From positions 496,001-560,000 of the forward strand of contig NZ_CP064791.1 in NCBI RefSeq assembly GCF_017094465.1: a stretch of DNA of 64,000 nucleotides. Direction: 5' to 3'. The DNA is from Halapricum desulfuricans (lineage in GTDB: Archaea > Halobacteriota > Halobacteria > Halobacteriales > Haloarculaceae). Below are positions 1-64,000 of this stretch, piece by piece. Position 1 is the stretch's first letter, and each line of letters begins with the position of its first letter. The notes below the pieces were generated by a model, which did not search any database, had not been told where the DNA came from, and saw only the letters and a list, made by a program, of their open reading frames with translations. The translations under genes and the position numbers were made by a program.

Positions 1-657
1 CCGCCCGTCGACGTTGACCCACGTCCCGCCGGAGCGATCGTTGAACGCGGGGCAGACGACCAGCTCCGCCGATATCTCGCCCAGCTGATCGCCGTGCTGC
101 TCGCGGAACGGCTTCGGTTCGATCCTCCCCCGGAGCCACACTCGCTCTGCGCGAGCGCCGCCGACCTCGTCTTCCAGTCGGACGACCGGGTGTTCGTGGG
201 CGACGCAGACGATCTCGGCTTCGAGGACGGCCGGCCCGGGCCAGGTGTGACCGTGGGCGAACCCGACCGAGCCGAGTCGCGTCCCCTCGCTGTCGGTGAC
301 GGTGACGCCGCCGATATCTTCGACGATCGACTCGATCTCGCCGTCGTGGTTGCCCTTGACGATCGTGACCGGCACGTCGACGGCCTCCAGAAGCGTCTCG
401 ATTTCGCTGCGCTCCTCGCCCGTGGGTTCGCCGATCGTGGTCGCGAGATCGCCCAGCAGGACGAGTCGGTCCGGGCCAGTCTCGGCAAGCAGCGACAGGA
501 GTCGAACGCGGCGCTGCTCGTCGGCGGGGTCGAGTTCGACACCCTCCCGACGGAGCTGTGCCTCCAGACCGGCGTGGTAGTCCGCGACGACGAGCGCGCG
601 CTCCGGACCGGTGTCGGCGACCGCGGCGGGCGCGTCGGGGATCGGTTCGACGCCCAT
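1..657 (-). CDS. rpe: Calcineurin-like metallophosphoesterase of the RPA operon (3' end outside window)
   Basis: A metal-dependent phosphoesterase of the calcineurin fold. Reading leftward from ATG at 657, the visible 219 codons show the family's metal ligands in order: D-Y-H near residue 28, GDL near 70, GNHD near 100 and HGHT near 135, then a further His pair. The ATG overlaps the TGA of the upstream gene (ATGA), so it is the last gene of the rpa1-rpap1-rpe operon described in Haloferax, where the phosphoesterase is called Rpe. The substrate is not established. The C-terminus is cut by the window edge. Family assignment is secure; the role in DNA repair is inferred from the operon. Confidence 0.85.
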   Translation of the reverse strand, partial: MGVEPIPDAPAAVADTGPERALVVADYHAGLEAQLRREGVELDPADEQRRVRLLSLLAETGPDRLVLLGDLATTIGEPTGEERSEIETLLEAVDVPVTIVKGNHDGEIESIVEDIGGVTVTDSEGTRLGSVGFAHGHTWPGPAVLEAEIVCVAHEHPVVRLEDEVGGARAERVWLRGRIEPKPFREQHGDQLGEISAELVVCPAFNDRSGGTWVNVDGR

Positions 658-2261
658 CAGATCGGTTTGAGCGTCTCGTCGTCGGGTTCGTAACACCGAC
701 CGTCCATCAGCGCGTCCTGGACGGCGTCCTCGACGGCGCCCGGATCGGCCCCCTGCTCAACGACGGCGGCGATCACCTGTTCGCGGTCCGCGCCGTCGCC
801 GTCGTCCAGCTCCGTCATCGCGTCCATCACTGCGTCCTCCAGGTCGACCGCCTCGCTTTCGTCCGGGGACTCGCTTTCGCCTCCCTCGGTCGTGGATTCG
901 CTTCCGGTTGCTTCCTCTGGGTCTGCCGTCTCTGTCTCGGGTTCGCTTGCTGACGTTTCGGTTGTGGGCTCACTTCCGCCGGTTTCCGTTGCGGTGTCCG
1001 ACTCGACGGCTGGCTCCTCGGGTTCTGGGGTGTCAATGCCTGCTTCGCCCGGTTCGTCGACCTCCGTCCCGCTCTGGAACTCCGTGCCGTACTCCGATTG
1101 CACTTCCTCTCGAGTCTCCTCGTCGAGGTCGAACTCCTCGGGATCGAAGTCCCCGAGCTCGTCGCCTCCGGTGTCCGCCGTCTCGCTTTCGGCGTCCGTT
1201 CCCGTCTCGCCTCCGGTGTCCGCCGTCTCGCTTTCGGCGTCCGCACTCGACTCCCTCGTGACGCCGTCCGCCGTGGCGGCTTCCCCGGCCGGCGCGGTCG
1301 TCTCTTCGCTCGATGTGGTGTCTTCGGCTGTCGCTGTGGACTCCTCGACCGTCGTGTCCGTCTGACCACCGGTGTCAGCCACTGATTCGGCCTCGTCTGC
1401 CGATTCGGTCCCGCCCCCGCTCGGCTCCGAGTCGGGCGTTCCAGCCGGCTCCGACCCCGTGGCCGTTCCGGCCCGGGAGTCGGCCGTCGCCGCGTCCGGC
1501 CGTGCCGCCGGCTCGTCCGGCTCCGGCGTGGACAGTTCGATGTTCGCGAGAGCCGACAGATCAGCTTCGCCGCTCGCGTCGGGCGCGACTGATCGGTCCG
1601 CGACCTCCTCGCGCTCGCCGGCGACCACCCGGAGCGCGTCGAGTGCCGTCTCTCGCAGCGCGTCCAGGTACTGCCCGCTCGTCCCGTAGTGTTCGATCGC
1701 CAGCGGTATCCCCGCCGCCAGTCCCTCGGGGACGCCCTGGTCGGCCAGCCGCTCCTGTAGTCCCTCACCGCCGTTGCTCTCCAGCGCGGCGGCCATCGCC
1801 CCGATCCGATCGAGCGTCCGTTCGGCCGTCCGGACCGTCCACCGGTCGCGGGTCTCGGCGTCGACCTCGTTGATGCTCTCGGGTCGGATCGACGTGTAGA
1901 CCACGTCGCTGTCCTCCGGCTGGAAGGTGCGTGCCTTCCCGGCGACGGCGACGAACGCCGGCGGCTCGGTCCGTTCGAGAAACGCCTGTTCGTCGGGCTG
2001 GTACTGCCCGGCGTAGACGACAAAGGCGCCGGTCGGGTCGACGACTCGCGCGCGCAGTACGTCGTCGCTCACCTGCTGTACCTCCGTCAGGACGCCGACG
2101 ACGAACAGCCGGTTGACCCGCGCACCTGTCGGCGTGATCACGTAGTTCGGGGCGCGCTCCTCGTCGCTCTCGGTGTATGAGACGTCGCTGTCCTCGAACT
2201 CGGTCGCGAACAGCCGGAACGCGGTCTCGCGACGGTTGACGGTCTCCTCGTCGGCGCTCAT
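657..2261 (-). CDS. rpap1: RPA-associated protein (OB-fold, COG3390 type) with long acidic tail
   Basis: Partner of the single-stranded-DNA-binding protein RPA. The 534-residue product begins MSADEETVNRRE and its first ~200 residues form an OB-fold region (YVITPTGARVNRLFVVGVLTE, then PTGAFVVYAGQYQ). Residues ~240-470 are a very acidic, Ser/Thr/Glu-rich low-complexity segment that includes a duplicated ETADTGG block. A short conserved C-terminal domain follows (EDAVMDAMTELDDGDGADREQVIAAV). I chose the ATG at 2261 because it overlaps the TGA of rpa1; the open frame extends upstream without similarity. In Haloferax the rpa1, rpap1 and rpe genes are co-transcribed and act in DNA repair. The low-complexity segment is the unusual part. 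Confidence 0.88.
   Translation of the reverse strand: MSADEETVNRRETAFRLFATEFEDSDVSYTESDEERAPNYVITPTGARVNRLFVVGVLTEVQQVSDDVLRARVVDPTGAFVVYAGQYQPDEQAFLERTEPPAFVAVAGKARTFQPEDSDVVYTSIRPESINEVDAETRDRWTVRTAERTLDRIGAMAAALESNGGEGLQERLADQGVPEGLAAGIPLAIEHYGTSGQYLDALRETALDALRVVAGEREEVADRSVAPDASGEADLSALANIELSTPEPDEPAARPDAATADSRAGTATGSEPAGTPDSEPSGGGTESADEAESVADTGGQTDTTVEESTATAEDTTSSEETTAPAGEAATADGVTRESSADAESETADTGGETGTDAESETADTGGDELGDFDPEEFDLDEETREEVQSEYGTEFQSGTEVDEPGEAGIDTPEPEEPAVESDTATETGGSEPTTETSASEPETETADPEEATGSESTTEGGESESPDESEAVDLEDAVMDAMTELDDGDGADREQVIAAVVEQGADPGAVEDAVQDALMDGRCYEPDDETLKPI
1168..1245. repeat. Direct repeat inside rpap1 acidic region
   Basis: A stretch of about 35 bases (core CCTCCGGTGTCCGCCGTCTC) occurs twice, about 40 bases apart, in frame. 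It duplicates the peptide ETADTGG in the acidic linker of RPAP. It looks like replication-slippage expansion of a disordered linker. Confidence 0.7.
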
Positions 2262-3535
2262 GCGTCCACCTCCGAGAGCAGGGCCGCGGCACGATCGGCC
2301 GGATCGTCGGTGATCGCCGCGAAGTCCGTCGCGTTCAGGTTCGCGCCGTATTCGTCGATGCTCAACGTGCCGCGAACCCGGAACGACCGTCCGACGATCG
2401 CCTCGCGGATCGCGTCCGCGACGACCTCCTTGTCCATCGCGTCGCGCGCGTGTTCGCGAGCGTCGTCGACATCCCCGCCGTAGATCTCGGCGGTGAGTTC
2501 GTCGTCGAGGATCGCCGTGACAGTGCCGGTACCGTCGTCGAGGATCGCTTTCGTCCGGAGGTCCTCGACGGGCTCGACCTGCCCGTGAGTTCGACACTGG
2601 CCGTTCTGGACGATCCGGCCACACTCCGGACACCGCTCGATCAGCCCCGAGCCGTCACGGACGGCGATCGCGTCCCCGACGATCTCGACGTCGAACATCC
2701 CGCCGGATTCGAGCGCGTCCCGGATCGACAATCGCGGCGCCGACTCGGTCGCTTCGACCGTCCGATCGAGCGTCTCGACCGTCGAGAACTCCGAGACGTT
2801 GACCGACGGTGCGCCCCGGAACTCCCGCACGTAGGTGTTTTCGATTCGAACCGACTCGCCGGTCTCGATCTCCGAATGCGGGTCCCAGTCCGTGAAGGGC
2901 AGCCGTGCCGTCTCGTCGGCGAGCACGCCGCTGAGAATCTCGGTCTCGCCGTCGCGGCCGTCGATCACCTTCCGGTCGCATTCGAGGACGGTCACTTCGG
3001 CGTTCACGCCGCGATCGCCGGGTTCGAGATCGATCAACGCCGCGTCGCCGCCGATCTCGTAGGGAACCTGGAGCGTCTCCTCGAGCTTCTCGACGCTGGT
3101 CGATTCGCCGAGGTTCAACTCGGCGCTGTCCTCCCACTCGCGAACGCCGGCGTTGCCTGCCTGGATCGTCTCTCCGGGTTCGAGATCGAAGTCCTCCCAC
3201 GCGGTATAGGACAGTTTCCCCGTCTCGTCGGCGATCTCGCCCTCGAAGATCGTGTGATCGGCACCCTGATACCGGATCGACCGCTTGCCGACCGAGAGGA
3301 CTCGTCCGGTGACGGTGACGTTCGAATCCTCCGGTGTGATCTCGGCCAGATCCTTGCTCTCGGGCTCGGGACCGGAGCCGTCATCCCCGTCGCCGTACTT
3401 CCGGCGGAGACTCTGCTTGGCCTCCTCCAGCGGGACGCTGTAAGACACCAGGTTCTCCAGATCGCGCTTGACCTCCGTTTTGTCTACGCCGAGGGTGGAG
3501 GCGAGTTCCTCGGCCTCGTTGTCGAGATTCATCAT
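2258..3535 (-). CDS. rpa1: Single-stranded DNA-binding protein RPA, multi-OB-fold with zinc finger
   Basis: Archaeal replication protein A, which coats single-stranded DNA in replication and repair. The 425-residue product begins MMNLDNEAEEL; the first Met (3535) or the second (3532) could be the start. It has successive OB folds (ITPEDSNVTVTGRVLSVGKR near residue 70, then LEPGDRGVNAEVTVLECDRK near 170, and a third after 270). Near residue 305 is a zinc finger, CPECGRIVQNGQCRTHG. It is first in the operon rpa1-rpap1-rpe; its TGA overlaps the next ATG. The intergenic region upstream (3536-3681) is A/T-rich and probably holds divergent promoters. Assignment follows domain order and gene order known from Haloferax. 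Confidence 0.92.
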   Translation of the reverse strand: MMNLDNEAEELASTLGVDKTEVKRDLENLVSYSVPLEEAKQSLRRKYGDGDDGSGPEPESKDLAEITPEDSNVTVTGRVLSVGKRSIRYQGADHTIFEGEIADETGKLSYTAWEDFDLEPGETIQAGNAGVREWEDSAELNLGESTSVEKLEETLQVPYEIGGDAALIDLEPGDRGVNAEVTVLECDRKVIDGRDGETEILSGVLADETARLPFTDWDPHSEIETGESVRIENTYVREFRGAPSVNVSEFSTVETLDRTVEATESAPRLSIRDALESGGMFDVEIVGDAIAVRDGSGLIERCPECGRIVQNGQCRTHGQVEPVEDLRTKAILDDGTGTVTAILDDELTAEIYGGDVDDAREHARDAMDKEVVADAIREAIVGRSFRVRGTLSIDEYGANLNATDFAAITDDPADRAAALLSEVDA

Positions 3536-3681
3536 CGGACCTTCGACTGGCCCGCACAAAAAGGTCGCCGTCGTACCGGGAACGTCGCCAGTGAACCCTG
3601 GCTGCTACAACGGGTGTTATATGTATGTTAACATTAGACAAATACTATCATCGTGGGCGTCGTCTCTTCGAACGGAGGGCC

Positions 3682-3843
3682 ATGACGCTCGGGATCGAGG
3701 TCGAACGGGCGGTGAACGGGGATAGGGGGATCGACCCCGAGTTGCTGGTGTACGGGTGTGAGGGCTGTGGCCGCGCGTTCGCACGCGAACACGAATCGTG
3801 TCCGGCCTGTGGTGGGGCCGTCGATAGCGTTCTGCTTTACTGA
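3682..3843 (+). CDS. Small zinc-ribbon protein (53 aa)
   Basis: A miniprotein with two CxxC knuckles: CEGCGRAFAREHESCPACG in its second half, spaced as in zinc ribbons. The ATG at 3682 follows a good ribosome-binding site (GGAGGG at 3673-3678); an in-frame ATG at 3625 lacks one and lies in the A/T-rich promoter zone. Zinc-finger miniproteins with two CPxCG-like motifs are common in haloarchaea and mostly of unknown role. It is transcribed away from rpa1. No specific function can be assigned. Confidence 0.7.
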   Translation: MTLGIEVERAVNGDRGIDPELLVYGCEGCGRAFAREHESCPACGGAVDSVLLY

Positions 3844-3955
3844 TCTGAGGGGTCACGGGCCTCTGTGGTCTCTGCGTGCTGTCCGCGTTACCCGTGCGTC
3901 CGCGACCCAACACCGGCGGGTACAATTATGACGCTGCCGAAACGAATGGTCTATC

Positions 3956-4390
3956 ATGTACGATCGAATACTCCTGCCGACCGACGGCTCCGAGGAAATG
4001 GGACCCGTCATCGAGCACGCGGTGTCGCTGGCCGATCACCACGATGCGACGCTGCACGCGCTGTACGCCCTCGATACGGCTTCTCTCAACAGTCTCCCGA
4101 TGGAGACGTCCTGGGAGACGATCTCGTCACTGCTCGAAGAGGAGGGGACGAGCGCGCTCGAGGCGGTCGACGGGCACGCCAGTGATATCGACATCGAACG
4201 CGAGATCGTGGAGGGGTCGCCGAGTCGCCGGATCGTTCAGTACGCCGACGACGAGGACATGGATCTGATCGTCATGGGGACGCACGGCCGTGGCGGGATC
4301 AACCGTCTGCTGTTGGGTAGCGTCGCCGAACGCGTCGTTCGAACGTCGTCAGTGCCCGTCCTCACTGTCCGGGTCGAAACCGACGGCTGA
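3956..4390 (+). CDS. Universal stress protein UspA family
   Basis: A 144-residue single-domain cytosolic UspA protein. It starts MYDRILLPTDGSEEM with the conserved Asp and ends with the ATP-binding pattern G-x2-G-x9-G-S (GTHGRGGINRLLLGSVAERVV). Length is typical. The gene stands alone with its own short A/T-rich upstream stretch (ACAATTATG near 3922). It converges on the epimerase-like gene at 4410. The family binds ATP or acts in stress survival; a specific role cannot be read from sequence. Confidence 0.92.
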   Translation: MYDRILLPTDGSEEMGPVIEHAVSLADHHDATLHALYALDTASLNSLPMETSWETISSLLEEEGTSALEAVDGHASDIDIEREIVEGSPSRRIVQYADDEDMDLIVMGTHGRGGINRLLLGSVAERVVRTSSVPVLTVRVETDG

Positions 4391-4409
4391 CACGCGCTCC
4401 GCTGGCCTC

Positions 4410-5300
4410 TCACTCCGGTGTGAGCGCCGCGGCGTCGGCACCCTCTTCCGGTTGTGTGACCCCATCGACGAGGTGCCACCGCTCGGTGTGGCTGGCAGTC
4501 TCGCCGGGATCGAGTTCGACCAGCGGCCCCAGCGTTTCCAGCTCGAGCATGAAATCGAGCATGAAGACCTCGATAGAAGCCCCCCGATCGGGATAGGTCT
4601 TCCCGGAATCGTGCTCGAAGGTCTTGATAAACGCCTGGCCGTCGTTGACGTAAGCGGTCCACCCCTCCCGTCCGTTGGCACCGATCTTCAGTTCCGGGCC
4701 GTCGGCCTGCTCGACGAGGACGTGGTCGTCGACGTACGACAACCGCTCGTCGCCGATGTCGGTACTCGGCCAGAACACCAGCGATCGGTCGGGCAGCAAC
4801 TCGTCGGGGTCGCCGTCCGGGAACGGAACGACTGCCGTTCCGCCGGGTTTGCAGACGGATATCGCCCACGGCGCGAGTTCGACGCTCCAGGCTCCCTCGT
4901 TGGTTAGCTCGTGGGTGAGCTCGACGGCGGGTTCGTCCTCGGCCATTTCGATCTCGATCGCTTTCCGGACCCCGGTTTCCGCCTCGACTGGCTGGACGAG
5001 CCGACAACCACGTTCGGTCACCTCGGCCGCGATCGGCTCGTTGTCGGGTTGATAGGTCCTCGGATCGCTTTCCGGACTGTGCCACAGGCGGTGGCCACCG
5101 TACAGCTCCCAGCCGTCGTCCCCGGTCGTACCCGTCGCGCTCTCGTCGAGAAAAAAGACGTTCTCCCCATCGGTCTGCCGGAAATCGACGATCCGCGGGC
5201 CGATGTCCGTCGTCGCGACGAGCTCGATCTGACCGTTGGTGATCCGAATACATTCCTCCCAACCTTCGTAAGTGACGCGCTCGATTTCTATCCCTGACAT
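4410..5300 (-). CDS. Aldose-epimerase-like / DUF4380-type beta-sandwich protein
   Basis: A 296-residue cytosolic protein starting MSGIEIERVTYEGWEECIRI. The segments GPRIVDFRQTDGENVFFLDE and WELYGGHRLWHSPES resemble the galactose-mutarotase-like superfamily, particularly the DUF4380 type, in which a GGHRLW block is characteristic. That superfamily includes sugar epimerases and carbohydrate-binding proteins, so the substrate is probably a sugar or glycoconjugate. A clear catalytic His/Glu pair for mutarotase activity was not identified. Function beyond the fold is inference. Confidence 0.6.
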   Translation of the reverse strand: MSGIEIERVTYEGWEECIRITNGQIELVATTDIGPRIVDFRQTDGENVFFLDESATGTTGDDGWELYGGHRLWHSPESDPRTYQPDNEPIAAEVTERGCRLVQPVEAETGVRKAIEIEMAEDEPAVELTHELTNEGAWSVELAPWAISVCKPGGTAVVPFPDGDPDELLPDRSLVFWPSTDIGDERLSYVDDHVLVEQADGPELKIGANGREGWTAYVNDGQAFIKTFEHDSGKTYPDRGASIEVFMLDFMLELETLGPLVELDPGETASHTERWHLVDGVTQPEEGADAAALTPE

Positions 5301-5417
5301 ACTTGTTCCGGACTGCAGGGGCCGGCATTCCACGCTGGATCGATTTCCGGCACGCCGGCTGCAGCCTACTGATCTGTCGTTCGCCTGGCTCCCTGATAAT
5401 ATTGCCGTGCCGCTGGA

Positions 5418-6425
5418 TCAATCGCCGTCAGCGGTTTGTGTGTCGCCGCTGCCGTGTGCTCCGGTCGACGACGGGGTTCGTGTCCCGTCTCTGTCGTTGA
5501 CGTCGGGACACAGCGGTTCGAACTCGTCGAACCGCGTTCGGACGGTCTCCGCGGTCACGTCGGCTGCTGTCGCGACTTCGCGCTGACTGAGCATCGTCTT
5601 CCCCCCTTCGAGCCGTGCGACGGTGTAGACGGCCCCGGCGGCGACGCCCTTCGGGTCCCGCCCGCTGTGGAGGTTCCGCTCAGTGACGACCCCCAGCAGT
5701 TGCCGGGACTGTCTGAGGAGTCGATCGTCTACTCCGAGCGTCGATTGCAGTCGCGGGAGGTACGCCACCGGTGATATCGGTCCAGCCGTGATCGCCAGTT
5801 CACGCTGGAGGAACCGCACGTCCCGTCTGACGCTGTTGTTCGGACATCGACTCACGCTCGCGACTTCCGTCAGCGTCCGAACGAATCGCGCTCTCCTCGC
5901 TCCGAGATAGACCGTCGCTCCGGCGATAGACTCGTACGCGCGTCCGTATAGCAGGTTCTCCGCGAGCGCCTGCCGGAACAGCACGCTCGCGCTCTCCCGG
6001 ACGGTCGTGGTCGCTTCGAGCGCAGCACAGACGCGTGCGATCTCGGCGAGCCCGGGCTGGAGTGTCTGTTTGTTCGCCCCGCGAGCGGCCCGTCGCTGCT
6101 GTGTCCGCTGTCGCTCCAGCTGTCGTCGTGCCCGCGGAGAGACGGGGCTTCCGCGCGCGTCTCGTCGTCGTCCGATGTACGACGAGAGGCGGCGATTCGC
6201 GTGCACCGGTGTCAGTGGCGCACCCGTGGCACGACCCCCATCGCGTGCCTGCGGCCGCGTTGGTCGCGGCCGCCGATCCGTCGGTGACGCGTCGAGGACG
6301 ACCCCGCAGTCCCGACAGACGACCTCGCACTCGCTGACGATTCGACCGCCGCATTCCGGACAGCTGCCGATCCCGCCGTCCCGCTTCGAATATGACTGTC
6401 GATACATGTGTCGTGTTCCGGCCAT
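5418..6425 (-). CDS. Divergent transcription initiation factor TFB
   Basis: A TFIIB-family factor of 335 residues, acting in recruitment of RNA polymerase to TBP-bound promoters. The N-terminus has the zinc ribbon CPECGGRIVSECEVVCRDCG near residue 23. A basic Arg-rich linker follows (residues ~50-130). Then come two cyclin-like repeats: GLAEIARVCAALEATTTVRESASVLF, and LGVDDRLLRQSRQLLGVVTERN with KGVAAGAVYTVARL. The C-terminal ~35 residues are a polar tail. Haloarchaea carry several TFBs; this one is divergent from the canonical factor. The start is MAGTRHMYRQ at 6425; MYRQ at 6407 is also possible. It is divergently placed relative to the halorhodopsin gene. Confidence 0.87.
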   Translation of the reverse strand: MAGTRHMYRQSYSKRDGGIGSCPECGGRIVSECEVVCRDCGVVLDASPTDRRPRPTRPQARDGGRATGAPLTPVHANRRLSSYIGRRRDARGSPVSPRARRQLERQRTQQRRAARGANKQTLQPGLAEIARVCAALEATTTVRESASVLFRQALAENLLYGRAYESIAGATVYLGARRARFVRTLTEVASVSRCPNNSVRRDVRFLQRELAITAGPISPVAYLPRLQSTLGVDDRLLRQSRQLLGVVTERNLHSGRDPKGVAAGAVYTVARLEGGKTMLSQREVATAADVTAETVRTRFDEFEPLCPDVNDRDGTRTPSSTGAHGSGDTQTADGD

Positions 6426-6460
6426 CGCGACCAGCCACAGTGACGGAGTGTCTACCCCAG

Positions 6461-6476
6461 TGTCCCACCCGGGACA
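6461..6476. repeat. Short inverted repeat between TFB and halorhodopsin genes
   Basis: TGTCCC and GGGACA form a perfect 6-bp palindrome with a 4-base centre in the TFB/halorhodopsin divergent interval (6426-6639). It could be an operator, but nothing else supports this. Confidence 0.3.
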
Positions 6477-6560
6477 GTGTCGTGTAGCCGCTCGTTTGAC
6501 GACCGTTCGTCCGATGGTAGTGTGTAAGAATCGGTTAAATTTTCCGGATCATGTCCCAAA

Positions 6561-6658
6561 CCCATTTCGGGAGAGCGGTTCCCCCAATCCATTTGGTACG
6601 TCTGATATCCACGATCCTGTCGTACTCCTGTATGGAACAATGTCACAGCCCATTTCGG
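6561..6658. promoter_or_regulatory. Halorhodopsin upstream region with repeated CCATTTsGG motif
   Basis: The motif CCCATTTCGG occurs at 6561-6570, as CCATTTGG at 6589-6596, and again at 6649-6658 just inside the coding start. An A/T-rich element (GGTTAAATTTTCC) lies at 6534-6546. The spacing brackets the likely transcription start of the opsin gene, so a regulator site is possible. No known haloarchaeal opsin activator motif was matched with confidence. Confidence 0.3.
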
Positions 6659-7503
6659 CCACTGTCTTGGCGGCGAGTCAGCAGGACCTGTTCAAACACG
6701 TGCTAAACGACCCGCTCCTCGGGAGTTCGATCTACATCAATATTGCACTCGCGGGGCTAACGCTGCTGTTGTTCGCGTATATGGCACGGGACCTCGTCGA
6801 CCCGCGTGCCAAATTGATCGTCGTCTCGGTGATGGGCGTCTCGGCCGTCTCGATCGCCAGCTATACCGGGCTCGCTTCGGGCCTGACGATCGGCGTCTTG
6901 CAGATGCCCGAGGGACATGCCATGTACGAGGCGACGACGGAACTGGCCCACAGCGGCGAGACCGTCGACGGAACAGTCAGCCTCTGGGGTCGGTATCTGA
7001 CGTGGGCGTTCTCGACGCCGCTACTCTTGCTCGCGCTCGGCCTCATCGCGGGATCGAACCTCACGAAGATCTTCACAGCGATCGCCTTCGACGTCGGGAT
7101 CATGATCACTGGCCTCGCCGCCGCGCTGACCACGTCGTCGTACCCCATGCGATGGGCCTGGTACGGCATCAGCGTCGCGTTCTTCCTCGTGGTGGTCTAC
7201 ATTCTGCTGTTCGAGTGGCCAGCGGACGCCAGAGAGGCGGGGACCGAGGAGATATTCAACACGCTGAAGCTCCTGACGGTCGTGCTGTGGTTCGGGTACA
7301 CGATCTGGTGGGCGCTCGGCAACGAGGGGCTGGCGATCATCGAATCGGTCGGGATCACCTCCTGGGGCTACAGCGCTTTCGACATCGTCGCGAAGTACCT
7401 CTTCTCGTTCCTGGTGGTGAAGTACGTCGTCGACAACGTCGAGAAAGTCAGCGGCGGCGACGACTACGGTGCCACGATCTCCGGTCAGCCCGCTGACGAC
7501 TGA
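6640..7503 (+). CDS. hop: Halorhodopsin, light-driven inward chloride pump
   Basis: A seven-helix retinal protein of 287 residues. In helix C the signature RYLTWAFSTPLLLLALG gives Arg118, Thr121, Ser125 and Ala132 at the positions of bacteriorhodopsin Arg82, Asp85, Thr89 and Asp96. This T-S-A pattern is the chloride-pump signature. Helix G has the Schiff-base lysine Lys252 in FDIVAKYLF, with Asp248 as the conserved carboxylate. The ATG at 6640 (MSQPISATVL) was chosen; the open frame extends further upstream without similarity. Retinal would come from the crtY and blh genes about 6-8 kb away. A divergent TFB gene lies upstream. Confidence 0.95.
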   Translation: MSQPISATVLAASQQDLFKHVLNDPLLGSSIYINIALAGLTLLLFAYMARDLVDPRAKLIVVSVMGVSAVSIASYTGLASGLTIGVLQMPEGHAMYEATTELAHSGETVDGTVSLWGRYLTWAFSTPLLLLALGLIAGSNLTKIFTAIAFDVGIMITGLAAALTTSSYPMRWAWYGISVAFFLVVVYILLFEWPADAREAGTEEIFNTLKLLTVVLWFGYTIWWALGNEGLAIIESVGITSWGYSAFDIVAKYLFSFLVVKYVVDNVEKVSGGDDYGATISGQPADD

Positions 7504-7560
7504 CTCTCCCCGCGGCTTTCGTTCGATCGGTTCGGCGTCACTGTCACAGTGGCAACAGCG

Positions 7561-7592
7561 CGGAAGCCCACGAGCTCAGCGGTGGGTAGCTG
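7561..7592. repeat. Degenerate IS200/IS605-type end hairpin
   Basis: CGGAAGCCCACGAGCTCAGC followed by GGTGGGTAGCTGA resembles the right-end hairpin (AAGCCCAC...TTCAGC...GTGGG) of haloarchaeal IS200/IS605/IS1341 elements. Arms CCCAC and GTGGG pair; the inner stem is eroded. No tnpA or tnpB lies nearby, so this is at most a relic. Confidence 0.45.
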
Positions 7593-7626
7593 AAACAGGA
7601 CCGCCGTTCGTCCGCCGATACAAAGA

Positions 7627-7656
7627 TTTATATCCGTTACTCGGAAACTGAGTAAC
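7627..7656 (+). promoter_or_regulatory. TATA box and TrmB-type operator ahead of the SDR operon
   Basis: A TATA element (TTTATAT) at 7627-7633 is followed at 7636-7656 by the palindrome GTTACTC-N7-GAGTAAC. This contains TACT-N8-GAGTA, matching the published Halobacterium TrmB motif TACT-N7-8-GAGTA. It lies between the TATA box and the ATG at 7661, covering the expected transcription start, which fits repression. The same 21-bp palindrome recurs at 11791-11811 beside a TrmB-family gene. Confidence 0.8.
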
Positions 7657-7660
7657 ACCG

Positions 7661-8836
7661 ATGTCGATCATTGTCACCGGCGGTGACGGCTATCTCGGAT
7701 GGCCGGCCGCCCTCCGTATCGCGGACCGAACCGACGACCGTGTGGTTCTCGTGGACAACTTCGGCCGACGCGAGTGGGTCGAGGAGATCGGCTCCGTCAG
7801 CGCCGTACCGATCGCTTACCCTGACGAGCGTATCGAGGCCGCCGAGGAGGTCCTCGGGCTGACGAATCTCTCCTTTGTCGAGGGAGATCTCACCGAGAAG
7901 TCCTTCGTCGATCAGCTACTCGAAGTCCACGAACCGGACACGATCGTCCACACGGCCGCTCAGCCCTCCGCTCCCTACAGTCAGATCAACGGCGAGCGGG
8001 CCAACTACACCCAGCACAACAACATGCAGGCGACGCGGAACCTGCTGTGGGGGCTGGAGGAACACGACATGACCGACACTCACTTCGTCGAGACGACCAC
8101 GACGGGCGTCTACGGTGCGCCCGAGTTCCCCATCCCCGAGGGCGGCGCGACGATGGAGAACCAGGGCGAACGCGACGAGGTGCCGTTCCCGGCGATGGCC
8201 GGTTCGTGGTACCACCTCACGAAGAGCCACGACGCGGCCAACATGCGACTGGCCCACAGCCAGTTCGACATCCCGATCAGTGACGTTCGGACAGCGATCA
8301 CCTACGGAACAGAGGTCGAGGAGACCCGCGCGGACCCCCGGCTGAAGACCCGTTTCGACTTCGATTACTACTTCGGCGTCGTCGCCCACCGATTCGCCGC
8401 CCAGGCCGTCTCGGGGTACCCCGTGACGATCTACGGCAAGGGTGAGCAGCGAAAGCCGTTCATCAGTCTCGAAGACGCCGTCGAGGGGCTGGCCCGCGTC
8501 GCGCTGGTCGATCCCGACGAGCGACCGGACGATCTCACCGTCTACAATCAGGTCACTCGCGCCATCTCCATCGTCGAGGTCGGCGAGACCATCGCCGAGG
8601 TCGCCGACGACTACGATCTGGACGTCGCGGTCGAGCACTTCGAGAACCCGCGTGACGAGGACGAGACCCACAAGATGGAGATCGAGAACGACCGCTATCT
8701 CGATCTGATCGACGGGCAGGATCAGACCTTCGCGGAGGGCGTTGCGGACATCTTCGCGACGCTGACCGAACACGCCGGCCGTATCGAGTCCCACGAGGAC
8801 CGGTTCCTGCCGGGCGTGCTCGAACCCGACGAGTAA
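7661..8836 (+). CDS. UDP-sulfoquinovose synthase-like NAD-dependent SDR (SQD1/Agl3 family)
   Basis: An extended short-chain dehydrogenase of 391 residues. The Rossmann motif GGDGYLG is at residues 7-13. The catalytic triad region is ETTTTGVYG near 147 and Tyr/Lys in WYHLTKSHDAAN near 185. The block YGTEVEETRADPRLKTRFDFDYYFGVVAHRF is typical of SQD1-type enzymes, which add sulfite to UDP-glucose via a 4-keto intermediate. Agl3 of Sulfolobus does this for surface glycans. It is first in a three-gene run with short gaps (stop 8836, next ATG 8838) under a TrmB-type operator. Sulfoquinovose is not a usual haloarchaeal sugar, so the exact product is uncertain; another UDP-sugar conversion is possible. 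Confidence 0.75.
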   Translation: MSIIVTGGDGYLGWPAALRIADRTDDRVVLVDNFGRREWVEEIGSVSAVPIAYPDERIEAAEEVLGLTNLSFVEGDLTEKSFVDQLLEVHEPDTIVHTAAQPSAPYSQINGERANYTQHNNMQATRNLLWGLEEHDMTDTHFVETTTTGVYGAPEFPIPEGGATMENQGERDEVPFPAMAGSWYHLTKSHDAANMRLAHSQFDIPISDVRTAITYGTEVEETRADPRLKTRFDFDYYFGVVAHRFAAQAVSGYPVTIYGKGEQRKPFISLEDAVEGLARVALVDPDERPDDLTVYNQVTRAISIVEVGETIAEVADDYDLDVAVEHFENPRDEDETHKMEIENDRYLDLIDGQDQTFAEGVADIFATLTEHAGRIESHEDRFLPGVLEPDE

Positions 8837-8837
8837 G

Positions 8838-9776
8838 ATGCACGTACTCGTCACCGGGGGCTGTGGCTACATCGGCAGCGCGCTCCTCCCGCTGTTGCAG
8901 GACGATTCGACCGTCGATGGCGTCACGGTACTGGACTCGCTGGCGAACGGATCGCCTCGCAACCTCCTGGAAGCCGAACTCGGTGACGGGCTGGCCTTCC
9001 GGCGCGGCGACGTCCGCGAATACGGCGATGTCGAGAGCGCGATGCGTGAGGCGGACACGGTGATCCACCTGGCTGCGATCACCGGCGCATCGAGCACCCA
9101 CGACCGTCGCGAGGAGACCTTCGCCGTCAACCGCGACGGGACGACGAACGTCCTCACCGCCGCGGCGAAACTCGGCGTCGAGAACGTCGTCTTCGCCTCC
9201 TCGTGTAACAACTACGGGCGGACGACGGAGACGGACATCGACGAAGCGACGGAGATGGACCCGCTCAATCCCTACGCGGAGACGAAAGTCGCCTCCGAGC
9301 GGGAACTGATTGAACAGGCCCAGGAAGGCGAGTTCGACGCGACGGCCTTGCGGATGGCCACGAACTTCGGGTACTCGCCGGGCGTCCGGTTCAATCTCGT
9401 AGTCAACCTCTTCGTCTTCCGGGCGCTGACCGACCGCCCGCTGACTGTGTACGGCGACGGGACCAACTGGCGGCCGTTCATCCACGTTCGGGACGCCGCC
9501 CGGGCGTTCAAACACGCGGCGGTCTCGCCGGAGGACTGGGACCGCCGGGTCTACAACGTCGGGTCCAACGACGGCAACTACCGAATCAGCGAGATCGCCG
9601 AGGTCGTCAGCGAGGAAGTCGGTGACGTGGACATCACCTACCTCGAAGACGAACATCCCGGCCCGTCCTATCATGTCAACTTCGACCGCGTCGCCGAGAC
9701 GGGATTCGAGACCGAGTGGACGCTCCGGGAGGGGGTTCGCGATCTCGCGGCGACGTTGACGGAACGACAGCGATAA
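8838..9776 (+). CDS. NAD-dependent nucleotide-sugar epimerase/dehydratase
   Basis: Extended SDR of 312 residues, UDP-glucose 4-epimerase-like. It has GGCGYIG at residues 7-13, the HLAAITG block near 75, a Ser-rich strand (FASSCNNYG near 118) and the catalytic Tyr/Lys pair in NPYAETKVASE near 143. The ATG directly follows the stop of the preceding gene, so translation is probably coupled. The FASSCNNYG strand has Cys-Asn where many epimerases have Ser/Thr-Val/Met, which could alter the reaction. Exact substrate unknown. Confidence 0.8.
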   Translation: MHVLVTGGCGYIGSALLPLLQDDSTVDGVTVLDSLANGSPRNLLEAELGDGLAFRRGDVREYGDVESAMREADTVIHLAAITGASSTHDRREETFAVNRDGTTNVLTAAAKLGVENVVFASSCNNYGRTTETDIDEATEMDPLNPYAETKVASERELIEQAQEGEFDATALRMATNFGYSPGVRFNLVVNLFVFRALTDRPLTVYGDGTNWRPFIHVRDAARAFKHAAVSPEDWDRRVYNVGSNDGNYRISEIAEVVSEEVGDVDITYLEDEHPGPSYHVNFDRVAETGFETEWTLREGVRDLAATLTERQR

Positions 9777-9801
9777 CCGATATGCCCCCACAGCCATAGC
9801 C

Positions 9802-10782
9802 ATGACCGACGACTTTCACGTCGCAGTGACCGGTGGCGCGGGCTACATCGGCAGCCGTGTGATCGAGCGCCTGCAGGCGACCCATCCCGACTGGACCGTG
9901 ACCGGGATCGACAACTTCTATCGCGGTGACGTTCGCCAGGTCGGCGACGTCGAGATCCAGCACGTCGACATCCGCGAGCGCGACCGCCTGGAGACCGCTC
10001 TGGATGGGGCGGACGTCGTGATCCACCTGGCGGCGGTCAGCGGGGTCGACGACTGCCGGAACAACGCGGATCTCGCCCAGGCTGTCAACGTCGATGGGAC
10101 CGCCAACGTCGCGTGGTTCTGTCGGAAGCGCGGTGCGGCGATGGCCTTCCCGTTCAGTATGGCCGTGCTGGGTGATCCCGACCAGTTCCCGATCACGATC
10201 GACCAGCCCCGGGACCCGATGAACTGGTACGGCCGGACGAAGGTGCTGGGCGAACGGCTCGTCGAGACCTACGCCGACGGCGCCTTCCCGGCCCATCTGT
10301 TCATGAAGTCGAACCTCTACGGCGATCACGTCGTCGGCGACACGGTCGTCTCGAAAGGCACAGTGATAAACTTCTTCCTCGGACGGGCGATGGCCGGCGA
10401 ACCGCTGACGGTCTACGAGCCAGGCAGTCAGGCCCGCAACTACATCCACGTCAAAGATGTCGCTCGCGCATACGTCCGCAGTGCCGAGCGATTCAAAGCG
10501 CAACTCACGGCGGGCGAGACCGGCGTCGAGAAATACGAGATCGCCAGCGACCAGGACCCCAGCGTGATGACCGTCGCCGAGCAGGTCCAGGCGATCGCAA
10601 CGGAGTACGGCATCGACGTGGATATCGAACTCGTCGAGAATCCCCGCGCCGGCGAGGAGACGCTGGTCGAACAGTTCGACGTCGACACCACGGCCGCTCA
10701 CGGGACGCTGGGCTGGGACACCGAATACACCGTTGAGGACGCAGTCCGGGAACTGTTCGAGCGACGCGCCGACGAGCAGTAA
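9802..10782 (+). CDS. NAD-dependent nucleotide-sugar epimerase/dehydratase
   Basis: Third SDR paralogue of the run, 326 residues. Rossmann motif GGAGYIG is at residues 11-17 and HLAAVSGVDDC near 75. The active-site strand is FPFSMAVLGDP, and Tyr/Lys lie in NWYGRTKVLGER near 138. The C-terminal substrate domain includes NYIHVKDVARAYV. It sits 25 bases after the previous gene and converges on the TrmB-family gene. The three SDRs share the fold but differ in the active-site strand, which suggests successive steps on one activated sugar rather than redundancy. This is inference. Confidence 0.8.
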   Translation: MTDDFHVAVTGGAGYIGSRVIERLQATHPDWTVTGIDNFYRGDVRQVGDVEIQHVDIRERDRLETALDGADVVIHLAAVSGVDDCRNNADLAQAVNVDGTANVAWFCRKRGAAMAFPFSMAVLGDPDQFPITIDQPRDPMNWYGRTKVLGERLVETYADGAFPAHLFMKSNLYGDHVVGDTVVSKGTVINFFLGRAMAGEPLTVYEPGSQARNYIHVKDVARAYVRSAERFKAQLTAGETGVEKYEIASDQDPSVMTVAEQVQAIATEYGIDVDIELVENPRAGEETLVEQFDVDTTAAHGTLGWDTEYTVEDAVRELFERRADEQ

Positions 10783-10847
10783 TACCGCGACCCTGCCGTC
10801 TAGCGGACGCCCGTATCATCGATCCCGGCGAGCGTCCCGTCGCCAGA

Positions 10848-11690
10848 TCAGTACGCCTCGTCGCTGTCGTGCTCCCAGATCAGATCGAACAGCCGCTTCA
10901 GCCCGGCGACGAAACTCCCGTTGTCGGTGACGGCGGCCTGGCGCATCGAGAGCGGGATGTCCTTCTCCTCGACGAGCAAGATCGCTTTCCCCGACTCGTA
11001 ATCCATACTCGGATCGGCGACCGTCCCACGGAGCGGGAGCTGTTCGTTGCTGAACCGGACCGCGACCTCGGGATAGCTATCAGTCAGTTCCTCGTATATC
11101 TCCGCCTGGATCTCGCGGTTGTCCGGCGACAGGTGCGCCGGGTCGAGCATCAACACGCGAACGTCGATCCCGCGATCGAGCGCGTCCGCAAGCGCCGGCC
11201 GGATCGAGTCCAGATAGGCGAAACTCTTCGTGAGGACGTTGACCTCGCGCTCGGCGTCGTGATACAGCTGTCGAGTCTCGGTCTCGCTGGGTTCGCCGAC
11301 GTCGACGACGTGAAAGAGGTCCTCAGTGGGCGTGACGTCCTCGCTTGCCCGTTCGAACATCGGTCCGAACGTCGAGACGAACTCCGCCCGGACGTCCTTG
11401 ATCTCCGTCTGAAAGGACTCGAAGTCCTGGCGCTCGTTCTCGACCGCGCGATCGAGAATCGCCTCCGGGTGTTTGGCCTGGTACTCCTTGGGCCGGCCGG
11501 GGATCACCTCGATGAAGCCCCGATCGGCCAGCTCGTCGAGCACTTCGTAGATACGCGCGCGTGGAATCCCCGTCGCTTCCGCGAGGTTGGGTGCGGTCGA
11601 CCGCCCCAGAGCCAACAGCTCCCGCAGGGCTGTCGTCTCGTACTCGCGTAAATCCAGGTGTGCCAGCAGGTCCTCGGCGTCGCTCATCAT
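10848..11690 (-). CDS. TrmB-family transcriptional regulator
   Basis: A 280-residue regulator (279 if the second Met at 11687 is used). The N-terminal ~70 residues form the TrmB winged helix (EYETTALRELLALGRSTAPN then IPRARIYEVLDELADRGFIE). A coiled segment follows near 85-110. The rest is the TrmB sensor-type domain (VNVLTKSFAYLDSIRPALADALDRGIDVRVLMLDP). TrmB proteins sense sugars and control sugar metabolism. It converges on the three-SDR operon. A palindrome shared by that operon's promoter and by this gene's divergent upstream region makes it a strong candidate regulator of both. It is shorter than the Halobacterium TrmB as I recall it, so it may be a paralogue. Confidence 0.85.
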   Translation of the reverse strand: MMSDAEDLLAHLDLREYETTALRELLALGRSTAPNLAEATGIPRARIYEVLDELADRGFIEVIPGRPKEYQAKHPEAILDRAVENERQDFESFQTEIKDVRAEFVSTFGPMFERASEDVTPTEDLFHVVDVGEPSETETRQLYHDAEREVNVLTKSFAYLDSIRPALADALDRGIDVRVLMLDPAHLSPDNREIQAEIYEELTDSYPEVAVRFSNEQLPLRGTVADPSMDYESGKAILLVEEKDIPLSMRQAAVTDNGSFVAGLKRLFDLIWEHDSDEAY

Positions 11691-11763
11691 TCGCTGCTCG
11701 ACTCGCGAGGGAGTTAAGCGTGTGCTTCCAGTGCGACGAATCCAGACAACGATCAGTCCCACA

Positions 11764-11811
11764 ACGTTTATACTGGTCGGAACATATGGTGTTACTAAGA
11801 TCGTGAGTAAC
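11764..11811. promoter_or_regulatory. Divergent promoter with second TrmB-type operator
   Basis: A TATA element (GTTTATACT) at 11766-11774 precedes the palindrome GTTACT-N9-AGTAAC at 11791-11811. This contains TACT-N8-GAGTA, the same length and arms as the site at 7636-7656. The ATG of the small downstream ORF begins immediately after the operator (11812), so its transcript would be nearly leaderless. The TrmB-family gene diverges from here, which permits autoregulation. Confidence 0.75.
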
Positions 11812-11925
11812 ATGGATGAACCCGAGCCCCACCCCGACGATCACTTGGACGAACTGGAAGACGGTGCCGGCTGTACCGAGATCTGGGAGAAGCTGAGCGA
11901 GCAACGGGAATCCGCTGCCGATTGA
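11812..11925 (+). CDS. Small acidic protein of 37 aa next to TrmB-family regulator
   Basis: A short reading frame beginning MDEPEPHPDDHLDELEDGAG and continuing CTEIWEKLSEQRESAAD. It has a good haloarchaeal promoter with an operator and an ATG directly after it. It is acidic with a predicted short helix and a single Cys. It is not a shadow of another gene. I do not recognise the function. Because its promoter shares an operator with the SDR operon, it is probably expressed under the same control. Confidence 0.6.
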   Translation: MDEPEPHPDDHLDELEDGAGCTEIWEKLSEQRESAAD

Positions 11926-12039
11926 ATTCGCTTTTGGGTTCGCTCGTCCGGCCCATAGCCCGAAATCCCTCACTGTTGTACACGCGGCTGTGCCGGGAAT
12001 TTCGGTACAGATAAACCCGTGCGTGGGAACCTACTGAGT

Positions 12040-13611
12040 ATGAAGGTACTGGTCACGGATCCGATCTCCGACGCCGGTCTCGCGCGCTTGCGCGACGCCG
12101 GTTACGAGGTGGTGACCGATTACGACGTCGATACCGAGGGTGTCATCGAGCAGATAGCGGACGTCAACGGCCTGCTGGTCCGCGGGACGGAAATCACCCG
12201 TGAGGTGTTCGAGGCCGCGCCGAACCTGCAGATCGTCTCGCGGGCCGGCATCGGTGTCGACAACATCGACATCCCGGCCGCGACTGATCACGGTGTCATC
12301 GTCGCCAACGCGCCGCGCGGCAACGTGCGTGCGGCCGCGGAGCTGACGATCGGGCTGGCGTTCAGTGTCGCCAGTCAGGTCCCGCAGGCCCACCAGCGGC
12401 TCATCGAGGGCGAGTGGGCCAAAGACGACATCACACGCACTGAACTCGGCGGGATGACCGTCGGCATCGTCGGACTCGGCCGACTCGGCCAGGAAGTCGG
12501 CTGGCGGTTCGACAATCTCGGACTCGACGTCGTCGCCTACGACCCCTATCTGGGCGAGGATCGAGCCGACCAGATGGACGTCGAACTGCTCGAACTGGAC
12601 GAGTTGCTGGAGACCGTCGACATGCTCTCGGTACAGGCCCGACTGACCGAGGAGACGCGCGGTCTCATCGGCGAGGACGAGATCGAACGGTTCGACGGTG
12701 ACTTCGTCGTCCACACGTCCCGTGGCGGCATCATCGACGAGCAAGCCCTCGCGGACGCCGTCGAATCCGGGGACATCAAGGGCGCTGGTGTGGACGTCTA
12801 CAGCGAGGAGCCGCCGTCCAAGGACCATCCGTTCATGACCGTCGAGGATATCATCACGACGCCACACCTCGGCGCGAAGACCCGCAACGCGCAGGTCAAC
12901 GTCGCCGTCACCGCTGCCGATCAGGTCATCGACGCGCTCGAAGGCGAACTCGTGAAGAACGCGATCAACGTCCCGTCCGTCGAGGCGACGGCCTATCCCC
13001 GCATCCGGAACTACGTCGAGGTCGCCGAAACGGCGAGTCTCGTCGCGATGCGGCTGTTCGACGGCCGCGTCGAGGAGATCGAGATCACCTACGCCGGCGA
13101 CATCGCCGACGAGGATCTGGATCTCGTGACCGCCGCCGTGTTCAAACCGTACGGCTGGCAGGATCAGGTCGTCAACGCACCCGCACGCATCGCCGAACGC
13201 CGCGGTATCGACGTCACCGAAAGCCGTCGGCGCGAGACCAAGGACTTCCGGAACCTGCTGTCGGTCACTGTTGGCAACGGTGCGGAGTCACTGACGGTCT
13301 CCGGGACGCTGTTTGCCGGCGAAGAGCCCCGTCTCGTCGAGATCGACGGCTACCGTGTCGATGCCGAGCCGTACGGCTACATGCTGCTGTCACGCAACCG
13401 TGACGAACCCGGTGTCATCGGTGCGATCGGTCGGATCCTCGGCGACCACAACGTCAACATCGCGAGCATGTCTAACGCCCGCGAGAGCATCGACGGTGAG
13501 GCCCTGACGGTGTACAACCTCGACGACCCCGTCGACGAGGAGACCATCTCGGACCTGCTGGCCGACGACAGGATCACGGACGTGACGCTGATCGATCTCG
13601 AACAGCGGTAA
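12040..13611 (+). CDS. serA: D-3-phosphoglycerate dehydrogenase
   Basis: First enzyme of phosphorylated serine biosynthesis: oxidises 3-phosphoglycerate with NAD. The 523-residue product is the long, ACT-containing form. It begins MKVLVTDPISDAGL. The NAD motif GIVGLGRLGQEVG is near residue 147. Catalytic residues lie in HTSRGGIIDE (Arg), DVYSEEPP (Glu) and TTPHLGAKT (His). An intervening substrate-binding domain is followed by a C-terminal ACT domain (LLSRNRDEPGVIGAIGRIL), where serine feedback usually acts. A TATA-like element (GATAAACC) lies about 30 bases upstream of the ATG. The gene is monocistronic and converges on blh. Confidence 0.95.
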   Translation: MKVLVTDPISDAGLARLRDAGYEVVTDYDVDTEGVIEQIADVNGLLVRGTEITREVFEAAPNLQIVSRAGIGVDNIDIPAATDHGVIVANAPRGNVRAAAELTIGLAFSVASQVPQAHQRLIEGEWAKDDITRTELGGMTVGIVGLGRLGQEVGWRFDNLGLDVVAYDPYLGEDRADQMDVELLELDELLETVDMLSVQARLTEETRGLIGEDEIERFDGDFVVHTSRGGIIDEQALADAVESGDIKGAGVDVYSEEPPSKDHPFMTVEDIITTPHLGAKTRNAQVNVAVTAADQVIDALEGELVKNAINVPSVEATAYPRIRNYVEVAETASLVAMRLFDGRVEEIEITYAGDIADEDLDLVTAAVFKPYGWQDQVVNAPARIAERRGIDVTESRRRETKDFRNLLSVTVGNGAESLTVSGTLFAGEEPRLVEIDGYRVDAEPYGYMLLSRNRDEPGVIGAIGRILGDHNVNIASMSNARESIDGEALTVYNLDDPVDEETISDLLADDRITDVTLIDLEQR

Positions 13612-13631
13612 TCGCGCGGTCGGACTCGTTC

Positions 13632-14669
13632 TCACACGACTCTCTGTACTCGATCGAGCACCGTCACGACACCGGCGTGTGGCAGCGTCAACACGGCGAG
13701 CAACACCAGGTAGACGCCGCCGACGCCAGCGAGCGACCCCGGTTCGTTCGGGACGACGACTGCGATGGCACCGAACAACGCGAGCGCGCCGACGGTCATC
13801 GGGAGCGCGCCTGTGCCAACCCGTGCGAGCAGTCGGCCGGTCGCTCCCTCGGTCAGTGCCGTCGACGCTGTCTCGTCGATCGCGACCAGTCGTGCGAGAT
13901 GTCGCAGCGAGTGCCAGACTGCGAAGTAGACGCCGATCGCCAGTATCGGCGGGACTGTCGCGAAAAACGCCCACAGCAACCCCGTCTCGACGGCGTCGAT
14001 CCGCCACCCGCGCCGATCGCCAGCGACGTAGTGACCGGCCAGTAGCGTCCCGACGGTCGCCAGTCCGAAGCCGACACCGACCGCGATCCGGGTCGAGGGA
14101 TCGAAGGCCGGTGCGAGCCAGTGCCCTCCGCCAGGATCGAACAGCCCCACGACGGTCGTCGTCACCGAGCGATACTGCTCGGGGAACGCCAGCAGTGGCA
14201 CCACCATCGGCAGTCCGCCACGGACGAGCAGCGTCAGGCGACTGACCCACGGATCCTCCAGATGGGCTGCGTCGGTCGCCAGCGCGAGATGCGCCCGATC
14301 GCCCTGCCCCCAGTGGAACCAGGTCAGCAGGACGAACCCGGCGAACGACGCCGCCGGTGCCACCAGCCATGCGATCCCGTATGCACCCGCGACGGCGAGG
14401 TACGCGACCGAGAAGATGCCGATCCCGCGGAGCGTCACCGGTTCGTCGCGCGCCCGCGGGAGCGTGAGGTGATCGAGCGCGCCGTGGGGTAGTCCCAGCA
14501 GCAGGACGGTTCCCAGTAACAACCCGTACTGGGCCGTCGTCGGCAGACGAACGCCGAGCAGGTGGACGGACCCGACCGCAGCGAGGACGATCCAGACCGG
14601 CCGGAACGTCCCCGCGGCTACCCGATCGCGAACGGGGCTGGCGAGTGCGCCGTCGGTCACGCTCGCCAT
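13632..14669 (-). CDS. blh: Brp/Blh-type beta-carotene 15,15'-dioxygenase (retinal synthesis)
   Basis: An integral membrane oxygenase that cleaves beta-carotene to retinal. The 345-residue product starts MASVTDGALASPVRDR. It has about nine hydrophobic segments and the conserved His-containing blocks LLGLPHGALDHLTLP, LLTWFHWGQGD, YFAVWHSLRH and VLTLPHAGVV, which fit the four His iron ligands of the Brp/Blh family. Its ATG lies 13 bases inside the end of crtY. It is the last gene of bop-crtY-blh, so opsin and chromophore supply are co-expressed. Length is typical. Confidence 0.92.
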   Translation of the reverse strand: MASVTDGALASPVRDRVAAGTFRPVWIVLAAVGSVHLLGVRLPTTAQYGLLLGTVLLLGLPHGALDHLTLPRARDEPVTLRGIGIFSVAYLAVAGAYGIAWLVAPAASFAGFVLLTWFHWGQGDRAHLALATDAAHLEDPWVSRLTLLVRGGLPMVVPLLAFPEQYRSVTTTVVGLFDPGGGHWLAPAFDPSTRIAVGVGFGLATVGTLLAGHYVAGDRRGWRIDAVETGLLWAFFATVPPILAIGVYFAVWHSLRHLARLVAIDETASTALTEGATGRLLARVGTGALPMTVGALALFGAIAVVVPNEPGSLAGVGGVYLVLLAVLTLPHAGVVTVLDRVQRVV

Positions 14670-15391
14670 CGGTCGATCACCCACGGGTACAGCACGAGCC
14701 CCTGGACGACGAACAGGGTCGTCACGAGGAAGAACAGCCCTTCCTCGATCGGGAGCCCGCCGATCGTCAGCCCGGTCGTGTACTCCCCGGCGATCGTCCA
14801 GATCCCGTACTCGATCGCGATCCGGTCGGCCACAGCGAAGTACAACGCCGGGGCGGCAACCCCGACGACGAGGAGTCGCCAGCGCGCCAGCAACTGCCGC
14901 CAGCCGACTGCCCACTGCAGGGCGAGCACGGGTGCAGCCCACGAGAGGATCGCACCCATGTAGAACGTCGCCGCGTGGGTCAACATCGCGACGCCGAGCG
15001 CGCCGACCGACAGCGCGGCGACGACCCCGCCGATCCGGTCGCGGACGGTCATCGCTACCGTCCCACGCGGTTCTCGGAACGCCTTCGAGATCAACCCGAG
15101 CCACAGCGCCGTGACGATCGGCTGCAACAGGACGAACAGGTACTCTTCGAGGGGTGCCAGCCAGATCCGTCCAGCGACAGTCCCGTCTCCGTACCACCAG
15201 ACGCCGCGGTGGATCAGGTAGTTGTCCCAGGGCGTGGTGTATGCGAGCGCCAGCACGAGGATCGCGACGGTCGGGATCGCGCGCACGACCGACCGCGTTT
15301 CATCGCGAGTGCTCGCGGTCACCGACGCCAGAACGAGCAGCGGTGGGGCGACGAACACAGCGTGGAAACCGACGTACGTGAGGTCTGCCAT
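14657..15391 (-). CDS. crtY: Lycopene beta-cyclase, CrtYcd fusion type
   Basis: A membrane protein of 244 residues that cyclises lycopene to beta-carotene, the Blh substrate. It is the archaeal fused form of the two small CrtYc/CrtYd-type units. Each half carries the signature near a helix start: APLEEYLFVLLQ around residue 80 and LPIEEGLFFLVTT around 215 (PxEE motifs). About seven hydrophobic helices are visible. It lies between bop and blh on the same strand, overlapping blh by 13 bases. Confidence 0.92.
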   Translation of the reverse strand: MADLTYVGFHAVFVAPPLLVLASVTASTRDETRSVVRAIPTVAILVLALAYTTPWDNYLIHRGVWWYGDGTVAGRIWLAPLEEYLFVLLQPIVTALWLGLISKAFREPRGTVAMTVRDRIGGVVAALSVGALGVAMLTHAATFYMGAILSWAAPVLALQWAVGWRQLLARWRLLVVGVAAPALYFAVADRIAIEYGIWTIAGEYTTGLTIGGLPIEEGLFFLVTTLFVVQGLVLYPWVIDRWRA

Positions 15392-15442
15392 TAGTTGGTG
15401 ACCGCGGATGGTACGATTCCGGAGGGAAAACGTCTTCCGACG

Positions 15443-16264
15443 TTATGCAGTCGACGCCGTCGACGTGCCAGCGTCGTCGAGGACGCTGTGACTGGCCAGC
15501 AGGACGATGCCGAACCCGACCTTCGCGGTCAGGTCGAGCACCATGAATCCGGCCGTCTCGATCGGTAGTCCGACGACAGCGAGCCCTTCGGTCCCGATCA
15601 GCCACCAGACCGGGTAGACGAACCACAGGCCGACGATCATGTACCGGAGGGTGTTGAACGTGCTTTTCGTGTCACCCGACAGCTGGGCTGCTTTCGATGA
15701 GAGGCCCTGGAACAGGTAGAAGATCAGCACCAGGAAGAAGCCGGTGCTGACGCCCCACCAGACCAGGCGGTGTGCCTCGGTGCTGAGGCCGAGCGAGTCG
15801 ATCGGCGCGATCGTCAGCGTCGCGACCAGGCCAGTCAGGATCATCATAACGTCCAGTCCGACCAGCGTCGCGATGGTATTGCGGTCAGCGCCAGCGAGCA
15901 ACGCCAGATCGTACAGCAACAGCGGCGTCGTCAGGACCCAGTCGGTGTATCGGGGCCAGTAAATTTTCAGCTCTTCGACGCCGTCGATGAACGGTGCGAG
16001 GTCGATTACGCCGAACCCTGTCGCCATCGCGAGATAGTTCACGAACGCGATCGCGGCGATGAACGTTGTCACGATGTAGAACTTCTGGCGGCGCGAATCC
16101 GTCACGCCCCAGCCTCGGGCGATGAAATACAGCATCCCGAGGAACATGCCTGCCGTACCGAGCCACAACCATATCGCCTCGTCGCCCGGTGTTGCACTCA
16201 GGTCGCCTAGTTGCAATACAGCTGTACCGATCGTTGCCAGCGGTTGGCTGCTCAGCAGTGCCAT
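15443..16264 (-). CDS. bop: Bacteriorhodopsin, light-driven outward proton pump
   Basis: A seven-helix retinal protein of 273 residues. Helix C reads [19 protein letters not shown]: Arg105, Asp108 (proton acceptor), Thr112 and Asp119 (proton donor), the D-T-D pump signature. Helix G has [13 protein letters not shown] with Asp244 and the Schiff-base Lys248. The glutamates of the release group are present in GTEGLAV and PIETAGF. The N-terminus carries a short extension before helix A. It is the first gene of bop-crtY-blh and lies 242 bases downstream of atpB on the same strand. An outward proton pump here can drive the ATP synthase encoded next door. Confidence 0.96.
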
Positions 16265-16506
16265 GGTACACCATATTCTATGTGCCGCCTCGGATTAGTG
16301 ATGCAACACAACAGTTTTGGGTCGATTCACGGCTCTCTCGGTGCTGATGATGTACTATTCATCTGGGCAACACCTGTCTCTCGGTTGTTCCGGTGCTACT
16401 GTGTGGGAATCCGGATGAAAACACAATTGATTGGGCACTTCGACCCCGCGACACGGAGGCAGCGACGGCTCGGCCTGGGCACTCTCTCGGAAAAGGTGTT
16501 CGCCGA
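16265..16506 (-). promoter_or_regulatory. atpB-bop intergenic region (bop promoter expected here)
   Basis: A 242-base gap with no gene. On the minus strand it should end the atp transcript and start the bop transcript. The part next to bop is A/T-rich (ATAGAATATGG about 15 bases before the ATG, and CACTAATCC further up). I could not match the published Halobacterium bop upstream activator with confidence. No clear hairpin terminator is visible. Confidence 0.4.
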
Positions 16507-17916
16507 TCAGTCCGCAGTGACTTCTTCCTCGACTGTCTCCCGGTAGTGCTCGTCGATGAGGTCCTCGTCGATGCGGTTGAGTTCCTCTTTCGGGAGCATG
16601 CTGAGCAGATCCCAGCCGATGTCCAGGGTACCGCCGATATCGCGATCCGTCGTAAAGCCCTGCTGTACGAACTCCGCCTCGAAGCGGTCGGCGAAGTCCA
16701 GATACTTGTTGTCGCGTTCCGAGAGGGCTTCGCGACCGACGATGTTCACGAGGTCGCGCAGGTCCTCACCCTCCGCGTACGCAGCGTAGAGCTGGTCGGA
16801 GACGTCGGCGTGGTCACCGCGGGTCAGCCCCTCGCCGATCCCGTCGTCCATCAGCCGCGAGAGGCTGGGCAGGACGTTGATCGGCGGCTGGATACCCTGA
16901 CTGTTGAGGTCCGGGTCGATGATGATCTGCCCCTCGGTGATGTAGCCGGTCAGGTCCGGGATCGGGTGGGTGATGTCATCGGAAGGCATCGTCAGGATCG
17001 GGATCTGGGTGATCGATCCCTCCACGCCCTTGATCCGCCCGGCCCGCTCGTACAGCTGGGCCAGGTCGGTGTACATGTACCCGGGGTACCCACGGCGACC
17101 CGGGACCTCCTCGCGGGCGGCTCCGATCTCGCGCAGCGCCTCACAGTAGTTGGTCATGTCCGTCAGGATCGTCAGGACGTGATACCCCTTCTCGAAGGCC
17201 AGGTACTCGGCGGTCGTCAGCGCCAGCCGCGGAGTCAGCGTCCGCTCGGTCGCGGGGTCGTCGGCGAGGTTCATGAAGACGACGCTGCGTTCGAGCGCGC
17301 CCGTGCGCTCGAAGTCGTCCATGAACTCGTTTGCCTCTTCGGCGGTGATCCCCATCGCGCCGAAGATGACTGCGAACTCCGACTCGCCGCCCTCTTTCTC
17401 CTCTTCGGGGACGCTCGCCTGGCGTGCGATCTGCAGCGCCAGGTCGTTGTGGGGCTGGCCCGAACTGGAGAAGATCGGGAGCTTCTGACCGCGGACGAGC
17501 GTGTTCATACCGTCGATGGCCGAGACGCCCGTCTGGATGAACTCCGCGGGGTACTCCCGGGAGTAGGGGTTGATCGCCTCGCCGACGATGTCCTCGCGTT
17601 TGTCCGGTTCGATCTCGGGCCCGCCGTCGATTGGCTGGCCCGAGCCGTCTAGGACGCGACCGAGCAGGTCCTCGGTCAACTTCATCTTCATCGTCTCGCC
17701 GAGGAACCGCACCGATGCGTTTCGATCAATACCGCCAGTCCCTTCGAAGACCTGGATCGCGACGTGATCGCTCGTCGATTCGAGCACCTGCCCACGGCGG
17801 GTTTCGCCGTCCGGCGTCTCGATCTCGACGATTTCGTTGTACCCGACGGGTTCGTCGACCTCGGCGAACACCAGCGGTCCGCTGATCTCCGTGATCGTCT
17901 TGTATTCTTTCTGCAT
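16507..17916 (-). CDS. atpB: A-type ATP synthase subunit B (regulatory)
   Basis: The non-catalytic nucleotide-binding subunit of the A1 head. The 469-residue product starts [20 protein letters not shown]. It lacks the catalytic P-loop seen in subunit A: the corresponding segment reads [20 protein letters not shown]. Conserved blocks [14 protein letters not shown] and [14 protein letters not shown] are intact. It is the last gene of the visible atp operon, with atpA ending three bases upstream. A subunit D gene, which usually follows, is not present; the next gene on this strand is bop. Confidence 0.96.
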
Positions 17917-17918
17917 GG

Positions 17919-19672
<1,754 letters not shown>

Positions 19673-19676
<4 letters not shown>

Positions 19677-20008
19677 AGTTGCTGTTCGTCTTCCTCCATC
19701 AGGTCGATACCGATCGCTCGTTTGATCTGTTCGCGCAAGTTCCCGCTCTCGGTCCCGCCGCCGAGCGTCACCAGCACGGGGTCGACGCTCTGCTGTACCG
19801 TCTCGCGGACGCCCCGGGAGAGGTACTGCAGGTCGTCGTCGTGCATCACGAGAATGCCGATGTCGTCGCTCGTGAGCAACTCCTTGACAGTCTCGTCAAG
19901 TTCCGCTTCCATCTCGTCGTCGGGGATGTTGATCGCCCTTCGGACGCCTGCCAGGCGAAACCCGGTCGTGAAGTCCGGCGTTCCGACCACGGCGATTTCC
20001 TTACTCAT
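19673..20008 (-). CDS. atpF: A-type ATP synthase subunit F
   Basis: A central-stalk subunit of 111 residues. It begins [22 protein letters not shown], typical of the small Rossmann-like F subunit, and contains [20 protein letters not shown]. It overlaps both neighbours by four bases (ATGA), showing tight translational coupling in the atp operon. Confidence 0.94.
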
Positions 20009-21081
20009 AGCGTGACCAGCTCCGTTTCGATCTCCTCGGGCGAGAGGTCGGCCTCCCGGCCGCGTGCGATTGCACGGATGTTGTCCACCTCTCGCTCTTT
20101 GGCGAGGATGTACGACAGGACCGAACACACCGACGGCGGGTACCGGTTCGCGAGTCGGTCGGCGAACGCCAGCAACGCGGCGTCGAGCACGTTCTCGAAG
20201 CGAACGATGTCGTCGCTCTCCTCGAGTTCGGTCAGTGCCACGGCGAGGTCGTCACCGTAGATACTCTCCCGGACGTGCTCGACGAGTTGATCGCGATTGC
20301 CGACCAGCTGGCGCAGTTCCTCGGCGTCGAAGAGCCGTCCGCCGTCGATGAAGTACGCGGCGGGGTCCATGTCCGCACCGCTGCGAGCCAGCCGCAGGGC
20401 GTTGCGGACGTTGCTGAAGTCGATCTCCGCGGTGATGAACTCGATGTACAGTTGCGTCGCCCTGTCGGCCTGCACGCGGGACGGCAACCCTTCGTCGATA
20501 TCCTCGAAAAAGACCCGATCGACCGCGTTTTCCAGCGGCACGAGCAGGTCCGTCTCCTCGTAATCGTCGTACGCCTCACGTAGGGCATCCGCGAAGATCG
20601 TCTGATCGAGTGCTTCGACCGCACTCTCGATCGACTCGGCTCTTGCCAGCTGCTCCAGCAGGGCGTCGTCGAACTCGCCCGCCCGGATATAGTCGGATTC
20701 GATGGCTTCGGTACCGGCCTCGGAGTAGATCCCTCGCAGCGCCGTCTTGACGTTCCAGGCGTCGAACTTCCGGAGGTACCGGGCGATGTAGTCGTACGCC
20801 TCTCCGGTCGCCCACCGCAAGAGATCGTTGAAGTGCTTCGCGAGGTTGCGATTGAGCGCGTACTCGATGAGATTGACCCCGGAAAAGCGAGCGCCGAGCG
20901 CGTTCATCTCTCGGCCGTACTCGGTTTCCTCCATGAACCGGGCGATTTCGCCGGTCCCCATCCGGACGAGTTTCCGGTAGTCGTCCTCGTCGAACAGCGA
21001 CGCACGCCGGGCGCTGACCCGGGCGGTCACGTATTCGTAGTTGCTCGCTTCTTCGGCCGAACTGCCGTACTGTGCGCTCAT
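20005..21081 (-). CDS. atpC: A-type ATP synthase subunit C
   Basis: Subunit C links the central stalk to the membrane ring. The product is 358 residues, all-helical and acidic, with NYEYVTARVSARRASLFDED near the N-terminus and repeated V-type d-subunit-like helices (IEYALNRNLAKHFNDLLRW). Length matches the family. Coupled by four-base overlaps to atpE and atpF. Confidence 0.94.
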   Translation of the reverse strand: MSAQYGSSAEEASNYEYVTARVSARRASLFDEDDYRKLVRMGTGEIARFMEETEYGREMNALGARFSGVNLIEYALNRNLAKHFNDLLRWATGEAYDYIARYLRKFDAWNVKTALRGIYSEAGTEAIESDYIRAGEFDDALLEQLARAESIESAVEALDQTIFADALREAYDDYEETDLLVPLENAVDRVFFEDIDEGLPSRVQADRATQLYIEFITAEIDFSNVRNALRLARSGADMDPAAYFIDGGRLFDAEELRQLVGNRDQLVEHVRESIYGDDLAVALTELEESDDIVRFENVLDAALLAFADRLANRYPPSVCSVLSYILAKEREVDNIRAIARGREADLSPEEIETELVTL

Positions 21082-21662
21082 TGCTCCTCGAACAGTTCGT
21101 CACTGATTTCGCGAAGCGATTCCTGCCAGACGTCCTCGAGGACCGAATCGAACGTGTTGTTGACCCGGACCCGGGACGAGTCGCTCTCGACGACTACGCC
21201 GCCGAGGCAGTCGATTTCCCCGCCGTACTCGAAGCCGTCGTACTCCTCGAGGATCGACGTCAGCAACTCCTCGTCGTCGCTGCGGCCGTACACCTCGGCC
21301 GCCTCGACGTCCTCGAACTCCGTGCTCGCCGCATCGAGCAACTCGCGGGTCAACTCCTCTCGCGTCTCCGCGTCGAGGTCGACGAGTGCGGTTTCGACCT
21401 GCTCGCGAACCCGCTCGAGAAGCTGACGACGGGCCGCCAGCCGCGTCTGCTTGGCCTCGAGGTTCCCACTCGAGAGGCGCTGCTCGCGCTCTTGTTCGAT
21501 CTGTCGCTCGACCTCGCGCTCTTTCTGTTGGCGGATCCGCTCGGCTTCCTGCTCTGCCTCCTGGATGATCTCGTCGGCCTGCTCCTCGGCGTCGGAGCGT
21601 ATTTCCTCCGCACGTGCGCGAGCCTGCTCTTTGATGTCTTCTGTTACGCTGTCGAGACTCAT
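21078..21662 (-). CDS. atpE: A-type ATP synthase subunit E
   Basis: Peripheral-stalk subunit of 194 residues. The first ~100 residues are a long charged coiled coil (DIKEQARARAEEIRSDAEEQ onward). The C-terminal globular domain has EEYDGFEYGGEIDCLGGVVV. It pairs with subunit H in the stator stalk. It lies 16 bases after atpK. Confidence 0.94.
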   Translation of the reverse strand: MSLDSVTEDIKEQARARAEEIRSDAEEQADEIIQEAEQEAERIRQQKEREVERQIEQEREQRLSSGNLEAKQTRLAARRQLLERVREQVETALVDLDAETREELTRELLDAASTEFEDVEAAEVYGRSDDEELLTSILEEYDGFEYGGEIDCLGGVVVESDSSRVRVNNTFDSVLEDVWQESLREISDELFEEQ

Positions 21663-21678
21663 GAATGGTCAGACTGTG

Positions 21679-21957
21679 TTACAGCGTGAGGAACACGACG
21701 ACCAGCGCGAGAATGACGAGCGTTTCCGGGATGACCGTGAGGATCAGCCCACGACCGAACATGTCGTCGTCCTCGGCGACTGCGCCCACGGCTGCGGCAC
21801 CGATCCCACGCTCCGCGTATCCTGCACCGAACGCGGCCAGCCCGACCGCGAGGGCAGCCATCCCGAGCGAGAAGTGGTTCTCGGGAATCGCCGGCGCTGC
21901 GGCAGTTGCGTTCTCCTGCAGTACAACAAACAGTGGTGCGAGTAGTTCTGGAATCAT
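21679..21957 (-). CDS. atpK: A-type ATP synthase subunit K (membrane ring proteolipid)
   Basis: A 92-residue proteolipid of the rotor ring. After an N-terminal hydrophobic segment there is a Gly/Ala-rich helical hairpin (FSLGMAALAVGLAAFGAGYA and GRGLILTVIPETLVILALVV). The ion-carrying carboxylate is the Glu in IPETLVI, in helix 2. It is a single-hairpin ring subunit, as expected for a haloarchaeal proton-driven enzyme. Between it and atpI (21958-22120) nothing else is seen. Confidence 0.93.
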   Translation of the reverse strand: MIPELLAPLFVVLQENATAAAPAIPENHFSLGMAALAVGLAAFGAGYAERGIGAAAVGAVAEDDDMFGRGLILTVIPETLVILALVVVFLTL

Positions 21958-22120
21958 AAGTATGCCTGTCGCGATTCTCGTGTTTCCGGACGGTTGCTAG
22001 TCGCAACAGCGACCCTATAAAACTTCCCAAAAGCGTTCGATCTGTCCGGTTTCTTTCGATATCGTGCCGTCCCAAGACCGCAAGATTGCGGCGGGGTTCC
22101 GGGAACTCAGTTTCAGGCGA

Positions 22121-24379
22121 CTACTCCTCGACTGTGTAGTTTCGCTCGTATCCGAACGGGTTGTAGACCGTCCCGCCGCCGTCGTAGAACTTCCCGAAGA
22201 ACTCGACGTATTCGAGACGCACTGCCTGTAGCCCCGCGCTGGAGATCCCCAGCACGAGCACCAGCAGGTGGCCGAGCAGGAGGACGACGATCCCGGCCAA
22301 TCCACCGAGGATCAACTCGGCCGGCCCGGTGCCGTTGACCAGGCCGCCGAAGACGACTTCGCCGTGCGCTTCAGGATCGAAGAACAGGAAGTGGAACTCC
22401 CCTTCCTCGGTCAGCGTCGCACCGAACACGAGCAGGTTTACCGCTAGGGCCATGCCGGCTTTCGCCAGCACGACCGCGGCCAGTCGGGTGTAGGAGACGA
22501 CGTGGCCGAACGTCTGGGTAATGCTCTCGATAATTACGATTCCGCCTTCGGCCTTGAATCCGAGGGCGAGCCCGACGCCCAGCAGCGCGAGCCCGACGGT
22601 GCCGACGATCGGCGGGAAGCCGGTGAATCCGAGCTCAATCGCGGTCATGTTTGACTCGACGGTGACCGTCTCCGGGAGGAAGGTCAGCGTCGTCCCTTCC
22701 TCTGCGAAGACGTAGAACATGAAGTCCGGTTTCGGTGCGGGCACTTGTTTGCTGAACACCCACAGCCAGAGCCCGACAGTCATCATGATCCAGGAGCCGC
22801 TCTCGACGAACGCCTCCGTGACACCGTGGTGTAGCTTGTTGACGAAGTCGAACAGTCGGCCCACGACGAGATGGAGGACGCCGATGACGATACTCAACAG
22901 CAGCCACGCCTGCGCGTAGGCGATATAGTACGGCTGCAGGCCCTTGTGGATCGGCGGATGGCCGTTCCAGACGAACTCGCCGAGCCAGTGGAGGCCGAAT
23001 ATCTCACCGTACAGGACGCCGAACAGCGCGGTGAAGCCGCCGGCCCACAGCGCGATACCACCGAGACTCGCCAGCACGTCGCTGTCGACGTTTTTCATGA
23101 GCCAGTAGCCCATCCCCATATAGAGGAGCCCGTACCCGAGATCCCCGATCATGAACCCGAAGAAGGCCGGGAACGTCAGGAACAGGACGATCGTCGGATC
23201 GAGTTCCGTGTATTTGGGCCGATTGATCACTTCGACCAGTGCCTCGAACGGCTTGACGCCGCCTGGATTGTCCTGGACTGTCGGCGGCTTGTCCTCGGAC
23301 AGGGGGACGTATCCACCGTCGGCGGCAGTCTCCTCGCTGTCCTGTGTGCGTTCTCTCGCGACCGGGCCGTCCGTCCGGTCCGGCTCGCGGTCGGTCACTG
23401 TGGATCCGCCGGAGCCGCCCTCGACCGACTCGGTCTCTTCGGGATGTCCGTCTTCGTCGTACGTCGCCTGTTCGAGTTCCTCGATCTCGACCTTGCCGTC
23501 CGCGGCCGTCTCGACGGCTTCTTTGAGCGTGTCGATCTCTTCGGTCGGGACCCATCCCTCGGCGACGAACGCGTTGTCGCTCGTCGCGAAGGACAGCGGT
23601 GCTTCGCGCTTCTGGACGGCGATGGTCAGCTTCTCCTCGGCGGCCAGCAGGAACCCGCTGACTTCCAGTCGCAGGTCGTCGAGTTCGTCTTCGACGGTGT
23701 CGAGCTTCGACTTGAGCTGCTGTTTGCGATGCCGACGGTCCTTGAGATACTCGGCCGGGTCCCCAGTACCGTCCGGGATCGCAACCTCGCTGAACGTCGC
23801 GCTGACGAGCGCGTCTTCGAGCACGCCCGGATCGTCGACGTATGCGAACACAGCGATCGCTTCACCCTCCGAAGCCACGTCGAAGGTCTCTATCTCGCTC
23901 GCGTCGAGCTCCGCCGTCACGTCGGCCGGGTCGCCCTCGCCGACGGCGACTTCGAGACTATCGTAGCCGCCGAGCAGATCGAGGTCGATCCCCAACTGGA
24001 CGAACAGCTCCAGTTGTTCGATGTCTTCCTCGACCGATCGCAACTCGCTCCGGAGCTCCTCTCGTCGATCGTCGAGAGCGTTGACCTCCTGGCGAACATC
24101 CTCGAGTTCGTCGTCGAGGTCCTCGTCGGTGACGACGTGCGTCGGCCCCTCGTAGCCGTTCTCGATTCCGAGAGTACTTTTCAGCGCCCGGACGGTCACG
24201 AGCTTCTCGGAGTACTCGTCGGCGCCCTCGAGCGGATTGCCGGGTTCGAATCCCTCGATCTCGTTGGTGTAGTCGCTGAGGTGCACCAGATCGAGGCCGT
24301 GGACGACTTCGATCACGTCGTTCATCACGCGCTTCGAGCCGGTCATCGAGACCCGACTCATCCGCTCAGGCCTGAGCAT
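22121..24379 (-). CDS. atpI: A-type ATP synthase subunit I (membrane stator, a-subunit)
   Basis: The proton-channel stator, 752 residues. The N-terminal half is cytosolic with long coiled coils. It contains an acidic haloarchaeal insert near residues 310-380 (DRTDGPVARERTQDSEETAA region). The C-terminal half has about eight membrane helices, including ALWAGGFTALFGVLYGEIFG and the segment with the essential Arg, GHVVSYTRLAAVVLAKAG. I chose MLRPERMSRVS at 24379, which overlaps the end of atpH and matches the family's usual opening; MSRVS at 24361 is the alternative. Confidence 0.94.
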   Translation of the reverse strand: MLRPERMSRVSMTGSKRVMNDVIEVVHGLDLVHLSDYTNEIEGFEPGNPLEGADEYSEKLVTVRALKSTLGIENGYEGPTHVVTDEDLDDELEDVRQEVNALDDRREELRSELRSVEEDIEQLELFVQLGIDLDLLGGYDSLEVAVGEGDPADVTAELDASEIETFDVASEGEAIAVFAYVDDPGVLEDALVSATFSEVAIPDGTGDPAEYLKDRRHRKQQLKSKLDTVEDELDDLRLEVSGFLLAAEEKLTIAVQKREAPLSFATSDNAFVAEGWVPTEEIDTLKEAVETAADGKVEIEELEQATYDEDGHPEETESVEGGSGGSTVTDREPDRTDGPVARERTQDSEETAADGGYVPLSEDKPPTVQDNPGGVKPFEALVEVINRPKYTELDPTIVLFLTFPAFFGFMIGDLGYGLLYMGMGYWLMKNVDSDVLASLGGIALWAGGFTALFGVLYGEIFGLHWLGEFVWNGHPPIHKGLQPYYIAYAQAWLLLSIVIGVLHLVVGRLFDFVNKLHHGVTEAFVESGSWIMMTVGLWLWVFSKQVPAPKPDFMFYVFAEEGTTLTFLPETVTVESNMTAIELGFTGFPPIVGTVGLALLGVGLALGFKAEGGIVIIESITQTFGHVVSYTRLAAVVLAKAGMALAVNLLVFGATLTEEGEFHFLFFDPEAHGEVVFGGLVNGTGPAELILGGLAGIVVLLLGHLLVLVLGISSAGLQAVRLEYVEFFGKFYDGGGTVYNPFGYERNYTVEE

Positions 24380-24698
24380 GTACCTCCTCCTCGAACAGCG
24401 ACACGACGTGCTCGACGACCTCGTCGAGCCGCTGTTCGGCGCGCTCCTCGAGGCGTTCGCTCTCCTGTTCGCCCTCCTCGACGATCCGCTCGCGCTCGGC
24501 TGTGATCTCCTCGCGGGCCTCTTCGAGGCGTTCGTCGGCCATCTCCTCGGCCTCGCGTTCGGCCTCGCTACGGATCTGTTCGGCGCGTTCGCGCGCCTCT
24601 TCGATCCGTTCCTCGCGCTCGGCCTCGGCGTTGGCGACGATGTCTTCCGCCTCTTTTTCGGCCGCTTTGATATCCCTGAGAACCTGTTCCCGTGGCAT
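24366..24698 (-). CDS. atpH: A-type ATP synthase subunit H
   Basis: First gene of the atp operon. The 110-residue product is almost entirely a charged coiled coil (VLRDIKAAEKEAEDIVANAE onward), partnering subunit E in the peripheral stalk. The operon order H-I-K-E-C-F-A-B is the haloarchaeal one. The upstream gap to the divergent methyltransferase (24699-24798) contains the promoter region, A/T-rich around 24727-24775. Confidence 0.92.
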   Translation of the reverse strand: MPREQVLRDIKAAEKEAEDIVANAEAEREERIEEARERAEQIRSEAEREAEEMADERLEEAREEITAERERIVEEGEQESERLEERAEQRLDEVVEHVVSLFEEEVHAQA

Positions 24699-24798
24699 TG
24701 TCTAGTCGTATGCCAGTTGTGAGACCGCCTATTTGGTAGTTGCGAAGTCCGCAGTCGAATCCGGGAGATTATGATGGCCTGGTTCTAACGTGTCTCCG

Positions 24799-25422
24799 AT
24801 GGGCGTTCTCGAACACAAGGGCCGAGCACGGGTCTTCTACAAGTATCTCTCGCAGGTCTACGACCGGATCAACCCCTTCATCTGGAACGAGGAGATGCGC
24901 GACGAGGCCATCGGCTGGCTCGAACTGGATGGCGGCGAGCGCGTGCTCGACGTCGGCTGTGGCACCGGTTTCGCCACGGAGGGCCTGCTCCAGCACGTCG
25001 AGACCGTCTACGGCCTCGACCAGAGCTCGCACCAACTGGAGAAAGCCTACGCGAAGTTCGGCCGTAGCGGCCCCGTTCGGTTCACCCGCGGTGACGCCGA
25101 ACGGCTCCCCTATCAGGACGACACCTTCGATGTCGTCTGGTCGTCCGGCTCGATCGAGTACTGGCCTAACCCGGTCGACGCTCTCGAGGAGTGTCGACGC
25201 GTCGTCAAGCCCGGCGGCAAAGTGCTGATCGTCGGCCCGGACTATCCCGCGAATACCGTCTTCCAGAAGATCGCCGACGCGATCATGCTGTTCTACGACG
25301 AGGACGAGGCCGACCGGATGTTCCGGGAAGCCGGCTTCGAGGAGTTCGAGCATCATATTCAGCAGGCACGACCGGGAAGCCCACGGGCAATTACGACTGT
25401 TGCGGAAGTACACGAAGAGTGA
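24799..25422 (+). CDS. Class I SAM-dependent methyltransferase, quinol-methyltransferase-like
   Basis: A soluble methyltransferase of 207 residues. Motif I is VLDVGCGTGFATEG near residue 52. Post-motif acidic residue is in VYGLDQSS, motif II in FDVVWSSGSIEYWPNP, and motif III in VVKPGGKVLIVGP. The motif II wording resembles 2-methyl-6-phytyl/solanesyl-benzoquinol methyltransferases, so a quinone or other lipid substrate is plausible but unproven. ATG at 24799 was preferred over GTG at 24790. Oddity: the last ~18 codons plus the 3' flank are duplicated immediately downstream. Confidence 0.8.
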   Translation: MGVLEHKGRARVFYKYLSQVYDRINPFIWNEEMRDEAIGWLELDGGERVLDVGCGTGFATEGLLQHVETVYGLDQSSHQLEKAYAKFGRSGPVRFTRGDAERLPYQDDTFDVVWSSGSIEYWPNPVDALEECRRVVKPGGKVLIVGPDYPANTVFQKIADAIMLFYDEDEADRMFREAGFEEFEHHIQQARPGSPRAITTVAEVHEE

Positions 25423-25727
25423 GCATACGCCGAGCGGAGCGAGGCGTTTCACCGCGGCGACTGTAAGGAGCCGCGGCCTTTTTTGGTCCAGCTTTTTGCC
25501 GTGAGCGGTCGCCAGCGGCGACCCGAGCGGGAAAAAGGTGGTCTGGGCACGACCGGGAAGCCCGCGCGCGATTACGACTGTTGCGGAAGTACACGAAGAG
25601 TGAGCATACGCCGAGCGGAGCGAGGCGTTTCATCGCGGCGACCGGAGGGAGCCGCGGCCTTTTTTGGTCCAGCTTTTTCGAGGAGTGGTTCGCTTGCGAA
25701 CCCGACGATGAAAAAGGTGGTCTGTCA
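25366..25727. repeat. Tandem 181-bp duplication of methyltransferase 3' end plus terminator-like element
   Basis: Unit 1 runs 25366-25546 and unit 2 25547-25727. The first ~57 bases of each encode the same peptide (ARPGSPRAITTVAEVHEE then stop). Within that coding part the three differences all fall at third codon positions. The shared middle contains T-runs (CCTTTTTTGGTCCAGCTTTT) at 25477-25497 and 25657-25678. Each unit then has a hairpin whose sequence differs but still pairs: GGTCGCC/GGCGACC at 25507-25523 and GGTTCGC/GCGAACC at 25687-25702. This accounts for most of the 25423-25828 intergenic stretch. Confidence 0.9.
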
Positions 25728-25794
25728 TAGACGGACGAGCGGCGAACGGCGGCTGACGGTTTCAAGACTGTCGAGGCGAAATCTTTTTGGCCGT

Positions 25795-25810
25795 GCTGAA
25801 TGACTGTTCA
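25795..25810. repeat. Short inverted repeat upstream of hypothetical gene
   Basis: CTGAA-N6-TTCAG, about 20 bases before the ATG at 25829 and after an A/T-rich element (AAATCTTTTTGG). It is placed like an operator but is short and unsupported otherwise. Confidence 0.3.
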
Positions 25811-25828
25811 GTTAGCACCTGGTTAGCG

Positions 25829-26611
25829 ATGGCATCCGTATTCACCGACGACCACGCGTTGATTGCGCTCCTCGCGGAGTCGATCGAGGCGGATCTCTCC
25901 GCCGCTGATCGGCTCACCGACCTGCTGTCCCGATCGGTCCCGTGGCAGTTCCCGGGGCGCTTGCTTGAGGTGCTGGCCGCTCACGTGGCCTCCGTGTCCG
26001 ACGCGCAACTCCGTCACGGCGTTCTCGCCGTGGAGTATTCGGCCCTCCACCAGTATCTGCACGCGATCGCGCTGGCGGACGATGCCCTGATCGAACCGGC
26101 GTCGTCGTCGGCGTATGCGACCGACACCGTCGCTGCGATCCTCGACGGTGACCTCCTGCAGGCACGCGCGTTCTCGTCTCTCGACGGGGCAGTCGAGGGA
26201 TCCACGTCGCTTGCCGATGCCTATCGGCAGTTCTCGGACGGTTCCGTGTCCGCCTACGAGCGAACTGCCGCGGCTGGGGCGTTCTCGGCCGAAAACCGGT
26301 CCGAACCACGTCATCCGTCGCCCGATCGCTCTCCCCGGACGCCCGAACTCGCTCCACTGGCGGGCGTCGCCGGAGCGCTCGCCGGACGCATGCGGTCGCT
26401 CCCCGAGTCCCAGGTCCGTTCGCTCAAGCGCGCGGCGGTCGAGCTCGGTCGAGCCGTCCCGATCCAGACACCGACCGGCCGGCAACCGCCGGTGACGACC
26501 CGGGTCGACAGCCCGCTCGAGACGATCTCGACGCTCGTCGGTGCGTCCACGGCAGCAGACGTCGAGAGACTTGTCGATGCCGAACGGAACGTCTCATACA
26601 GATTATTGTAA
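25829..26611 (+). CDS. Hypothetical haloarchaeal protein (260 aa)
   Basis: I do not recognise this gene. The product is soluble, Ala/Ser-rich and mostly helical. The N-terminal ~130 residues contain ALHQYLHAIALADDALIEPA, which has a faint resemblance to helical isoprenoid-synthase-like proteins, but no DDxxD motif is visible. A low-complexity Pro/Ser/Arg linker (residues ~150-180) precedes a helical C-terminal part. Codon use is like the neighbours, and the frame is open without shadow features, so it is probably real. It converges on the pilin-like gene. Confidence 0.65.
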   Translation: MASVFTDDHALIALLAESIEADLSAADRLTDLLSRSVPWQFPGRLLEVLAAHVASVSDAQLRHGVLAVEYSALHQYLHAIALADDALIEPASSSAYATDTVAAILDGDLLQARAFSSLDGAVEGSTSLADAYRQFSDGSVSAYERTAAAGAFSAENRSEPRHPSPDRSPRTPELAPLAGVAGALAGRMRSLPESQVRSLKRAAVELGRAVPIQTPTGRQPPVTTRVDSPLETISTLVGASTAADVERLVDAERNVSYRLL

Positions 26612-26672
26612 CGATTTACCGATCCAGTCGCCCGGCGTAGGACGGCCGGTACGGCACAGACGTACAATAATC
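26601..26672. terminator. Long-range inverted repeat between convergent genes
   Basis: GATTATTGTA (26601-26610) and TACAATAATC (26663-26672) are perfect 10-base arms 52 bases apart. The left arm contains the stop codon of the upstream gene. Location between convergent genes suggests a transcript-end structure. Confidence 0.4.
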
Positions 26673-26703
26673 CGTATCAGGCGGGCTCCTCGCTCGGCGT
26701 TGA

Positions 26704-27165
26704 TCAGGCTGCGTTCGTCTCGAGCTGTGCGACGGTCCCCTGGTCGGTCGAAATCGTAACGGACACGGTCGCACCGGGGTCGAGGAGCGGCGCGTTGGTG
26801 CTCGCAAGACTCACGCTCGCGCTCTCACCGGCCGTCCACATTGGATCGGCGGCCGGATTGAACGGGCCCGTCGGCCCGCTCGCGAAGCCGTCAGCGGCGA
26901 AAAACGGGATCGGAGGCTGCTGTGCGAGCGGCTGTCCGTCGATTTCGATCCGGAATGTCAGCTCTTCGGTCGATACTGTGTCTCCGCCGTCGTGCGTGAT
27001 CGTGATCCGGTCGGCATCCGCCTCGGCACTGACTGTGAAGTGTACGCGTGGTGTCGACTCCGTCGTGTCGGACCCAAAAGCGACGGCACCGCCGATGCCG
27101 GCCAGCACGACGGTCACGACCACGAGCAATACCGTACCCACGACGGGTGACAGCCCACGGGACAC
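26704..27165 (-). CDS. Archaeal type IV pilin-like protein
   Basis: A 153-residue secreted or surface protein. Its N-terminus is the class III pilin signal: MSRG, then the hydrophobic helix LSPVVGTVLLVVVTVVLAGI, with processing expected before LSPVVG. The remainder is a Ser/Thr-rich beta domain (RVHFTVSAEADADRITITHD). Such pilin-N (DUF1628) proteins are prepilin-peptidase substrates that form adhesive pili in haloarchaea. It stands alone, without a pilus assembly operon nearby. Confidence 0.85.
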   Translation of the reverse strand: MSRGLSPVVGTVLLVVVTVVLAGIGGAVAFGSDTTESTPRVHFTVSAEADADRITITHDGGDTVSTEELTFRIEIDGQPLAQQPPIPFFAADGFASGPTGPFNPAADPMWTAGESASVSLASTNAPLLDPGATVSVTISTDQGTVAQLETNAA

Positions 27166-27219
27166 GCCCCTCGGTGGGCCGGACTCGTATTTGAACCCCC
27201 GGCTCGCATCGTCGCTTGG

Positions 27220-28494
27220 CTAGCCCGGTATCGCGCGGTCAGGGATCGTGACCGTGAACGTCTCTCCCTCGGAAGGTACGACTTCTACCGTGGTCGTCCC
27301 GCGGGTATCCAGTGTCCACAGGAGGCCGTCGTCGCCGGTCTCACCGACCCGTCTCCCGTCGATCTCGACCGTCGCGTTGGCACCGTTGTTGGTCGTCAAT
27401 CGCGTGAGTGACACCTCGATCGGGCCGGTGTCGTGGGTCGCGTTGACCGTTAGCGCGAACCGTCCAGTACTGTTCGTGTACGTCTCCGAGACCGTCATCG
27501 TCGACAGATCCCGAATCTGTTCTTCTTTGAACACGTCGGTCGTCGACGTGTCGAGATACGTGGTCAGTTCACCCTGCGTGTGTGAGATATCGACGCTGAA
27601 GACCGACGTGTTCCCGAACGAATCCGGGCGAGGTGACCGCTTCCGGTTCTCCGCGGCCATCGCCCACGGGTACAGTTCGCTCGCCCGATCGACCACCTCG
27701 CTGGCTGTTCGGAGTTGCGGTTCGCCGCTCCCGAGGACCGGGCTCGCAGTGAACCCCTCCCGGACGTATCGGTCGTTGACGATCGTCGCAACGACGATCC
27801 CCTGTTCGCCGGTCTCGATATACGTGAGCCGCGATCGGCCCGACCCGGCGATCGCCGGCTGGAACTCGACCTCGCGGATCAGGCCGCTGTTCGTGAGTAA
27901 CGCACCCTCGTAGCCCCGCAGTTTCGTTTCGAGATCGGGCGGCAGCGAGTAATCGATCGTCGATTCGTCCATCGTGATCACCGTGTCGGCCGTCGCTTCG
28001 ATCCCCTCGGCAGTCGCGTCGACATGGGCCAGCGTCGCCATAAATTCGTTCGGTGTCAACTCGCCGTCGTTGTACCGTTCGAGTGCTCGCTGTTGGCGCT
28101 GATGTAACGCCTGCGTCTTGTTGTCCAGTCGTGCGGCGAGGGTACGCGCGGCGGCCGTCCGCTCGGCCTCGGTCTCCGCGCGCTCGAAGCGCACCCGGAA
28201 CGACTCGATCGCGTAGTCCAGTGCCAGCCGATCGCTGTCGATCCGCGTGGCGGCCGTCACGTCGACGGACGCCCGATGTCGCCCCGAGGTTCGGAGATTC
28301 TCGTCGGACACTTGCAGGTAGTTGGCCGTCCCGTTCACCTGCGCGAGGGCCGGTTTCGGGGTATCCGTGTCGATCGTCTGTGTCTCCCCGGGCGCGCCGG
28401 CCGGACCGACGAGTCCGGCGGTGACACCGACGCCGATCACCGCGAAGAGCCCGATCGCGAGGAGTGTTATCCGACCGGTGGAGGGGGGTGACAT
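27220..28494 (-). CDS. Membrane-anchored haloarchaeal surface protein (DUF7096-like)
   Basis: A 424-residue protein with an N-terminal hydrophobic segment (ITLLAIGLFAVIGVGVTAGL) that acts as a signal or anchor, followed by an external region. Residues ~85-165 are helical and charged. The rest is beta-rich, ending EVVPSEGETFTVTIPDRAIPG. Haloarchaea often keep such a protein next to a membrane protein with a cytosolic helix-turn-helix; here the divergent gene at 28657 is one. The domain label is from memory of this gene pair and less certain than the topology. Confidence 0.65.
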   Translation of the reverse strand: MSPPSTGRITLLAIGLFAVIGVGVTAGLVGPAGAPGETQTIDTDTPKPALAQVNGTANYLQVSDENLRTSGRHRASVDVTAATRIDSDRLALDYAIESFRVRFERAETEAERTAAARTLAARLDNKTQALHQRQQRALERYNDGELTPNEFMATLAHVDATAEGIEATADTVITMDESTIDYSLPPDLETKLRGYEGALLTNSGLIREVEFQPAIAGSGRSRLTYIETGEQGIVVATIVNDRYVREGFTASPVLGSGEPQLRTASEVVDRASELYPWAMAAENRKRSPRPDSFGNTSVFSVDISHTQGELTTYLDTSTTDVFKEEQIRDLSTMTVSETYTNSTGRFALTVNATHDTGPIEVSLTRLTTNNGANATVEIDGRRVGETGDDGLLWTLDTRGTTTVEVVPSEGETFTVTIPDRAIPG

Positions 28495-28656
28495 CGGTCT
28501 ACCGGAGGGTACAGCGGGTATGCGGAAAAATCCATCTACTCCTGTCTACACAGAGAATCCCGTCTTGAACAGCTATACCTTCCGAGGAACGCCGCTACCG
28601 CCTGATTTGGTGATAGAAAGGGTTTTCCCCCAGGGGCAAGCATCCACCAGTACACA

Positions 28657-29916
28657 ATGCCCGCGTGGCCCCGTGCCCTCTTCGCCATCGCGCTTGTCGT
28701 TTCCCTCCTTGTGGCCGGCGTTGCCCCCCTGGGTGCGCTCCCTCCCGGTGAGTCGGCGGGTACCGGCCCGTCAGCTACCGGGACCGGTCAGATAACGTCG
28801 GTCGCCGAACCGGATCTCGCCGTCGATACGACCTACCGGATCGACGTTCAGTCGGACGGAGATGCCCGGTGGACCGTCAATCGGACGTTCCGGTTCGACG
28901 ACGAGAGCGACCGCGCCGGGTTCGAAGAACTCGCCGAGCAGTTCGCTGACGGCGCAGGTCCGGAACGGACGGTCTCCGCGTTTGAGGGGGCAAGCGAGCT
29001 GGCCAGTGAGACGACCGGTCGTTCGATGGTGATCACGAACGTCACGCGTTCGACGCGTGTCGGCACCGACAGCGGGTCGCTGGTACTGTCCTTCCGGTGG
29101 ACGAACTTCTCCCGCCAGGAGGACGGTCGGATCCATGTCGGCGACGTCTTCCGGACGGAGCCGCGCTGGCTCTCCAATATCAGCGACGGGGAGCGGCTGA
29201 TCATCACTCGCCCCGACGGTTACCAGTTCTACAACGTCAGCACGAACGTGCAGAACCGGGTCCTGCTGTGGAACGGCCCGCATACCTTCGGGACGGGCCG
29301 ACCGTACGCGGTTTTCGATCCGATTTCGTCGCCGCCCCCGTCACAGGACACGACGACAGTGCAGTCTGGTGATACCCCGGCTGGCACTGCTCTCGGCGCT
29401 ATCCTGGCTCTCGCTGTCCTCGCCGGCGTCGGCTACGCTGTCTACACCGGTCGCCTCGACCGGCCGACGGAATCCGGATCGGACACGCCTATATCGGCCG
29501 AGGGCGATGCTGACACGGCGACCACGGCTGATAGTGACGAGGAGTCGGCTGAGACGCCCGCGGCTGACGATGGCGCGGGCGAGACAGTAGCTGCGACTGC
29601 TGGTGGGGCGGCTGCTGGAGTAGACGACCCGGACGACGATGCGGACGAACAAGCGACGACCGATCAACCGTCCGACGATGGGACCGACGGGGACGACGTC
29701 GACGAGGCGCTGTTGAGCGACGCGGAACGCGTCGAACGGCTCCTCGAGCGAAACGACGGTCGGATGAAACAGGCTCGCATCGTCGAGGAGACCGGGTGGT
29801 CGAACGCGAAAGTGTCCCAGCTCCTTTCGTCGATGGCCGAAGAGGGACAGATCGAGAAACTCCGCATCGGTCGGGAGAACCTCATTTCCTTCCCCGAAGA
29901 GGGTCCCGACCAGTAG
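28657..29916 (+). CDS. Membrane-spanning protein with cytosolic winged helix (putative one-component sensor)
   Basis: A 419-residue protein. A signal peptide (residues ~1-30) is followed by an extracellular beta domain (~50-235; YRIDVQSDGDARWTVNRTFR, several N-x-S/T sequons). One membrane helix follows at ~245-265 (ALGAILALAVLAGVGYAVYT). Then come a long acidic linker and a C-terminal winged helix (~355-410; RVERLLERNDGRMKQARIVEETGWSNAKVSQLLSSM). This topology fits a membrane-bound regulator that senses outside and binds DNA inside. It is divergent from the surface-protein gene at 27220, a likely partner. Ligand and target unknown. Confidence 0.75.
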   Translation: MPAWPRALFAIALVVSLLVAGVAPLGALPPGESAGTGPSATGTGQITSVAEPDLAVDTTYRIDVQSDGDARWTVNRTFRFDDESDRAGFEELAEQFADGAGPERTVSAFEGASELASETTGRSMVITNVTRSTRVGTDSGSLVLSFRWTNFSRQEDGRIHVGDVFRTEPRWLSNISDGERLIITRPDGYQFYNVSTNVQNRVLLWNGPHTFGTGRPYAVFDPISSPPPSQDTTTVQSGDTPAGTALGAILALAVLAGVGYAVYTGRLDRPTESGSDTPISAEGDADTATTADSDEESAETPAADDGAGETVAATAGGAAAGVDDPDDDADEQATTDQPSDDGTDGDDVDEALLSDAERVERLLERNDGRMKQARIVEETGWSNAKVSQLLSSMAEEGQIEKLRIGRENLISFPEEGPDQ

Positions 29917-30015
29917 CCTCGGTGTCCGACGTTCGGCCCGGCAAACGGGTTCGCTTCTTGTGGCGCCCGGCTGTCTGCCAAACGTTTACCCTGTTCGGGC
30001 CGTCAGCACTTCCCG

Positions 30016-30798
30016 ATGAAGATTCTCGTTACGGTTACGGAGGCGGCGACCGTCGACACCGTCTTCGAAATCGACGGTCTGGATATCGACGATCGATACC
30101 TCTCGACGGACCTCAACGAGTGGGACGCCTACGCGCTCGAAGAAGCAGTTCAGCTCGCCGAAGCGGAAGGCGGAGAGGTAGTCACCGTCACGATCGGCTC
30201 CGACGGTGTCGAAGAGACGATCAGACAGGCGCTGGCGAAAGGCGCGGATCGGGCGATCCGTGTCTGGGACGAACGGCTGGCGGCGCTTTCCGTACTCGAC
30301 CCGCTGACGAAAGCGGCGGTACTTGAGGCGGTCGTCGCCGACGAACAGCCGGATCTCGTCTTTACTGGCGTGCAGTCCGCCGACGATTCCTTCGGCGCGA
30401 CCGGCGTCGTGCTCGCGTCGCGACTGGACTGGGCCTGGGGGACGATCGTCAACGATCTCCAACTGGACTCGACGGTCGCACACGTCACCCGCGAGCTCGA
30501 AGGGAACCTCGAGGAGTTGACCGACATCCAGCGACCGGCAGTGTTGACCATCCAGACCGGGATCAACGAGCCGCGGTTCGCCAGCCTGCGGGACATCACG
30601 CGGGCCCAGCAGGCGGATATCGCCGTCGAGTCGTTCGCCGATCTACGCTTCGATGCGGACGCACTCGTCTCGTCGATCGAACGGACCGATCTCTACGAGC
30701 CGGACACCGACGGCGAGGCGACGATCTTCGAGGGGAGTCCCGACGAGACGGCCGCCGAACTCGCAGCCGTCGTCGAAGAGACGGGGGTGACGCGATGA
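30016..30798 (+). CDS. etfB: Electron transfer flavoprotein beta subunit
   Basis: ETF beta/FixA, which with the alpha subunit shuttles electrons from acyl-CoA and other dehydrogenases to the quinone pool. The 260-residue product begins MKILVTVTEAATVDTVFEID. Conserved blocks are DAYALEEAVQL, VLEAVVADEQPDLVFTGVQSADDSFGATGVVLA and the C-terminal AMP-binding type region. It overlaps etfA by four bases (ATGA). Confidence 0.93.
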   Translation: MKILVTVTEAATVDTVFEIDGLDIDDRYLSTDLNEWDAYALEEAVQLAEAEGGEVVTVTIGSDGVEETIRQALAKGADRAIRVWDERLAALSVLDPLTKAAVLEAVVADEQPDLVFTGVQSADDSFGATGVVLASRLDWAWGTIVNDLQLDSTVAHVTRELEGNLEELTDIQRPAVLTIQTGINEPRFASLRDITRAQQADIAVESFADLRFDADALVSSIERTDLYEPDTDGEATIFEGSPDETAAELAAVVEETGVTR

Positions 30799-31745
30799 CG
30801 GTACTGGCTGTCGCCGAGCACCGACGCGGCGAGTTGCGCCCGGTCAGCCTGGAACTGCTTTCGGCGGGCCGCGAACTCGCCGACGCCACCGACGGGGACC
30901 TGCACGCCGCTGTCGTCAGCGGCGACGTCGAGAGCCACGCCGACCGGCTGAACCGCGAGGGCGTCGACACGATACACGCGGTCGCCGACGGTGAGGAGTT
31001 CAACCACGACGTTTACACCCAGGCGGTCACACAGCTCGCCGAGACTGTCGAGCCGACCGTCCTGCTCGCCCCGGATACGGCCAACGGCCTCGACTACGCG
31101 CCTGCTGTCGCCGAGCGACTCGGCGCGCCGCTGTTGACTGACGCGCTCGATCTCTCCTACGACGAACGCCTGACGGTCACCCGCGAACGGTACGAGGGAA
31201 AAGTCGAGACGACGCTCGACATCGACGCACCGCAGGCGGTCGTGACGCTCCGCCCCGGGGCGTGGCCGCGCGCCGACGGGACCGGCGACGCCGAGATCAC
31301 GGCCTTCGACGCCGTGATCGACGAATCGCTCGTTCGATCGGATGTCACGGGATACCAGGAGATCGGCGGCGAGGTCGACGTCGCCGCGGCCGACGTGCTG
31401 GTCGCCGTCGGCCGCGGCATCGAATCCGAGGACAACCTGGATATCATTCGCGATCTCGCTGACGCCTTGGACGCGACCATCGCGGCCTCCCGGCCTGTCA
31501 TCGACAACGGGTGGCTGCCCGCGGACCGGCAGGTCGGCCAGAGCGGCAAGACTGTCTCTCCGGAACTGTACGTCGCGGTCGGCATCTCCGGGACCGTCCA
31601 GCACGTCTCTGGTGTCCGCGCGGAGACGTTCGTCGCGATCAACGACGACCCGAACGCGCCGATCTTCGAGGTCGCCGATTACGGCGTCGTCGACGACCTC
31701 TTCGAGGTCGTGCCGGCACTGACCGACCGCCTCACACGCTCGTGA
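30795..31745 (+). CDS. etfA: Electron transfer flavoprotein alpha subunit
   Basis: ETF alpha/FixB, 316 residues. The C-terminal FAD-binding domain shows AADVLVAVGRGIE, DNGWLPADRQVGQSGKTVSP and YVAVGISGTVQHVSG, followed by NDDPNAPIFEVADYGVVDDL. No FixC/FixX or ETF:quinone oxidoreductase genes follow, so electron acceptors are encoded elsewhere. It forms a two-gene operon with etfB. Confidence 0.95.
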   Translation: MTVLAVAEHRRGELRPVSLELLSAGRELADATDGDLHAAVVSGDVESHADRLNREGVDTIHAVADGEEFNHDVYTQAVTQLAETVEPTVLLAPDTANGLDYAPAVAERLGAPLLTDALDLSYDERLTVTRERYEGKVETTLDIDAPQAVVTLRPGAWPRADGTGDAEITAFDAVIDESLVRSDVTGYQEIGGEVDVAAADVLVAVGRGIESEDNLDIIRDLADALDATIAASRPVIDNGWLPADRQVGQSGKTVSPELYVAVGISGTVQHVSGVRAETFVAINDDPNAPIFEVADYGVVDDLFEVVPALTDRLTRS

Positions 31746-31782
31746 GCACCCTCTGGATGCTTCCCCGGTGCCGGCCTTCCCC

Positions 31783-33093
31783 TCATTCGGCTGCGGCTGG
31801 TGTATTTTGCGTGAGTAACTCACCTACCCGGAGCGTGAGCACGAGCGACGCACCGAGCAGTACGAGCGCGCCGGCGATCGCGAAGGCGGCGAGGTAGCCG
31901 ATCGTCGCGGCCCAGCCGCCGAGGATGCCGCCGACGCCGCCCGCAACCGCGCCGAGGGCGGCGTGGATACCGAGTATTTCGCCTCGAATCTCCGGCGATG
32001 CGAGCCGCGTCACGATCGCCGTCCCGACGACGGCCATGACGCCCCAGGTGGCCCCGACGACAGCCAGCCCGAAGCCGACGAGTCCGAGCCGGAGTGAGAC
32101 GGCCCCGATCCCGGCCGCCAGGGCAACGATCGGCAGCGAGATCCCCCGGACGACGAGTGAACCGGCCTGGAGTCGACGAAGGTCGTACCGCGATGCGAGC
32201 CGACCGGCGGGCTCGTATACCACCGCCGAACCGAGGCTCGCGAGCAGGTATAGCGCGAAGACGATGCCTGATCCGAACTCGGCGTCCGTGAGCACGAGCG
32301 GTAGCGGGGCCCAGAAGGCCGCCGAACCGGACAGGAAGAGACAGACGGCCACGAGATAGGTCGCCAGTGCGGGACTGAATCGCTTGCGGAGTCGCCCCGG
32401 GCGGAGCGCACGCGTCGACCAGTAGATGCGGTTCGGCGAGAAGACGACGGTCGCACTCCGAATGCTACGGGGGGACGTGGTGAGTATGCGACCGATCCGC
32501 CGGACCCGGCGCGGGCTCGTGACGTGGCCGTCCGGGCTTGGAAGCGTCCACGCGGTCCCCGCGGCACTGAGTGCGGCACAGGCCGCGAACGCCCAGAACA
32601 GCGCCCGAGTCGCCGTTCCGGCGCCGACGAACTGACCGACGACCAGTGGCCAGACGGTGCCCACTAGCAATCCGCCAGCCCATCCGTATCCCTGGAACTT
32701 GTTGAGTCGCCCGATGCGCTCGGCCCAGTCGGATTCCGGCGTGGCGTCGACGACGACCATCGTCACGACGGGTGCGACCGCCGCGATGACCAGCCACAGG
32801 ACGGCGTTTGCGACGATGACGGCCGTGATGTCCGAGACGAACGGGATCACGGCGAGACACGCCCCCACAGTCGCCAGCGTCCCGATCACGAGCGGTCGGC
32901 GGGACGGAACGCGATCGGCGAGTCTGCCGAAAGCGATGGCACCCGGCGCGCCCGCGACCGCGGCGGCCGACGCGAGCAGCCCGAGCTGAAACGCTGACGC
33001 TCCGAGCTGGACGGCGTACAGCGGTACCAGAAGCGATGCGCCCCCGAAGGCGACGGATCCGAACCCCCACGGATACAGCCAGCGGTCGGTCAT
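31783..33093 (-). CDS. Major facilitator superfamily transporter
   Basis: A 436-residue integral membrane protein with about 12 hydrophobic helices. The cytosolic loop 2-3 motif of the MFS is visible as GRLADRVPSRRPLVIG, and its second-half equivalent as PAGRLASRYDLRRLQ. Start at 33093 (MTDRWLYPWGFG). No substrate-specific residues recognised; efflux of a small molecule is the usual role. It converges on etfA and is divergent from aroD. Confidence 0.85.
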   Translation of the reverse strand: MTDRWLYPWGFGSVAFGGASLLVPLYAVQLGASAFQLGLLASAAAVAGAPGAIAFGRLADRVPSRRPLVIGTLATVGACLAVIPFVSDITAVIVANAVLWLVIAAVAPVVTMVVVDATPESDWAERIGRLNKFQGYGWAGGLLVGTVWPLVVGQFVGAGTATRALFWAFAACAALSAAGTAWTLPSPDGHVTSPRRVRRIGRILTTSPRSIRSATVVFSPNRIYWSTRALRPGRLRKRFSPALATYLVAVCLFLSGSAAFWAPLPLVLTDAEFGSGIVFALYLLASLGSAVVYEPAGRLASRYDLRRLQAGSLVVRGISLPIVALAAGIGAVSLRLGLVGFGLAVVGATWGVMAVVGTAIVTRLASPEIRGEILGIHAALGAVAGGVGGILGGWAATIGYLAAFAIAGALVLLGASLVLTLRVGELLTQNTPAAAE

Positions 33094-33186
33094 CGACTGA
33101 CGCCGATTCGTCGGCCGTCGGCATAGTTCTCCCGCCTGGGGCATCCAGGGCGCGGGACTTTTGCCAGTCGTTCTCCAATCGGCTCT

Positions 33187-33864
33187 ATGGACTTCGATTC
33201 GTTCGTGCTGGCGGCCTCGACGGCGGATCTCGCCGACGAGCCGGACGCACGCGAGCATGCCGACTGCATCGAGTTCCGCATGGACCTGGCCGAGTCGCCC
33301 CTCGACGCGCTCAGGAACTACGACGGCGACCTGCCGATCCTGGCGACCAACCGGGCCGACTGGGGGGGTGGCGAGGCGACCGACGACCGGCGTCGACTCG
33401 ACGCGGTCGTCGAGGCGGCCGAACACGACGCCGTCGAGGCGGTCGACATCGAACTGGAGACGATGCGATCGGGCGATGGCGAGCGCGTGGCCGAGCACGC
33501 CCGCGAGCACGGCGCGGATGTGGTGGTATCGAGCCACGACTTCGAGGCGACGCCCGGGATGCACGATATCCAGGAGACGCTTCGGGAGGCCTGTGCGTAC
33601 GGTGACGTGGGCAAGCTCGCCGTGACTGCACAGGCCCGCGCTGACGTGCTGGATCTGCTGGTCGCCACGCGGGCCGCCACTGCCGAGGGCGACCGCGTCG
33701 CGACAATGGCGATGGGTGAACCGGGCCGTCACTCCCGGGCGGTCGCGCCGCTGTACGGCTCGCGGATCGGGTACGCGCCGGTCGATCCCGAGGCGGCGAC
33801 CGCGCCGGGGCAGTACGATCTGGCGACGCTTCGGGAGCTAGTCGAGGCCCTCGCCGGTCGATGA
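33187..33864 (+). CDS. aroD: 3-dehydroquinate dehydratase, type I
   Basis: Shikimate pathway enzyme that dehydrates 3-dehydroquinate through a lysine imine. The 225-residue product has the active-site His in VVVSSHDFEATP, the Schiff-base lysine in GDVGKLAVTAQ, and the C-terminal blocks MAMGEPGRHSRAVAPLYGS and TAPGQYDL that close the active site. It lies a few kb from DHQ synthase II and ADH synthase. Confidence 0.94.
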   Translation: MDFDSFVLAASTADLADEPDAREHADCIEFRMDLAESPLDALRNYDGDLPILATNRADWGGGEATDDRRRLDAVVEAAEHDAVEAVDIELETMRSGDGERVAEHAREHGADVVVSSHDFEATPGMHDIQETLREACAYGDVGKLAVTAQARADVLDLLVATRAATAEGDRVATMAMGEPGRHSRAVAPLYGSRIGYAPVDPEAATAPGQYDLATLRELVEALAGR

Positions 33865-33905
33865 GACAGTATTAACACCGCTGGTCCCTGAGGTATAGCG
33901 TACTC

Positions 33906-34415
33906 GTGGGACGAACACGAAAGCGACCGTGGCTCGCGGCTGTCCTCTCGCTGCTGTACCCGGGCGTCGGACACCTGTATCTCCGGCAGTGGTTTCGGGC
34001 CCTGCTGTGGCTCGCACTCGTCTTCGGCGCGTCGCTCGTGCTCATTCCGGCAGACATCATCCCGGAGGCGACGAGCGCCTCCGCGATCCTGGAAGCCAGT
34101 CAATCGGTCCCGCTCACCGCGACGATAGCGATCCTGCTGCTGCGGCTGCTCAGCATGGGCGATGCATACGTACTGGCACGACGACTGAACGCGAGTCAGT
34201 CGCGCCGCCAGCAAGCGGCGACTCGCCTGGTCGGCTCCGACTCCGATAGCGATCCTCTCTCGTCGATCGAAGGCCTGCAGTCGGCGGGAGACGGCGCTGA
34301 TCCTACGCAGGGCGACGTAGCCGCTCCCCAGCGCTGTCCGTCCTGTGGGCGCGAGATCGAGGACCCCGAACTGGACTTCTGTCCGTGGTGTGCCGAACCG
34401 TTCGATTCCGAGTGA
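33906..34415 (+). CDS. Small membrane protein with C-terminal zinc ribbon
   Basis: A 169-residue protein starting at GTG (33906; no nearer ATG). The N-terminus has a hydrophobic hairpin of the TM2 type (WLAAVLSLLYPGVGHLYLRQ then ALLWLALVFGASLVLIPADI) and a further helix near residue 80. A Ser/Asp-rich linker leads to a zinc ribbon at the C-terminus (CPSCGREIEDPELDFCPWCA). Similar TM-plus-zinc-ribbon proteins are widespread in haloarchaea without known function. Confidence 0.75.
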   Translation: MGRTRKRPWLAAVLSLLYPGVGHLYLRQWFRALLWLALVFGASLVLIPADIIPEATSASAILEASQSVPLTATIAILLLRLLSMGDAYVLARRLNASQSRRQQAATRLVGSDSDSDPLSSIEGLQSAGDGADPTQGDVAAPQRCPSCGREIEDPELDFCPWCAEPFDSE

Positions 34416-35666
34416 CTACTCCTCTCCGGCAGTGCCGTCGAGTCGCCTTTCGACCACCGTTTCGAAGGGCGCGGAGTACTGCATGAGCGTCGTCCCGACG
34501 ACGGCCATGACCAGCACGTAGCCCACGGCGAAGGCACTGATCTGGTCGGCGACCGACTGCGGGATCGTCCCGGCGACGCCGCCGGACACTGCGAGCGTGG
34601 CGATGATGAGCGAGAACTCCCCGCGCGTGGTCATCGCGAGCGCGGTCCGCGCGGAGCGACGCGGGCCGAGATCGAACGCGCGCCCGCCCAGATAGCCGCT
34701 GAGTGCCTTCGTCGGCGTCGTCGCGAGGACGGCGACCGCGATCAGACCCGTGGCGCCGGCGACGGCCATCGGATCGGTCACCAGCCCGATCCAGAAGAAA
34801 AACACCGCGGCGAAGACGTCCCGGAGCGGTTCGAGCAGGTTCTCAACCTGCTGGACGTGGCCGGTCGCGGAGACGCCCATCCCGACGAAAAACGCCGCGA
34901 CCGCCTCGCTGACGCCCAGCGCAAGCGCCGCTCCCGCGACCAGAACGACCAGCCCGACGGCCCGCAATACGACGAACTCGTGGGTGCCGGTCGCGAACAG
35001 CCGTTCGAACGCCGGCGTCCCGAACTGGACGGCGACCACTAGCACGAAAAGAAACGCGAGCGCGATTCCGATCGACTGTGCGGCCCGAGTCGGGTCGCCG
35101 CCGCCAAGTACGAGCGCGGCGGCGACGGCCAGATAGACGGCAATCAGCAGGTCCTCGTAGACGAGCGTCCCGAGGATCGGTTCGGCCTCGTCGTTGGCGA
35201 TCCAGCCGAGATCGATCAGCGACTTCGTGATGATCGCCGACGAGGAGATGTAGACGATCCCGGCGACGAGAAACGCCGGCAGAGCCGACCCGAAAAAGAG
35301 CCAGCCCACCGCGAACCCGGCGGGGAAGTTGATCAGGAAGTCGATCGTCCCGGCGGAGCCGATCTGTTTGCGGCGGGCCAGCAATCGGTCGAGATTGAAC
35401 TCCAGTCCGAGGAAGAACAACAGGAACACGATTCCCAGCTCCGCACCGAGTTCGACGAACTCAGATTCGGCGATATAGAGGCTTTCGAACTGTATTTCGA
35501 GCCCGCCGATCTCGTTCGGTAGGTCGAGCCGCCCGACGACGAACTCGCTGGCGACCATCCCGATCACGATGTAGAACGGGATGACCGACTGGCCGAGCCG
35601 GTTGGCTACCCAGCCGACGGCCGCAATCGAGGCGAACATCACGCCGACCTCCAGCAGGTTGGCCAT
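34416..35666 (-). CDS. Cation:proton antiporter, CPA2/KefB type
   Basis: A 416-residue membrane protein with 11-13 helices. CPA2-type features include FLLFFLGLEFNLDRLLARRK, the helix after it, and ITKSLIDLGWI. The terminal helices contain ARTALAMTTRGEFSLIIATL, the Arg/Glu-bearing motif of this family. No fused TrkA domain is present; instead the separate upstream gene (35729) encodes a TrkA-C protein, as in KhtU/KhtT-type pairs. Probable role: K+ or Na+ efflux in exchange for protons. Confidence 0.88.
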   Translation of the reverse strand: MANLLEVGVMFASIAAVGWVANRLGQSVIPFYIVIGMVASEFVVGRLDLPNEIGGLEIQFESLYIAESEFVELGAELGIVFLLFFLGLEFNLDRLLARRKQIGSAGTIDFLINFPAGFAVGWLFFGSALPAFLVAGIVYISSSAIITKSLIDLGWIANDEAEPILGTLVYEDLLIAVYLAVAAALVLGGGDPTRAAQSIGIALAFLFVLVVAVQFGTPAFERLFATGTHEFVVLRAVGLVVLVAGAALALGVSEAVAAFFVGMGVSATGHVQQVENLLEPLRDVFAAVFFFWIGLVTDPMAVAGATGLIAVAVLATTPTKALSGYLGGRAFDLGPRRSARTALAMTTRGEFSLIIATLAVSGGVAGTIPQSVADQISAFAVGYVLVMAVVGTTLMQYSAPFETVVERRLDGTAGEE

Positions 35667-35728
35667 TTGTGTTCACCTCCGGCGGGGCGGCGACCAGGTG
35701 ATTGCGTCTGACGCAATTCCGATCGCGC

Positions 35729-36214
35729 TCATTCTTCACCGGCCAGCAGTCGTTCGAAGGCGTCACACTCCTCGTTCGTCCCCGTGACGACGAGCGTGTC
35801 GCCCTCCCGGAGTTCGGTGTCCGGACCGGGGCTGTCGACCGTCTGCCCGCTACGCTCGATCGCGACGACGTTCACGCCTGTCCTGCGGCCGATGTGCGCT
35901 CCCGCGATCGTCTCGCCCGCAAGCGGCGAGCCGGGCTGGACCTCGTACCACTCCAGCAGAATGCCGCCGGGCAGGGTCGTCTGTCGCTTCTCGGCCTCGA
36001 CGGGCTGGAAGTACGCCCCTTCGAGGATCGTCCCGACCGTCCGCGCGAGGTCGTCGGATAACTCGAACAGCTTCTCCGAGTCGGTGTCCGAATCCGGCCG
36101 CTTGAAGACCTCACGCTTGCCGGTGTTGTGCGTGACGATGACGAGCTGGTCCCCGTCGAGTTCGACGACGTGCTTCTTGCCCACGCCGGGGAGGTCGCTC
36201 TCTTCGACGGTCAT
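35729..36214 (-). CDS. TrkA-C domain regulatory subunit of the antiporter (KhtT-like)
   Basis: A 161-residue cytosolic protein. The C-terminal ~85 residues are an RCK-C/TrkA-C domain (EVQPGSPLAGETIAGAHIGRR through ELREGDTLVVTGTNEECDAF). The N-terminal ~65 residues form an extra small domain (DLPGVGKKHVVELDGDQLVI), as in KhtT. The antiporter gene follows 62 bases later on the same strand. Nucleotide or ion gating is inferred from the family. Confidence 0.85.
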   Translation of the reverse strand: MTVEESDLPGVGKKHVVELDGDQLVIVTHNTGKREVFKRPDSDTDSEKLFELSDDLARTVGTILEGAYFQPVEAEKRQTTLPGGILLEWYEVQPGSPLAGETIAGAHIGRRTGVNVVAIERSGQTVDSPGPDTELREGDTLVVTGTNEECDAFERLLAGEE

Positions 36215-36273
36215 AACTAGAAGTGTGGGCGATCCGATATAAAATGACCCGTCGGTTCACCGCCGGACCGGGC

Positions 36274-37446
36274 TCACTTCTCGATGATCGACTCCTCGAC
36301 GGCCTCGCCAAAGTGTCTGGCCGTGTCCTCGTAGTAGAGCGCGATCTCGTCGCCGGCCTCCAGGTCGGTGACGGCTTTCCGTCCTTCGCGGGTACGCACC
36401 TTGATCGTCTCAGCGTTCTGCAATAGCGTCTCGATCCGGTCGGTCTCGCCGTCCCGGCTTAGCTCGGCCTGGATCCGGAACATCGGGCGTTTCTCGATCT
36501 TGGCGCGGCCGACGATGGCCTCGCGAGTGCGGCCCTCGCTGTCGACGACCTGGACCTCGTCGCCGCTCTGCAGCTCCGAGAGGTACTTCGTACCGCCGTC
36601 CGGCGTCCGGACGTAGGCGTGGACTGCGCCGGCGTTGACCCGGAACGGACGCGAGGCGACGTAGGGGGACTCGGCGGTCTCGGCGTGGACGAAGAACAGG
36701 CCGCGGGCCATCGAGCCGACGAGCATCCCTTCGTCGTGGTCCATCAGGTTCGCGGTGTCGATACAGACCCGGTCGGCGGAGCCGGTCTGTTCGACCGCCG
36801 TCACTTCGGCGTACTGCAACTCCAGGGTCTCGCGGCCGGCCTCGTCGCGGACCTCGACTGTCCTGCGGATCTCGTCTGGGTCGTCGGTATCCAGCAGGAC
36901 GCCGTCCGCGCCGAGTTCGAGTGTCTCGTAGGCGGTACGGGCGTCCTCTGCGGTCTGGACGCCCGCGATGAGCTGGGTCTCCTCGCCGACGCGAGCGATG
37001 AGGTTCTCTAGCGGGATGATCTGCCAGTCCTCGCTGACGACGATGGTGTAATCGGCTTCCGTGGCGACCGCTTCGGCGAAGGTTTCGTAGCTCTCGTCGA
37101 AGATGCGCACGTATCCGCCGTCCGCACCGCCCTCCGCTCGGAGTGCCGAGAGATCCGCCGATCCGGAGAGGTCCGAGGGCAGATCGACCGTGCCGTCGCC
37201 CTCGCCGTCCCTGCCGACGATCGTCGCGTCGGGGTCGGGCTCGTCGTCTTCGGCTTCCATCACGTGGACGTCGCCGTTGGCGAAGGCGGCGACGTTGACC
37301 GCGCCGAGTTCGCGGACGCGGTCGACGTCGTGGCTGTCCACCAGTACCCAGTCGACGCCGGCTTCGAGACCGGCAGTGATCCGTCGCTTGCGCGCCTCCC
37401 AGTCGCCGACCTCGCTGTCGGCCTTGAGCCAGACGGTCCGTGTCAT
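36274..37446 (-). CDS. 3-dehydroquinate synthase II (archaeal AroB')
   Basis: NAD-dependent enzyme converting 2-amino-3,7-dideoxyheptulosonate to 3-dehydroquinate in the archaeal shikimate variant. The 390-residue product begins MTRTVWLKADSEVGDWEARK. Conserved blocks are TADYTIVVSEDWQIIPLENL-type (DWQIIPLENLIAR), GADGVLLDTDD, LMDHDEGMLVGSMARGLFFV and FRVNAGAVHAYV. Start ATG at 37446. Its partner ADH synthase is at 39041. Confidence 0.95.
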   Translation of the reverse strand: MTRTVWLKADSEVGDWEARKRRITAGLEAGVDWVLVDSHDVDRVRELGAVNVAAFANGDVHVMEAEDDEPDPDATIVGRDGEGDGTVDLPSDLSGSADLSALRAEGGADGGYVRIFDESYETFAEAVATEADYTIVVSEDWQIIPLENLIARVGEETQLIAGVQTAEDARTAYETLELGADGVLLDTDDPDEIRRTVEVRDEAGRETLELQYAEVTAVEQTGSADRVCIDTANLMDHDEGMLVGSMARGLFFVHAETAESPYVASRPFRVNAGAVHAYVRTPDGGTKYLSELQSGDEVQVVDSEGRTREAIVGRAKIEKRPMFRIQAELSRDGETDRIETLLQNAETIKVRTREGRKAVTDLEAGDEIALYYEDTARHFGEAVEESIIEK

Positions 37447-37566
37447 ATCCCAACGCTCGCGGTCGGGGCGCTTGATACTGGCGGTTGCTTTCGCGCGTGC
37501 ATCGTGCCCACGGTCGGTCGTCTCGACCCCGACGTACTTGTACCGTGGCTCACCTACGATGGGGCG

Positions 37567-38241
37567 ATGGCCCCCGATACCGTCCTGTTCGATCTCGACA
37601 GCACGCTCTGTCGCTCGACACAGGACGACCAGCGGATTCACGCCCAGGCCTTCGCCCGTGCCGGGGTCGAGCCGTTCTGCACGCCCGAGGATGTCCGGAC
37701 GGTCGCTTCGACGATCACCGACGCCGACACCGACCACGAGTTTTTCCGACAGGTGTTCGAACGGGCCGCAGCGCGCGCCGGCGCTGGCTCGATCGACGCC
37801 GAGGCGCTCGCGCGGGCGACTATCGCGTTGCGCGATCCCACAGCTGTCGAGTGGCGGCCGGGGGCACAAGCCGCGCTGGATCGTGCCCGCAAACACGCAA
37901 ATGTCGGCCTCGTCACGAACGGGACGCGGACGACCCAGCGGGCGAAACTCGACACGCTCGGGATCGCCGACGCATTCGAGACGATCGTGTATGCGGCCGA
38001 CCGCACCGAACCCAAGCCCAGTCCCGCGCCCTTCGAGACGGCGCTTGCCGAGATCGGCGCGTCGGCCGACAGCGCGCTGTACGTGGGCAACGACTACCGG
38101 GCGGACGTGATCGGCGCGAAACGCGCCGGGCTGACCGCCTGCTGGATCCCGAGCGAGCGTGATCTCGACGCGCCAGCGGACCCAGATCACATGCCCGACT
38201 ATCGGTTCGACTCGCCAGACGAACTGACGACTGTTCTCTGA
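37567..38241 (+). CDS. HAD-superfamily hydrolase
   Basis: A 224-residue phosphatase-like protein. HAD motif I is VLFDLDSTLC with the nucleophile Asp, motif II VTNGTRT, motif III Lys in EPKPSPAPF, and motif IV YVGNDYRADVIGAKRAG. The cap domain is helical (residues ~20-95), as in phosphoglycolate-phosphatase-type enzymes. Substrate cannot be told. The ATG at 37567 follows a short gap after the divergent DHQ synthase gene. Confidence 0.87.
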   Translation: MAPDTVLFDLDSTLCRSTQDDQRIHAQAFARAGVEPFCTPEDVRTVASTITDADTDHEFFRQVFERAAARAGAGSIDAEALARATIALRDPTAVEWRPGAQAALDRARKHANVGLVTNGTRTTQRAKLDTLGIADAFETIVYAADRTEPKPSPAPFETALAEIGASADSALYVGNDYRADVIGAKRAGLTACWIPSERDLDAPADPDHMPDYRFDSPDELTTVL

Positions 38242-38334
38242 GGTCCGGTCGGCGCGCTCGTCTGCCCGCAAGCACTCTCTCAGCGGACCCCCAGGATTAT
38301 TATCGTCTCTGACGTAGGATTACACACAGTTACA

Positions 38335-38700
38335 ATGCCCGTCGATTTCGAGAGCTACCACCCGACAGATTTGCCCGATGAAGATACCAACGGGCGTCAG
38401 ATACTGGAATTCCTCGCTAGCAATTCGACGCTGGGATTCCGACCGACCGAACTCGCTGCGGAACTCGACATCCCACGCGGGAGTGTCGGGACGACGCTTC
38501 GCCGACTCGAGGAACGCGGACTCGTCCGTCACAAGGGCGAATACTGGGCTATCAATGCCGAGGCGTATGATGCACAGACCGCCAGCGAAATCGGGCTTCA
38601 GGCCGTTGCCGACCAGTTCGAAGGGGATTACTACGACCGAAATCCCGACTGGGACGACGATCTGCCGGATATTGACGATGGGTCGGGGAGCGGACACTGA
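38335..38700 (+). CDS. Winged-helix protein, probable antitoxin
   Basis: A 121-residue acidic protein. Residues ~20-75 form a MarR/GntR-like winged helix (GRQILEFLASNSTLGFRPTELAAELDIPRGSVGTTLRRLEERGLV region). The C-terminal ~40 residues are very acidic (DQFEGDYYDRNPDWDDDLPD) and could bind the basic partner. Its TGA overlaps the ATG of the MazF-like gene, the classic antitoxin-first arrangement. Autoregulation is expected. Confidence 0.75.
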   Translation: MPVDFESYHPTDLPDEDTNGRQILEFLASNSTLGFRPTELAAELDIPRGSVGTTLRRLEERGLVRHKGEYWAINAEAYDAQTASEIGLQAVADQFEGDYYDRNPDWDDDLPDIDDGSGSGH

Positions 38701-39023
38701 TGTATCGCCGCGGGACCGTCGTCATCGCATCGGATCCGTTCGGCAACACGCCCCGCAGACCGTACCTGGTTGTCAGTGATGAGTCCCATCCGTTCGCCGG
38801 CGAGCAGTATATCGCGCTCGGGATTTCGACGAAAACGTACGACCCGTCGATCCCACTCGCAGGCACGTATGTCGAGGGCAGACTTGACCGAGAGTCGGTT
38901 GTCGCCCCGTGGGCAGTCGTGTCCCTGCGCGACGAAAACATCGAACGCGCAGTTGCCCGTGTCGCCGAATCCATCACCGCGCGAGCGGCGACCCGGATGG
39001 CCGGTTTTGTTGTCGACAGGTAG
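38700..39023 (+). CDS. PemK/MazF-like toxin
   Basis: A 107-residue protein beginning MYRRGTVVIASDPFGNTPRR. The pattern R-G-x-V near the start, RRPYLVVSDE near 21 and the strand AVVSLRDENIE fit the MazF/PemK beta-barrel, usually an mRNA interferase. The Arg and the Ser/Thr used by MazF are plausibly Arg21 and the Ser in STKTYDPS, though this is inferred. It is translated with the winged-helix gene through an ATGA overlap. The pair sits between two shikimate genes. Confidence 0.75.
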   Translation: MYRRGTVVIASDPFGNTPRRPYLVVSDESHPFAGEQYIALGISTKTYDPSIPLAGTYVEGRLDRESVVAPWAVVSLRDENIERAVARVAESITARAATRMAGFVVDR

Positions 39024-39040
39024 TTTCTCGCAACCGTATT

Positions 39041-39835
39041 CTAGGCTTCGACAGCTAGCCCGGCCGTTTTCAATGCTTCTCCGGCATCAGCGTCGTCGTG
39101 GATGACGGCGGCGACGGCGCTCGTGATCGCCTCGGGCTCGTCGTGCTGGAAGATCGACCGCCCCATCGAGACGCCTGCTGCACCGCCGTCCATCGCGCCG
39201 CGAACCATCTCCAGGGTCTCCTCGTCGGTCCCCTTCGATCCGCCGGCGATGACGACCGGCTTGGCGGTCGCCTCGACGACGTGCTGGAAGCTCTCGGCGT
39301 CGCCGCTGTATCCGGTTTTGATCACGTCCGCGCCCAGTTCCTCGGCGAGCCGGACGGCGTGGCCCAGGGCCTCGGAGTCGGACTCGTCGATCCCGGGACC
39401 GCGGGCGTAGGCCATCGCCAGCACCGGCATCCCGTAGCGGTCGGCTTCGGCCGTCAGTTCGCCCAACTGGGAGAGCTGGTCGGGTTCGTGCTCGGAGCCG
39501 ACGTTGATGTGAAAGGAGACGGCGTCAGCCCCCGCGCGGATGGCATCTTCGACTGTTCCAGTGAGTCGCTTGTCCTCCTCGTCGGGGCCGATCGTCGTCG
39601 AACCGTTGAGGTGGACGATGTAGCCCGCGCCGTTCTTGTGGGGGTGGACCCGCGAGGCGATCCCCTTCTGGGTGAGCACCGCGTCCGCGCCGCCGGCGGT
39701 GATCCCGTCAATCGTCGATTCGATGTCCTTGAGGCCTTTGACTGGCCCCATCGTGATGCCGTGATCCATGGGGACGATGAGGTGGCGCCCCCCTGTTCCG
39801 ATTCGTTCCAGTCGTGCGGCTTTCCCGGCGTCCAT
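39041..39835 (-). CDS. 2-amino-3,7-dideoxy-D-threo-hept-6-ulosonate synthase (archaeal AroA')
   Basis: First committed step of the archaeal shikimate variant, condensing aspartate semialdehyde with a C3 fragment donor. The 264-residue product is a class I aldolase barrel: VPMDHGITMGPVKG near residue 20, SFHINVGSEHE near 108, the Schiff-base lysine in ADVIKTGYSGDAE, and VIAGGSKGTDEE and GVSMGRSIFQ for phosphate binding. It was formerly annotated as fructose-bisphosphate aldolase. It pairs with DHQ synthase II at 36274. Start MDAGKAARLER at 39835. Confidence 0.92.
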   Translation of the reverse strand: MDAGKAARLERIGTGGRHLIVPMDHGITMGPVKGLKDIESTIDGITAGGADAVLTQKGIASRVHPHKNGAGYIVHLNGSTTIGPDEEDKRLTGTVEDAIRAGADAVSFHINVGSEHEPDQLSQLGELTAEADRYGMPVLAMAYARGPGIDESDSEALGHAVRLAEELGADVIKTGYSGDAESFQHVVEATAKPVVIAGGSKGTDEETLEMVRGAMDGGAAGVSMGRSIFQHDEPEAITSAVAAVIHDDADAGEALKTAGLAVEA

Positions 39836-39903
39836 TGGTATGTGAGTCTGTAGCAAGTCACGGTTAAAAGGGTTGCGAGCGAGCGCCCGTGCGAGTCACG
39901 AAC

Positions 39904-39933
39904 GTTTAAGGAGATATTTGCCGAATCCGGTGT
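39904..39933 (+). promoter_or_regulatory. Promoter of the ubiD-acnX-ubiX operon
   Basis: A TATA-like element (GTTTAAGGAGATAT) lies at 39904-39917, about 20-30 bases before the ATG at 39934. This is the normal distance for a leaderless haloarchaeal transcript. ADH synthase diverges from the same 98-base gap. Confidence 0.55.
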
Positions 39934-41238
39934 ATGGGCCTCAGACGCTTTCTCGACGATGTCGGCGACCGGGTCACCCTCACGGAACCGGCCGAGACGC
40001 GGTTCGAACTCCCGGCGCTGGCCGTCCAGGACGAGCGCCGGCCGATCGTCTTCGAATCGGTCGCGGACTATCCCGACGTGCGCGCGGTATCGAATCTGAT
40101 CTCCTCGCGGGCGTTGATCGGCGAGGCGCTCGGCGTCAAACCCGCCGAGATCATCGACGCCGTCAGTACCGCGATGGACGATCCGCTGTCCCTGGAGCGG
40201 ACTGAACCCGCGGCCTTCGAGCACGTCGCGGACGACCCCGACGTCGCCGAGCACGTCCCGATCCCGATCTACTACGACGAACACGAGCGACAGTACTTCG
40301 CCTCGACGATCGTCGTCACGAAAGATCCCGAGACGGGCGTGCACAACCTCTCCTTTCACCGGATGATGTACGATTCGGGCAACCGGCTGGTGATGCGGCT
40401 GGTCGAACGCCACCTCCACGACATATACACGCGCACCGACGGCGGGCTCGATGTCGCGATCGTGATGGGCGTTCACCCCGCGGTCGAGATCGCCGCCGCG
40501 ACCTCGTTCTCGCCGGATATGAGCGAACTCGAGCTCGCCAACCGCCTGCTCGGCGGAGAGTTGGCGACCACGGAGTTCCACGGGCTGACCGTCCCCAGCG
40601 AGGCCGAACTCGTCATGCAGGCGACGATCACCGACGAGCGCGCGGAGGAAGGTCCCTTCGTCGACCTCTCCCGGACCTGGGACCGGACCCGACAACAGCC
40701 CGTCGTCGAAGTGAACGAACTCCACGCCCGACCCGATCCCCTGGCGCGAATGATCGTTCCCGGCCGGAAGGAACACGCCCACCTCATGGGTATTCCCCAG
40801 GAACCGCGGATCTACCGGATCGTCGAGAACACCGTCCCCACCGTCGAAAACGTCGTGTTGACGCCGGGCGGCTGTTCGTGGCTGCACGGCGTCGTCCAGA
40901 TCGACAAGCGGACCGAGGGCGATCCCAAGAACGCCGGGATGGCCGCGCTGGCGGCCCACCCCTCGATGAAGAAAGTCACTGTCGTCGATAGGGATATCGA
41001 TCCCGCCGACCCCGACGCCGTCGAGTGGGCGACCGCAACGCGGATGCAGCCCGATCGCGACGTCGAGACCATCGAGAACGCCAAGGGGTCGTCGCTGGAC
41101 CCCTCGCAGGATTACGAGACGGGGACGCTGACGAAGTGGATCGTCGACGCGACGGTCCCCGGCGATCGCGAACGCTCGGAGTTCGCCGAAGTGACTGTCC
41201 CCGGCGCGGACGAACTCGACCTTTCGGAGTATCAGTGA
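39934..41238 (+). CDS. UbiD-family prenyl-FMN decarboxylase, likely anhydromevalonate phosphate decarboxylase
   Basis: A 434-residue UbiD-fold protein. Landmarks are FESVADYPDVRAVSNLISSR near residue 35, YFASTIVVTKDPETGVHNLS near 120, IVMGVHPAVEIAAAT near 170, GEFHG-like TTEFHGLTVPSEAELVMQA near 220, and EEGPFVDLSRTWD. The run of acidic/basic residues fits the Glu-Arg-Glu catalytic set of UbiD. About 430 residues is close to the archaeal enzymes that decarboxylate trans-anhydromevalonate 5-phosphate. It is the first gene of an operon with both aconitase-X subunits and ubiX, which is what points to the mevalonate role. A quinone-related decarboxylase is the alternative. Confidence 0.82.
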   Translation: MGLRRFLDDVGDRVTLTEPAETRFELPALAVQDERRPIVFESVADYPDVRAVSNLISSRALIGEALGVKPAEIIDAVSTAMDDPLSLERTEPAAFEHVADDPDVAEHVPIPIYYDEHERQYFASTIVVTKDPETGVHNLSFHRMMYDSGNRLVMRLVERHLHDIYTRTDGGLDVAIVMGVHPAVEIAAATSFSPDMSELELANRLLGGELATTEFHGLTVPSEAELVMQATITDERAEEGPFVDLSRTWDRTRQQPVVEVNELHARPDPLARMIVPGRKEHAHLMGIPQEPRIYRIVENTVPTVENVVLTPGGCSWLHGVVQIDKRTEGDPKNAGMAALAAHPSMKKVTVVDRDIDPADPDAVEWATATRMQPDRDVETIENAKGSSLDPSQDYETGTLTKWIVDATVPGDRERSEFAEVTVPGADELDLSEYQ

Positions 41239-41260
41239 GCCACCACAGCCACTACCACCT

Positions 41261-42439
41261 ATGCACCTGACAAAAGAAGAGGAACGACTGCTCGAATCGG
41301 ACAGCCCGGCCGTGCGCAAGGCGATGGAACTGCTGGTCGAACTCGGCGACATCTACGGGGCCGAGGAGATGGTCGAGATCGAATCCGCCCAGGCCTCGGG
41401 CATCTCCTACAAGTCGATCGGCGACCCCGGCGTGGAGTTTCTGGAAGGGTTCGCCGAGGAGGGCGCGGAAGTGTCGGTGACGACCTTCGCGAACCCCGCC
41501 GGGATGGACTTCGCGACCTACGAGGAGATGGGTGTCAGCGAAGAGTTCGCCGAACAGCAACGCCGGATCAGAGACGCTCTCCAGGAAATGGGAATCACCC
41601 TCTCTTTCACCTGTACGCCTTATCTGGCGGGGAATCTGCCACGCCGCGGCCAGCACATCGCGTGGGCGGAATCGTCGGCCGTCTCGTTTGCCAACAGCGT
41701 CATCGGCGCGAAGACCAACCGCGAGGGCGGCCCCTCAGCGCTGTCAGCGGCGATCACTGGCCGGACACCCAAACACGGCCTGCATCTGGACGAGAACCGC
41801 CGGCCGACCCACCGTATCGACGTGGATGTCGACCTGGAGACGCAGTCGGACTTCGCGGCGCTCGGCTCGTGGACCGGCCGGATCGTCGAGGACGGCAAGC
41901 CCTATTTCACCGGGATCGACGCGGCGACCACCGACGAACTGAAGGCGCTCGGCGCGGCGATGGCCGCCTCGGGAGCCGTCGCGCTACACTTCGTCGAGGG
42001 GGTCACGACAGACAGGGAACCGCCCGAAGCCGTCGAGAGTGCCACCTTTGGCACGGGCGAGCGCGATGAGGAGTACGCCGAGTTGAACGACGGCGAGGAC
42101 CCCGAGTTGGTCGTCATCGGCTGTCCCCACTGCTCGCCCGAGGAGATCGAGGACGTCGCGGCGACCGTTGAGGGCGAGACCCTCGAAAGCGACCTGTGGG
42201 TCTGTACCAGCGGCGCGGTCAAAACCTGGGCCGACCGCAACGGCCACACCGAGACCATCGAGGCGGCGGGCGGGCAAGTACTGGCCGACACCTGCAACGT
42301 CGTCTCCCCGATCGAGGAGATGGGCTATGAGACCAGCGCGACTGACTCGGCGAAGGCTGCCAACTACCTGCCCGGATTCGGCGACCAGCAGGTAGTCTTC
42401 GACGACAAACTCGCCCTCCTGGAGGAGGTGATGGAGTGA
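41261..42439 (+). CDS. Aconitase X catalytic (large) subunit, likely phosphomevalonate dehydratase
   Basis: A 392-residue AcnX (DUF521) protein. It begins MHLTKEEERLLESDSPAVRK. Cysteines in the expected cluster-binding positions are in SFTCTPYLAGNLPRRGQH near residue 113, VIGCPHCSPEEI near 288 and VLADTCNVVSPIEE near 340. In Aeropyrum this subunit plus the small one dehydrates mevalonate 5-phosphate with an iron-sulfur cluster. Its TGA overlaps the ATG of the small subunit. AcnX homologues in bacteria dehydrate cis-3-hydroxyproline, but the UbiD/UbiX neighbours favour the mevalonate role. Confidence 0.88.
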   Translation: MHLTKEEERLLESDSPAVRKAMELLVELGDIYGAEEMVEIESAQASGISYKSIGDPGVEFLEGFAEEGAEVSVTTFANPAGMDFATYEEMGVSEEFAEQQRRIRDALQEMGITLSFTCTPYLAGNLPRRGQHIAWAESSAVSFANSVIGAKTNREGGPSALSAAITGRTPKHGLHLDENRRPTHRIDVDVDLETQSDFAALGSWTGRIVEDGKPYFTGIDAATTDELKALGAAMAASGAVALHFVEGVTTDREPPEAVESATFGTGERDEEYAELNDGEDPELVVIGCPHCSPEEIEDVAATVEGETLESDLWVCTSGAVKTWADRNGHTETIEAAGGQVLADTCNVVSPIEEMGYETSATDSAKAANYLPGFGDQQVVFDDKLALLEEVME

Positions 42440-42855
42440 TGAGTGAATCGGAAGAGACGGCTGACGTTATCGACGCCGAATCCATCACCGACGGCGTCGG
42501 CGAGGGCGAGGTGCTGCGATCGGACGAGCCGATCAGCTTCTACGGTGCGGTCGAGCCAGACACTGGCAAGTTCATCGAGGAGGGCCACCAGCTCGAAGGC
42601 GAGAACGTCGCCGGCAAAGTGCTAGTTTTCCCGCGCGGGAAGGGCTCGACTGTCGGATCGTACGTCCTCTACGGGCTGGCCCAGAACGGCGTCGCACCCG
42701 CGGCGATCGTCAACGAGGAGACCGAAACCATCGTCGCGACGGGCGCGATCCTCGGGGAGATTCCCAGCGTGGATTCGCTTGCGGCACCGCTCGACACGCT
42801 GGCGAACGGCGAGGTCGTGACGGTCGACGCCGACGCGGGCGTGGTGAGACGGTGA
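42439..42855 (+). CDS. Aconitase X swivelling (small) subunit, DUF126
   Basis: A 138-residue DUF126 protein, the swivel domain of AcnX. The conserved serine motif is FPRGKGSTVGSYVLYGLAQN near residue 72, followed by GVAPAAIVNEETETIVATGA. ATG at 42439 overlaps the large-subunit stop; the GTG three bases earlier is not needed. Its own TGA overlaps the GTG of ubiX. Together with the large subunit it forms the putative phosphomevalonate dehydratase. Confidence 0.9.
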   Translation: MSESEETADVIDAESITDGVGEGEVLRSDEPISFYGAVEPDTGKFIEEGHQLEGENVAGKVLVFPRGKGSTVGSYVLYGLAQNGVAPAAIVNEETETIVATGAILGEIPSVDSLAAPLDTLANGEVVTVDADAGVVRR

Positions 42856-43424
42856 CCGTCGATCGCGTCGTCGTCGGGATTACCGGCGCGTCGGGGATCC
42901 CCATCGCGGTGGCGACCGTCGAGGCGCTCGCCGAGCACTGCGAGGTCATCACGGTCGTGACTGACGCGGCCAGGTCGGTGATGGCCCACGAACGCGGTGA
43001 TCGCGAGGCGACGATGAAACACCTTGAGGAGTTATCGGCGGCTGTCTACGGCGAGGACGCCGTCCACGCGCCGATCGCCTCGGGGTCGGTCGAGACCGAC
43101 GGGATGGTGATCGTCCCCGCGTCGATGAACACCGTTGCCGCGGTCGCGACCGGCCGCTCGGACACCTTAGTCTCGCGGGCCGCGGACGTGACGCTCAAGG
43201 AACGCCGGAAACTCGTGGTCGTCCCGCGGGAGACGCCGCTCAGCGAGTTGCATCTGGAAAACCTGCTGAAGCTCGCCCGGATGGACGTCGAGGTCGTCCC
43301 GCCGGTGCTGGGGTTTTACTTTGATCCCGAGGATCCGGGAGACTTCGTCGATCACGTCGTCGGGAAGATCCTCGAACGGTTCGATCTCGATCACGACCGG
43401 TACGACGCCTGGGAACCGGACTGA
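42852..43424 (+). CDS. ubiX: UbiX flavin prenyltransferase
   Basis: A 190-residue flavoprotein that makes prenylated FMN, the cofactor of UbiD. It starts at GTG (42852) overlapping the previous TGA. It has GITGASGIPIAVATVEAL at residue 8, the Ser/Thr-rich phosphate contacts in APIASGSVETDGMVIVPASMNTVAAVATG, the block LKERRKLVVVPRETPLSELH and the closing DFVDHVVGKILERFDL. Co-transcription with ubiD and acnX supplies the decarboxylase cofactor. Confidence 0.95.
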   Translation: MTVDRVVVGITGASGIPIAVATVEALAEHCEVITVVTDAARSVMAHERGDREATMKHLEELSAAVYGEDAVHAPIASGSVETDGMVIVPASMNTVAAVATGRSDTLVSRAADVTLKERRKLVVVPRETPLSELHLENLLKLARMDVEVVPPVLGFYFDPEDPGDFVDHVVGKILERFDLDHDRYDAWEPD

Positions 43425-43455
43425 TTTTGCCGGGTGCCCGCCCCTCTGTTCCGTC

Positions 43456-44385
43456 CTACTCTTTGAGCGCGTCTCGCAGGTCACCGGCCACGTCGGCGAT
43501 CGCTTCGGTCGCGCGGTCGATCGCGTCGGTCATCGAGACGAACCCGTGGATCATGTCCTCGTATTCGACGTGGCGGACCTCGATACCGTCGCTCCGGAGG
43601 CGTTCGGCGTAGGCGCGACCGCCGTCCCGGAGCGGATCGAAGCCCGCGGTAAGGACTGTGGCCGGCGCGACGCCGGAGAGATCACACGCGGCGATCGGGT
43701 CGGCGTAGGGGTTGTGTCGGTGCAGTTCGCTCCCGTAGTAACACTCGTTGAACCACTCCAGGTCGTCCTCCGAAAGGACAAGCCCGCTGTATTCGCGAAC
43801 CGACTCCTGATCGCGATCGACCCCCACACCTGGATAGATCAGCGCCTGATAGTCGATGTCGGGCCCGCCGCGACCACGGGCCGCGAGCGCGGCAACCGCG
43901 GCCAGGTTCCCGCCGGCGCTGTCCCCCACGACCGCGAGCGCGCCGGTCCCGCCCAGGGCCCGAGTGTGTTCGGCGGCCCACTCGGTCGCCGCGATGGCGT
44001 CCTCGGCAGCCGCGGGGAAGGGATGTTCCGGCGCGAGCCGGTAGTCGACCGACACGACGACGGCTCCACTCTCGCGGGTGAGATAGCGACAGAGCGCGTC
44101 GTGCGTGTCGAGATCGCCGGTGATGAACCCGCCGCCGTGGAAGAACACGACCGTCGGGAACGGCGTCTCCCCCTCGGGGCGGTAGACCCGGATCGGCAGT
44201 TCGCCGCCCGGGCCGGGAATCGTTCGGTCGGTGACCTCCGCGACCGGCGGCTGGTCGCGTCCCCGCGCCCCCAGGCGTGAGAGCACGCGTAGCAGGCGAG
44301 CGCTTCGAAACGGGACGAGCTGCTGGGCCCGCCGCTGGCGCTCGGCGGCGCTTGCCGCCTGTGGATCCAATCCGTCGGTGTCCAT
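43456..44385 (-). CDS. Alpha/beta hydrolase, hormone-sensitive-lipase family esterase
   Basis: A 309-residue soluble esterase. The oxyanion motif HGGGFITGDLDTHD is near residue 80. The nucleophile elbow is GDSAGG near 153, with catalytic Asp in TAGFDPLRDGG near 250 and His in MIHGFVSM near 280. Start MDTDGLDPQAASAAERQ at 44385. It converges on ubiX and is divergent from infB. Substrate: short-chain esters are typical. Confidence 0.9.
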   Translation of the reverse strand: MDTDGLDPQAASAAERQRRAQQLVPFRSARLLRVLSRLGARGRDQPPVAEVTDRTIPGPGGELPIRVYRPEGETPFPTVVFFHGGGFITGDLDTHDALCRYLTRESGAVVVSVDYRLAPEHPFPAAAEDAIAATEWAAEHTRALGGTGALAVVGDSAGGNLAAVAALAARGRGGPDIDYQALIYPGVGVDRDQESVREYSGLVLSEDDLEWFNECYYGSELHRHNPYADPIAACDLSGVAPATVLTAGFDPLRDGGRAYAERLRSDGIEVRHVEYEDMIHGFVSMTDAIDRATEAIADVAGDLRDALKE

Positions 44386-44575
44386 GCCCGTGTAGTCGGC
44401 CGGGGCACACAAAAACGCACCCGTGGTCGTCACCGTGAGATCCCGTTGGACGGTCGTCGCTGTCGGACGGCCGTGTCTCTTGCTGCCACCCCGCCTGCTG
44501 GCGCGTCTCTCAGACGATGAACTTAAATTTGCCGCTCGACTGGGTTTCGATATCAGTTGCTCGAGGGTGGCATGC

Positions 44576-46384
44576 ATGTCTGATTCTGACGCCAGCGCCG
44601 AACCGACCGCGGGACAGCTACGCACACCGATCGTCGCCGTACTGGGACACGTTGACCACGGCAAGACGACCCTGCTCGATACGATCCGCGGGTCGGCCGT
44701 CACCGAGGGCGAGGCCGGTGCGATCACACAGCACATCGGCTCGACGGCCGTGCCGCTCGATGTCATCTCCGACATCGCGGGGAAACTCGTCGATCCCGAC
44801 GACTTCGACCTGCCGGGCCTGCTCTTTATCGACACGCCCGGCCATCACTCCTTCTCGACGCTGCGCTCCCGGGGCGGCGCGCTGGCCGACATCGCCATCG
44901 TCGTCGTCGACGTCACCGACGGCTTCCAGCCCCAGACCATCGAGGCGCTGGACATCCTCAGGCGCACCCAGACGCCGTTCGTCGTCGCCGCGAACAAGGT
45001 GGACACGCTCCCGGGCTGGAACCCCGACGGGACCGAACCGATCCAGACGGCGATCGACCGCCAGTCCGATCGCGTCGAATCGGACCTCAACGAACGGCTC
45101 TACGAGATCATCGGCGAACTCAGCGACGAGGGCTTCTCCGCGGACATGTACTGGCGCGTCCAGAACTTCCAGAACAACATCGGTGTCGTCCCGCTCTCGG
45201 CGATGACCGGCGAGGGCGTTCCGGACCTCCTGACCGTGCTGATGGGCCTATCCCAGCGCTTTCTCAAAGCGGAGATGTCCATCGACGTCGGCGGTCCGGG
45301 CGCCGGGACCGTCCTCGAAGTCACCGAGGAGCGCGGGTTCGGGACGACGCTGGACGCGATCGTCTACGACGGGACCGTTCGCGAGGACGACCGGATCGTC
45401 GTCGGCGGGGTGAACGAACCGATCGTCACCGAAGTCCGGGCGCTGCTCAAGCCCAAACCGCTCTCGGAGATCCGCACTGAGAAGGAGTTCGACACCGTTG
45501 AGACGGTCGCGGCCGCCGACGGGGTCAAGATCGCCGCGCCCGACCTGGACGACGCGATGGCCGGCGCGCCGATCCGGGTCGTCCGCGATCGGGACGTCGA
45601 GGACGTAATCGAGGAGGTGCAGGCGGAACTCGCCGAGATCGAGGTCGGGACCGACGAGGAGGGCGTCACCGTCAAGGCCGACACGCTGGGGTCGCTTGAA
45701 GCGATCTCCGGCACGCTCGAAGACGAGGAGATCCCGATCATGCACGCGGAGGTCGGCGACGTCGCACCCCGGGACGTCCGGATGGCCGCGACCGCGGACG
45801 ACTCGACACACCAGGCGATCCTCGCGTTCGGCGTGGACGTGCTCGATGACGCGCGCCGACTCGCCGAACAGGAAGACGTCGACATCTTCGAGGACGACGT
45901 CATCTACCAGCTCGTCGAGGACTACGACGAACACGTCACGGCCATCGAGGAGGCCCAGCAGGACCAGATTCTCGACAACATCACCCGTCCTGCACGCTTC
46001 GAGATCCTGCCCGATCACACGTTCCGTCAGTCCGATCCGGCCGTCGTCGGCGTCGAGGTGCTCGGCGGGAAATTGCGCCGGAACGTCGCCGTCGGCCGCT
46101 TTTCGGACGGCGAGTTCGAACGCGTCGGCCACCTGAAGACCATCCAGGACGAGGGCGAGGACGTCGACGAGGCCACCCGCGGCGATCGCGTCGCCGTTTC
46201 GATCGACGGGCCGACGGTCGGCCGCCAGATCGAGGAAGGCGAGCAGCTGTGGGTCGAGATCCCCGAGAAGCACGCCAAGATCCTCGAACAGGAGCTCCGC
46301 GAGGAGATCACCGGCGGCGAACGCGAGGTTCTCAAGCAGTACCTCGATACCCATCGCGAACGTGACCCGTTCTGGGGCAAGTAG
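44576..46384 (+). CDS. infB: Translation initiation factor aIF5B
   Basis: GTPase that promotes subunit joining and initiator tRNA placement. The 602-residue product starts MSDSDASAEPTAGQLRTP. GTPase motifs are GHVDHGKTTLLD (G1), FIDTPGHHSF (G3) and VAANKVDTLPGW (G4). Domains II, III and IV follow, with FEILPDHTFRQSDPAVVGVEVLGG in the C-terminal part. Length fits the archaeal form without the long eukaryotic N-terminus. The frame is open further upstream, but ATG at 44576 matches the family start. Confidence 0.95.
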   Translation: MSDSDASAEPTAGQLRTPIVAVLGHVDHGKTTLLDTIRGSAVTEGEAGAITQHIGSTAVPLDVISDIAGKLVDPDDFDLPGLLFIDTPGHHSFSTLRSRGGALADIAIVVVDVTDGFQPQTIEALDILRRTQTPFVVAANKVDTLPGWNPDGTEPIQTAIDRQSDRVESDLNERLYEIIGELSDEGFSADMYWRVQNFQNNIGVVPLSAMTGEGVPDLLTVLMGLSQRFLKAEMSIDVGGPGAGTVLEVTEERGFGTTLDAIVYDGTVREDDRIVVGGVNEPIVTEVRALLKPKPLSEIRTEKEFDTVETVAAADGVKIAAPDLDDAMAGAPIRVVRDRDVEDVIEEVQAELAEIEVGTDEEGVTVKADTLGSLEAISGTLEDEEIPIMHAEVGDVAPRDVRMAATADDSTHQAILAFGVDVLDDARRLAEQEDVDIFEDDVIYQLVEDYDEHVTAIEEAQQDQILDNITRPARFEILPDHTFRQSDPAVVGVEVLGGKLRRNVAVGRFSDGEFERVGHLKTIQDEGEDVDEATRGDRVAVSIDGPTVGRQIEEGEQLWVEIPEKHAKILEQELREEITGGEREVLKQYLDTHRERDPFWGK

Positions 46385-46457
46385 ATCGGTCTATACCGCG
46401 CGAGCCACGGAACTGCCTGCTCGGGCGGCCGCCGTACATTTCTTCGAACGCGTAATA

Positions 46458-46476
46458 CTGAAGTTTATTAACTCAG
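46458..46476. promoter_or_regulatory. A/T-rich imperfect palindrome in nikR promoter
   Basis: CTGAAGTTTATTAACTCAG contains AGTT-TATT-AACT and overlaps the expected TATA box (GTTTATTA) about 30 bases before the nikR ATG. It could be a NikR autoregulatory site. Confidence 0.4.
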
Positions 46477-46493
46477 ATTGCTTCGTCTAGCAC

Positions 46494-46913
46494 ATGACCG
46501 TCGCAAGCGTTTCGATGCCGGAGGAGTTGCTCGATCGGATCGACGAGTTCGCGGACGAACACGGCTACACCGGTCGTAGTGAGGTGCTCCGAGAGGCTGC
46601 CCGGAACCTCATGGGCGAATTCGAGGACAAGCAACTCGAAGACCGGGATCTACTGGGGATCGTGACGGTGCTGTTCGATTACGAGACCTCGAACGCCGAA
46701 GAGCGGATGATGCAACTCCGTCACGAGTACGACATGCTGGTGGTCTCGAACTTCCATAGCCACGTTGGCGACCACCAGTGTATGGAGCTGTTCATTCTCG
46801 AAGGTGGCCTCGATGACATCTCGACGTTCGTCGGCAAGATCCGCGCGACACAGGGTACGACGACCGTCGATTACTCGGTGACGCCCATGGACGCCTCCGA
46901 ACCGATCGCTTAA
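46494..46913 (+). CDS. nikR: NikR-family nickel-responsive regulator
   Basis: A 139-residue regulator with an N-terminal ribbon-helix-helix ([20 protein letters not shown] then [13 protein letters not shown]). The C-terminal ACT-like metal domain keeps all four nickel ligands in E. coli NikR spacing: a His in LRHEYD, then His-x-His 11 residues later in [11 protein letters not shown], and Cys 8 residues after the first His of that pair. So nickel sensing is well supported. No nickel transporter is adjacent, although a metal-importer-like operon lies ~13 kb away. Its stop codon overlaps that of the convergent next gene (TTAA). Confidence 0.88.
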
Positions 46914-47167
46914 GCCGTGACCATCCAGGTCGTCGACGAGGAGTAGCCCCACTTTTCGACGTCGATGTCGAATTCCCCCTCCTGGAGCGGCTTCATGTTC
47001 GTCCCGACTTCCTTGGCCGACATATCCAGTTCCTCGCCGATGAGTCGTGACTTAAAATAGGTCTGGGAATCGGCGTGTTCTCTGAGATACTCCAGAATCG
47101 CTCGCTGCTTGTCGGTCAGCGTCGTCTGGGTAGTCCCGCTCCCGTGCTGTCGCGCTGTCGCGCTCAT
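46910..47167 (-). CDS. Small haloarchaeal winged-helix-like protein (DUF7123-like)
   Basis: An 85-residue protein starting [20 protein letters not shown]. It contains a compact helix-turn-helix-like part ([20 protein letters not shown] then [20 protein letters not shown]) and ends [12 protein letters not shown]. Such proteins are conserved in haloarchaea and probably bind DNA, but the role is unknown. Its stop codon overlaps the nikR stop on the other strand. Confidence 0.7.
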
Positions 47168-47279
47168 ACATCCCAGTACGGGAGACCCACTAATAGGGGG
47201 TTTGGTACGATCGGTTAACATGCTGCCATCGTGCGATTTTTGGGGTCAAGTCGATCGCAGGCAGGCGGATAGTCGGTCT

Positions 47280-47435
47280 ATGCTGTGCGATTGGTACGAG
47301 GGGGAAACAGAGCCGTTCCCCCCGAAGCCCGACCCGTCATACTGGTGGCTATACGTTCGGACAGATATCCGGCACGACGGCGTGCCGGATCATTTCGAAA
47401 TGGTATCGCCACCAGTGGCAGTCACAGGTAGCTAG
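47280..47435 (+). CDS. Possible small ORF (51 aa), unrecognised, perhaps relic
   Basis: A short frame beginning MLCDWYEGETEPFPPKPDPS, Trp- and Pro-rich, and ending just before an IS200/IS605-type hairpin. I see no family match, and base composition is lower in G+C than the neighbours. It may be a real small gene, a truncated element gene or chance. Listed because the surrounding 47168-47737 stretch otherwise has no gene. Confidence 0.25.
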   Translation: MLCDWYEGETEPFPPKPDPSYWWLYVRTDIRHDGVPDHFEMVSPPVAVTGS

Positions 47436-47437
47436 CG

Positions 47438-47465
47438 GAAGCCCACGGCTTTAGCCGTGGGGGGA
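47438..47465. mobile_element. IS200/IS605-type end hairpin (relic)
   Basis: AGCGGAAGCCCACGGCTTTA followed by GCCGTGGGG: a perfect 9-bp stem (CCCACGGCT/AGCCGTGGG, 47442-47450 and 47453-47461) with the AAGCCCACGGCTT wording typical of right ends of haloarchaeal IS200/IS605/IS1341 elements. No tnpA or tnpB frame is present nearby. Confidence 0.6.
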
Positions 47466-47602
47466 AAGTGATAGGCTTATGTCGATTCAGTTGTAATATT
47501 TAGGTACGTCTCACAGGCCCAGAAGCGGTCGGTGAGACGGGCAGTCTGTCAGCCTGCCCTCGAAGCCGGGGACGCTGAACGGGTCCCTCTTACTCCCCGT
47601 GT

Positions 47603-47655
47603 GAAAGCCACCTGAGAAAGCCCCTCGTTAGAAAGCGAGGGGCGTGGTGGCTTTC
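47603..47655. ncRNA. Nested two-stem structure, possible structured RNA or element end
   Basis: An outer perfect 10-bp stem GAAAGCCACC/GGTGGCTTTC (47603-47612 and 47646-47655) encloses an inner perfect 8-bp stem GCCCCTCG/CGAGGGGC (47620-47627 and 47636-47643). Only short single-stranded joints separate them. It lies between two IS200/IS605-type hairpins, so it may be part of a degraded TnpB element, including its guide-RNA region, or an independent RNA. Strand is not determined. Confidence 0.45.
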
Positions 47656-47689
47656 CACTGTGGAGCGCGAAACTCGGGAGTCCACCGGC

Positions 47690-47720
47690 AAGCCCACCGC
47701 TTCAGCCGTGGGTTGCTGAC
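47690..47720. mobile_element. Second IS200/IS605-type end hairpin (relic)
   Basis: AAGCCCACCGCTTCAGCCGT then GGGTTGCTGAC: stem CCCACCGC/GCCGTGGG (47693-47700 and 47705-47712) with one mismatch and a TTCA loop. It resembles the hairpins at 7561 and 47438 and again lacks a transposase or tnpB gene. Confidence 0.55.
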
Positions 47721-47737
47721 AGGGCACTACCTGGCCA

Positions 47738-48076
47738 TCAGTCCTCGTGGCGAACGTATCTCGCGCAGTAGGCGTCGGGCTGGATCTCACCGGCGACGAC
47801 CACACACGCTCCGGCACCGTCGCCGTTCTTGTCTTCGATGAAGTACCGGCAGTTCGAGCACTGACGGTCACCGCTCGGTGACTCTTGATACGCTGCGGCG
47901 TCCTTGCTGGAGAGGCCGTCCGGGTCGCGCTCGTCGCCGCCCATGCTCGTCGCTGTCCGGTACTCCTCGGGTACGCCACCGTCGTCGTCCCCGCCCGCAC
48001 AGCCGGCCAGTGCAATCGCCGTCGCTGCCGTCGCACCCGCGACGAACCGCCGTCGAGTCGAACGTCGTTCGCTCAT
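47738..48076 (-). CDS. HiPIP-like iron-sulfur lipoprotein, Tat-exported
   Basis: A 112-residue protein. The N-terminus has a twin-arginine signal (STRRRFVAGATAATAIALAG) ending in a lipobox LAGC, so it should be membrane-anchored outside the cell. The C-terminal ~45 residues hold four cysteines in high-potential iron-sulfur protein spacing: QCSNCRYFIED, then GACVVVAGEI, then DAYCARYV. HiPIPs carry single electrons at high potential. Cluster presence is inferred from spacing. No partner redox gene is adjacent. Confidence 0.75.
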   Translation of the reverse strand: MSERRSTRRRFVAGATAATAIALAGCAGGDDDGGVPEEYRTATSMGGDERDPDGLSSKDAAAYQESPSGDRQCSNCRYFIEDKNGDGAGACVVVAGEIQPDAYCARYVRHED

Positions 48077-48173
48077 CCGCAACTCTACGCGCTCCGGAAA
48101 CAAGATTCTATGGTTGAGAACGGTACCAGACCGGGAAGACCGCACTCGTGCGATCGACCCGGAACCGATGCTG

Positions 48174-48491
<318 letters not shown>

Positions 48492-48494
48492 CTA

Positions 48495-50762
48495 TTAAAC
48501 ACTATCGGGACTTGTCACAGTCAGCCCGCGGTGCTCGGCGACGATCGCGTCCGCGAGCGTGACGGATTGATCGGCCGCTTCCCGGTCGATATCACCCGCA
48601 TACCGCGCCTGTTCGTATCGGTCACAGAGCGCCATCGCGCGGTCGCCGGCGCCAACGGCTTCGAAGTACTGTCGCGGCGTCTCGCCGGTGCGACGGGGAC
48701 GGTGAACCTGTTTGTACAGCGTTTCCACCCGATCGTACGCGCGTTCGACATCGGTAACGGGATCCGACCTCGGCTGCCAGCGGAGCCAGATCGCCCGATA
48801 CAGGCGTCCGGACAGGCCGGATCGGCGCGCTCCTGCAATCATCCCGATACCGATAACCGAACCCAACAGCGGGCGTTCCCAGCCTGGCCCGTCAGCGCCG
48901 TCGAACGCCCCTTCCTCGATGACGGGGCCGGTATCCCCGAACGTCGGGCCGGAATCGTCGCCCGGCGTCGGGGTCGGTGTCTCGGTGACACTCGCTCGCT
49001 CACCCGTTTCCGATTGGTCGGGATCCGGCAGCCAGGCGGGCGCGCCGCTCGTGCCTGTGGACGTCTCCGTGTCGGCACCCGCTGTCCCGTCTCGGTCAGT
49101 ATCCTCACCGCCGGATCCGGCGAGACGCTCGCGCGCGGCCCGTTCGCGTGGCTGGGCCGGCGTCGGATCGAACTGGACCCAGCCGACGTCCGGGAAGTAC
49201 ACTTCGACCCACGCATGGGAGTCGTATCCGCGAACGCGCCAGGTGTTTTCGCCGATCCGTTCGCCGGGCGTGTACCCGACGGCCAGCCGAGCCGGGATCC
49301 CCTGCGTGCGCAACATGACGGCCATCGTCGTCGCGAAATACGTACAGTAGCCGTCGGTCATCTCGAAGAGGAACGCGTCGGCGACCGGTCCCGTGGGTCG
49401 GTCGACCGACAGCGAGTAGCCTTTGGCGTTCTCCAGCCACTGCTTGACCCTGACCGTCGCGTTGTAGGGGTTCTCGATGCCGGCCGTCACTTCTGCTGCC
49501 GTCTGCTCGACCCGGTCGGGTGTACTCGCGGGCAACTGCAGGAACCGCGAGGCGACTGCAGCCGGATACTCGTCCCCAGCCTGCTGTAGCCGGCGGGCCG
49601 AGGGATCGACAACCCGGCTCTCGACGACGTACGACTGGCCGGGTTCCAGCGGCTCCGACGGGGCGAACCCGCCGAAGGCCGTCTCGCGGATCTCGACGCC
49701 GGCGACTTCGGTGGGACGCCACGCGGCCGGAGCCGTCGCGATGCGTGATTCGGCGGTAAACCGCTGTCTGACGGTTTCCGTGGCGACGGCCCGGTTGGTC
49801 GGCACCTCCGTCGAGGCCGACTGTCTGGACCAGCCGTCGCCGGTGTAGAGGTCGTACGCGCCGACACGCCAGTAGCGCTCCCGGTCGCTCTCGACGGTCC
49901 AGCGCGCCCTGCCCGACAGTTCCACGTCGCCGCTGATCTGCATGTTGCCGTCCGTCGCGAGCAGATCCGCTTCGAGCGTCCCGTCCGTGACTCCGACTCT
50001 CCCCTCGAATCCCTGTCCCGGTGAGTAGGTCTTCGCCGTGCCCTGCGGGACGACCGAGAGCGTCAGCGACGCGACGACGGCGACTGCGAGGACGACAGTC
50101 GTGATTTCGGCGTCCGCGAGCGTCCCGCCGGCCCGTTCGAGCGTCCCCAGACTCGACAGGGCGAGCACGCCGACGCTTCCGACCGTCGCGACGGGCAGCG
50201 CCGCGTCACCGGTCAGCACGAAGAACCCGATGACGGATCCCCCGACGGCGGCCGCCGCCAGGTATCGGCGCCGGAGCGTCAGAAACCACGTCAGAAAGAC
50301 CGGCGCGGGGACGACGGCGAGCATCCAGCGCTCGATGTCGACGATCACCAGCACGGACCGGCCCGACAGCAACGCCAGGATGTACTCGGCGTGGGCCACG
50401 AACGCGACGGCCTGTTCGGTCGGTAACTCGACGAGATACCACGTGAGGCCGATAGCCAGCCCCGCGCCAGCGACGATCGCCGCCTGGCGGGCATCGAACA
50501 GCCGTGCCCCGGCAGTCGCCAGACCGACGGCGACACCGGACACTACGAGGACGTTCGTCGGATCGCCGACGACGTCCATGACGCGATACACGATCGTCAG
50601 CGTCGAGACGACCACGAGCCCGGCGGCAAGCAGCGTCGCGATCCGAATCGGCGAGGGACGACCGGGCACGACCGTCTCGATCGCTGGCCGGCCGGTAGAT
50701 GCGGTGCTGTCTTCGCGCGAATCACCGCGAACTGGCCGGTCTCCGGGCAGTGAATCGCTCAC
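48495..50762 (-). CDS. Transglutaminase-like membrane protein (TgpA/DUF3488 type)
   Basis: A 755-residue protein. The first ~230 residues contain about six membrane helices. A large external domain follows, with the transglutaminase core near residues 455-540: Cys in DGYCTYFATTMAVMLRTQGI, His in GYDSHAWVEVYF and Asp in VQFDPTPAQ. A Ser/Thr/Asp-rich linker and one more membrane helix (LGSVIGIGMIAGA) precede a cytosolic C-terminal DUF4129-like helical domain. It is the last gene of the MoxR-DUF58-transglutaminase operon, a widely conserved trio of unknown exact function, thought to act on surface proteins. Confidence 0.88.
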   Translation of the reverse strand: MSDSLPGDRPVRGDSREDSTASTGRPAIETVVPGRPSPIRIATLLAAGLVVVSTLTIVYRVMDVVGDPTNVLVVSGVAVGLATAGARLFDARQAAIVAGAGLAIGLTWYLVELPTEQAVAFVAHAEYILALLSGRSVLVIVDIERWMLAVVPAPVFLTWFLTLRRRYLAAAAVGGSVIGFFVLTGDAALPVATVGSVGVLALSSLGTLERAGGTLADAEITTVVLAVAVVASLTLSVVPQGTAKTYSPGQGFEGRVGVTDGTLEADLLATDGNMQISGDVELSGRARWTVESDRERYWRVGAYDLYTGDGWSRQSASTEVPTNRAVATETVRQRFTAESRIATAPAAWRPTEVAGVEIRETAFGGFAPSEPLEPGQSYVVESRVVDPSARRLQQAGDEYPAAVASRFLQLPASTPDRVEQTAAEVTAGIENPYNATVRVKQWLENAKGYSLSVDRPTGPVADAFLFEMTDGYCTYFATTMAVMLRTQGIPARLAVGYTPGERIGENTWRVRGYDSHAWVEVYFPDVGWVQFDPTPAQPRERAARERLAGSGGEDTDRDGTAGADTETSTGTSGAPAWLPDPDQSETGERASVTETPTPTPGDDSGPTFGDTGPVIEEGAFDGADGPGWERPLLGSVIGIGMIAGARRSGLSGRLYRAIWLRWQPRSDPVTDVERAYDRVETLYKQVHRPRRTGETPRQYFEAVGAGDRAMALCDRYEQARYAGDIDREAADQSVTLADAIVAEHRGLTVTSPDSV

Positions 50763-51790
50763 GACCGGGTCACCTCCGCGTGGCCCTCGCGCTCGGCGTG
50801 CGTTGTCGGTTCCCCAGCCAGCGGGCGGGTATCGGAGTCCCCGCCACCGGCATCGTCGACAGGAGTTCGCAGGGTATCGAACGTGGTCTCGCGGCCGTCC
50901 GCGGTCACGACTACTGTGTCGGACTGTGTGGCGTCGATACGGATGTCGGCGTCGGCGTCCGGGCGGCCCGGCCCCGTCCGAGCGAGCAGCGACAGGATCG
51001 CGTCCCGCTCGCGTGCCGTGCCGTCGGGCGTGACCACCGCGAGGGCGACATTCGCCGAGTCGAGCGCAACGGCGATGCTCGCGGTCGCGGCGGCCATCTC
51101 GTCGACTGCACCCGGATCGGCACCGGCTACGACGGTCACGCCCCCGTCGTCCGCGCTCTCGCCGTAGTCAGCCACTAACAGCGAATCCGGGTGCCTGGCG
51201 CTCGCGCGCCAGTGGATGTCCGTCGGCGGATCGCCGGGGACGTACTCTCTGAGCTCCGTGACCGTCTGTCGATCCGTCCCGCCTTGCCGTCCGAGCCACG
51301 CGTCGAGTGGCCCGGTGGCGTTGATCTCGTGGACGGGCGGGTAGGCGAGGTACGTGTGCTCGTCCCCGGCGACGGCGGTGCGTTCGAACAGTCCGAACAC
51401 GTCACGCACCCCGACCGTCGTCGGACCGAGGACGAACGCACCGCGGTGGTCGCTCCGGATGTCGTACGTCACCGTCGCTGGCGGCGTGACAGTTGCCGTC
51501 GAGCCCGAAGCGACCACCCCGTCCGGTACGGCATCCGAGAGCGCAACGACACCGTGCCCGCCGTCGACCTCGACTGTCACCGTCCGGGTTTCTCCGGCGA
51601 ATCCGGGCGAGAGCGGGCGGCGCGTCACTGCCGGATCCGTCGCGAGCGCGACCTGGACGAGGCCCGCCGTGAGGACGACGATCGCGGGGACGGCGACGGC
51701 GTCGAGACTTCGGGCACCGAACAGCTGGCCCAGGGCGATCGCTGCGGCGGCGAGTGCGAGCACGGCGAGGCCGCGTCGTGTCGGTCTCAT
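50759..51790 (-). CDS. DUF58 domain protein
   Basis: A 343-residue membrane-anchored protein: two hydrophobic N-terminal helices (GLAVLALAAAAIALGQLFGA, AVAVPAIVVLTAGLVQVALA), then a beta domain, then the DUF58 core with TELREYVPGDPPTDIHWRASARH near residue 190, followed by a vWA-like region. It lies between moxR-like and transglutaminase genes, overlapping the latter by four bases. In such operons the MoxR ATPase is thought to act as a chaperone for the DUF58 protein. Confidence 0.9.
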   Translation of the reverse strand: MRPTRRGLAVLALAAAAIALGQLFGARSLDAVAVPAIVVLTAGLVQVALATDPAVTRRPLSPGFAGETRTVTVEVDGGHGVVALSDAVPDGVVASGSTATVTPPATVTYDIRSDHRGAFVLGPTTVGVRDVFGLFERTAVAGDEHTYLAYPPVHEINATGPLDAWLGRQGGTDRQTVTELREYVPGDPPTDIHWRASARHPDSLLVADYGESADDGGVTVVAGADPGAVDEMAAATASIAVALDSANVALAVVTPDGTARERDAILSLLARTGPGRPDADADIRIDATQSDTVVVTADGRETTFDTLRTPVDDAGGGDSDTRPLAGEPTTHAEREGHAEVTRS

Positions 51791-51821
51791 GGGTTCCGGT
51801 AGTGCTGTGTTCGGGCGTGAC

Positions 51822-52769
51822 TCAGACGACCGGGACGGAATCGACCGCGCGACTGACGAGTTCGTCCGGCGGCTGCTCGGACCGGATGCGGTGTGGCCAG
51901 ACGACCCCGATCTCCGCCTGCACGTCGTCGGGCGTGACGTATCCGCGACCGGACCGCAGCGCCCGCGCCTGTGCGGCCCGCAGGAGCGACAGCGAGGCCC
52001 GCGGGCTCGCCCCGAGTTGTGCGTGTTCGCGGGTGTACGTGGCCAGATCGGTGACGTACTCCTGGATCGGGCGCTCGACCGTGATCGACGCGGCCACGTC
52101 GCGTGCCGACCTGAACTCTTCGAGGGTCACGACCGGCGAAATGTCCTCGATGGGGTGGTGGCCGACGATCCGGTCGAGCATCGCGACTTCCTCGTCCGCG
52201 TCGGGATAGCCCAGCTGGAGCTTCGACATGAACCGGTCGCGTTCGGCCAGCGGGAGATCGTACGTACGGTCCTGTTCGACGGTGTTCTGGGTCGCGATCA
52301 CGGTGAACGGCGTCGGCACGTCGTGGGTCGTCCCGTCGGTGCTGACCTGCTGTTCCGCCATCGACTCGAGCAGGGCGGACTGGGTTTTCGGCGGGGCGCG
52401 GTTGATCTCGTCGGCCAGCACGACGTTCGCGAAGATCGGCCCCTCGTGGAAGGCGAACTCGCCGGTCCCCTGGTTGTACACGTCGGCGCCGGTCACGTCC
52501 GCGGGCAGCAGATCCGGGGTGAACTGTACGCGGTTGAACGAGCCGTCGACGGACGTAGCGACGGCCCGCGCGAGCATCGTCTTGCCGACGCCGGGCACGT
52601 CCTCCAGTAGTACGTGTCCGCCGGCGAGCATCGCCACGAGCACGTGTTCGATCTCGTCGTGGTGGCCGACGATGACCTGTTCGACGTTGTCGATGACCTG
52701 CCGGACGGTCGCGGCGGCGGTCTCGACGTCGGGAGCCGCCTCCGGCGCGTGTGTCCTGGAATCCGTCAT
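51822..52769 (-). CDS. MoxR-family AAA+ ATPase
   Basis: A 315-residue AAA+ chaperone-like ATPase. Walker A is LLEDVPGVGKTMLARA near residue 58. Walker B is VVLADEINRAPPK near 120, sensor 1 is in TVIATQNTVEQ, and the Arg finger region is in LPLAERDRFMSKLQLGYP. First gene of the operon; 31 bases separate it from DUF58. A/T-rich DNA at 52900-52925 lies further upstream, but the immediate leader is G+C-rich. Confidence 0.93.
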   Translation of the reverse strand: MTDSRTHAPEAAPDVETAAATVRQVIDNVEQVIVGHHDEIEHVLVAMLAGGHVLLEDVPGVGKTMLARAVATSVDGSFNRVQFTPDLLPADVTGADVYNQGTGEFAFHEGPIFANVVLADEINRAPPKTQSALLESMAEQQVSTDGTTHDVPTPFTVIATQNTVEQDRTYDLPLAERDRFMSKLQLGYPDADEEVAMLDRIVGHHPIEDISPVVTLEEFRSARDVAASITVERPIQEYVTDLATYTREHAQLGASPRASLSLLRAAQARALRSGRGYVTPDDVQAEIGVVWPHRIRSEQPPDELVSRAVDSVPVV

Positions 52770-52947
52770 TGTCTGTCCTCACGTGTGTGACCGGGCAGGC
52801 CCCGGACGGGCCACGGATGCAGACGAGTCACCGCCGCGCGCGCTACTGACCGTCACGAATGGCCCTCACAGTCGTTACCGCGCCTAGCGGCCGAGGTGAT
52901 GTTAACGCTTCTTAATATCAAATATGGGGAAAGAACGGTCGTCCGGA

Positions 52948-53241
52948 CTACCAGGCCTTGCAGTCGCGACAGACCAGCCCGTCGTCGTCGCGCCACCGAC
53001 GCTCGACGACTGTCCCACAGATCGCACAGGCGCCACCACTTGGCCGGTAGTGCATCGTCGAGGACGCGGTACCGGGTGCGTCGTCGTCTCGCACCTCGGT
53101 ATCGGGCGCGTCGTCGCCTCTCGCTTCGGTATCGGGCGCGTCGTCGTCCTGCTTCTCGTCTGTAGACCCGCCCGTCACCGCGTCCGACGATCCGCCGTCG
53201 CCCGGATCGAGGAAGTCTTCGAGTGTGGCGTCACGGTCCAT
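52948..53241 (-). CDS. Small acidic protein with C-terminal zinc knuckles (DUF7573-like)
   Basis: A 97-residue protein. It starts MDRDATLEDFLDPGDGG, has an acidic middle with three DDAPDTE-like repeats (residues ~32-58), and ends in a compact zinc ribbon (CAICGTVVERRWRDDDGLVC followed by RDCKAW). This architecture recurs in haloarchaea. Function unknown. Confidence 0.75.
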   Translation of the reverse strand: MDRDATLEDFLDPGDGGSSDAVTGGSTDEKQDDDAPDTEARGDDAPDTEVRDDDAPGTASSTMHYRPSGGACAICGTVVERRWRDDDGLVCRDCKAW

Positions 53242-53316
53242 GGTCACTAGTCCGGGGTGCCAGCGAGAAAAGTCCGCGGGACGAACACACAAGTATCAGC
53301 CCCGAGAAGGGCAGGT

Positions 53317-53547
53317 ATGGTATCCCTGGAGGCGTTCCTCTCGGAACTGCTCGAAAGCGTGCAGGCGATCGGCCCGGAGTTCCTCGACGTCGCGACCCGG
53401 GATCCACTCGCCGGCGTGCTCGTGGTATTCGGCGGGCTATTCGTGCTCGGCGCGGTCGGCGTACTGGGCGTGCTCACCCTGGGTGCGGTCGTGGACCTGC
53501 TCAGGCCTGGTCGATCCGGTCGATCACATCCCCCAGGAGCTCGATAG
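53317..53547 (+). CDS. Small single-helix membrane protein (76 aa)
   Basis: A short protein with an amphipathic N-terminus (VSLEAFLSELLESVQAIGPE) and one strong membrane helix (LAGVLVVFGGLFVLGAVGVL), then a positively charged tail. ATG at 53317 is preceded by AGAAGGGCAGG. Its last 47 bases overlap the 3' end of the convergent Mer-like gene, so the real end of one of them could differ. Unknown function. Confidence 0.55.
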   Translation: MVSLEAFLSELLESVQAIGPEFLDVATRDPLAGVLVVFGGLFVLGAVGVLGVLTLGAVVDLLRPGRSGRSHPPGAR

Positions 53548-54481
53548 CCGTCCCGATATCCGGGCCGAGCGGGGATCCGGCGACGAAACTGTCGGCGTGT
53601 TCGAGGACGCCCGCTATTCGATCGGCGACTGTCTCGGGCGTTCCAGCGATACAGAACGCCTCCAGCATCGCCGGCGAGACCGCCGCGAAGGCGTCCTCGA
53701 AGTCGCCTCTCGAGATGGCCGCGCTGATCTCCTCGGCGCGCTCGCGGTCGAGGTCGTGGCGATCCAGCAGCGGCGGCGCGGCACTGCCGGCGATGAACGC
53801 GACCGGCGGGCGGGCGGCCTCCCGGGCGGCCGCCTCGTCTTCGGCGATCGACACCGAGGCGTAGGCACCGAAGTCAAATTCCCCGCGGTGGTCGGGCCGG
53901 TCGTCCAGCCCCTGGGCGACCTGTTTGGCCGCCCACTCGTAATCCCGCGGATGTGAGCCGTTGAACAGCACGCCGTCGGCGTGTTTCGCGGCCATTCGGG
54001 TCATGTGCGGGCCCTGTGCGCCGACGTATACTGGGATCGAGCCGACCTCGTAGTTGAGCGCGGCGTCCTCGGCCTGGAAGGTCCCGTCGTGATCGATCCG
54101 TTCGCCGGCCCACAGTTTTTGTGCGACCTTGAACGTCTCCAGGGTCCGCCGGAGCGCGCCGTCCTGCTCGTAGCCGAGATTCGCCAGCGTGGACTTGTCG
54201 CCGGGTCCGATCCCGAACAGGCCACGACCGTCCGAGAGTTCCTCGAGGGTGGCCATCCGTGACGCGAGTGTCACGGGGTGGGTCTCGTAGGGGTTGGCGA
54301 TGCCCGGGCCGATCAGCAGGTCGTCGGTCTCGCGGGCGATGTCGGTCAGCGCCATGAACTGATCGCGGTTGTTGTAGTGGTGGCTGACGAAGGCGGCGTC
54401 GAAGCCGACCGATTCGGCCGCCGCTGCGAAGTCAGAAAGCGTTGCGACTGGGTGTTCCGGTGTGAGTTCGAGTCCGTACAT
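53501..54481 (-). CDS. F420-dependent luciferase-like oxidoreductase (Mer-like)
   Basis: A 326-residue TIM-barrel enzyme of the F420-dependent LLM family, resembling 5,10-methylenetetrahydromethanopterin reductase. It begins MYGLELTPEHPVATLSDFAA. F420-binding features include FVSHHYNNRDQFMALTDIA, LIGPGIANPYETHPVTLASR and GRGLFGIGPGDKSTLANLGY. Start ATG at 54481 overlaps the cofE TGA, so it is coupled to F420 side-chain synthesis. In haloarchaea such enzymes probably act in folate-linked C1 metabolism; substrate is inferred. Confidence 0.87.
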   Translation of the reverse strand: MYGLELTPEHPVATLSDFAAAAESVGFDAAFVSHHYNNRDQFMALTDIARETDDLLIGPGIANPYETHPVTLASRMATLEELSDGRGLFGIGPGDKSTLANLGYEQDGALRRTLETFKVAQKLWAGERIDHDGTFQAEDAALNYEVGSIPVYVGAQGPHMTRMAAKHADGVLFNGSHPRDYEWAAKQVAQGLDDRPDHRGEFDFGAYASVSIAEDEAAAREAARPPVAFIAGSAAPPLLDRHDLDRERAEEISAAISRGDFEDAFAAVSPAMLEAFCIAGTPETVADRIAGVLEHADSFVAGSPLGPDIGTAIELLGDVIDRIDQA

Positions 54482-55233
54482 CAGTAGCTCCACTGGCGTA
54501 GTGCCTGTCGAACGAAGTCGGTCTCCGCGTCCCGAAAGAGGGTGTCGTGGCCGTCGTGGTCGCCGAACGCCCAGTCTCGCACGACTGCGACCGGGGTCCC
54601 ACCGTCGCCCTCGCCGGTGACGAGGTTGGCGGTCCCGGCGAGTTCGTCGACCACCGACTGGACGGTGACGCCGAGTTCACGTCCGTCCCGATCGCGTTCC
54701 CCGCGCCAGTCGCGGTTGGCGGCCATCCCCGCCCAGCCCAGCGCGACCGCGCGCTGGCCGTGTCTGAACGGTCGCCCCGAGGTGTCGGTGACGACGACCG
54801 CGACGTCGGCTGACAGTCTCTCCCGGATCGCTTTGGCGCTTGCGGCCGGCTCCTCGGGCAACAACAGGAGATCCGCGCCGGGAACGTTCGAACGATCGAT
54901 CCCCGCGTTGACCGTGATATGCCCGAACTGCGTGACCGTCAGCAGGAACGGCGCTTCCATGAGCAACTCCTCGCTCTCCTCGAGGACGGCCTGGGCGAAG
55001 CGGGGGTCCTTCCGGTCGCCGGTAATCCCCTCGAGCCGGCGGGCGATCCCCCGGGCGCGGTGGCCTGCCTCGAACGCCGAGAGATCGAACGCCCGTCCCT
55101 CCGCTTTCGAGACGATCGTGCTCGCGACACAGACCACGTCTCCGTCCCGCAGGTCGGCCTGCTCGTCGATCAGCGTCGCGACGTCGTCGCCGGCCCCCAC
55201 CTCGGGGAGCCCCGGGACCGCGAAGACCTCCAT
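54481..55233 (-). CDS. cofE: Coenzyme F420-0:L-glutamate ligase
   Basis: Adds glutamates to F420-0 using GTP. The 250-residue product begins MEVFAVPGLPEVGAGDDVAT. Family blocks are LRDGDVVCVASTIVSKAEGR, the Asn-x-Gly-Ile-Asp block ITVNAGIDRSNVPGADLLLLP, and the later VTDTSGRPFRHGQRAVALGWAG. It is followed by the F420-dependent reductase with an ATGA overlap. Start ATG at 55233. Confidence 0.94.
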   Translation of the reverse strand: MEVFAVPGLPEVGAGDDVATLIDEQADLRDGDVVCVASTIVSKAEGRAFDLSAFEAGHRARGIARRLEGITGDRKDPRFAQAVLEESEELLMEAPFLLTVTQFGHITVNAGIDRSNVPGADLLLLPEEPAASAKAIRERLSADVAVVVTDTSGRPFRHGQRAVALGWAGMAANRDWRGERDRDGRELGVTVQSVVDELAGTANLVTGEGDGGTPVAVVRDWAFGDHDGHDTLFRDAETDFVRQALRQWSY

Positions 55234-55358
55234 GCCCTTTCTCGGGGTAGATCCGCAAAAAGTGACCCGGTAGAAGCACGGCCTGCCAGAGACGAGTACA
55301 GCCGACAGTATCAGCACCGAAAGGACTTCGGTGCCGCGTCGTGATCGGCCAGATAGCA

Positions 55359-56573
55359 ATGTCCAGCTACGGGGCTGCCGCTGTCGGGGCCGGATCCGGG
55401 TCCGACACCGAGATCGATCTCGGAGCGGGTGCCGTCTATCAGTATTATCACACGCCCTGGACCGAGATACGGGCGTCGCTCGACGCCGTCGCCGCGGCCG
55501 GCTACGACGCGATCCAGGTCCCGCCGGCCCAGCGGAGCAAACGCACCTGGGCGGACCCGGAGCCGCGGGGCTATCAGCCGATCGATCACCTCGATTTCGA
55601 CAGCGCTTTCGGTACCGAATCAGCGTACCAAGAGATGGTCGAGACGGCCCACGAACACGGGCTGGCCGTCATCGCCGACGCGGTCACCAACCACATGGCC
55701 GAGGGAGTCGATTTCGACCAATTCCCGCACTTTAGCTGGGGTGACTTCCGTCACGAGGGCCCGATCAGGGACGACGAGGACGACTGGGAACTCCAGCACC
55801 GCGACCTCGAGGGGTTGCCGGACCTTCGCCAGGAGTCGGCTCACGTCCGGGACGTGCTGGAATCGTACATCGAAAAGTACGCCGAGATGGGCGTCGACGG
55901 GGTTCGCTGGGACGCGGTCAAGCACGTGTCGCCGGCGTTCTTCCGCGACTACGCGAACCCGTGGGCAGCCGAACGCGGGCTCTTCACCGTCGGCGAGGTC
56001 CTGCACGGCGCAGTCCCGTACTGTGCGGCGTATTTCGAGACGGGGATGACGGTCATGGACTACCCGCTCTATTTCACGATGCGTGAGGACGTGTTCCACC
56101 GGGACGGTGATTTCAACGCCCTGGACGGGGCCGGCCTCGTGAACCGGGATCCGGGTCGATCGATGACGTTCGTCTCCAATCACGACAGCCCGCCGCCCGA
56201 GTACGAGGAACTCGCACACGCCTTTATCCTCACGTACCAGGGGTATCCCCGCGTGTACAGCAAACGATTCGATATCGAGAACGAGACGATCTCGAACCTG
56301 CTGTCGATCCGGCGACGCTTCGGGTCGGGTCCGGCACTGACGCGCCATCTCGACTCCGCCTGTTACGTGTTCGAACGCGAAGGAAGCCTGCTGGTCGGGC
56401 TCAACCGCGCCGATGACTCCCGCTCCGTCACAGTAGACACGCCCTGGGAGGCGACCACGCTCCGGGACTACGCCCACACCGGCCCGGAGGTCACGACCGA
56501 CGCGGACGGGACCGTCGAACTCTCGATCCCGTCGGTCGACTGGGTCTGCTACGCACCGGTGACCCCGTCCTGA
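55359..56573 (+). CDS. Cytosolic alpha-amylase, GH13
   Basis: A 404-residue glycoside hydrolase family 13 enzyme that cleaves alpha-1,4-glucans. Conserved regions: I in VIADAVTNHM, II in GVDGVRWDAVKHV (nucleophile Asp), III in FTVGEVLHG (acid/base Glu) and IV in FVSNHD (transition-state Asp). A short C-terminal beta domain follows. No signal peptide is evident, so it should act inside the cell. ATG at 55359 was preferred over GTG at 55341. It is divergent from cofE. Confidence 0.9.
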   Translation: MSSYGAAAVGAGSGSDTEIDLGAGAVYQYYHTPWTEIRASLDAVAAAGYDAIQVPPAQRSKRTWADPEPRGYQPIDHLDFDSAFGTESAYQEMVETAHEHGLAVIADAVTNHMAEGVDFDQFPHFSWGDFRHEGPIRDDEDDWELQHRDLEGLPDLRQESAHVRDVLESYIEKYAEMGVDGVRWDAVKHVSPAFFRDYANPWAAERGLFTVGEVLHGAVPYCAAYFETGMTVMDYPLYFTMREDVFHRDGDFNALDGAGLVNRDPGRSMTFVSNHDSPPPEYEELAHAFILTYQGYPRVYSKRFDIENETISNLLSIRRRFGSGPALTRHLDSACYVFEREGSLLVGLNRADDSRSVTVDTPWEATTLRDYAHTGPEVTTDADGTVELSIPSVDWVCYAPVTPS

Positions 56574-56619
56574 TGGACGGGGCTCCCGTTCCTGTGTCCC
56601 ATCGCCGGCCGGACCGCCG

Positions 56620-57114
56620 TCACTCCCGTCGTACCGTCACGGCCAGTTCGCCGTCGCCGACCTCGGCGGTCAGCATCGTCGCCTCCTGGGCTGGCGCCGC
56701 ACCGGTGACACTGCCGGGGTTGAGCAGGCGGACGCCGTCGACGGTCGCGTCCAGCAGTTCGTGGGTGTGTCCCGAAACGCCGACGACTGGGCCGTCGACG
56801 TCCTGATCGCGGACGATCCGGGCGACGCGGTCTTCGTAGTCGCGGCGACTCCCCGTGCCGTGGGTCACGACGAACGTGACGCCGCCGAGCCGGACGGTCT
56901 GGACGTCCGGCAGGTCCAGTCCGCGTGGGTCCATATTCCCCCCGACGGCCGTGAGCCGAGAGGCGAATTCGCGCACGTCCGCCAGCGCTTTCGTCGAGTC
57001 GAAATCGCCCGCGTGGATGACGTAGTCGGCCTCGCTGATACGCCGGCGCGCCCAGGCCGGGATCGAGTGCGCTCGTGAGGGGATGTGGGTATCGCTGATG
57101 ATCGCGACGTTCAT
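56620..57114 (-). CDS. YfcE/MJ0936-type metallophosphoesterase
   Basis: A 164-residue small calcineurin-fold phosphodiesterase. Metal ligands: IISDTHIPS (Asp, His), IHAGDFDS (Asp), VGGNMD (Asn) and the pair VVTHGTG and GVSGHTHELL (His). The canonical GNHD reads GNMD, so His is replaced by Met. That is common in the YfcE group and still compatible with activity. It converges on the amylase gene. Confidence 0.88.
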   Translation of the reverse strand: MNVAIISDTHIPSRAHSIPAWARRRISEADYVIHAGDFDSTKALADVREFASRLTAVGGNMDPRGLDLPDVQTVRLGGVTFVVTHGTGSRRDYEDRVARIVRDQDVDGPVVGVSGHTHELLDATVDGVRLLNPGSVTGAAPAQEATMLTAEVGDGELAVTVRRE

Positions 57115-57186
57115 AGCCAGGGGTAGACGAGCACGGCCCAAAAGCGCAGCGTCGGCGTTTTGCCGGCCCGCCACGAACGACCGAAC

Positions 57187-58425
57187 ATGGACGAACGCGA
57201 GGTCGTTACGTGCTTCCTGCGCAACGAGGGGCGGGTCCTGCTCGCCCGCCGCAGCGACGACGCCGGATCCTATCCGGGCCAGTGGGGAGCGATCACCGGC
57301 TATCTCACGCCGGAGCGTGGTGCGCCCCCGGACGACCCCGAGACGGCCGCCCGCCGGGAGATCTGCGAGGAGACCGGCCTCGAAGACGTGGCGCTCGTCC
57401 GGCAGGGCGAGCCGTTCGCGGTCGAGGACGCCGACCGAGGGACGCGCTGGCGCGTCCATCCGTTCCTGTTCGAGACGGAGACCCGCGGGATCGACCCGAA
57501 CTGGGAACTCCCGGAGTACGAGTGGATCCACGCGACTGCGATCCGGCGGCGCGAGACAGTGCCCGACCTGTGGCGGTCCTACGACCGCGTTCGACCGACG
57601 GTCGGGACCGTCGCAGCCGACGGCGAACACGGGTCGGCCTGGATCTCGCTGCGGGCACTCGAAGTCCTGCGTGACGAGGCCGCACTGGCAGCGGACTTCG
57701 AGACCGTCGCCGCCGTGGCCCGGGAGTTACTCGCGGCGCGGCCGTCGATGGCGGTCGTCGAGACCCGGATCAACCGCGTCATGAGTGCAGCTGGCGTCGC
57801 CCCTGGGGATGTCGAAGCCGCGGCTCGCGAGGAGATCGCGAGCGCTGTCGAGGCCGATCGGGTGGCCGCGGCCGTCGCCGCGGACCGGATCGAGGGCGCG
57901 CGGGTCTGTACCCTCTCGCGATCCGGGACGGTGCAGACGGCACTGGAGCGTGCCGACCCCGACGCTGTACTGATCGCGGAATCCCGGCCCGGCGGAGAGG
58001 GGATCGATGTCGCGGAGTCGCTGGCCGGTGACTTCGAGGTGACGCTGACGAGCGATGCCGCGCTGGCCGGCCGACTCGCCGAGTTCGATGCCGACGCGGT
58101 GGTCGTCGGTGCCGACACGATCCTGCCGGACGGCCGCGTCCTGAACAAAGTGGGAACGCACGGACTCGCGCTGGCGGCGGCCGCCCACGATCTGCCGTGT
58201 TACGCAGTCGCCGCCGCGGACAAGATCACACCCGACACCGAGGTCGACGTCGAACAGGCACCGACGACGCTGTACGAGGGCGACGCCGACGTTGTGGTCG
58301 CGAACCCGCTGTTCGAGACGACGCCGCCCGATCGCTGGACTGGGATCTGTACCGACGAGGGGATGCTCGATGCCGACGACGTGAGCGATATCGCCGCCCG
58401 ACACCGGTCACATCGACAGTGGTGA
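57187..58425 (+). CDS. NUDIX hydrolase fused to eIF2B/R15P-isomerase-like domain
   Basis: A 412-residue two-domain protein. Residues ~1-150 are a NUDIX domain, with the box core ETAARREICEETGLEDV near residue 57 and ISGYL-type WGAITGYL before it. Residues ~170-410 are an eIF2B-alpha/ribose-1,5-bisphosphate-isomerase-like domain (MAVVETRINRVMSAAG, ARVCTLSRSGTVQTAL, ADAVVVGADTILPDGRVLNKVGTHGLALAA). The fusion suggests removal of a nucleoside or sugar diphosphate coupled to a phosphosugar step. This is inference. Start ATG at 57187. Confidence 0.88.
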   Translation: MDEREVVTCFLRNEGRVLLARRSDDAGSYPGQWGAITGYLTPERGAPPDDPETAARREICEETGLEDVALVRQGEPFAVEDADRGTRWRVHPFLFETETRGIDPNWELPEYEWIHATAIRRRETVPDLWRSYDRVRPTVGTVAADGEHGSAWISLRALEVLRDEAALAADFETVAAVARELLAARPSMAVVETRINRVMSAAGVAPGDVEAAAREEIASAVEADRVAAAVAADRIEGARVCTLSRSGTVQTALERADPDAVLIAESRPGGEGIDVAESLAGDFEVTLTSDAALAGRLAEFDADAVVVGADTILPDGRVLNKVGTHGLALAAAAHDLPCYAVAAADKITPDTEVDVEQAPTTLYEGDADVVVANPLFETTPPDRWTGICTDEGMLDADDVSDIAARHRSHRQW

Positions 58426-58431
58426 CTCGAC

Positions 58432-59235
58432 TCACACCCCGGCGTCGAGCACTTCGTAGCTGATCCCGTTCTCGCGCAACTGATCGGTGTGACGCGACAG
58501 TTCGGTCGTCGTCGCCACGAGCAACACGTCCAACCCTTTGGTCGCGGCTTCCGTGACGGCGTCGGCCGTCCCGAACCGGATGTCCGGAGTGCGGCCCGCG
58601 CTGCGGGCCGCGGCCAGCGCTTCGGTGCCGGCGGTCGCTATCAGATCGTGACCGTCCGCCTCGCCGCCGATGCGCTCCGGATCGACCGCTTCGGAGCCGC
58701 CGTTGCGGATGTGCGGGACCGCGACGACCGTCACCGTTCCGAGGTCGTACTCGAGGACGCCCTCGAAGTTCGTGACGCCGACGTCCTCGCCGGCCGCCGC
58801 GTCGGTCACTGCGACTGCCGTCGCGCCGCCGGTCTCGCCGGCTTCGGCGTGTAACACCCCGTCTTGCATCGCCAGCGTGACGGTTTTTCCCTCCCCGAGG
58901 TCCGTCGCGGCGATCGCCGTCTCGATTTCCACCTGACCGATAACGTCCTCGGAGACGTGATCGAGGAAGTCTCGCAGCGAGGTGGTCTGGGAGATCAACC
59001 AGTCGACGCCTTCCTTGGTCACCTCGTAGCGCCCGCGACCGTGTTTCTCGACGTAGCCGTCCTCGACCAGTTCCTGCAGATAATCGCTGACGGCCTGTGC
59101 CGTGACCCCGATCTCGTCGGCGATCTCCTGCTGGCTGACCGCCGGCTGGCGCTCCGCGATCCCGACCAGGATCTGATATCGCGTCGCGGTGCGCTTGCTC
59201 TCCAAGACCCCTGTATCTTCCTCAAGCGCGTCCAT
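58432..59235 (-). CDS. Winged-helix transcriptional regulator with C-terminal sensor domain
   Basis: A 267-residue protein. The N-terminal winged helix is clear (TATRYQILVGIAERQPAVSQQEIADEIGVTAQAVSDYL region, then EDGYVEKHGRGRYEVTKEGV). A helix with SLRDFLDHVSEDVI links to an alpha/beta C-terminal domain (AVTDAAAGEDVGVTNFEGVL), which may bind a ligand. COG1497-type predicted regulators look like this. It converges on the NUDIX fusion gene and lies on the same strand as the importer operon, directly downstream. Start MDALEEDTG at 59235. Confidence 0.8.
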   Translation of the reverse strand: MDALEEDTGVLESKRTATRYQILVGIAERQPAVSQQEIADEIGVTAQAVSDYLQELVEDGYVEKHGRGRYEVTKEGVDWLISQTTSLRDFLDHVSEDVIGQVEIETAIAATDLGEGKTVTLAMQDGVLHAEAGETGGATAVAVTDAAAGEDVGVTNFEGVLEYDLGTVTVVAVPHIRNGGSEAVDPERIGGEADGHDLIATAGTEALAAARSAGRTPDIRFGTADAVTEAATKGLDVLLVATTTELSRHTDQLRENGISYEVLDAGV

Positions 59236-59345
59236 ATCACTCTTTCTGGACGCCCTGCGCATGTATCTTTGCCACGAGTTCGCCTCGAGTTGTACTTCGC
59301 GACCGCTCACTGGCAAATATGACAAGCTAGCTTTGTGCAGGTACG

Positions 59346-60458
59346 TCATCGACCCGCAATATCGGTGTGGGTCAGAACGTTGCGTCGATCAGTGGCCGTG
59401 ATCGTGGTCGTGTCCGTGATCGTGATCGTGTCCGTGATCGTGATCGTGTCCGTGATCGTGATCGCCGCTGCAGTTGTCTCCGCCCGGGAGCGCTTCGTCG
59501 AGTTCGTCGGCCTGGAACTGTTCGACTGCGTCTTCGACAGTCCCGGAGGCGCCGCGATAGACGTCGATCTCCATCGCGTCGAACCGTTCGACGGCCTTTT
59601 GCCCCAGGTTACCACAGACGAGCACGTCAGCCCCCGTCGATGCGATGATCTCGGGCGGGGACTGCCTGCCGCCGTGGTGTTTCCCGTCGTTTTCGTGTAC
59701 TTCCAGCGTTCCGACTTCGGTGTCGTACACTGTGAAGTTCGGTGCGCGACCGAAGTGTGCGGACACGTCCGCGTCGAAGCGACCGTCAACACGTCCGGGC
59801 CGCCAACGTCGTATATCTCCCCGTCCGCGAGCAGCGCGACCCGATCGCAGTACCGCGCCGCGAGATTCAGATCGTGCATCGCGACGACGCCCGCCACCTC
59901 GCTCTCCCGAACGTGGTCGACGATCAGGTCCATCACGTCAAGCTGGTGTTTCAGGTCGAGCGCGCTCGTCGGCTCGTCGAGCAGTAACACGGACGGATCG
60001 CCCACGAGCGCGCGCCCGAGCCGGACTTTCTGGCGCTGGCCGCCGCTGAGATCCGCGACGTTTCGGGTCGTAAACGCCGTGAGATCGAGTCGATCGATCA
60101 TCGTCTCGACCGCCGCCCGGTCCTCGGGACTGGGTGACCAGCCGCCCTGTGGCCGACGACCCTGCAGGATCGTCTCGAAGACTGTCGCCGGGAACGCGCT
60201 CTGTTCGTCCTGAGGGACGTAGCCGATGCGCCTCGCGAGTTCCGTGCGGCTCAATTCCTCGACCCGGTCGCCGCCAACCGAGACTGTTCCCCCGTCGGGT
60301 TCGTGGATCCGATTGAGTGACTGTAACAGTGTCGATTTGCCCGACCCGTTCGGGCCGAGTAACCCGAGTAAATCGCCGGATTCGGCGGTCAGATCCACGC
60401 CTTCGAGTACCGGTTCGTCGCCGTATGCGAACGCGAGGTCGTCGATCTCGAGTGTCAC
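59346..60458 (-). CDS. ABC transporter ATPase (FecE/BtuD type) with out-of-frame C-terminal run-on
   Basis: ATPase of an iron-complex/cobalamin-type importer. It starts at GTG (60458), overlapping the permease TGA. Walker A is LLGLLGPNGSGKSTLL near residue 36, the signature is VADLSGGQRQKVRLGRAL near 137, and Walker B is SVLLLDEPTSALD near 159, with the His switch in VVAMHDLN. Normal sequence ends around ALLADGEIYDVGGPDVLTV, residue ~225. The frame then continues ~145 residues as low-quality Thr/Arg-rich sequence antisense-like to nothing, being the NifX-like gene in the wrong frame. The ATPase core is intact; the true C-terminus has been lost or shifted. Confidence 0.75.
   Translation of the reverse strand: MTLEIDDLAFAYGDEPVLEGVDLTAESGDLLGLLGPNGSGKSTLLQSLNRIHEPDGGTVSVGGDRVEELSRTELARRIGYVPQDEQSAFPATVFETILQGRRPQGGWSPSPEDRAAVETMIDRLDLTAFTTRNVADLSGGQRQKVRLGRALVGDPSVLLLDEPTSALDLKHQLDVMDLIVDHVRESEVAGVVAMHDLNLAARYCDRVALLADGEIYDVGGPDVLTVASTRTCPHTSVAHRTSQCTTPKSERWKYTKTTGNTTAAGSPRPRSSHRRGLTCSSVVTWGKRPSNGSTRWRSTSIAAPPGLSKTQSNSSRPTNSTKRSRAETTAAAITITDTITITDTITITDTTTITATDRRNVLTHTDIAGR
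59389..59766 (-). CDS. NifX/NafY-type (FeMo-cofactor biosynthesis family) protein with His-rich tail, N-terminally clipped
   Basis: A small metal-cofactor-binding fold of 125 residues from GTG (59766). It reads SAHFGRAPNFTVYDTEVGTL, then HHGGRQSPPEIIASTGADVLVCGNLGQKAVERF, all typical of the dinitrogenase iron-molybdenum cofactor family. The C-terminus is a run of HDHGHD repeats ending at the stop, a likely metal-binding tail. The usual first strand (M-K-I-x-V-P-T-like) is missing. In this frame the residues DGRFDADV precede the GTG, but the upstream DNA belongs to the ABC ATPase gene in another frame. So the gene is truncated, or was fused and frameshifted. Confidence 0.65.
   Translation of the reverse strand: MSAHFGRAPNFTVYDTEVGTLEVHENDGKHHGGRQSPPEIIASTGADVLVCGNLGQKAVERFDAMEIDVYRGASGTVEDAVEQFQADELDEALPGGDNCSGDHDHGHDHDHGHDHDHGHDHDHGH
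59395..59465. repeat. 18-bp tandem repeat coding the His-Asp tail
   Basis: About 3.5 copies of an 18-base unit (GTGTCCGTGATCGTGATC), in frame with the NifX-like gene on the minus strand, where it encodes Gly-His-Asp-His-Asp-His blocks. Copy number is probably variable. Confidence 0.85.
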
Positions 60459-61549
60459 CAGTATTCCCTCCCGTTGATGACGAGGTAGATGAAAAGCGGC
60501 GCGCCCAGAAACGAGGTGAGGATCCCGACGGGCAAGACGATGGGCGCCAGGACGGTCCGTGCGAGCGTGTCGGCCGCGACAAGGAGCCCACCACCGACGA
60601 CCGCCGTGATCGGCAGCAGGTGTCGTTCGGTGCCACCGATGAGCAGCCGGACGATATGCGGTGCGACCAGTCCGACGAACCCGATAATCCCGACAAAGGA
60701 GATGACGATTGCGGTCAGCAGCGAGGCGACGGCCATCCCCCGGATCCGCAGCGACTCGACGGGGACGCCCAGGCTCTTGGCGGTCGCCGTCCCCGCGTCC
60801 ATCACGTCGTAGCTCCAGGCGTTGGACAGGAAATACGCCAGCCCGGCCAGGACGACGAGCCCCATAAACGCGACGTGTGGCCACCCGGCACGGCCGACGT
60901 CGCCGAACGTCCAGTAGACGATGGCCGCGACTTCGGTGTCGCTTGCGAAGTACTGCAGCAAGGTCATCCCGGCGGTGAACAGCGACCCGACCGCGACCCC
61001 GGTGAGAATCAGCGTCTCGGGGGTGGCCTGACGATAGGTCACAAGTAGCAAGATCAACACCGTCGAGACCATCGCCGCCAGAAAGGCCGCGATCGTCGTG
61101 AGATACGGCCCGATCGACCCGAACTCGGCGGCCGCACTACCGAAGCCAAAGACGACCGCCACGGCCGCGCCGAACGCTGCAGCCTGGGAGATACCCAGTG
61201 TGTAGGGTGCGCCAAGCGGGTTCCGGAGGACGGTCTGCATCGCCGCGCCGGCGACCGCGAGTCCGGCTCCGGCGACGATCGCACCGAGGACCCGCGGCAC
61301 ACGGAGGTTCCAGACGATCGTCCGCTGGGTCGCCGTCCCGCCACCGAAAAGCGCAGCGACGAGATCACCCAGTGGCACGTCCACGGACCCGATCGCGATT
61401 CCGATCAGCGACACGGCCAGGAGGGCGAGTGTCGATCCCCCTGCGACGGCGTAGGTGCGCCGAGTGGTCCGTTTGCGACGCTGTCGGACCGACTTGCTGC
61501 CCTGAGCACGGTGGCCTGTATTCTCCTGTTCGCCTGTCGCCCTAGCCAT
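60455..61549 (-). CDS. FecCD-family ABC permease
   Basis: Membrane subunit of the importer, 364 residues with about 9-10 helices. Family blocks include WNLRVPRVLGAIVAGAGLAV, AGAAMQTVLRNPLGAPYTLG and the C-terminal FVGIIGFVGLVAPHIVRLLI (the coupling segment). It starts within the last bases of the binding-protein gene (ATG at 61549, upstream stop at 61542-61544). MISMARAT at 61558 is an alternative start. Confidence 0.92.
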   Translation of the reverse strand: MARATGEQENTGHRAQGSKSVRQRRKRTTRRTYAVAGGSTLALLAVSLIGIAIGSVDVPLGDLVAALFGGGTATQRTIVWNLRVPRVLGAIVAGAGLAVAGAAMQTVLRNPLGAPYTLGISQAAAFGAAVAVVFGFGSAAAEFGSIGPYLTTIAAFLAAMVSTVLILLLVTYRQATPETLILTGVAVGSLFTAGMTLLQYFASDTEVAAIVYWTFGDVGRAGWPHVAFMGLVVLAGLAYFLSNAWSYDVMDAGTATAKSLGVPVESLRIRGMAVASLLTAIVISFVGIIGFVGLVAPHIVRLLIGGTERHLLPITAVVGGGLLVAADTLARTVLAPIVLPVGILTSFLGAPLFIYLVINGREYW

Positions 61550-62639
61550 CGAGATCATCGAGGCGTCTGTGCGCCTCGTATGTGTCACGCAGGTCGTCGT
61601 ACAGCGGTGCCCCGAGCATCGTCTCGAAGATCGAATCGATCGTCGTAGAGAGGTCACTGTCGCTGAAACGGTCGGGATACAGCGTTACGCCGACGAAGTA
61701 GGCGTTCGCGAGGATCGACCCGTAGTTGTGGTGATAGCTCGCGTGTGGGAGGAGTGTGTATACCTTGCTCTCGGAGACGGCAGTCAATCCGTCGAGGGTC
61801 TCGCTATCTAGGTCCAAACGGGCGCGATCGCGGTTGTTCGAGTCGACGAAGATCACGTCGGGATCCCATTCGAGGAGTCGCTCCTCGCTGATCTGTACCG
61901 ACGGCGAGTCGGTCCCGACACCGCCTGCGACGTTGTCCACGCCGGCGTACGCGAACGGCGAGAATCGCTTTCGCGTGGTCGCCAGTCCGTGTGCACCTTT
62001 GTAACTTACTGCCCCCGCGTAGGCCTCGACTCGGTTCGCGTCCGGGATATCGGCCGTTCGCTCGTGGAGATCTTCGATCGTCCCCTCGACGAACGTCTCC
62101 AGTTCGTCGGCCCGACCGTCGAGTCCGAGCACGTCACCGACCAGCCGCCAGGTCTCGTAGATCCCCGTGCGGGTCGTCTCACCGCCAAGATCCGTAATCT
62201 GCAAGGAGACGACGGGTGTGGTCGTCTGGGACTGCAGCGTCTCGGCCCGTGAGTCGTCGCCATAAAAGAAGATCACGTCGGGATCGACCGACAGGATTTC
62301 CTCGGCGTTACCGCCGGCATTGGGGCCCGCAGAGCCGATGACGGGTTTGTCTCGAAGGTCCGGATTGGCCATATTGTACGGCACCGTTCGTATCCAGTCG
62401 CGTTCGCCGTCTTCGACGCCGACGACGCGATCAGTCGCGCCGAGATACGCTACCTGTCGCAGGGCTCCGGGACCGACCGCCACGACACGGTCGACGTCCT
62501 CGGGTAGTGAGACCTCCCGTCCCGCATCGTCGGTGACCGTCCGCTCGCCCCCGGCGGAGTCGCCCACCACTGAACAGCCCGCCAGCGTCGCCGCCGTCCC
62601 CGTGCCTATTGCCCGCAGCAGTGTGCGACGGTCGTACAT
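61542..62639 (-). CDS. FecB/BtuF-type substrate-binding lipoprotein
   Basis: The receptor of the importer, 365 residues. The N-terminus MYDRRTLLRAIGTGTAATLAG followed by Cys is a Tat-like signal with lipobox, giving an anchored extracellular protein. The two lobes are typical: RTVTDDAGREVSLPEDVDRV near residue 35, then AEEILSVDPDVIFFYGDDSR, joined by a long helix to the second lobe (LLEWDPDVIFVDSNN). Cargo is not clear; iron complexes, cobalamin or oxyanions such as molybdate use this class. The NifX-like gene at the end of the operon hints at a metal. Confidence 0.88.
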   Translation of the reverse strand: MYDRRTLLRAIGTGTAATLAGCSVVGDSAGGERTVTDDAGREVSLPEDVDRVVAVGPGALRQVAYLGATDRVVGVEDGERDWIRTVPYNMANPDLRDKPVIGSAGPNAGGNAEEILSVDPDVIFFYGDDSRAETLQSQTTTPVVSLQITDLGGETTRTGIYETWRLVGDVLGLDGRADELETFVEGTIEDLHERTADIPDANRVEAYAGAVSYKGAHGLATTRKRFSPFAYAGVDNVAGGVGTDSPSVQISEERLLEWDPDVIFVDSNNRDRARLDLDSETLDGLTAVSESKVYTLLPHASYHHNYGSILANAYFVGVTLYPDRFSDSDLSTTIDSIFETMLGAPLYDDLRDTYEAHRRLDDLDG

Positions 62640-62669
62640 ACTCGTTGTCGCCGCTACCGAACGCCGAAA

Positions 62670-62697
62670 TAATACTTTTTCGCCAATTCGTAATACT
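62670..62697. repeat. Paired TAATACT direct repeats upstream of importer operon
   Basis: TAATACT occurs at 62670-62676 and 62691-62697, 21 bases apart (two helical turns), 30-60 bases upstream of the binding-protein ATG in an A/T-rich promoter zone. Possible regulator site; no factor identified. Confidence 0.35.
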
Positions 62698-62788
62698 CGG
62701 GAACAGCTGCGGCAGAACAACGACGGGAACGAGGTCGCTATTTCTCTATCGCCATCGTCAAGCGCGCCGGGTCCATCATTCTGGTACG

Positions 62789-64000
62789 ATGGATATCCAG
62801 TTTCTCGGTGGTGCCGGCGAGATCGGTCGGAGTGCGATCCTCGTCAACGACTCGCTGTTGCTGGATTACGGTATGCAGTCATCCACGCCACCGCAGTATC
62901 CGGTCGGGGACGTCGACCCCGATGCGGTCGTCGTCAGCCACGGCCACCTCGATCACGTTGGGGCGCTGCCCTCGCTGTTGAGCGGTGACGCGCGTCCGCC
63001 GGTCCACTGGACGCCACCCACCCGAGAACTCGCGCTGACGCTCGCCCGGGACACGCTCAAACTCCACGGCAACACCCCGCAGTGTCCGTTCACCGAGACG
63101 GACGTCCAGCGACTCACGCAGGTCTCCGAGACCCACGGCTACCGGGAGTCTTTCGAGACTGGCGGTCACGAAGTGACCTTCTTCGATGCCGGTCACATCC
63201 CCGGATCGGCGCACGTGCTCGTTGACGACGGCGAGACGCGATTGCTCTATACGGGTGATTTCCACACTGACGACCAGCGACTCGTCGCCGGTACGACCGC
63301 GCGTCCCGAGGCCGACGTCGTCGTCTGTGAGAGCACCTACTCCGATGTCGAACACGAAGACAGAGAGGCTGTCGAGAAGCGATTCGTCGAGAGTCTGCGG
63401 ACGACGCTGTGGGAGGGTGGTACCGTCGTCGTGCCGGCGTTCGCGATCGGTCGAACCCAGGAGATGCTTCTGCTCTGTGAAGCCAACGACATCCCCTGTT
63501 ACGTTGATGGAATGGGCACGGACGTGACCGAGATGCTGCGCCGATACCCCGCCTTCGTGCGAGATCCGGACGCGCTGCAACGCGCGAAATCCCACGCCCG
63601 GATCGTCGACGGTCGCGACGGTCAGCGGCGACGGATCGCCGAACAGAACACTGTGATTGTCACGACCAGCGGGATGCTCTCGGGCGGGCCCGCGATGACG
63701 TATATCCCGGAGATCGCCGACCGGCCGACGAACAAGATCACCCTGGCCGGCTACCAGGTCGAGGGCACGCCGGGCCGGGACCTGCTGGAGACCGGCAGCG
63801 CGGAGATTGACGGCCGCCGGATGCCCGTCGCTGCACAGGTCGAAGCCTACGATTTCTCGGCCCACGCCGATCGAGAGGGACTACTGGACTTTCTTGAGGG
63901 GTATCGGGACGCCGAGATTCTCGTCAACCACGGCGATCGGTGTAGCGAGTTCGCGGCCGAACTCCGTGCGGACGGCTACGACGCGAGCGCCCCCTCGCTC
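62789..64000 (+). CDS. Beta-CASP metallo-beta-lactamase nuclease (3' end outside window)
   Basis: An RNase of the metallo-beta-lactamase/beta-CASP family, 404 codons visible from ATG 62789 (MDIQFLGGAGEIGRSAILVN). Motif 2 is VVVSHGHLDHVGALP near residue 50, motif 3 His in FFDAGHIPGSAHVLV near 130, and motif 4 Asp in LLYTGDFHT near 155. The beta-CASP insert follows, with VVPAFAIGRTQEMLLLCEAN, TTSGMLSGGPAMTYIP, and the late His block YDFSAHADREGLLDF. It is an RNA-processing or decay enzyme; endo- versus exonuclease cannot be told. Its C-terminus continues beyond the window. Confidence 0.9.
   Translation, partial: MDIQFLGGAGEIGRSAILVNDSLLLDYGMQSSTPPQYPVGDVDPDAVVVSHGHLDHVGALPSLLSGDARPPVHWTPPTRELALTLARDTLKLHGNTPQCPFTETDVQRLTQVSETHGYRESFETGGHEVTFFDAGHIPGSAHVLVDDGETRLLYTGDFHTDDQRLVAGTTARPEADVVVCESTYSDVEHEDREAVEKRFVESLRTTLWEGGTVVVPAFAIGRTQEMLLLCEANDIPCYVDGMGTDVTEMLRRYPAFVRDPDALQRAKSHARIVDGRDGQRRRIAEQNTVIVTTSGMLSGGPAMTYIPEIADRPTNKITLAGYQVEGTPGRDLLETGSAEIDGRRMPVAAQVEAYDFSAHADREGLLDFLEGYRDAEILVNHGDRCSEFAAELRADGYDASAPSL

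Follow-up and report, generated by a model that had tools for sequence, protein, structure and literature searches.

A predicted AcnX/UbiD mevalonate branch encoded alongside phosphomevalonate decarboxylase in Halapricum desulfuricans and other haloarchaea

Four genes follow one another on the plus strand of the window (the whole stretch of 64,000 nucleotides of the Halapricum desulfuricans genome that was analysed). The gene at 39934..41238 encodes a UbiD-family protein, predicted to be a trans-anhydromevalonate phosphate decarboxylase (AMPD); it matches TIGR00148 with 309 bits (cut-off 244.85) and its UbiD N, Rift and C domains are recognized by Pfam. The large subunit of AcnX, a predicted phosphomevalonate dehydratase of type IIb (392 aa; PF04412, 481.9 bits), is encoded at 41261..42439, its small (swivel) subunit (139 aa; PF01989, 112.9 bits) at 42436..42855 and a UbiX flavin prenyltransferase (190 aa) at 42852..43424; the last two genes start with GTG. 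UbiX matches TIGR00421 (184 bits, cut-off 108.9), the Flavoprotein family of Pfam (PF02441, 136.1 bits) and, also above its cut-off, NF004685 of NCBIfam; UbiX relatives are found in the PDB. The UbiD and AcnX large-subunit genes are separated by 22 bp; the start of the small-subunit gene overlaps the large-subunit stop, and that of UbiX the small-subunit stop, by 4 bp each. This spacing fits what is expected of a co-translated operon. The gene order is kept in the 17 further haloarchaeal carriers of the set and on contigs of halophilic DPANN archaea, and is therefore not due to chance. The reading of the four genes as one operon, made in an earlier note from the DNA letters, agrees with the open frames, with the Pfam and NCBIfam matches and with this conservation.

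The host genome consists of two contigs (2.88 Mb, 99.6% complete). The AcnX shares 93% identity with its Halapricum hydrolyticum counterpart, and the operon genes have dN/dS ratios of 0.08-0.26 within the genus, which rules out a decaying operon. A divergent gene for 2-amino-3,7-dideoxy-D-threo-hept-6-ulosonate synthase is found upstream; a convergent gene of a lipase/esterase family and the gene of aIF-2 are found downstream. A TATA-like element, TTTAA (39905..39909, plus strand), lies 29 nt 5′ of the UbiD ATG, inside an upstream block (GTCACGAACGTTTAAGGAGATATTT.CCGAATCC) that sequence comparison of the upstream regions found to be kept in three congeners. This element is likely the promoter of a leaderless operon transcript. 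The region upstream of the operon has no match to the palindrome CGAAC-N4..6-GTTCG, a candidate motif of an anaerobic regulator.

The predicted scheme is as follows. The two AcnX subunits, with a [4Fe-4S] cluster, would convert mevalonate 5-phosphate to trans-anhydromevalonate 5-phosphate; UbiX would make prenylated FMN (prFMN), the cofactor of UbiD; UbiD with prFMN would convert trans-anhydromevalonate 5-phosphate to isopentenyl phosphate; isopentenyl phosphate kinase (IPK), encoded elsewhere, would yield isopentenyl diphosphate. Turnover of these substrates in this organism is a prediction.

The assignment of AcnX to the archaeal phosphomevalonate-dehydratase type (IIb) has strong support. 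The best solved relatives of the large and small subunits are chains A and B of the Thermococcus kodakarensis enzyme (7cnr; 338 and 119 bits, respectively); hydroxyproline dehydratases among the solved relatives reach at most 199 bits. As in type IIb, the two subunits are separate proteins whose genes adjoin. The [4Fe-4S] ligands of Aeropyrum pernix are Cys122, Cys297 and Cys356 (sites A, 1 and B), site C being without Cys (PMC10040528, PMC8184944). Their counterparts C118, C288 and C345 are present here (C110, C283 and C342 of T. kodakarensis), and no second Cys follows C345 (DTCNVV), which leaves site C without Cys as in type IIb. The catalytic residues E137, S138, S139, K365 and Y369 are kept (E129, S130, S131, K361 and Y365 of T. 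kodakarensis), as are N78 (N79) and the phosphate loop G-[VI]-S. In the T. kodakarensis structure, mevalonate 5-phosphate is contacted by Gly48, Val49, Ser50, Asn53, Asn79, Glu129, Ser130, Ser131, Lys361 and Tyr365 of the large subunit and by Ser62 and Thr63 of the small subunit (PMC8184944). All these contacts are kept apart from two in the large subunit: Val49, which contacts through its backbone, is Ile, and Asn53, of the phosphate pocket, is Ser. The Asn53 substitution, the sole side-chain change among the contacts, counts against the assignment; the DPANN and Thermoplasmatota relatives share it, and Thr is found at this position in methanogens. The small subunit retains a PRGKGSTVGSY motif with the substrate-contacting Ser-Thr; it has SFYGAV where 7CNR/7CNS, the nearest solved relatives of both subunits, have SFLGGV. 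Three of the residues that bind the cluster or the substrate were shown to be necessary in A. pernix (PMC10040528). In the AcnX tree, the haloarchaeal sequences form one group (support 100/100) whose sister is that of halophilic DPANN (100/100), all within the archaeal dehydratase clade and apart from the hydroxyproline type.

The identity of UbiD as an AMPD-type enzyme is well supported by phylogeny. A tree of AcnX-linked UbiDs and 12 other haloarchaeal UbiDs places it within the AMPD clade linked to AcnX (support 100/98), and the 12 others fall apart from it. The partner expected of an AMPD, UbiX, is encoded in the same operon.

Gene context in relatives points to the same pathway. In halophilic DPANN (genomes of 0.5-0.7 Mb), four contigs (L082-L085) have IPK adjacent or close to the block, and two of them (L082, L083) have mevalonate kinase upstream of it; no PMD (phosphomevalonate decarboxylase) was detected in these genomes. 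In two haloarchaeal genera (g17 and g53), UbiX is immediately followed by PMD (NF040704, 571.6 bits in L171). The DPANN arrangement and the adjacency of PMD thus provide two independent ties of the block to the formation of isopentenyl phosphate. The archaea-type pathway of A. pernix has the same four proteins, cluster cysteines and substrate residues, and close relatives of the present block are flanked, as noted, by mevalonate kinase and IPK. The present set differs in occurring in Halobacteria, from which the pathway is reported to be absent, in standing beside PMD and in forming one overlapping operon of four genes. Active site, trees and context all favour the AcnX route proposed in the earlier note, and the groupings that the note named as refuting it (AcnX with hydroxyproline dehydratases, UbiD with quinone or aromatic decarboxylases) did not appear. 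Its description of the mevalonate branch as complete applies to the dehydratase/decarboxylase branch and not to mevalonate kinase and IPK, which lie together elsewhere in the genome.

The search for a homologue of HVO_1412 and for IPK found both. The PMD of the host (L002:1444-2433) is full length (NF040704, 570.6 bits, cut-off 475); IPK matches NF040647 with 184 bits (cut-off 120) and mevalonate kinase matches TIGR00549 with 275 bits (cut-off 163). The last two genes adjoin each other on L003, away from the operon. PMD has a dN/dS of about 0.10 within the genus, and it differs at 12 of 181 positions that are invariant in seven non-carriers, which is within the range of other carriers; both PMD and the operon look maintained by purifying selection. 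The haloarchaea-type pathway of Haloferax volcanii (PMD HVO_1412 and IPK) is thus complete here, all three enzymes being above cut-offs; it differs from that of Haloferax in that PMD would not be the sole route to isopentenyl phosphate and is clustered with the AcnX operon in g17 and g53. Since intact PMD and IPK stand beside the AcnX/UbiD operon, the lower pathway, which had been proposed to be either replaced or duplicated, is duplicated; this doubling is established at the level of genes. PMD, which consumes ATP, would be a second and direct source of isopentenyl phosphate in the same cell, and both branches would draw on the same mevalonate kinase and deliver to the same IPK. Taken together, the doubling and the assignment of enzymes and pathway are given a probability of about 0.85. 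Isoprenoid demand within the window, also proposed earlier, is visible for retinal (two rhodopsins, beta-carotene 15,15′-dioxygenase); none of the 30 frames tested in the window proved to be a carotenoid-synthesis gene.

Halobacteria have been described as using PMD and as an exception to the archaeal pathway (PMC10040528, PMC9254496, PMC11052028). In reviews and evolutionary models, the archaea-type and haloarchaea-type pathways are alternatives, and haloarchaea are taken to have exchanged the AcnX/UbiD pair for PMD (PMC9254496). A PMD-type match (TIGR01240) was found in all 391 Halobacteria genomes; the AcnX/UbiD/UbiX operon was found in 18 of them (six genera, three families), an AMPD-type UbiD adjoining AcnX in each. 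The AcnX of one further genome (G271) is of a different type without UbiD and UbiX and was not counted as a nineteenth carrier. Carriers include Halalkaliarchaeum desulfuricum AArc-Sl (G359; PMC6176080), H. hydrolyticum, Halorhabdus salina and Halorhabdus amylolytica; operon genes are also found in a Halodesulfurarchaeum MAG. The rule that haloarchaea lack the AcnX route, on which the earlier note relied, holds generally, and at least six haloarchaeal genera break it. No published report of both routes in haloarchaea was found, an earlier remark in the original A. pernix paper or its supplements being possible; the main texts of the papers searched on anaerobic haloarchaea do not mention the AcnX/UbiD pathway.

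Carriers belong mostly to genera built for anoxic life, and the operon is enriched with anaerobic traits (70 genomes of 55 genera: 18 carriers, 52 non-carriers). A large subunit of the [NiFe]-hydrogenase family (PF00374) is encoded by 17 of the 18 carriers and 5 of the 52 non-carriers (6/6 against 5/49 genera; Fisher 5e-11 per genome, 1.6e-5 per genus, values that overstate independence because the genomes are related). Some matches are weak (about 60 bits) and probably correspond to membrane-bound group 4 or sulfur-reductase-like complexes; above 180 bits, the counts are 11/18 and 5/52. Anaerobic ribonucleotide reductase (NrdD) is found in six carriers and no non-carrier. COX1 of haem-copper oxidases has a mean of 1.5 copies in carriers and 3.5 in non-carriers, and is absent from three carriers and one non-carrier. 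Pyruvate-formate lyase is absent from all 70 genomes and hence gives no contrast. Within the genus, G165 alone has no operon, and it has no hydrogenase either. Two observations run against the link: some non-carriers (5/52) have hydrogenase, and the operon was not found among the sampled genomes of the lineage that holds the sulfur-respiring Natronolimnobius. The AcnX cluster is oxygen-sensitive and the AcnX/UbiD route is cheaper in ATP (PMC10040528, PMC11052028), which provides a rationale for the link with anaerobic life.

Other readings of the enzymes themselves are very improbable. UbiD enzymes have a broad substrate range, and the AcnX pair and UbiD could have a different substrate, for instance hydroxyproline or an aromatic acid; the sole named NCBIfam match of the large subunit is indeed a cis-3-hydroxyproline dehydratase (NF051439). 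This enzyme shares superfamily and fold with AcnX, but the match (246.8 bits) is far under the cut-off of 700, the cluster ligands differ (the type I Cys pair is absent and the type IIb residues are present) and no hydroxyproline context was seen. Together with the mevalonate genes near the block in relatives and the placement of UbiD in its tree, this rules out a hydroxyproline or aromatic-acid function and leaves another substrate scarcely credible. A barely higher chance is given to a loss or change of function of PMD in carriers, AcnX/UbiD being in effect its replacement. A diverged second PMD-like paralogue in two genomes (G001, G007) speaks for it; the full-length PMD of the host, its score against the PMD equivalog model, its few departures from invariant positions and its low dN/dS speak against it, and replacement of the intact PMD is ruled out.

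How the doubled pathway is used, and where it came from, is more evenly contested. Both branches could be constitutive, AcnX/UbiD being an ancestral branch kept by some lineages as a redundant backup without specialization for oxygen or energy. Such a backup agrees with a concatenated tree in which the carriers' genes mostly track haloarchaeal families (f2 is one clade; a clade of f1 is not rejected, p-AU 0.12). It also agrees with the COX1-free carriers, presumably strict anaerobes, which retain PMD in the same cluster and so keep the doubling from being explained by a simple oxygen switch. The backup reading is unlikely given how strongly the operon goes with hydrogenase, NrdD and a reduced set of oxidases, and given the contrast with G165 within the genus. 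Compatible with the preferred reading, and nearly an even chance, is a lateral gain: in anoxic brines, the block would have come from halophilic DPANN or Thermoplasmatota, or been exchanged with them, in place of inheritance from a methanogen-like ancestor. The closest relatives of the haloarchaeal AcnX after halophilic DPANN are Thermoplasmatota, not Methanosarcinales/Methanocellales; the UbiD tree repeats the DPANN sister, and presence is patchy. Yet the haloarchaeal sequences form one clade with family-like structure, and the DPANN lineages could equally be recipients from haloarchaea. Two histories fit: an early gain or retention with many later losses, and exchange among archaea of anoxic brines.

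The preferred reading is that the two routes are used conditionally, a plausible model in which the two most likely operate side by side and AcnX/UbiD spares ATP at low oxygen. AcnX/UbiD would then save energy in an oxygen-poor life based on sulfur/hydrogen or on fermentation, and PMD would be the branch that tolerates oxygen; this specialization is about as likely as not. More tentatively, and with odds slightly against it, anaerobic haloarchaea may possess a two-branch redox/energy switch: an oxygen-sensitive, ATP-saving branch ([4Fe-4S]/prFMN) and an oxygen-tolerant, ATP-costing one would feed one pool of isopentenyl phosphate, from a single cluster in some genera. If true, this switch would represent a surviving intermediate stage of the replacement of the dehydratase/decarboxylase pair by PMD that has been proposed. 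Dual-route organisms make the reason for this replacement (oxygen, energy or iron) directly testable, and they correct the view that the archaeal pathway is absent from the class Halobacteria.

The AcnX blocks of halophilic DPANN relatives carry a gene encoding an HD-domain protein between UbiD and AcnX (positions 5421-6014 of contig L082 and 5424-6014 of contig L083), whereas the haloarchaeal operon lacks this gene. The AcnX pair of haloarchaeon G271 (L174:5762-7494) belongs to another subtype, is not accompanied by UbiD or UbiX and has diverged substrate residues. In haloarchaeal genomes G001 and G007 (L183 and L184, respectively), the canonical operon-linked PMD adjoins an extra, diverged PMD-like gene, this paralogue showing about 60 departures at otherwise invariant positions.

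Two rhodopsin genes and a gene encoding a beta-carotene 15,15'-dioxygenase (retinal synthesis) are found close to A-type ATP synthase genes in the window (jointly 6007-7503, 13632-15197, 15443-16264 and 16507-24379). Their host genome harbors hydrogenase genes and one COX1 copy.

AcnX is also found on a contig of Brocadiia (Planctomycetota; L095). Type IIb AcnX is encoded together with UbiD on four contigs of Anaerolineae (Chloroflexota; L102, L104, L126, L133), their AcnX being nested within archaeal clades, in contrast with the description of the pathway as restricted to archaea.
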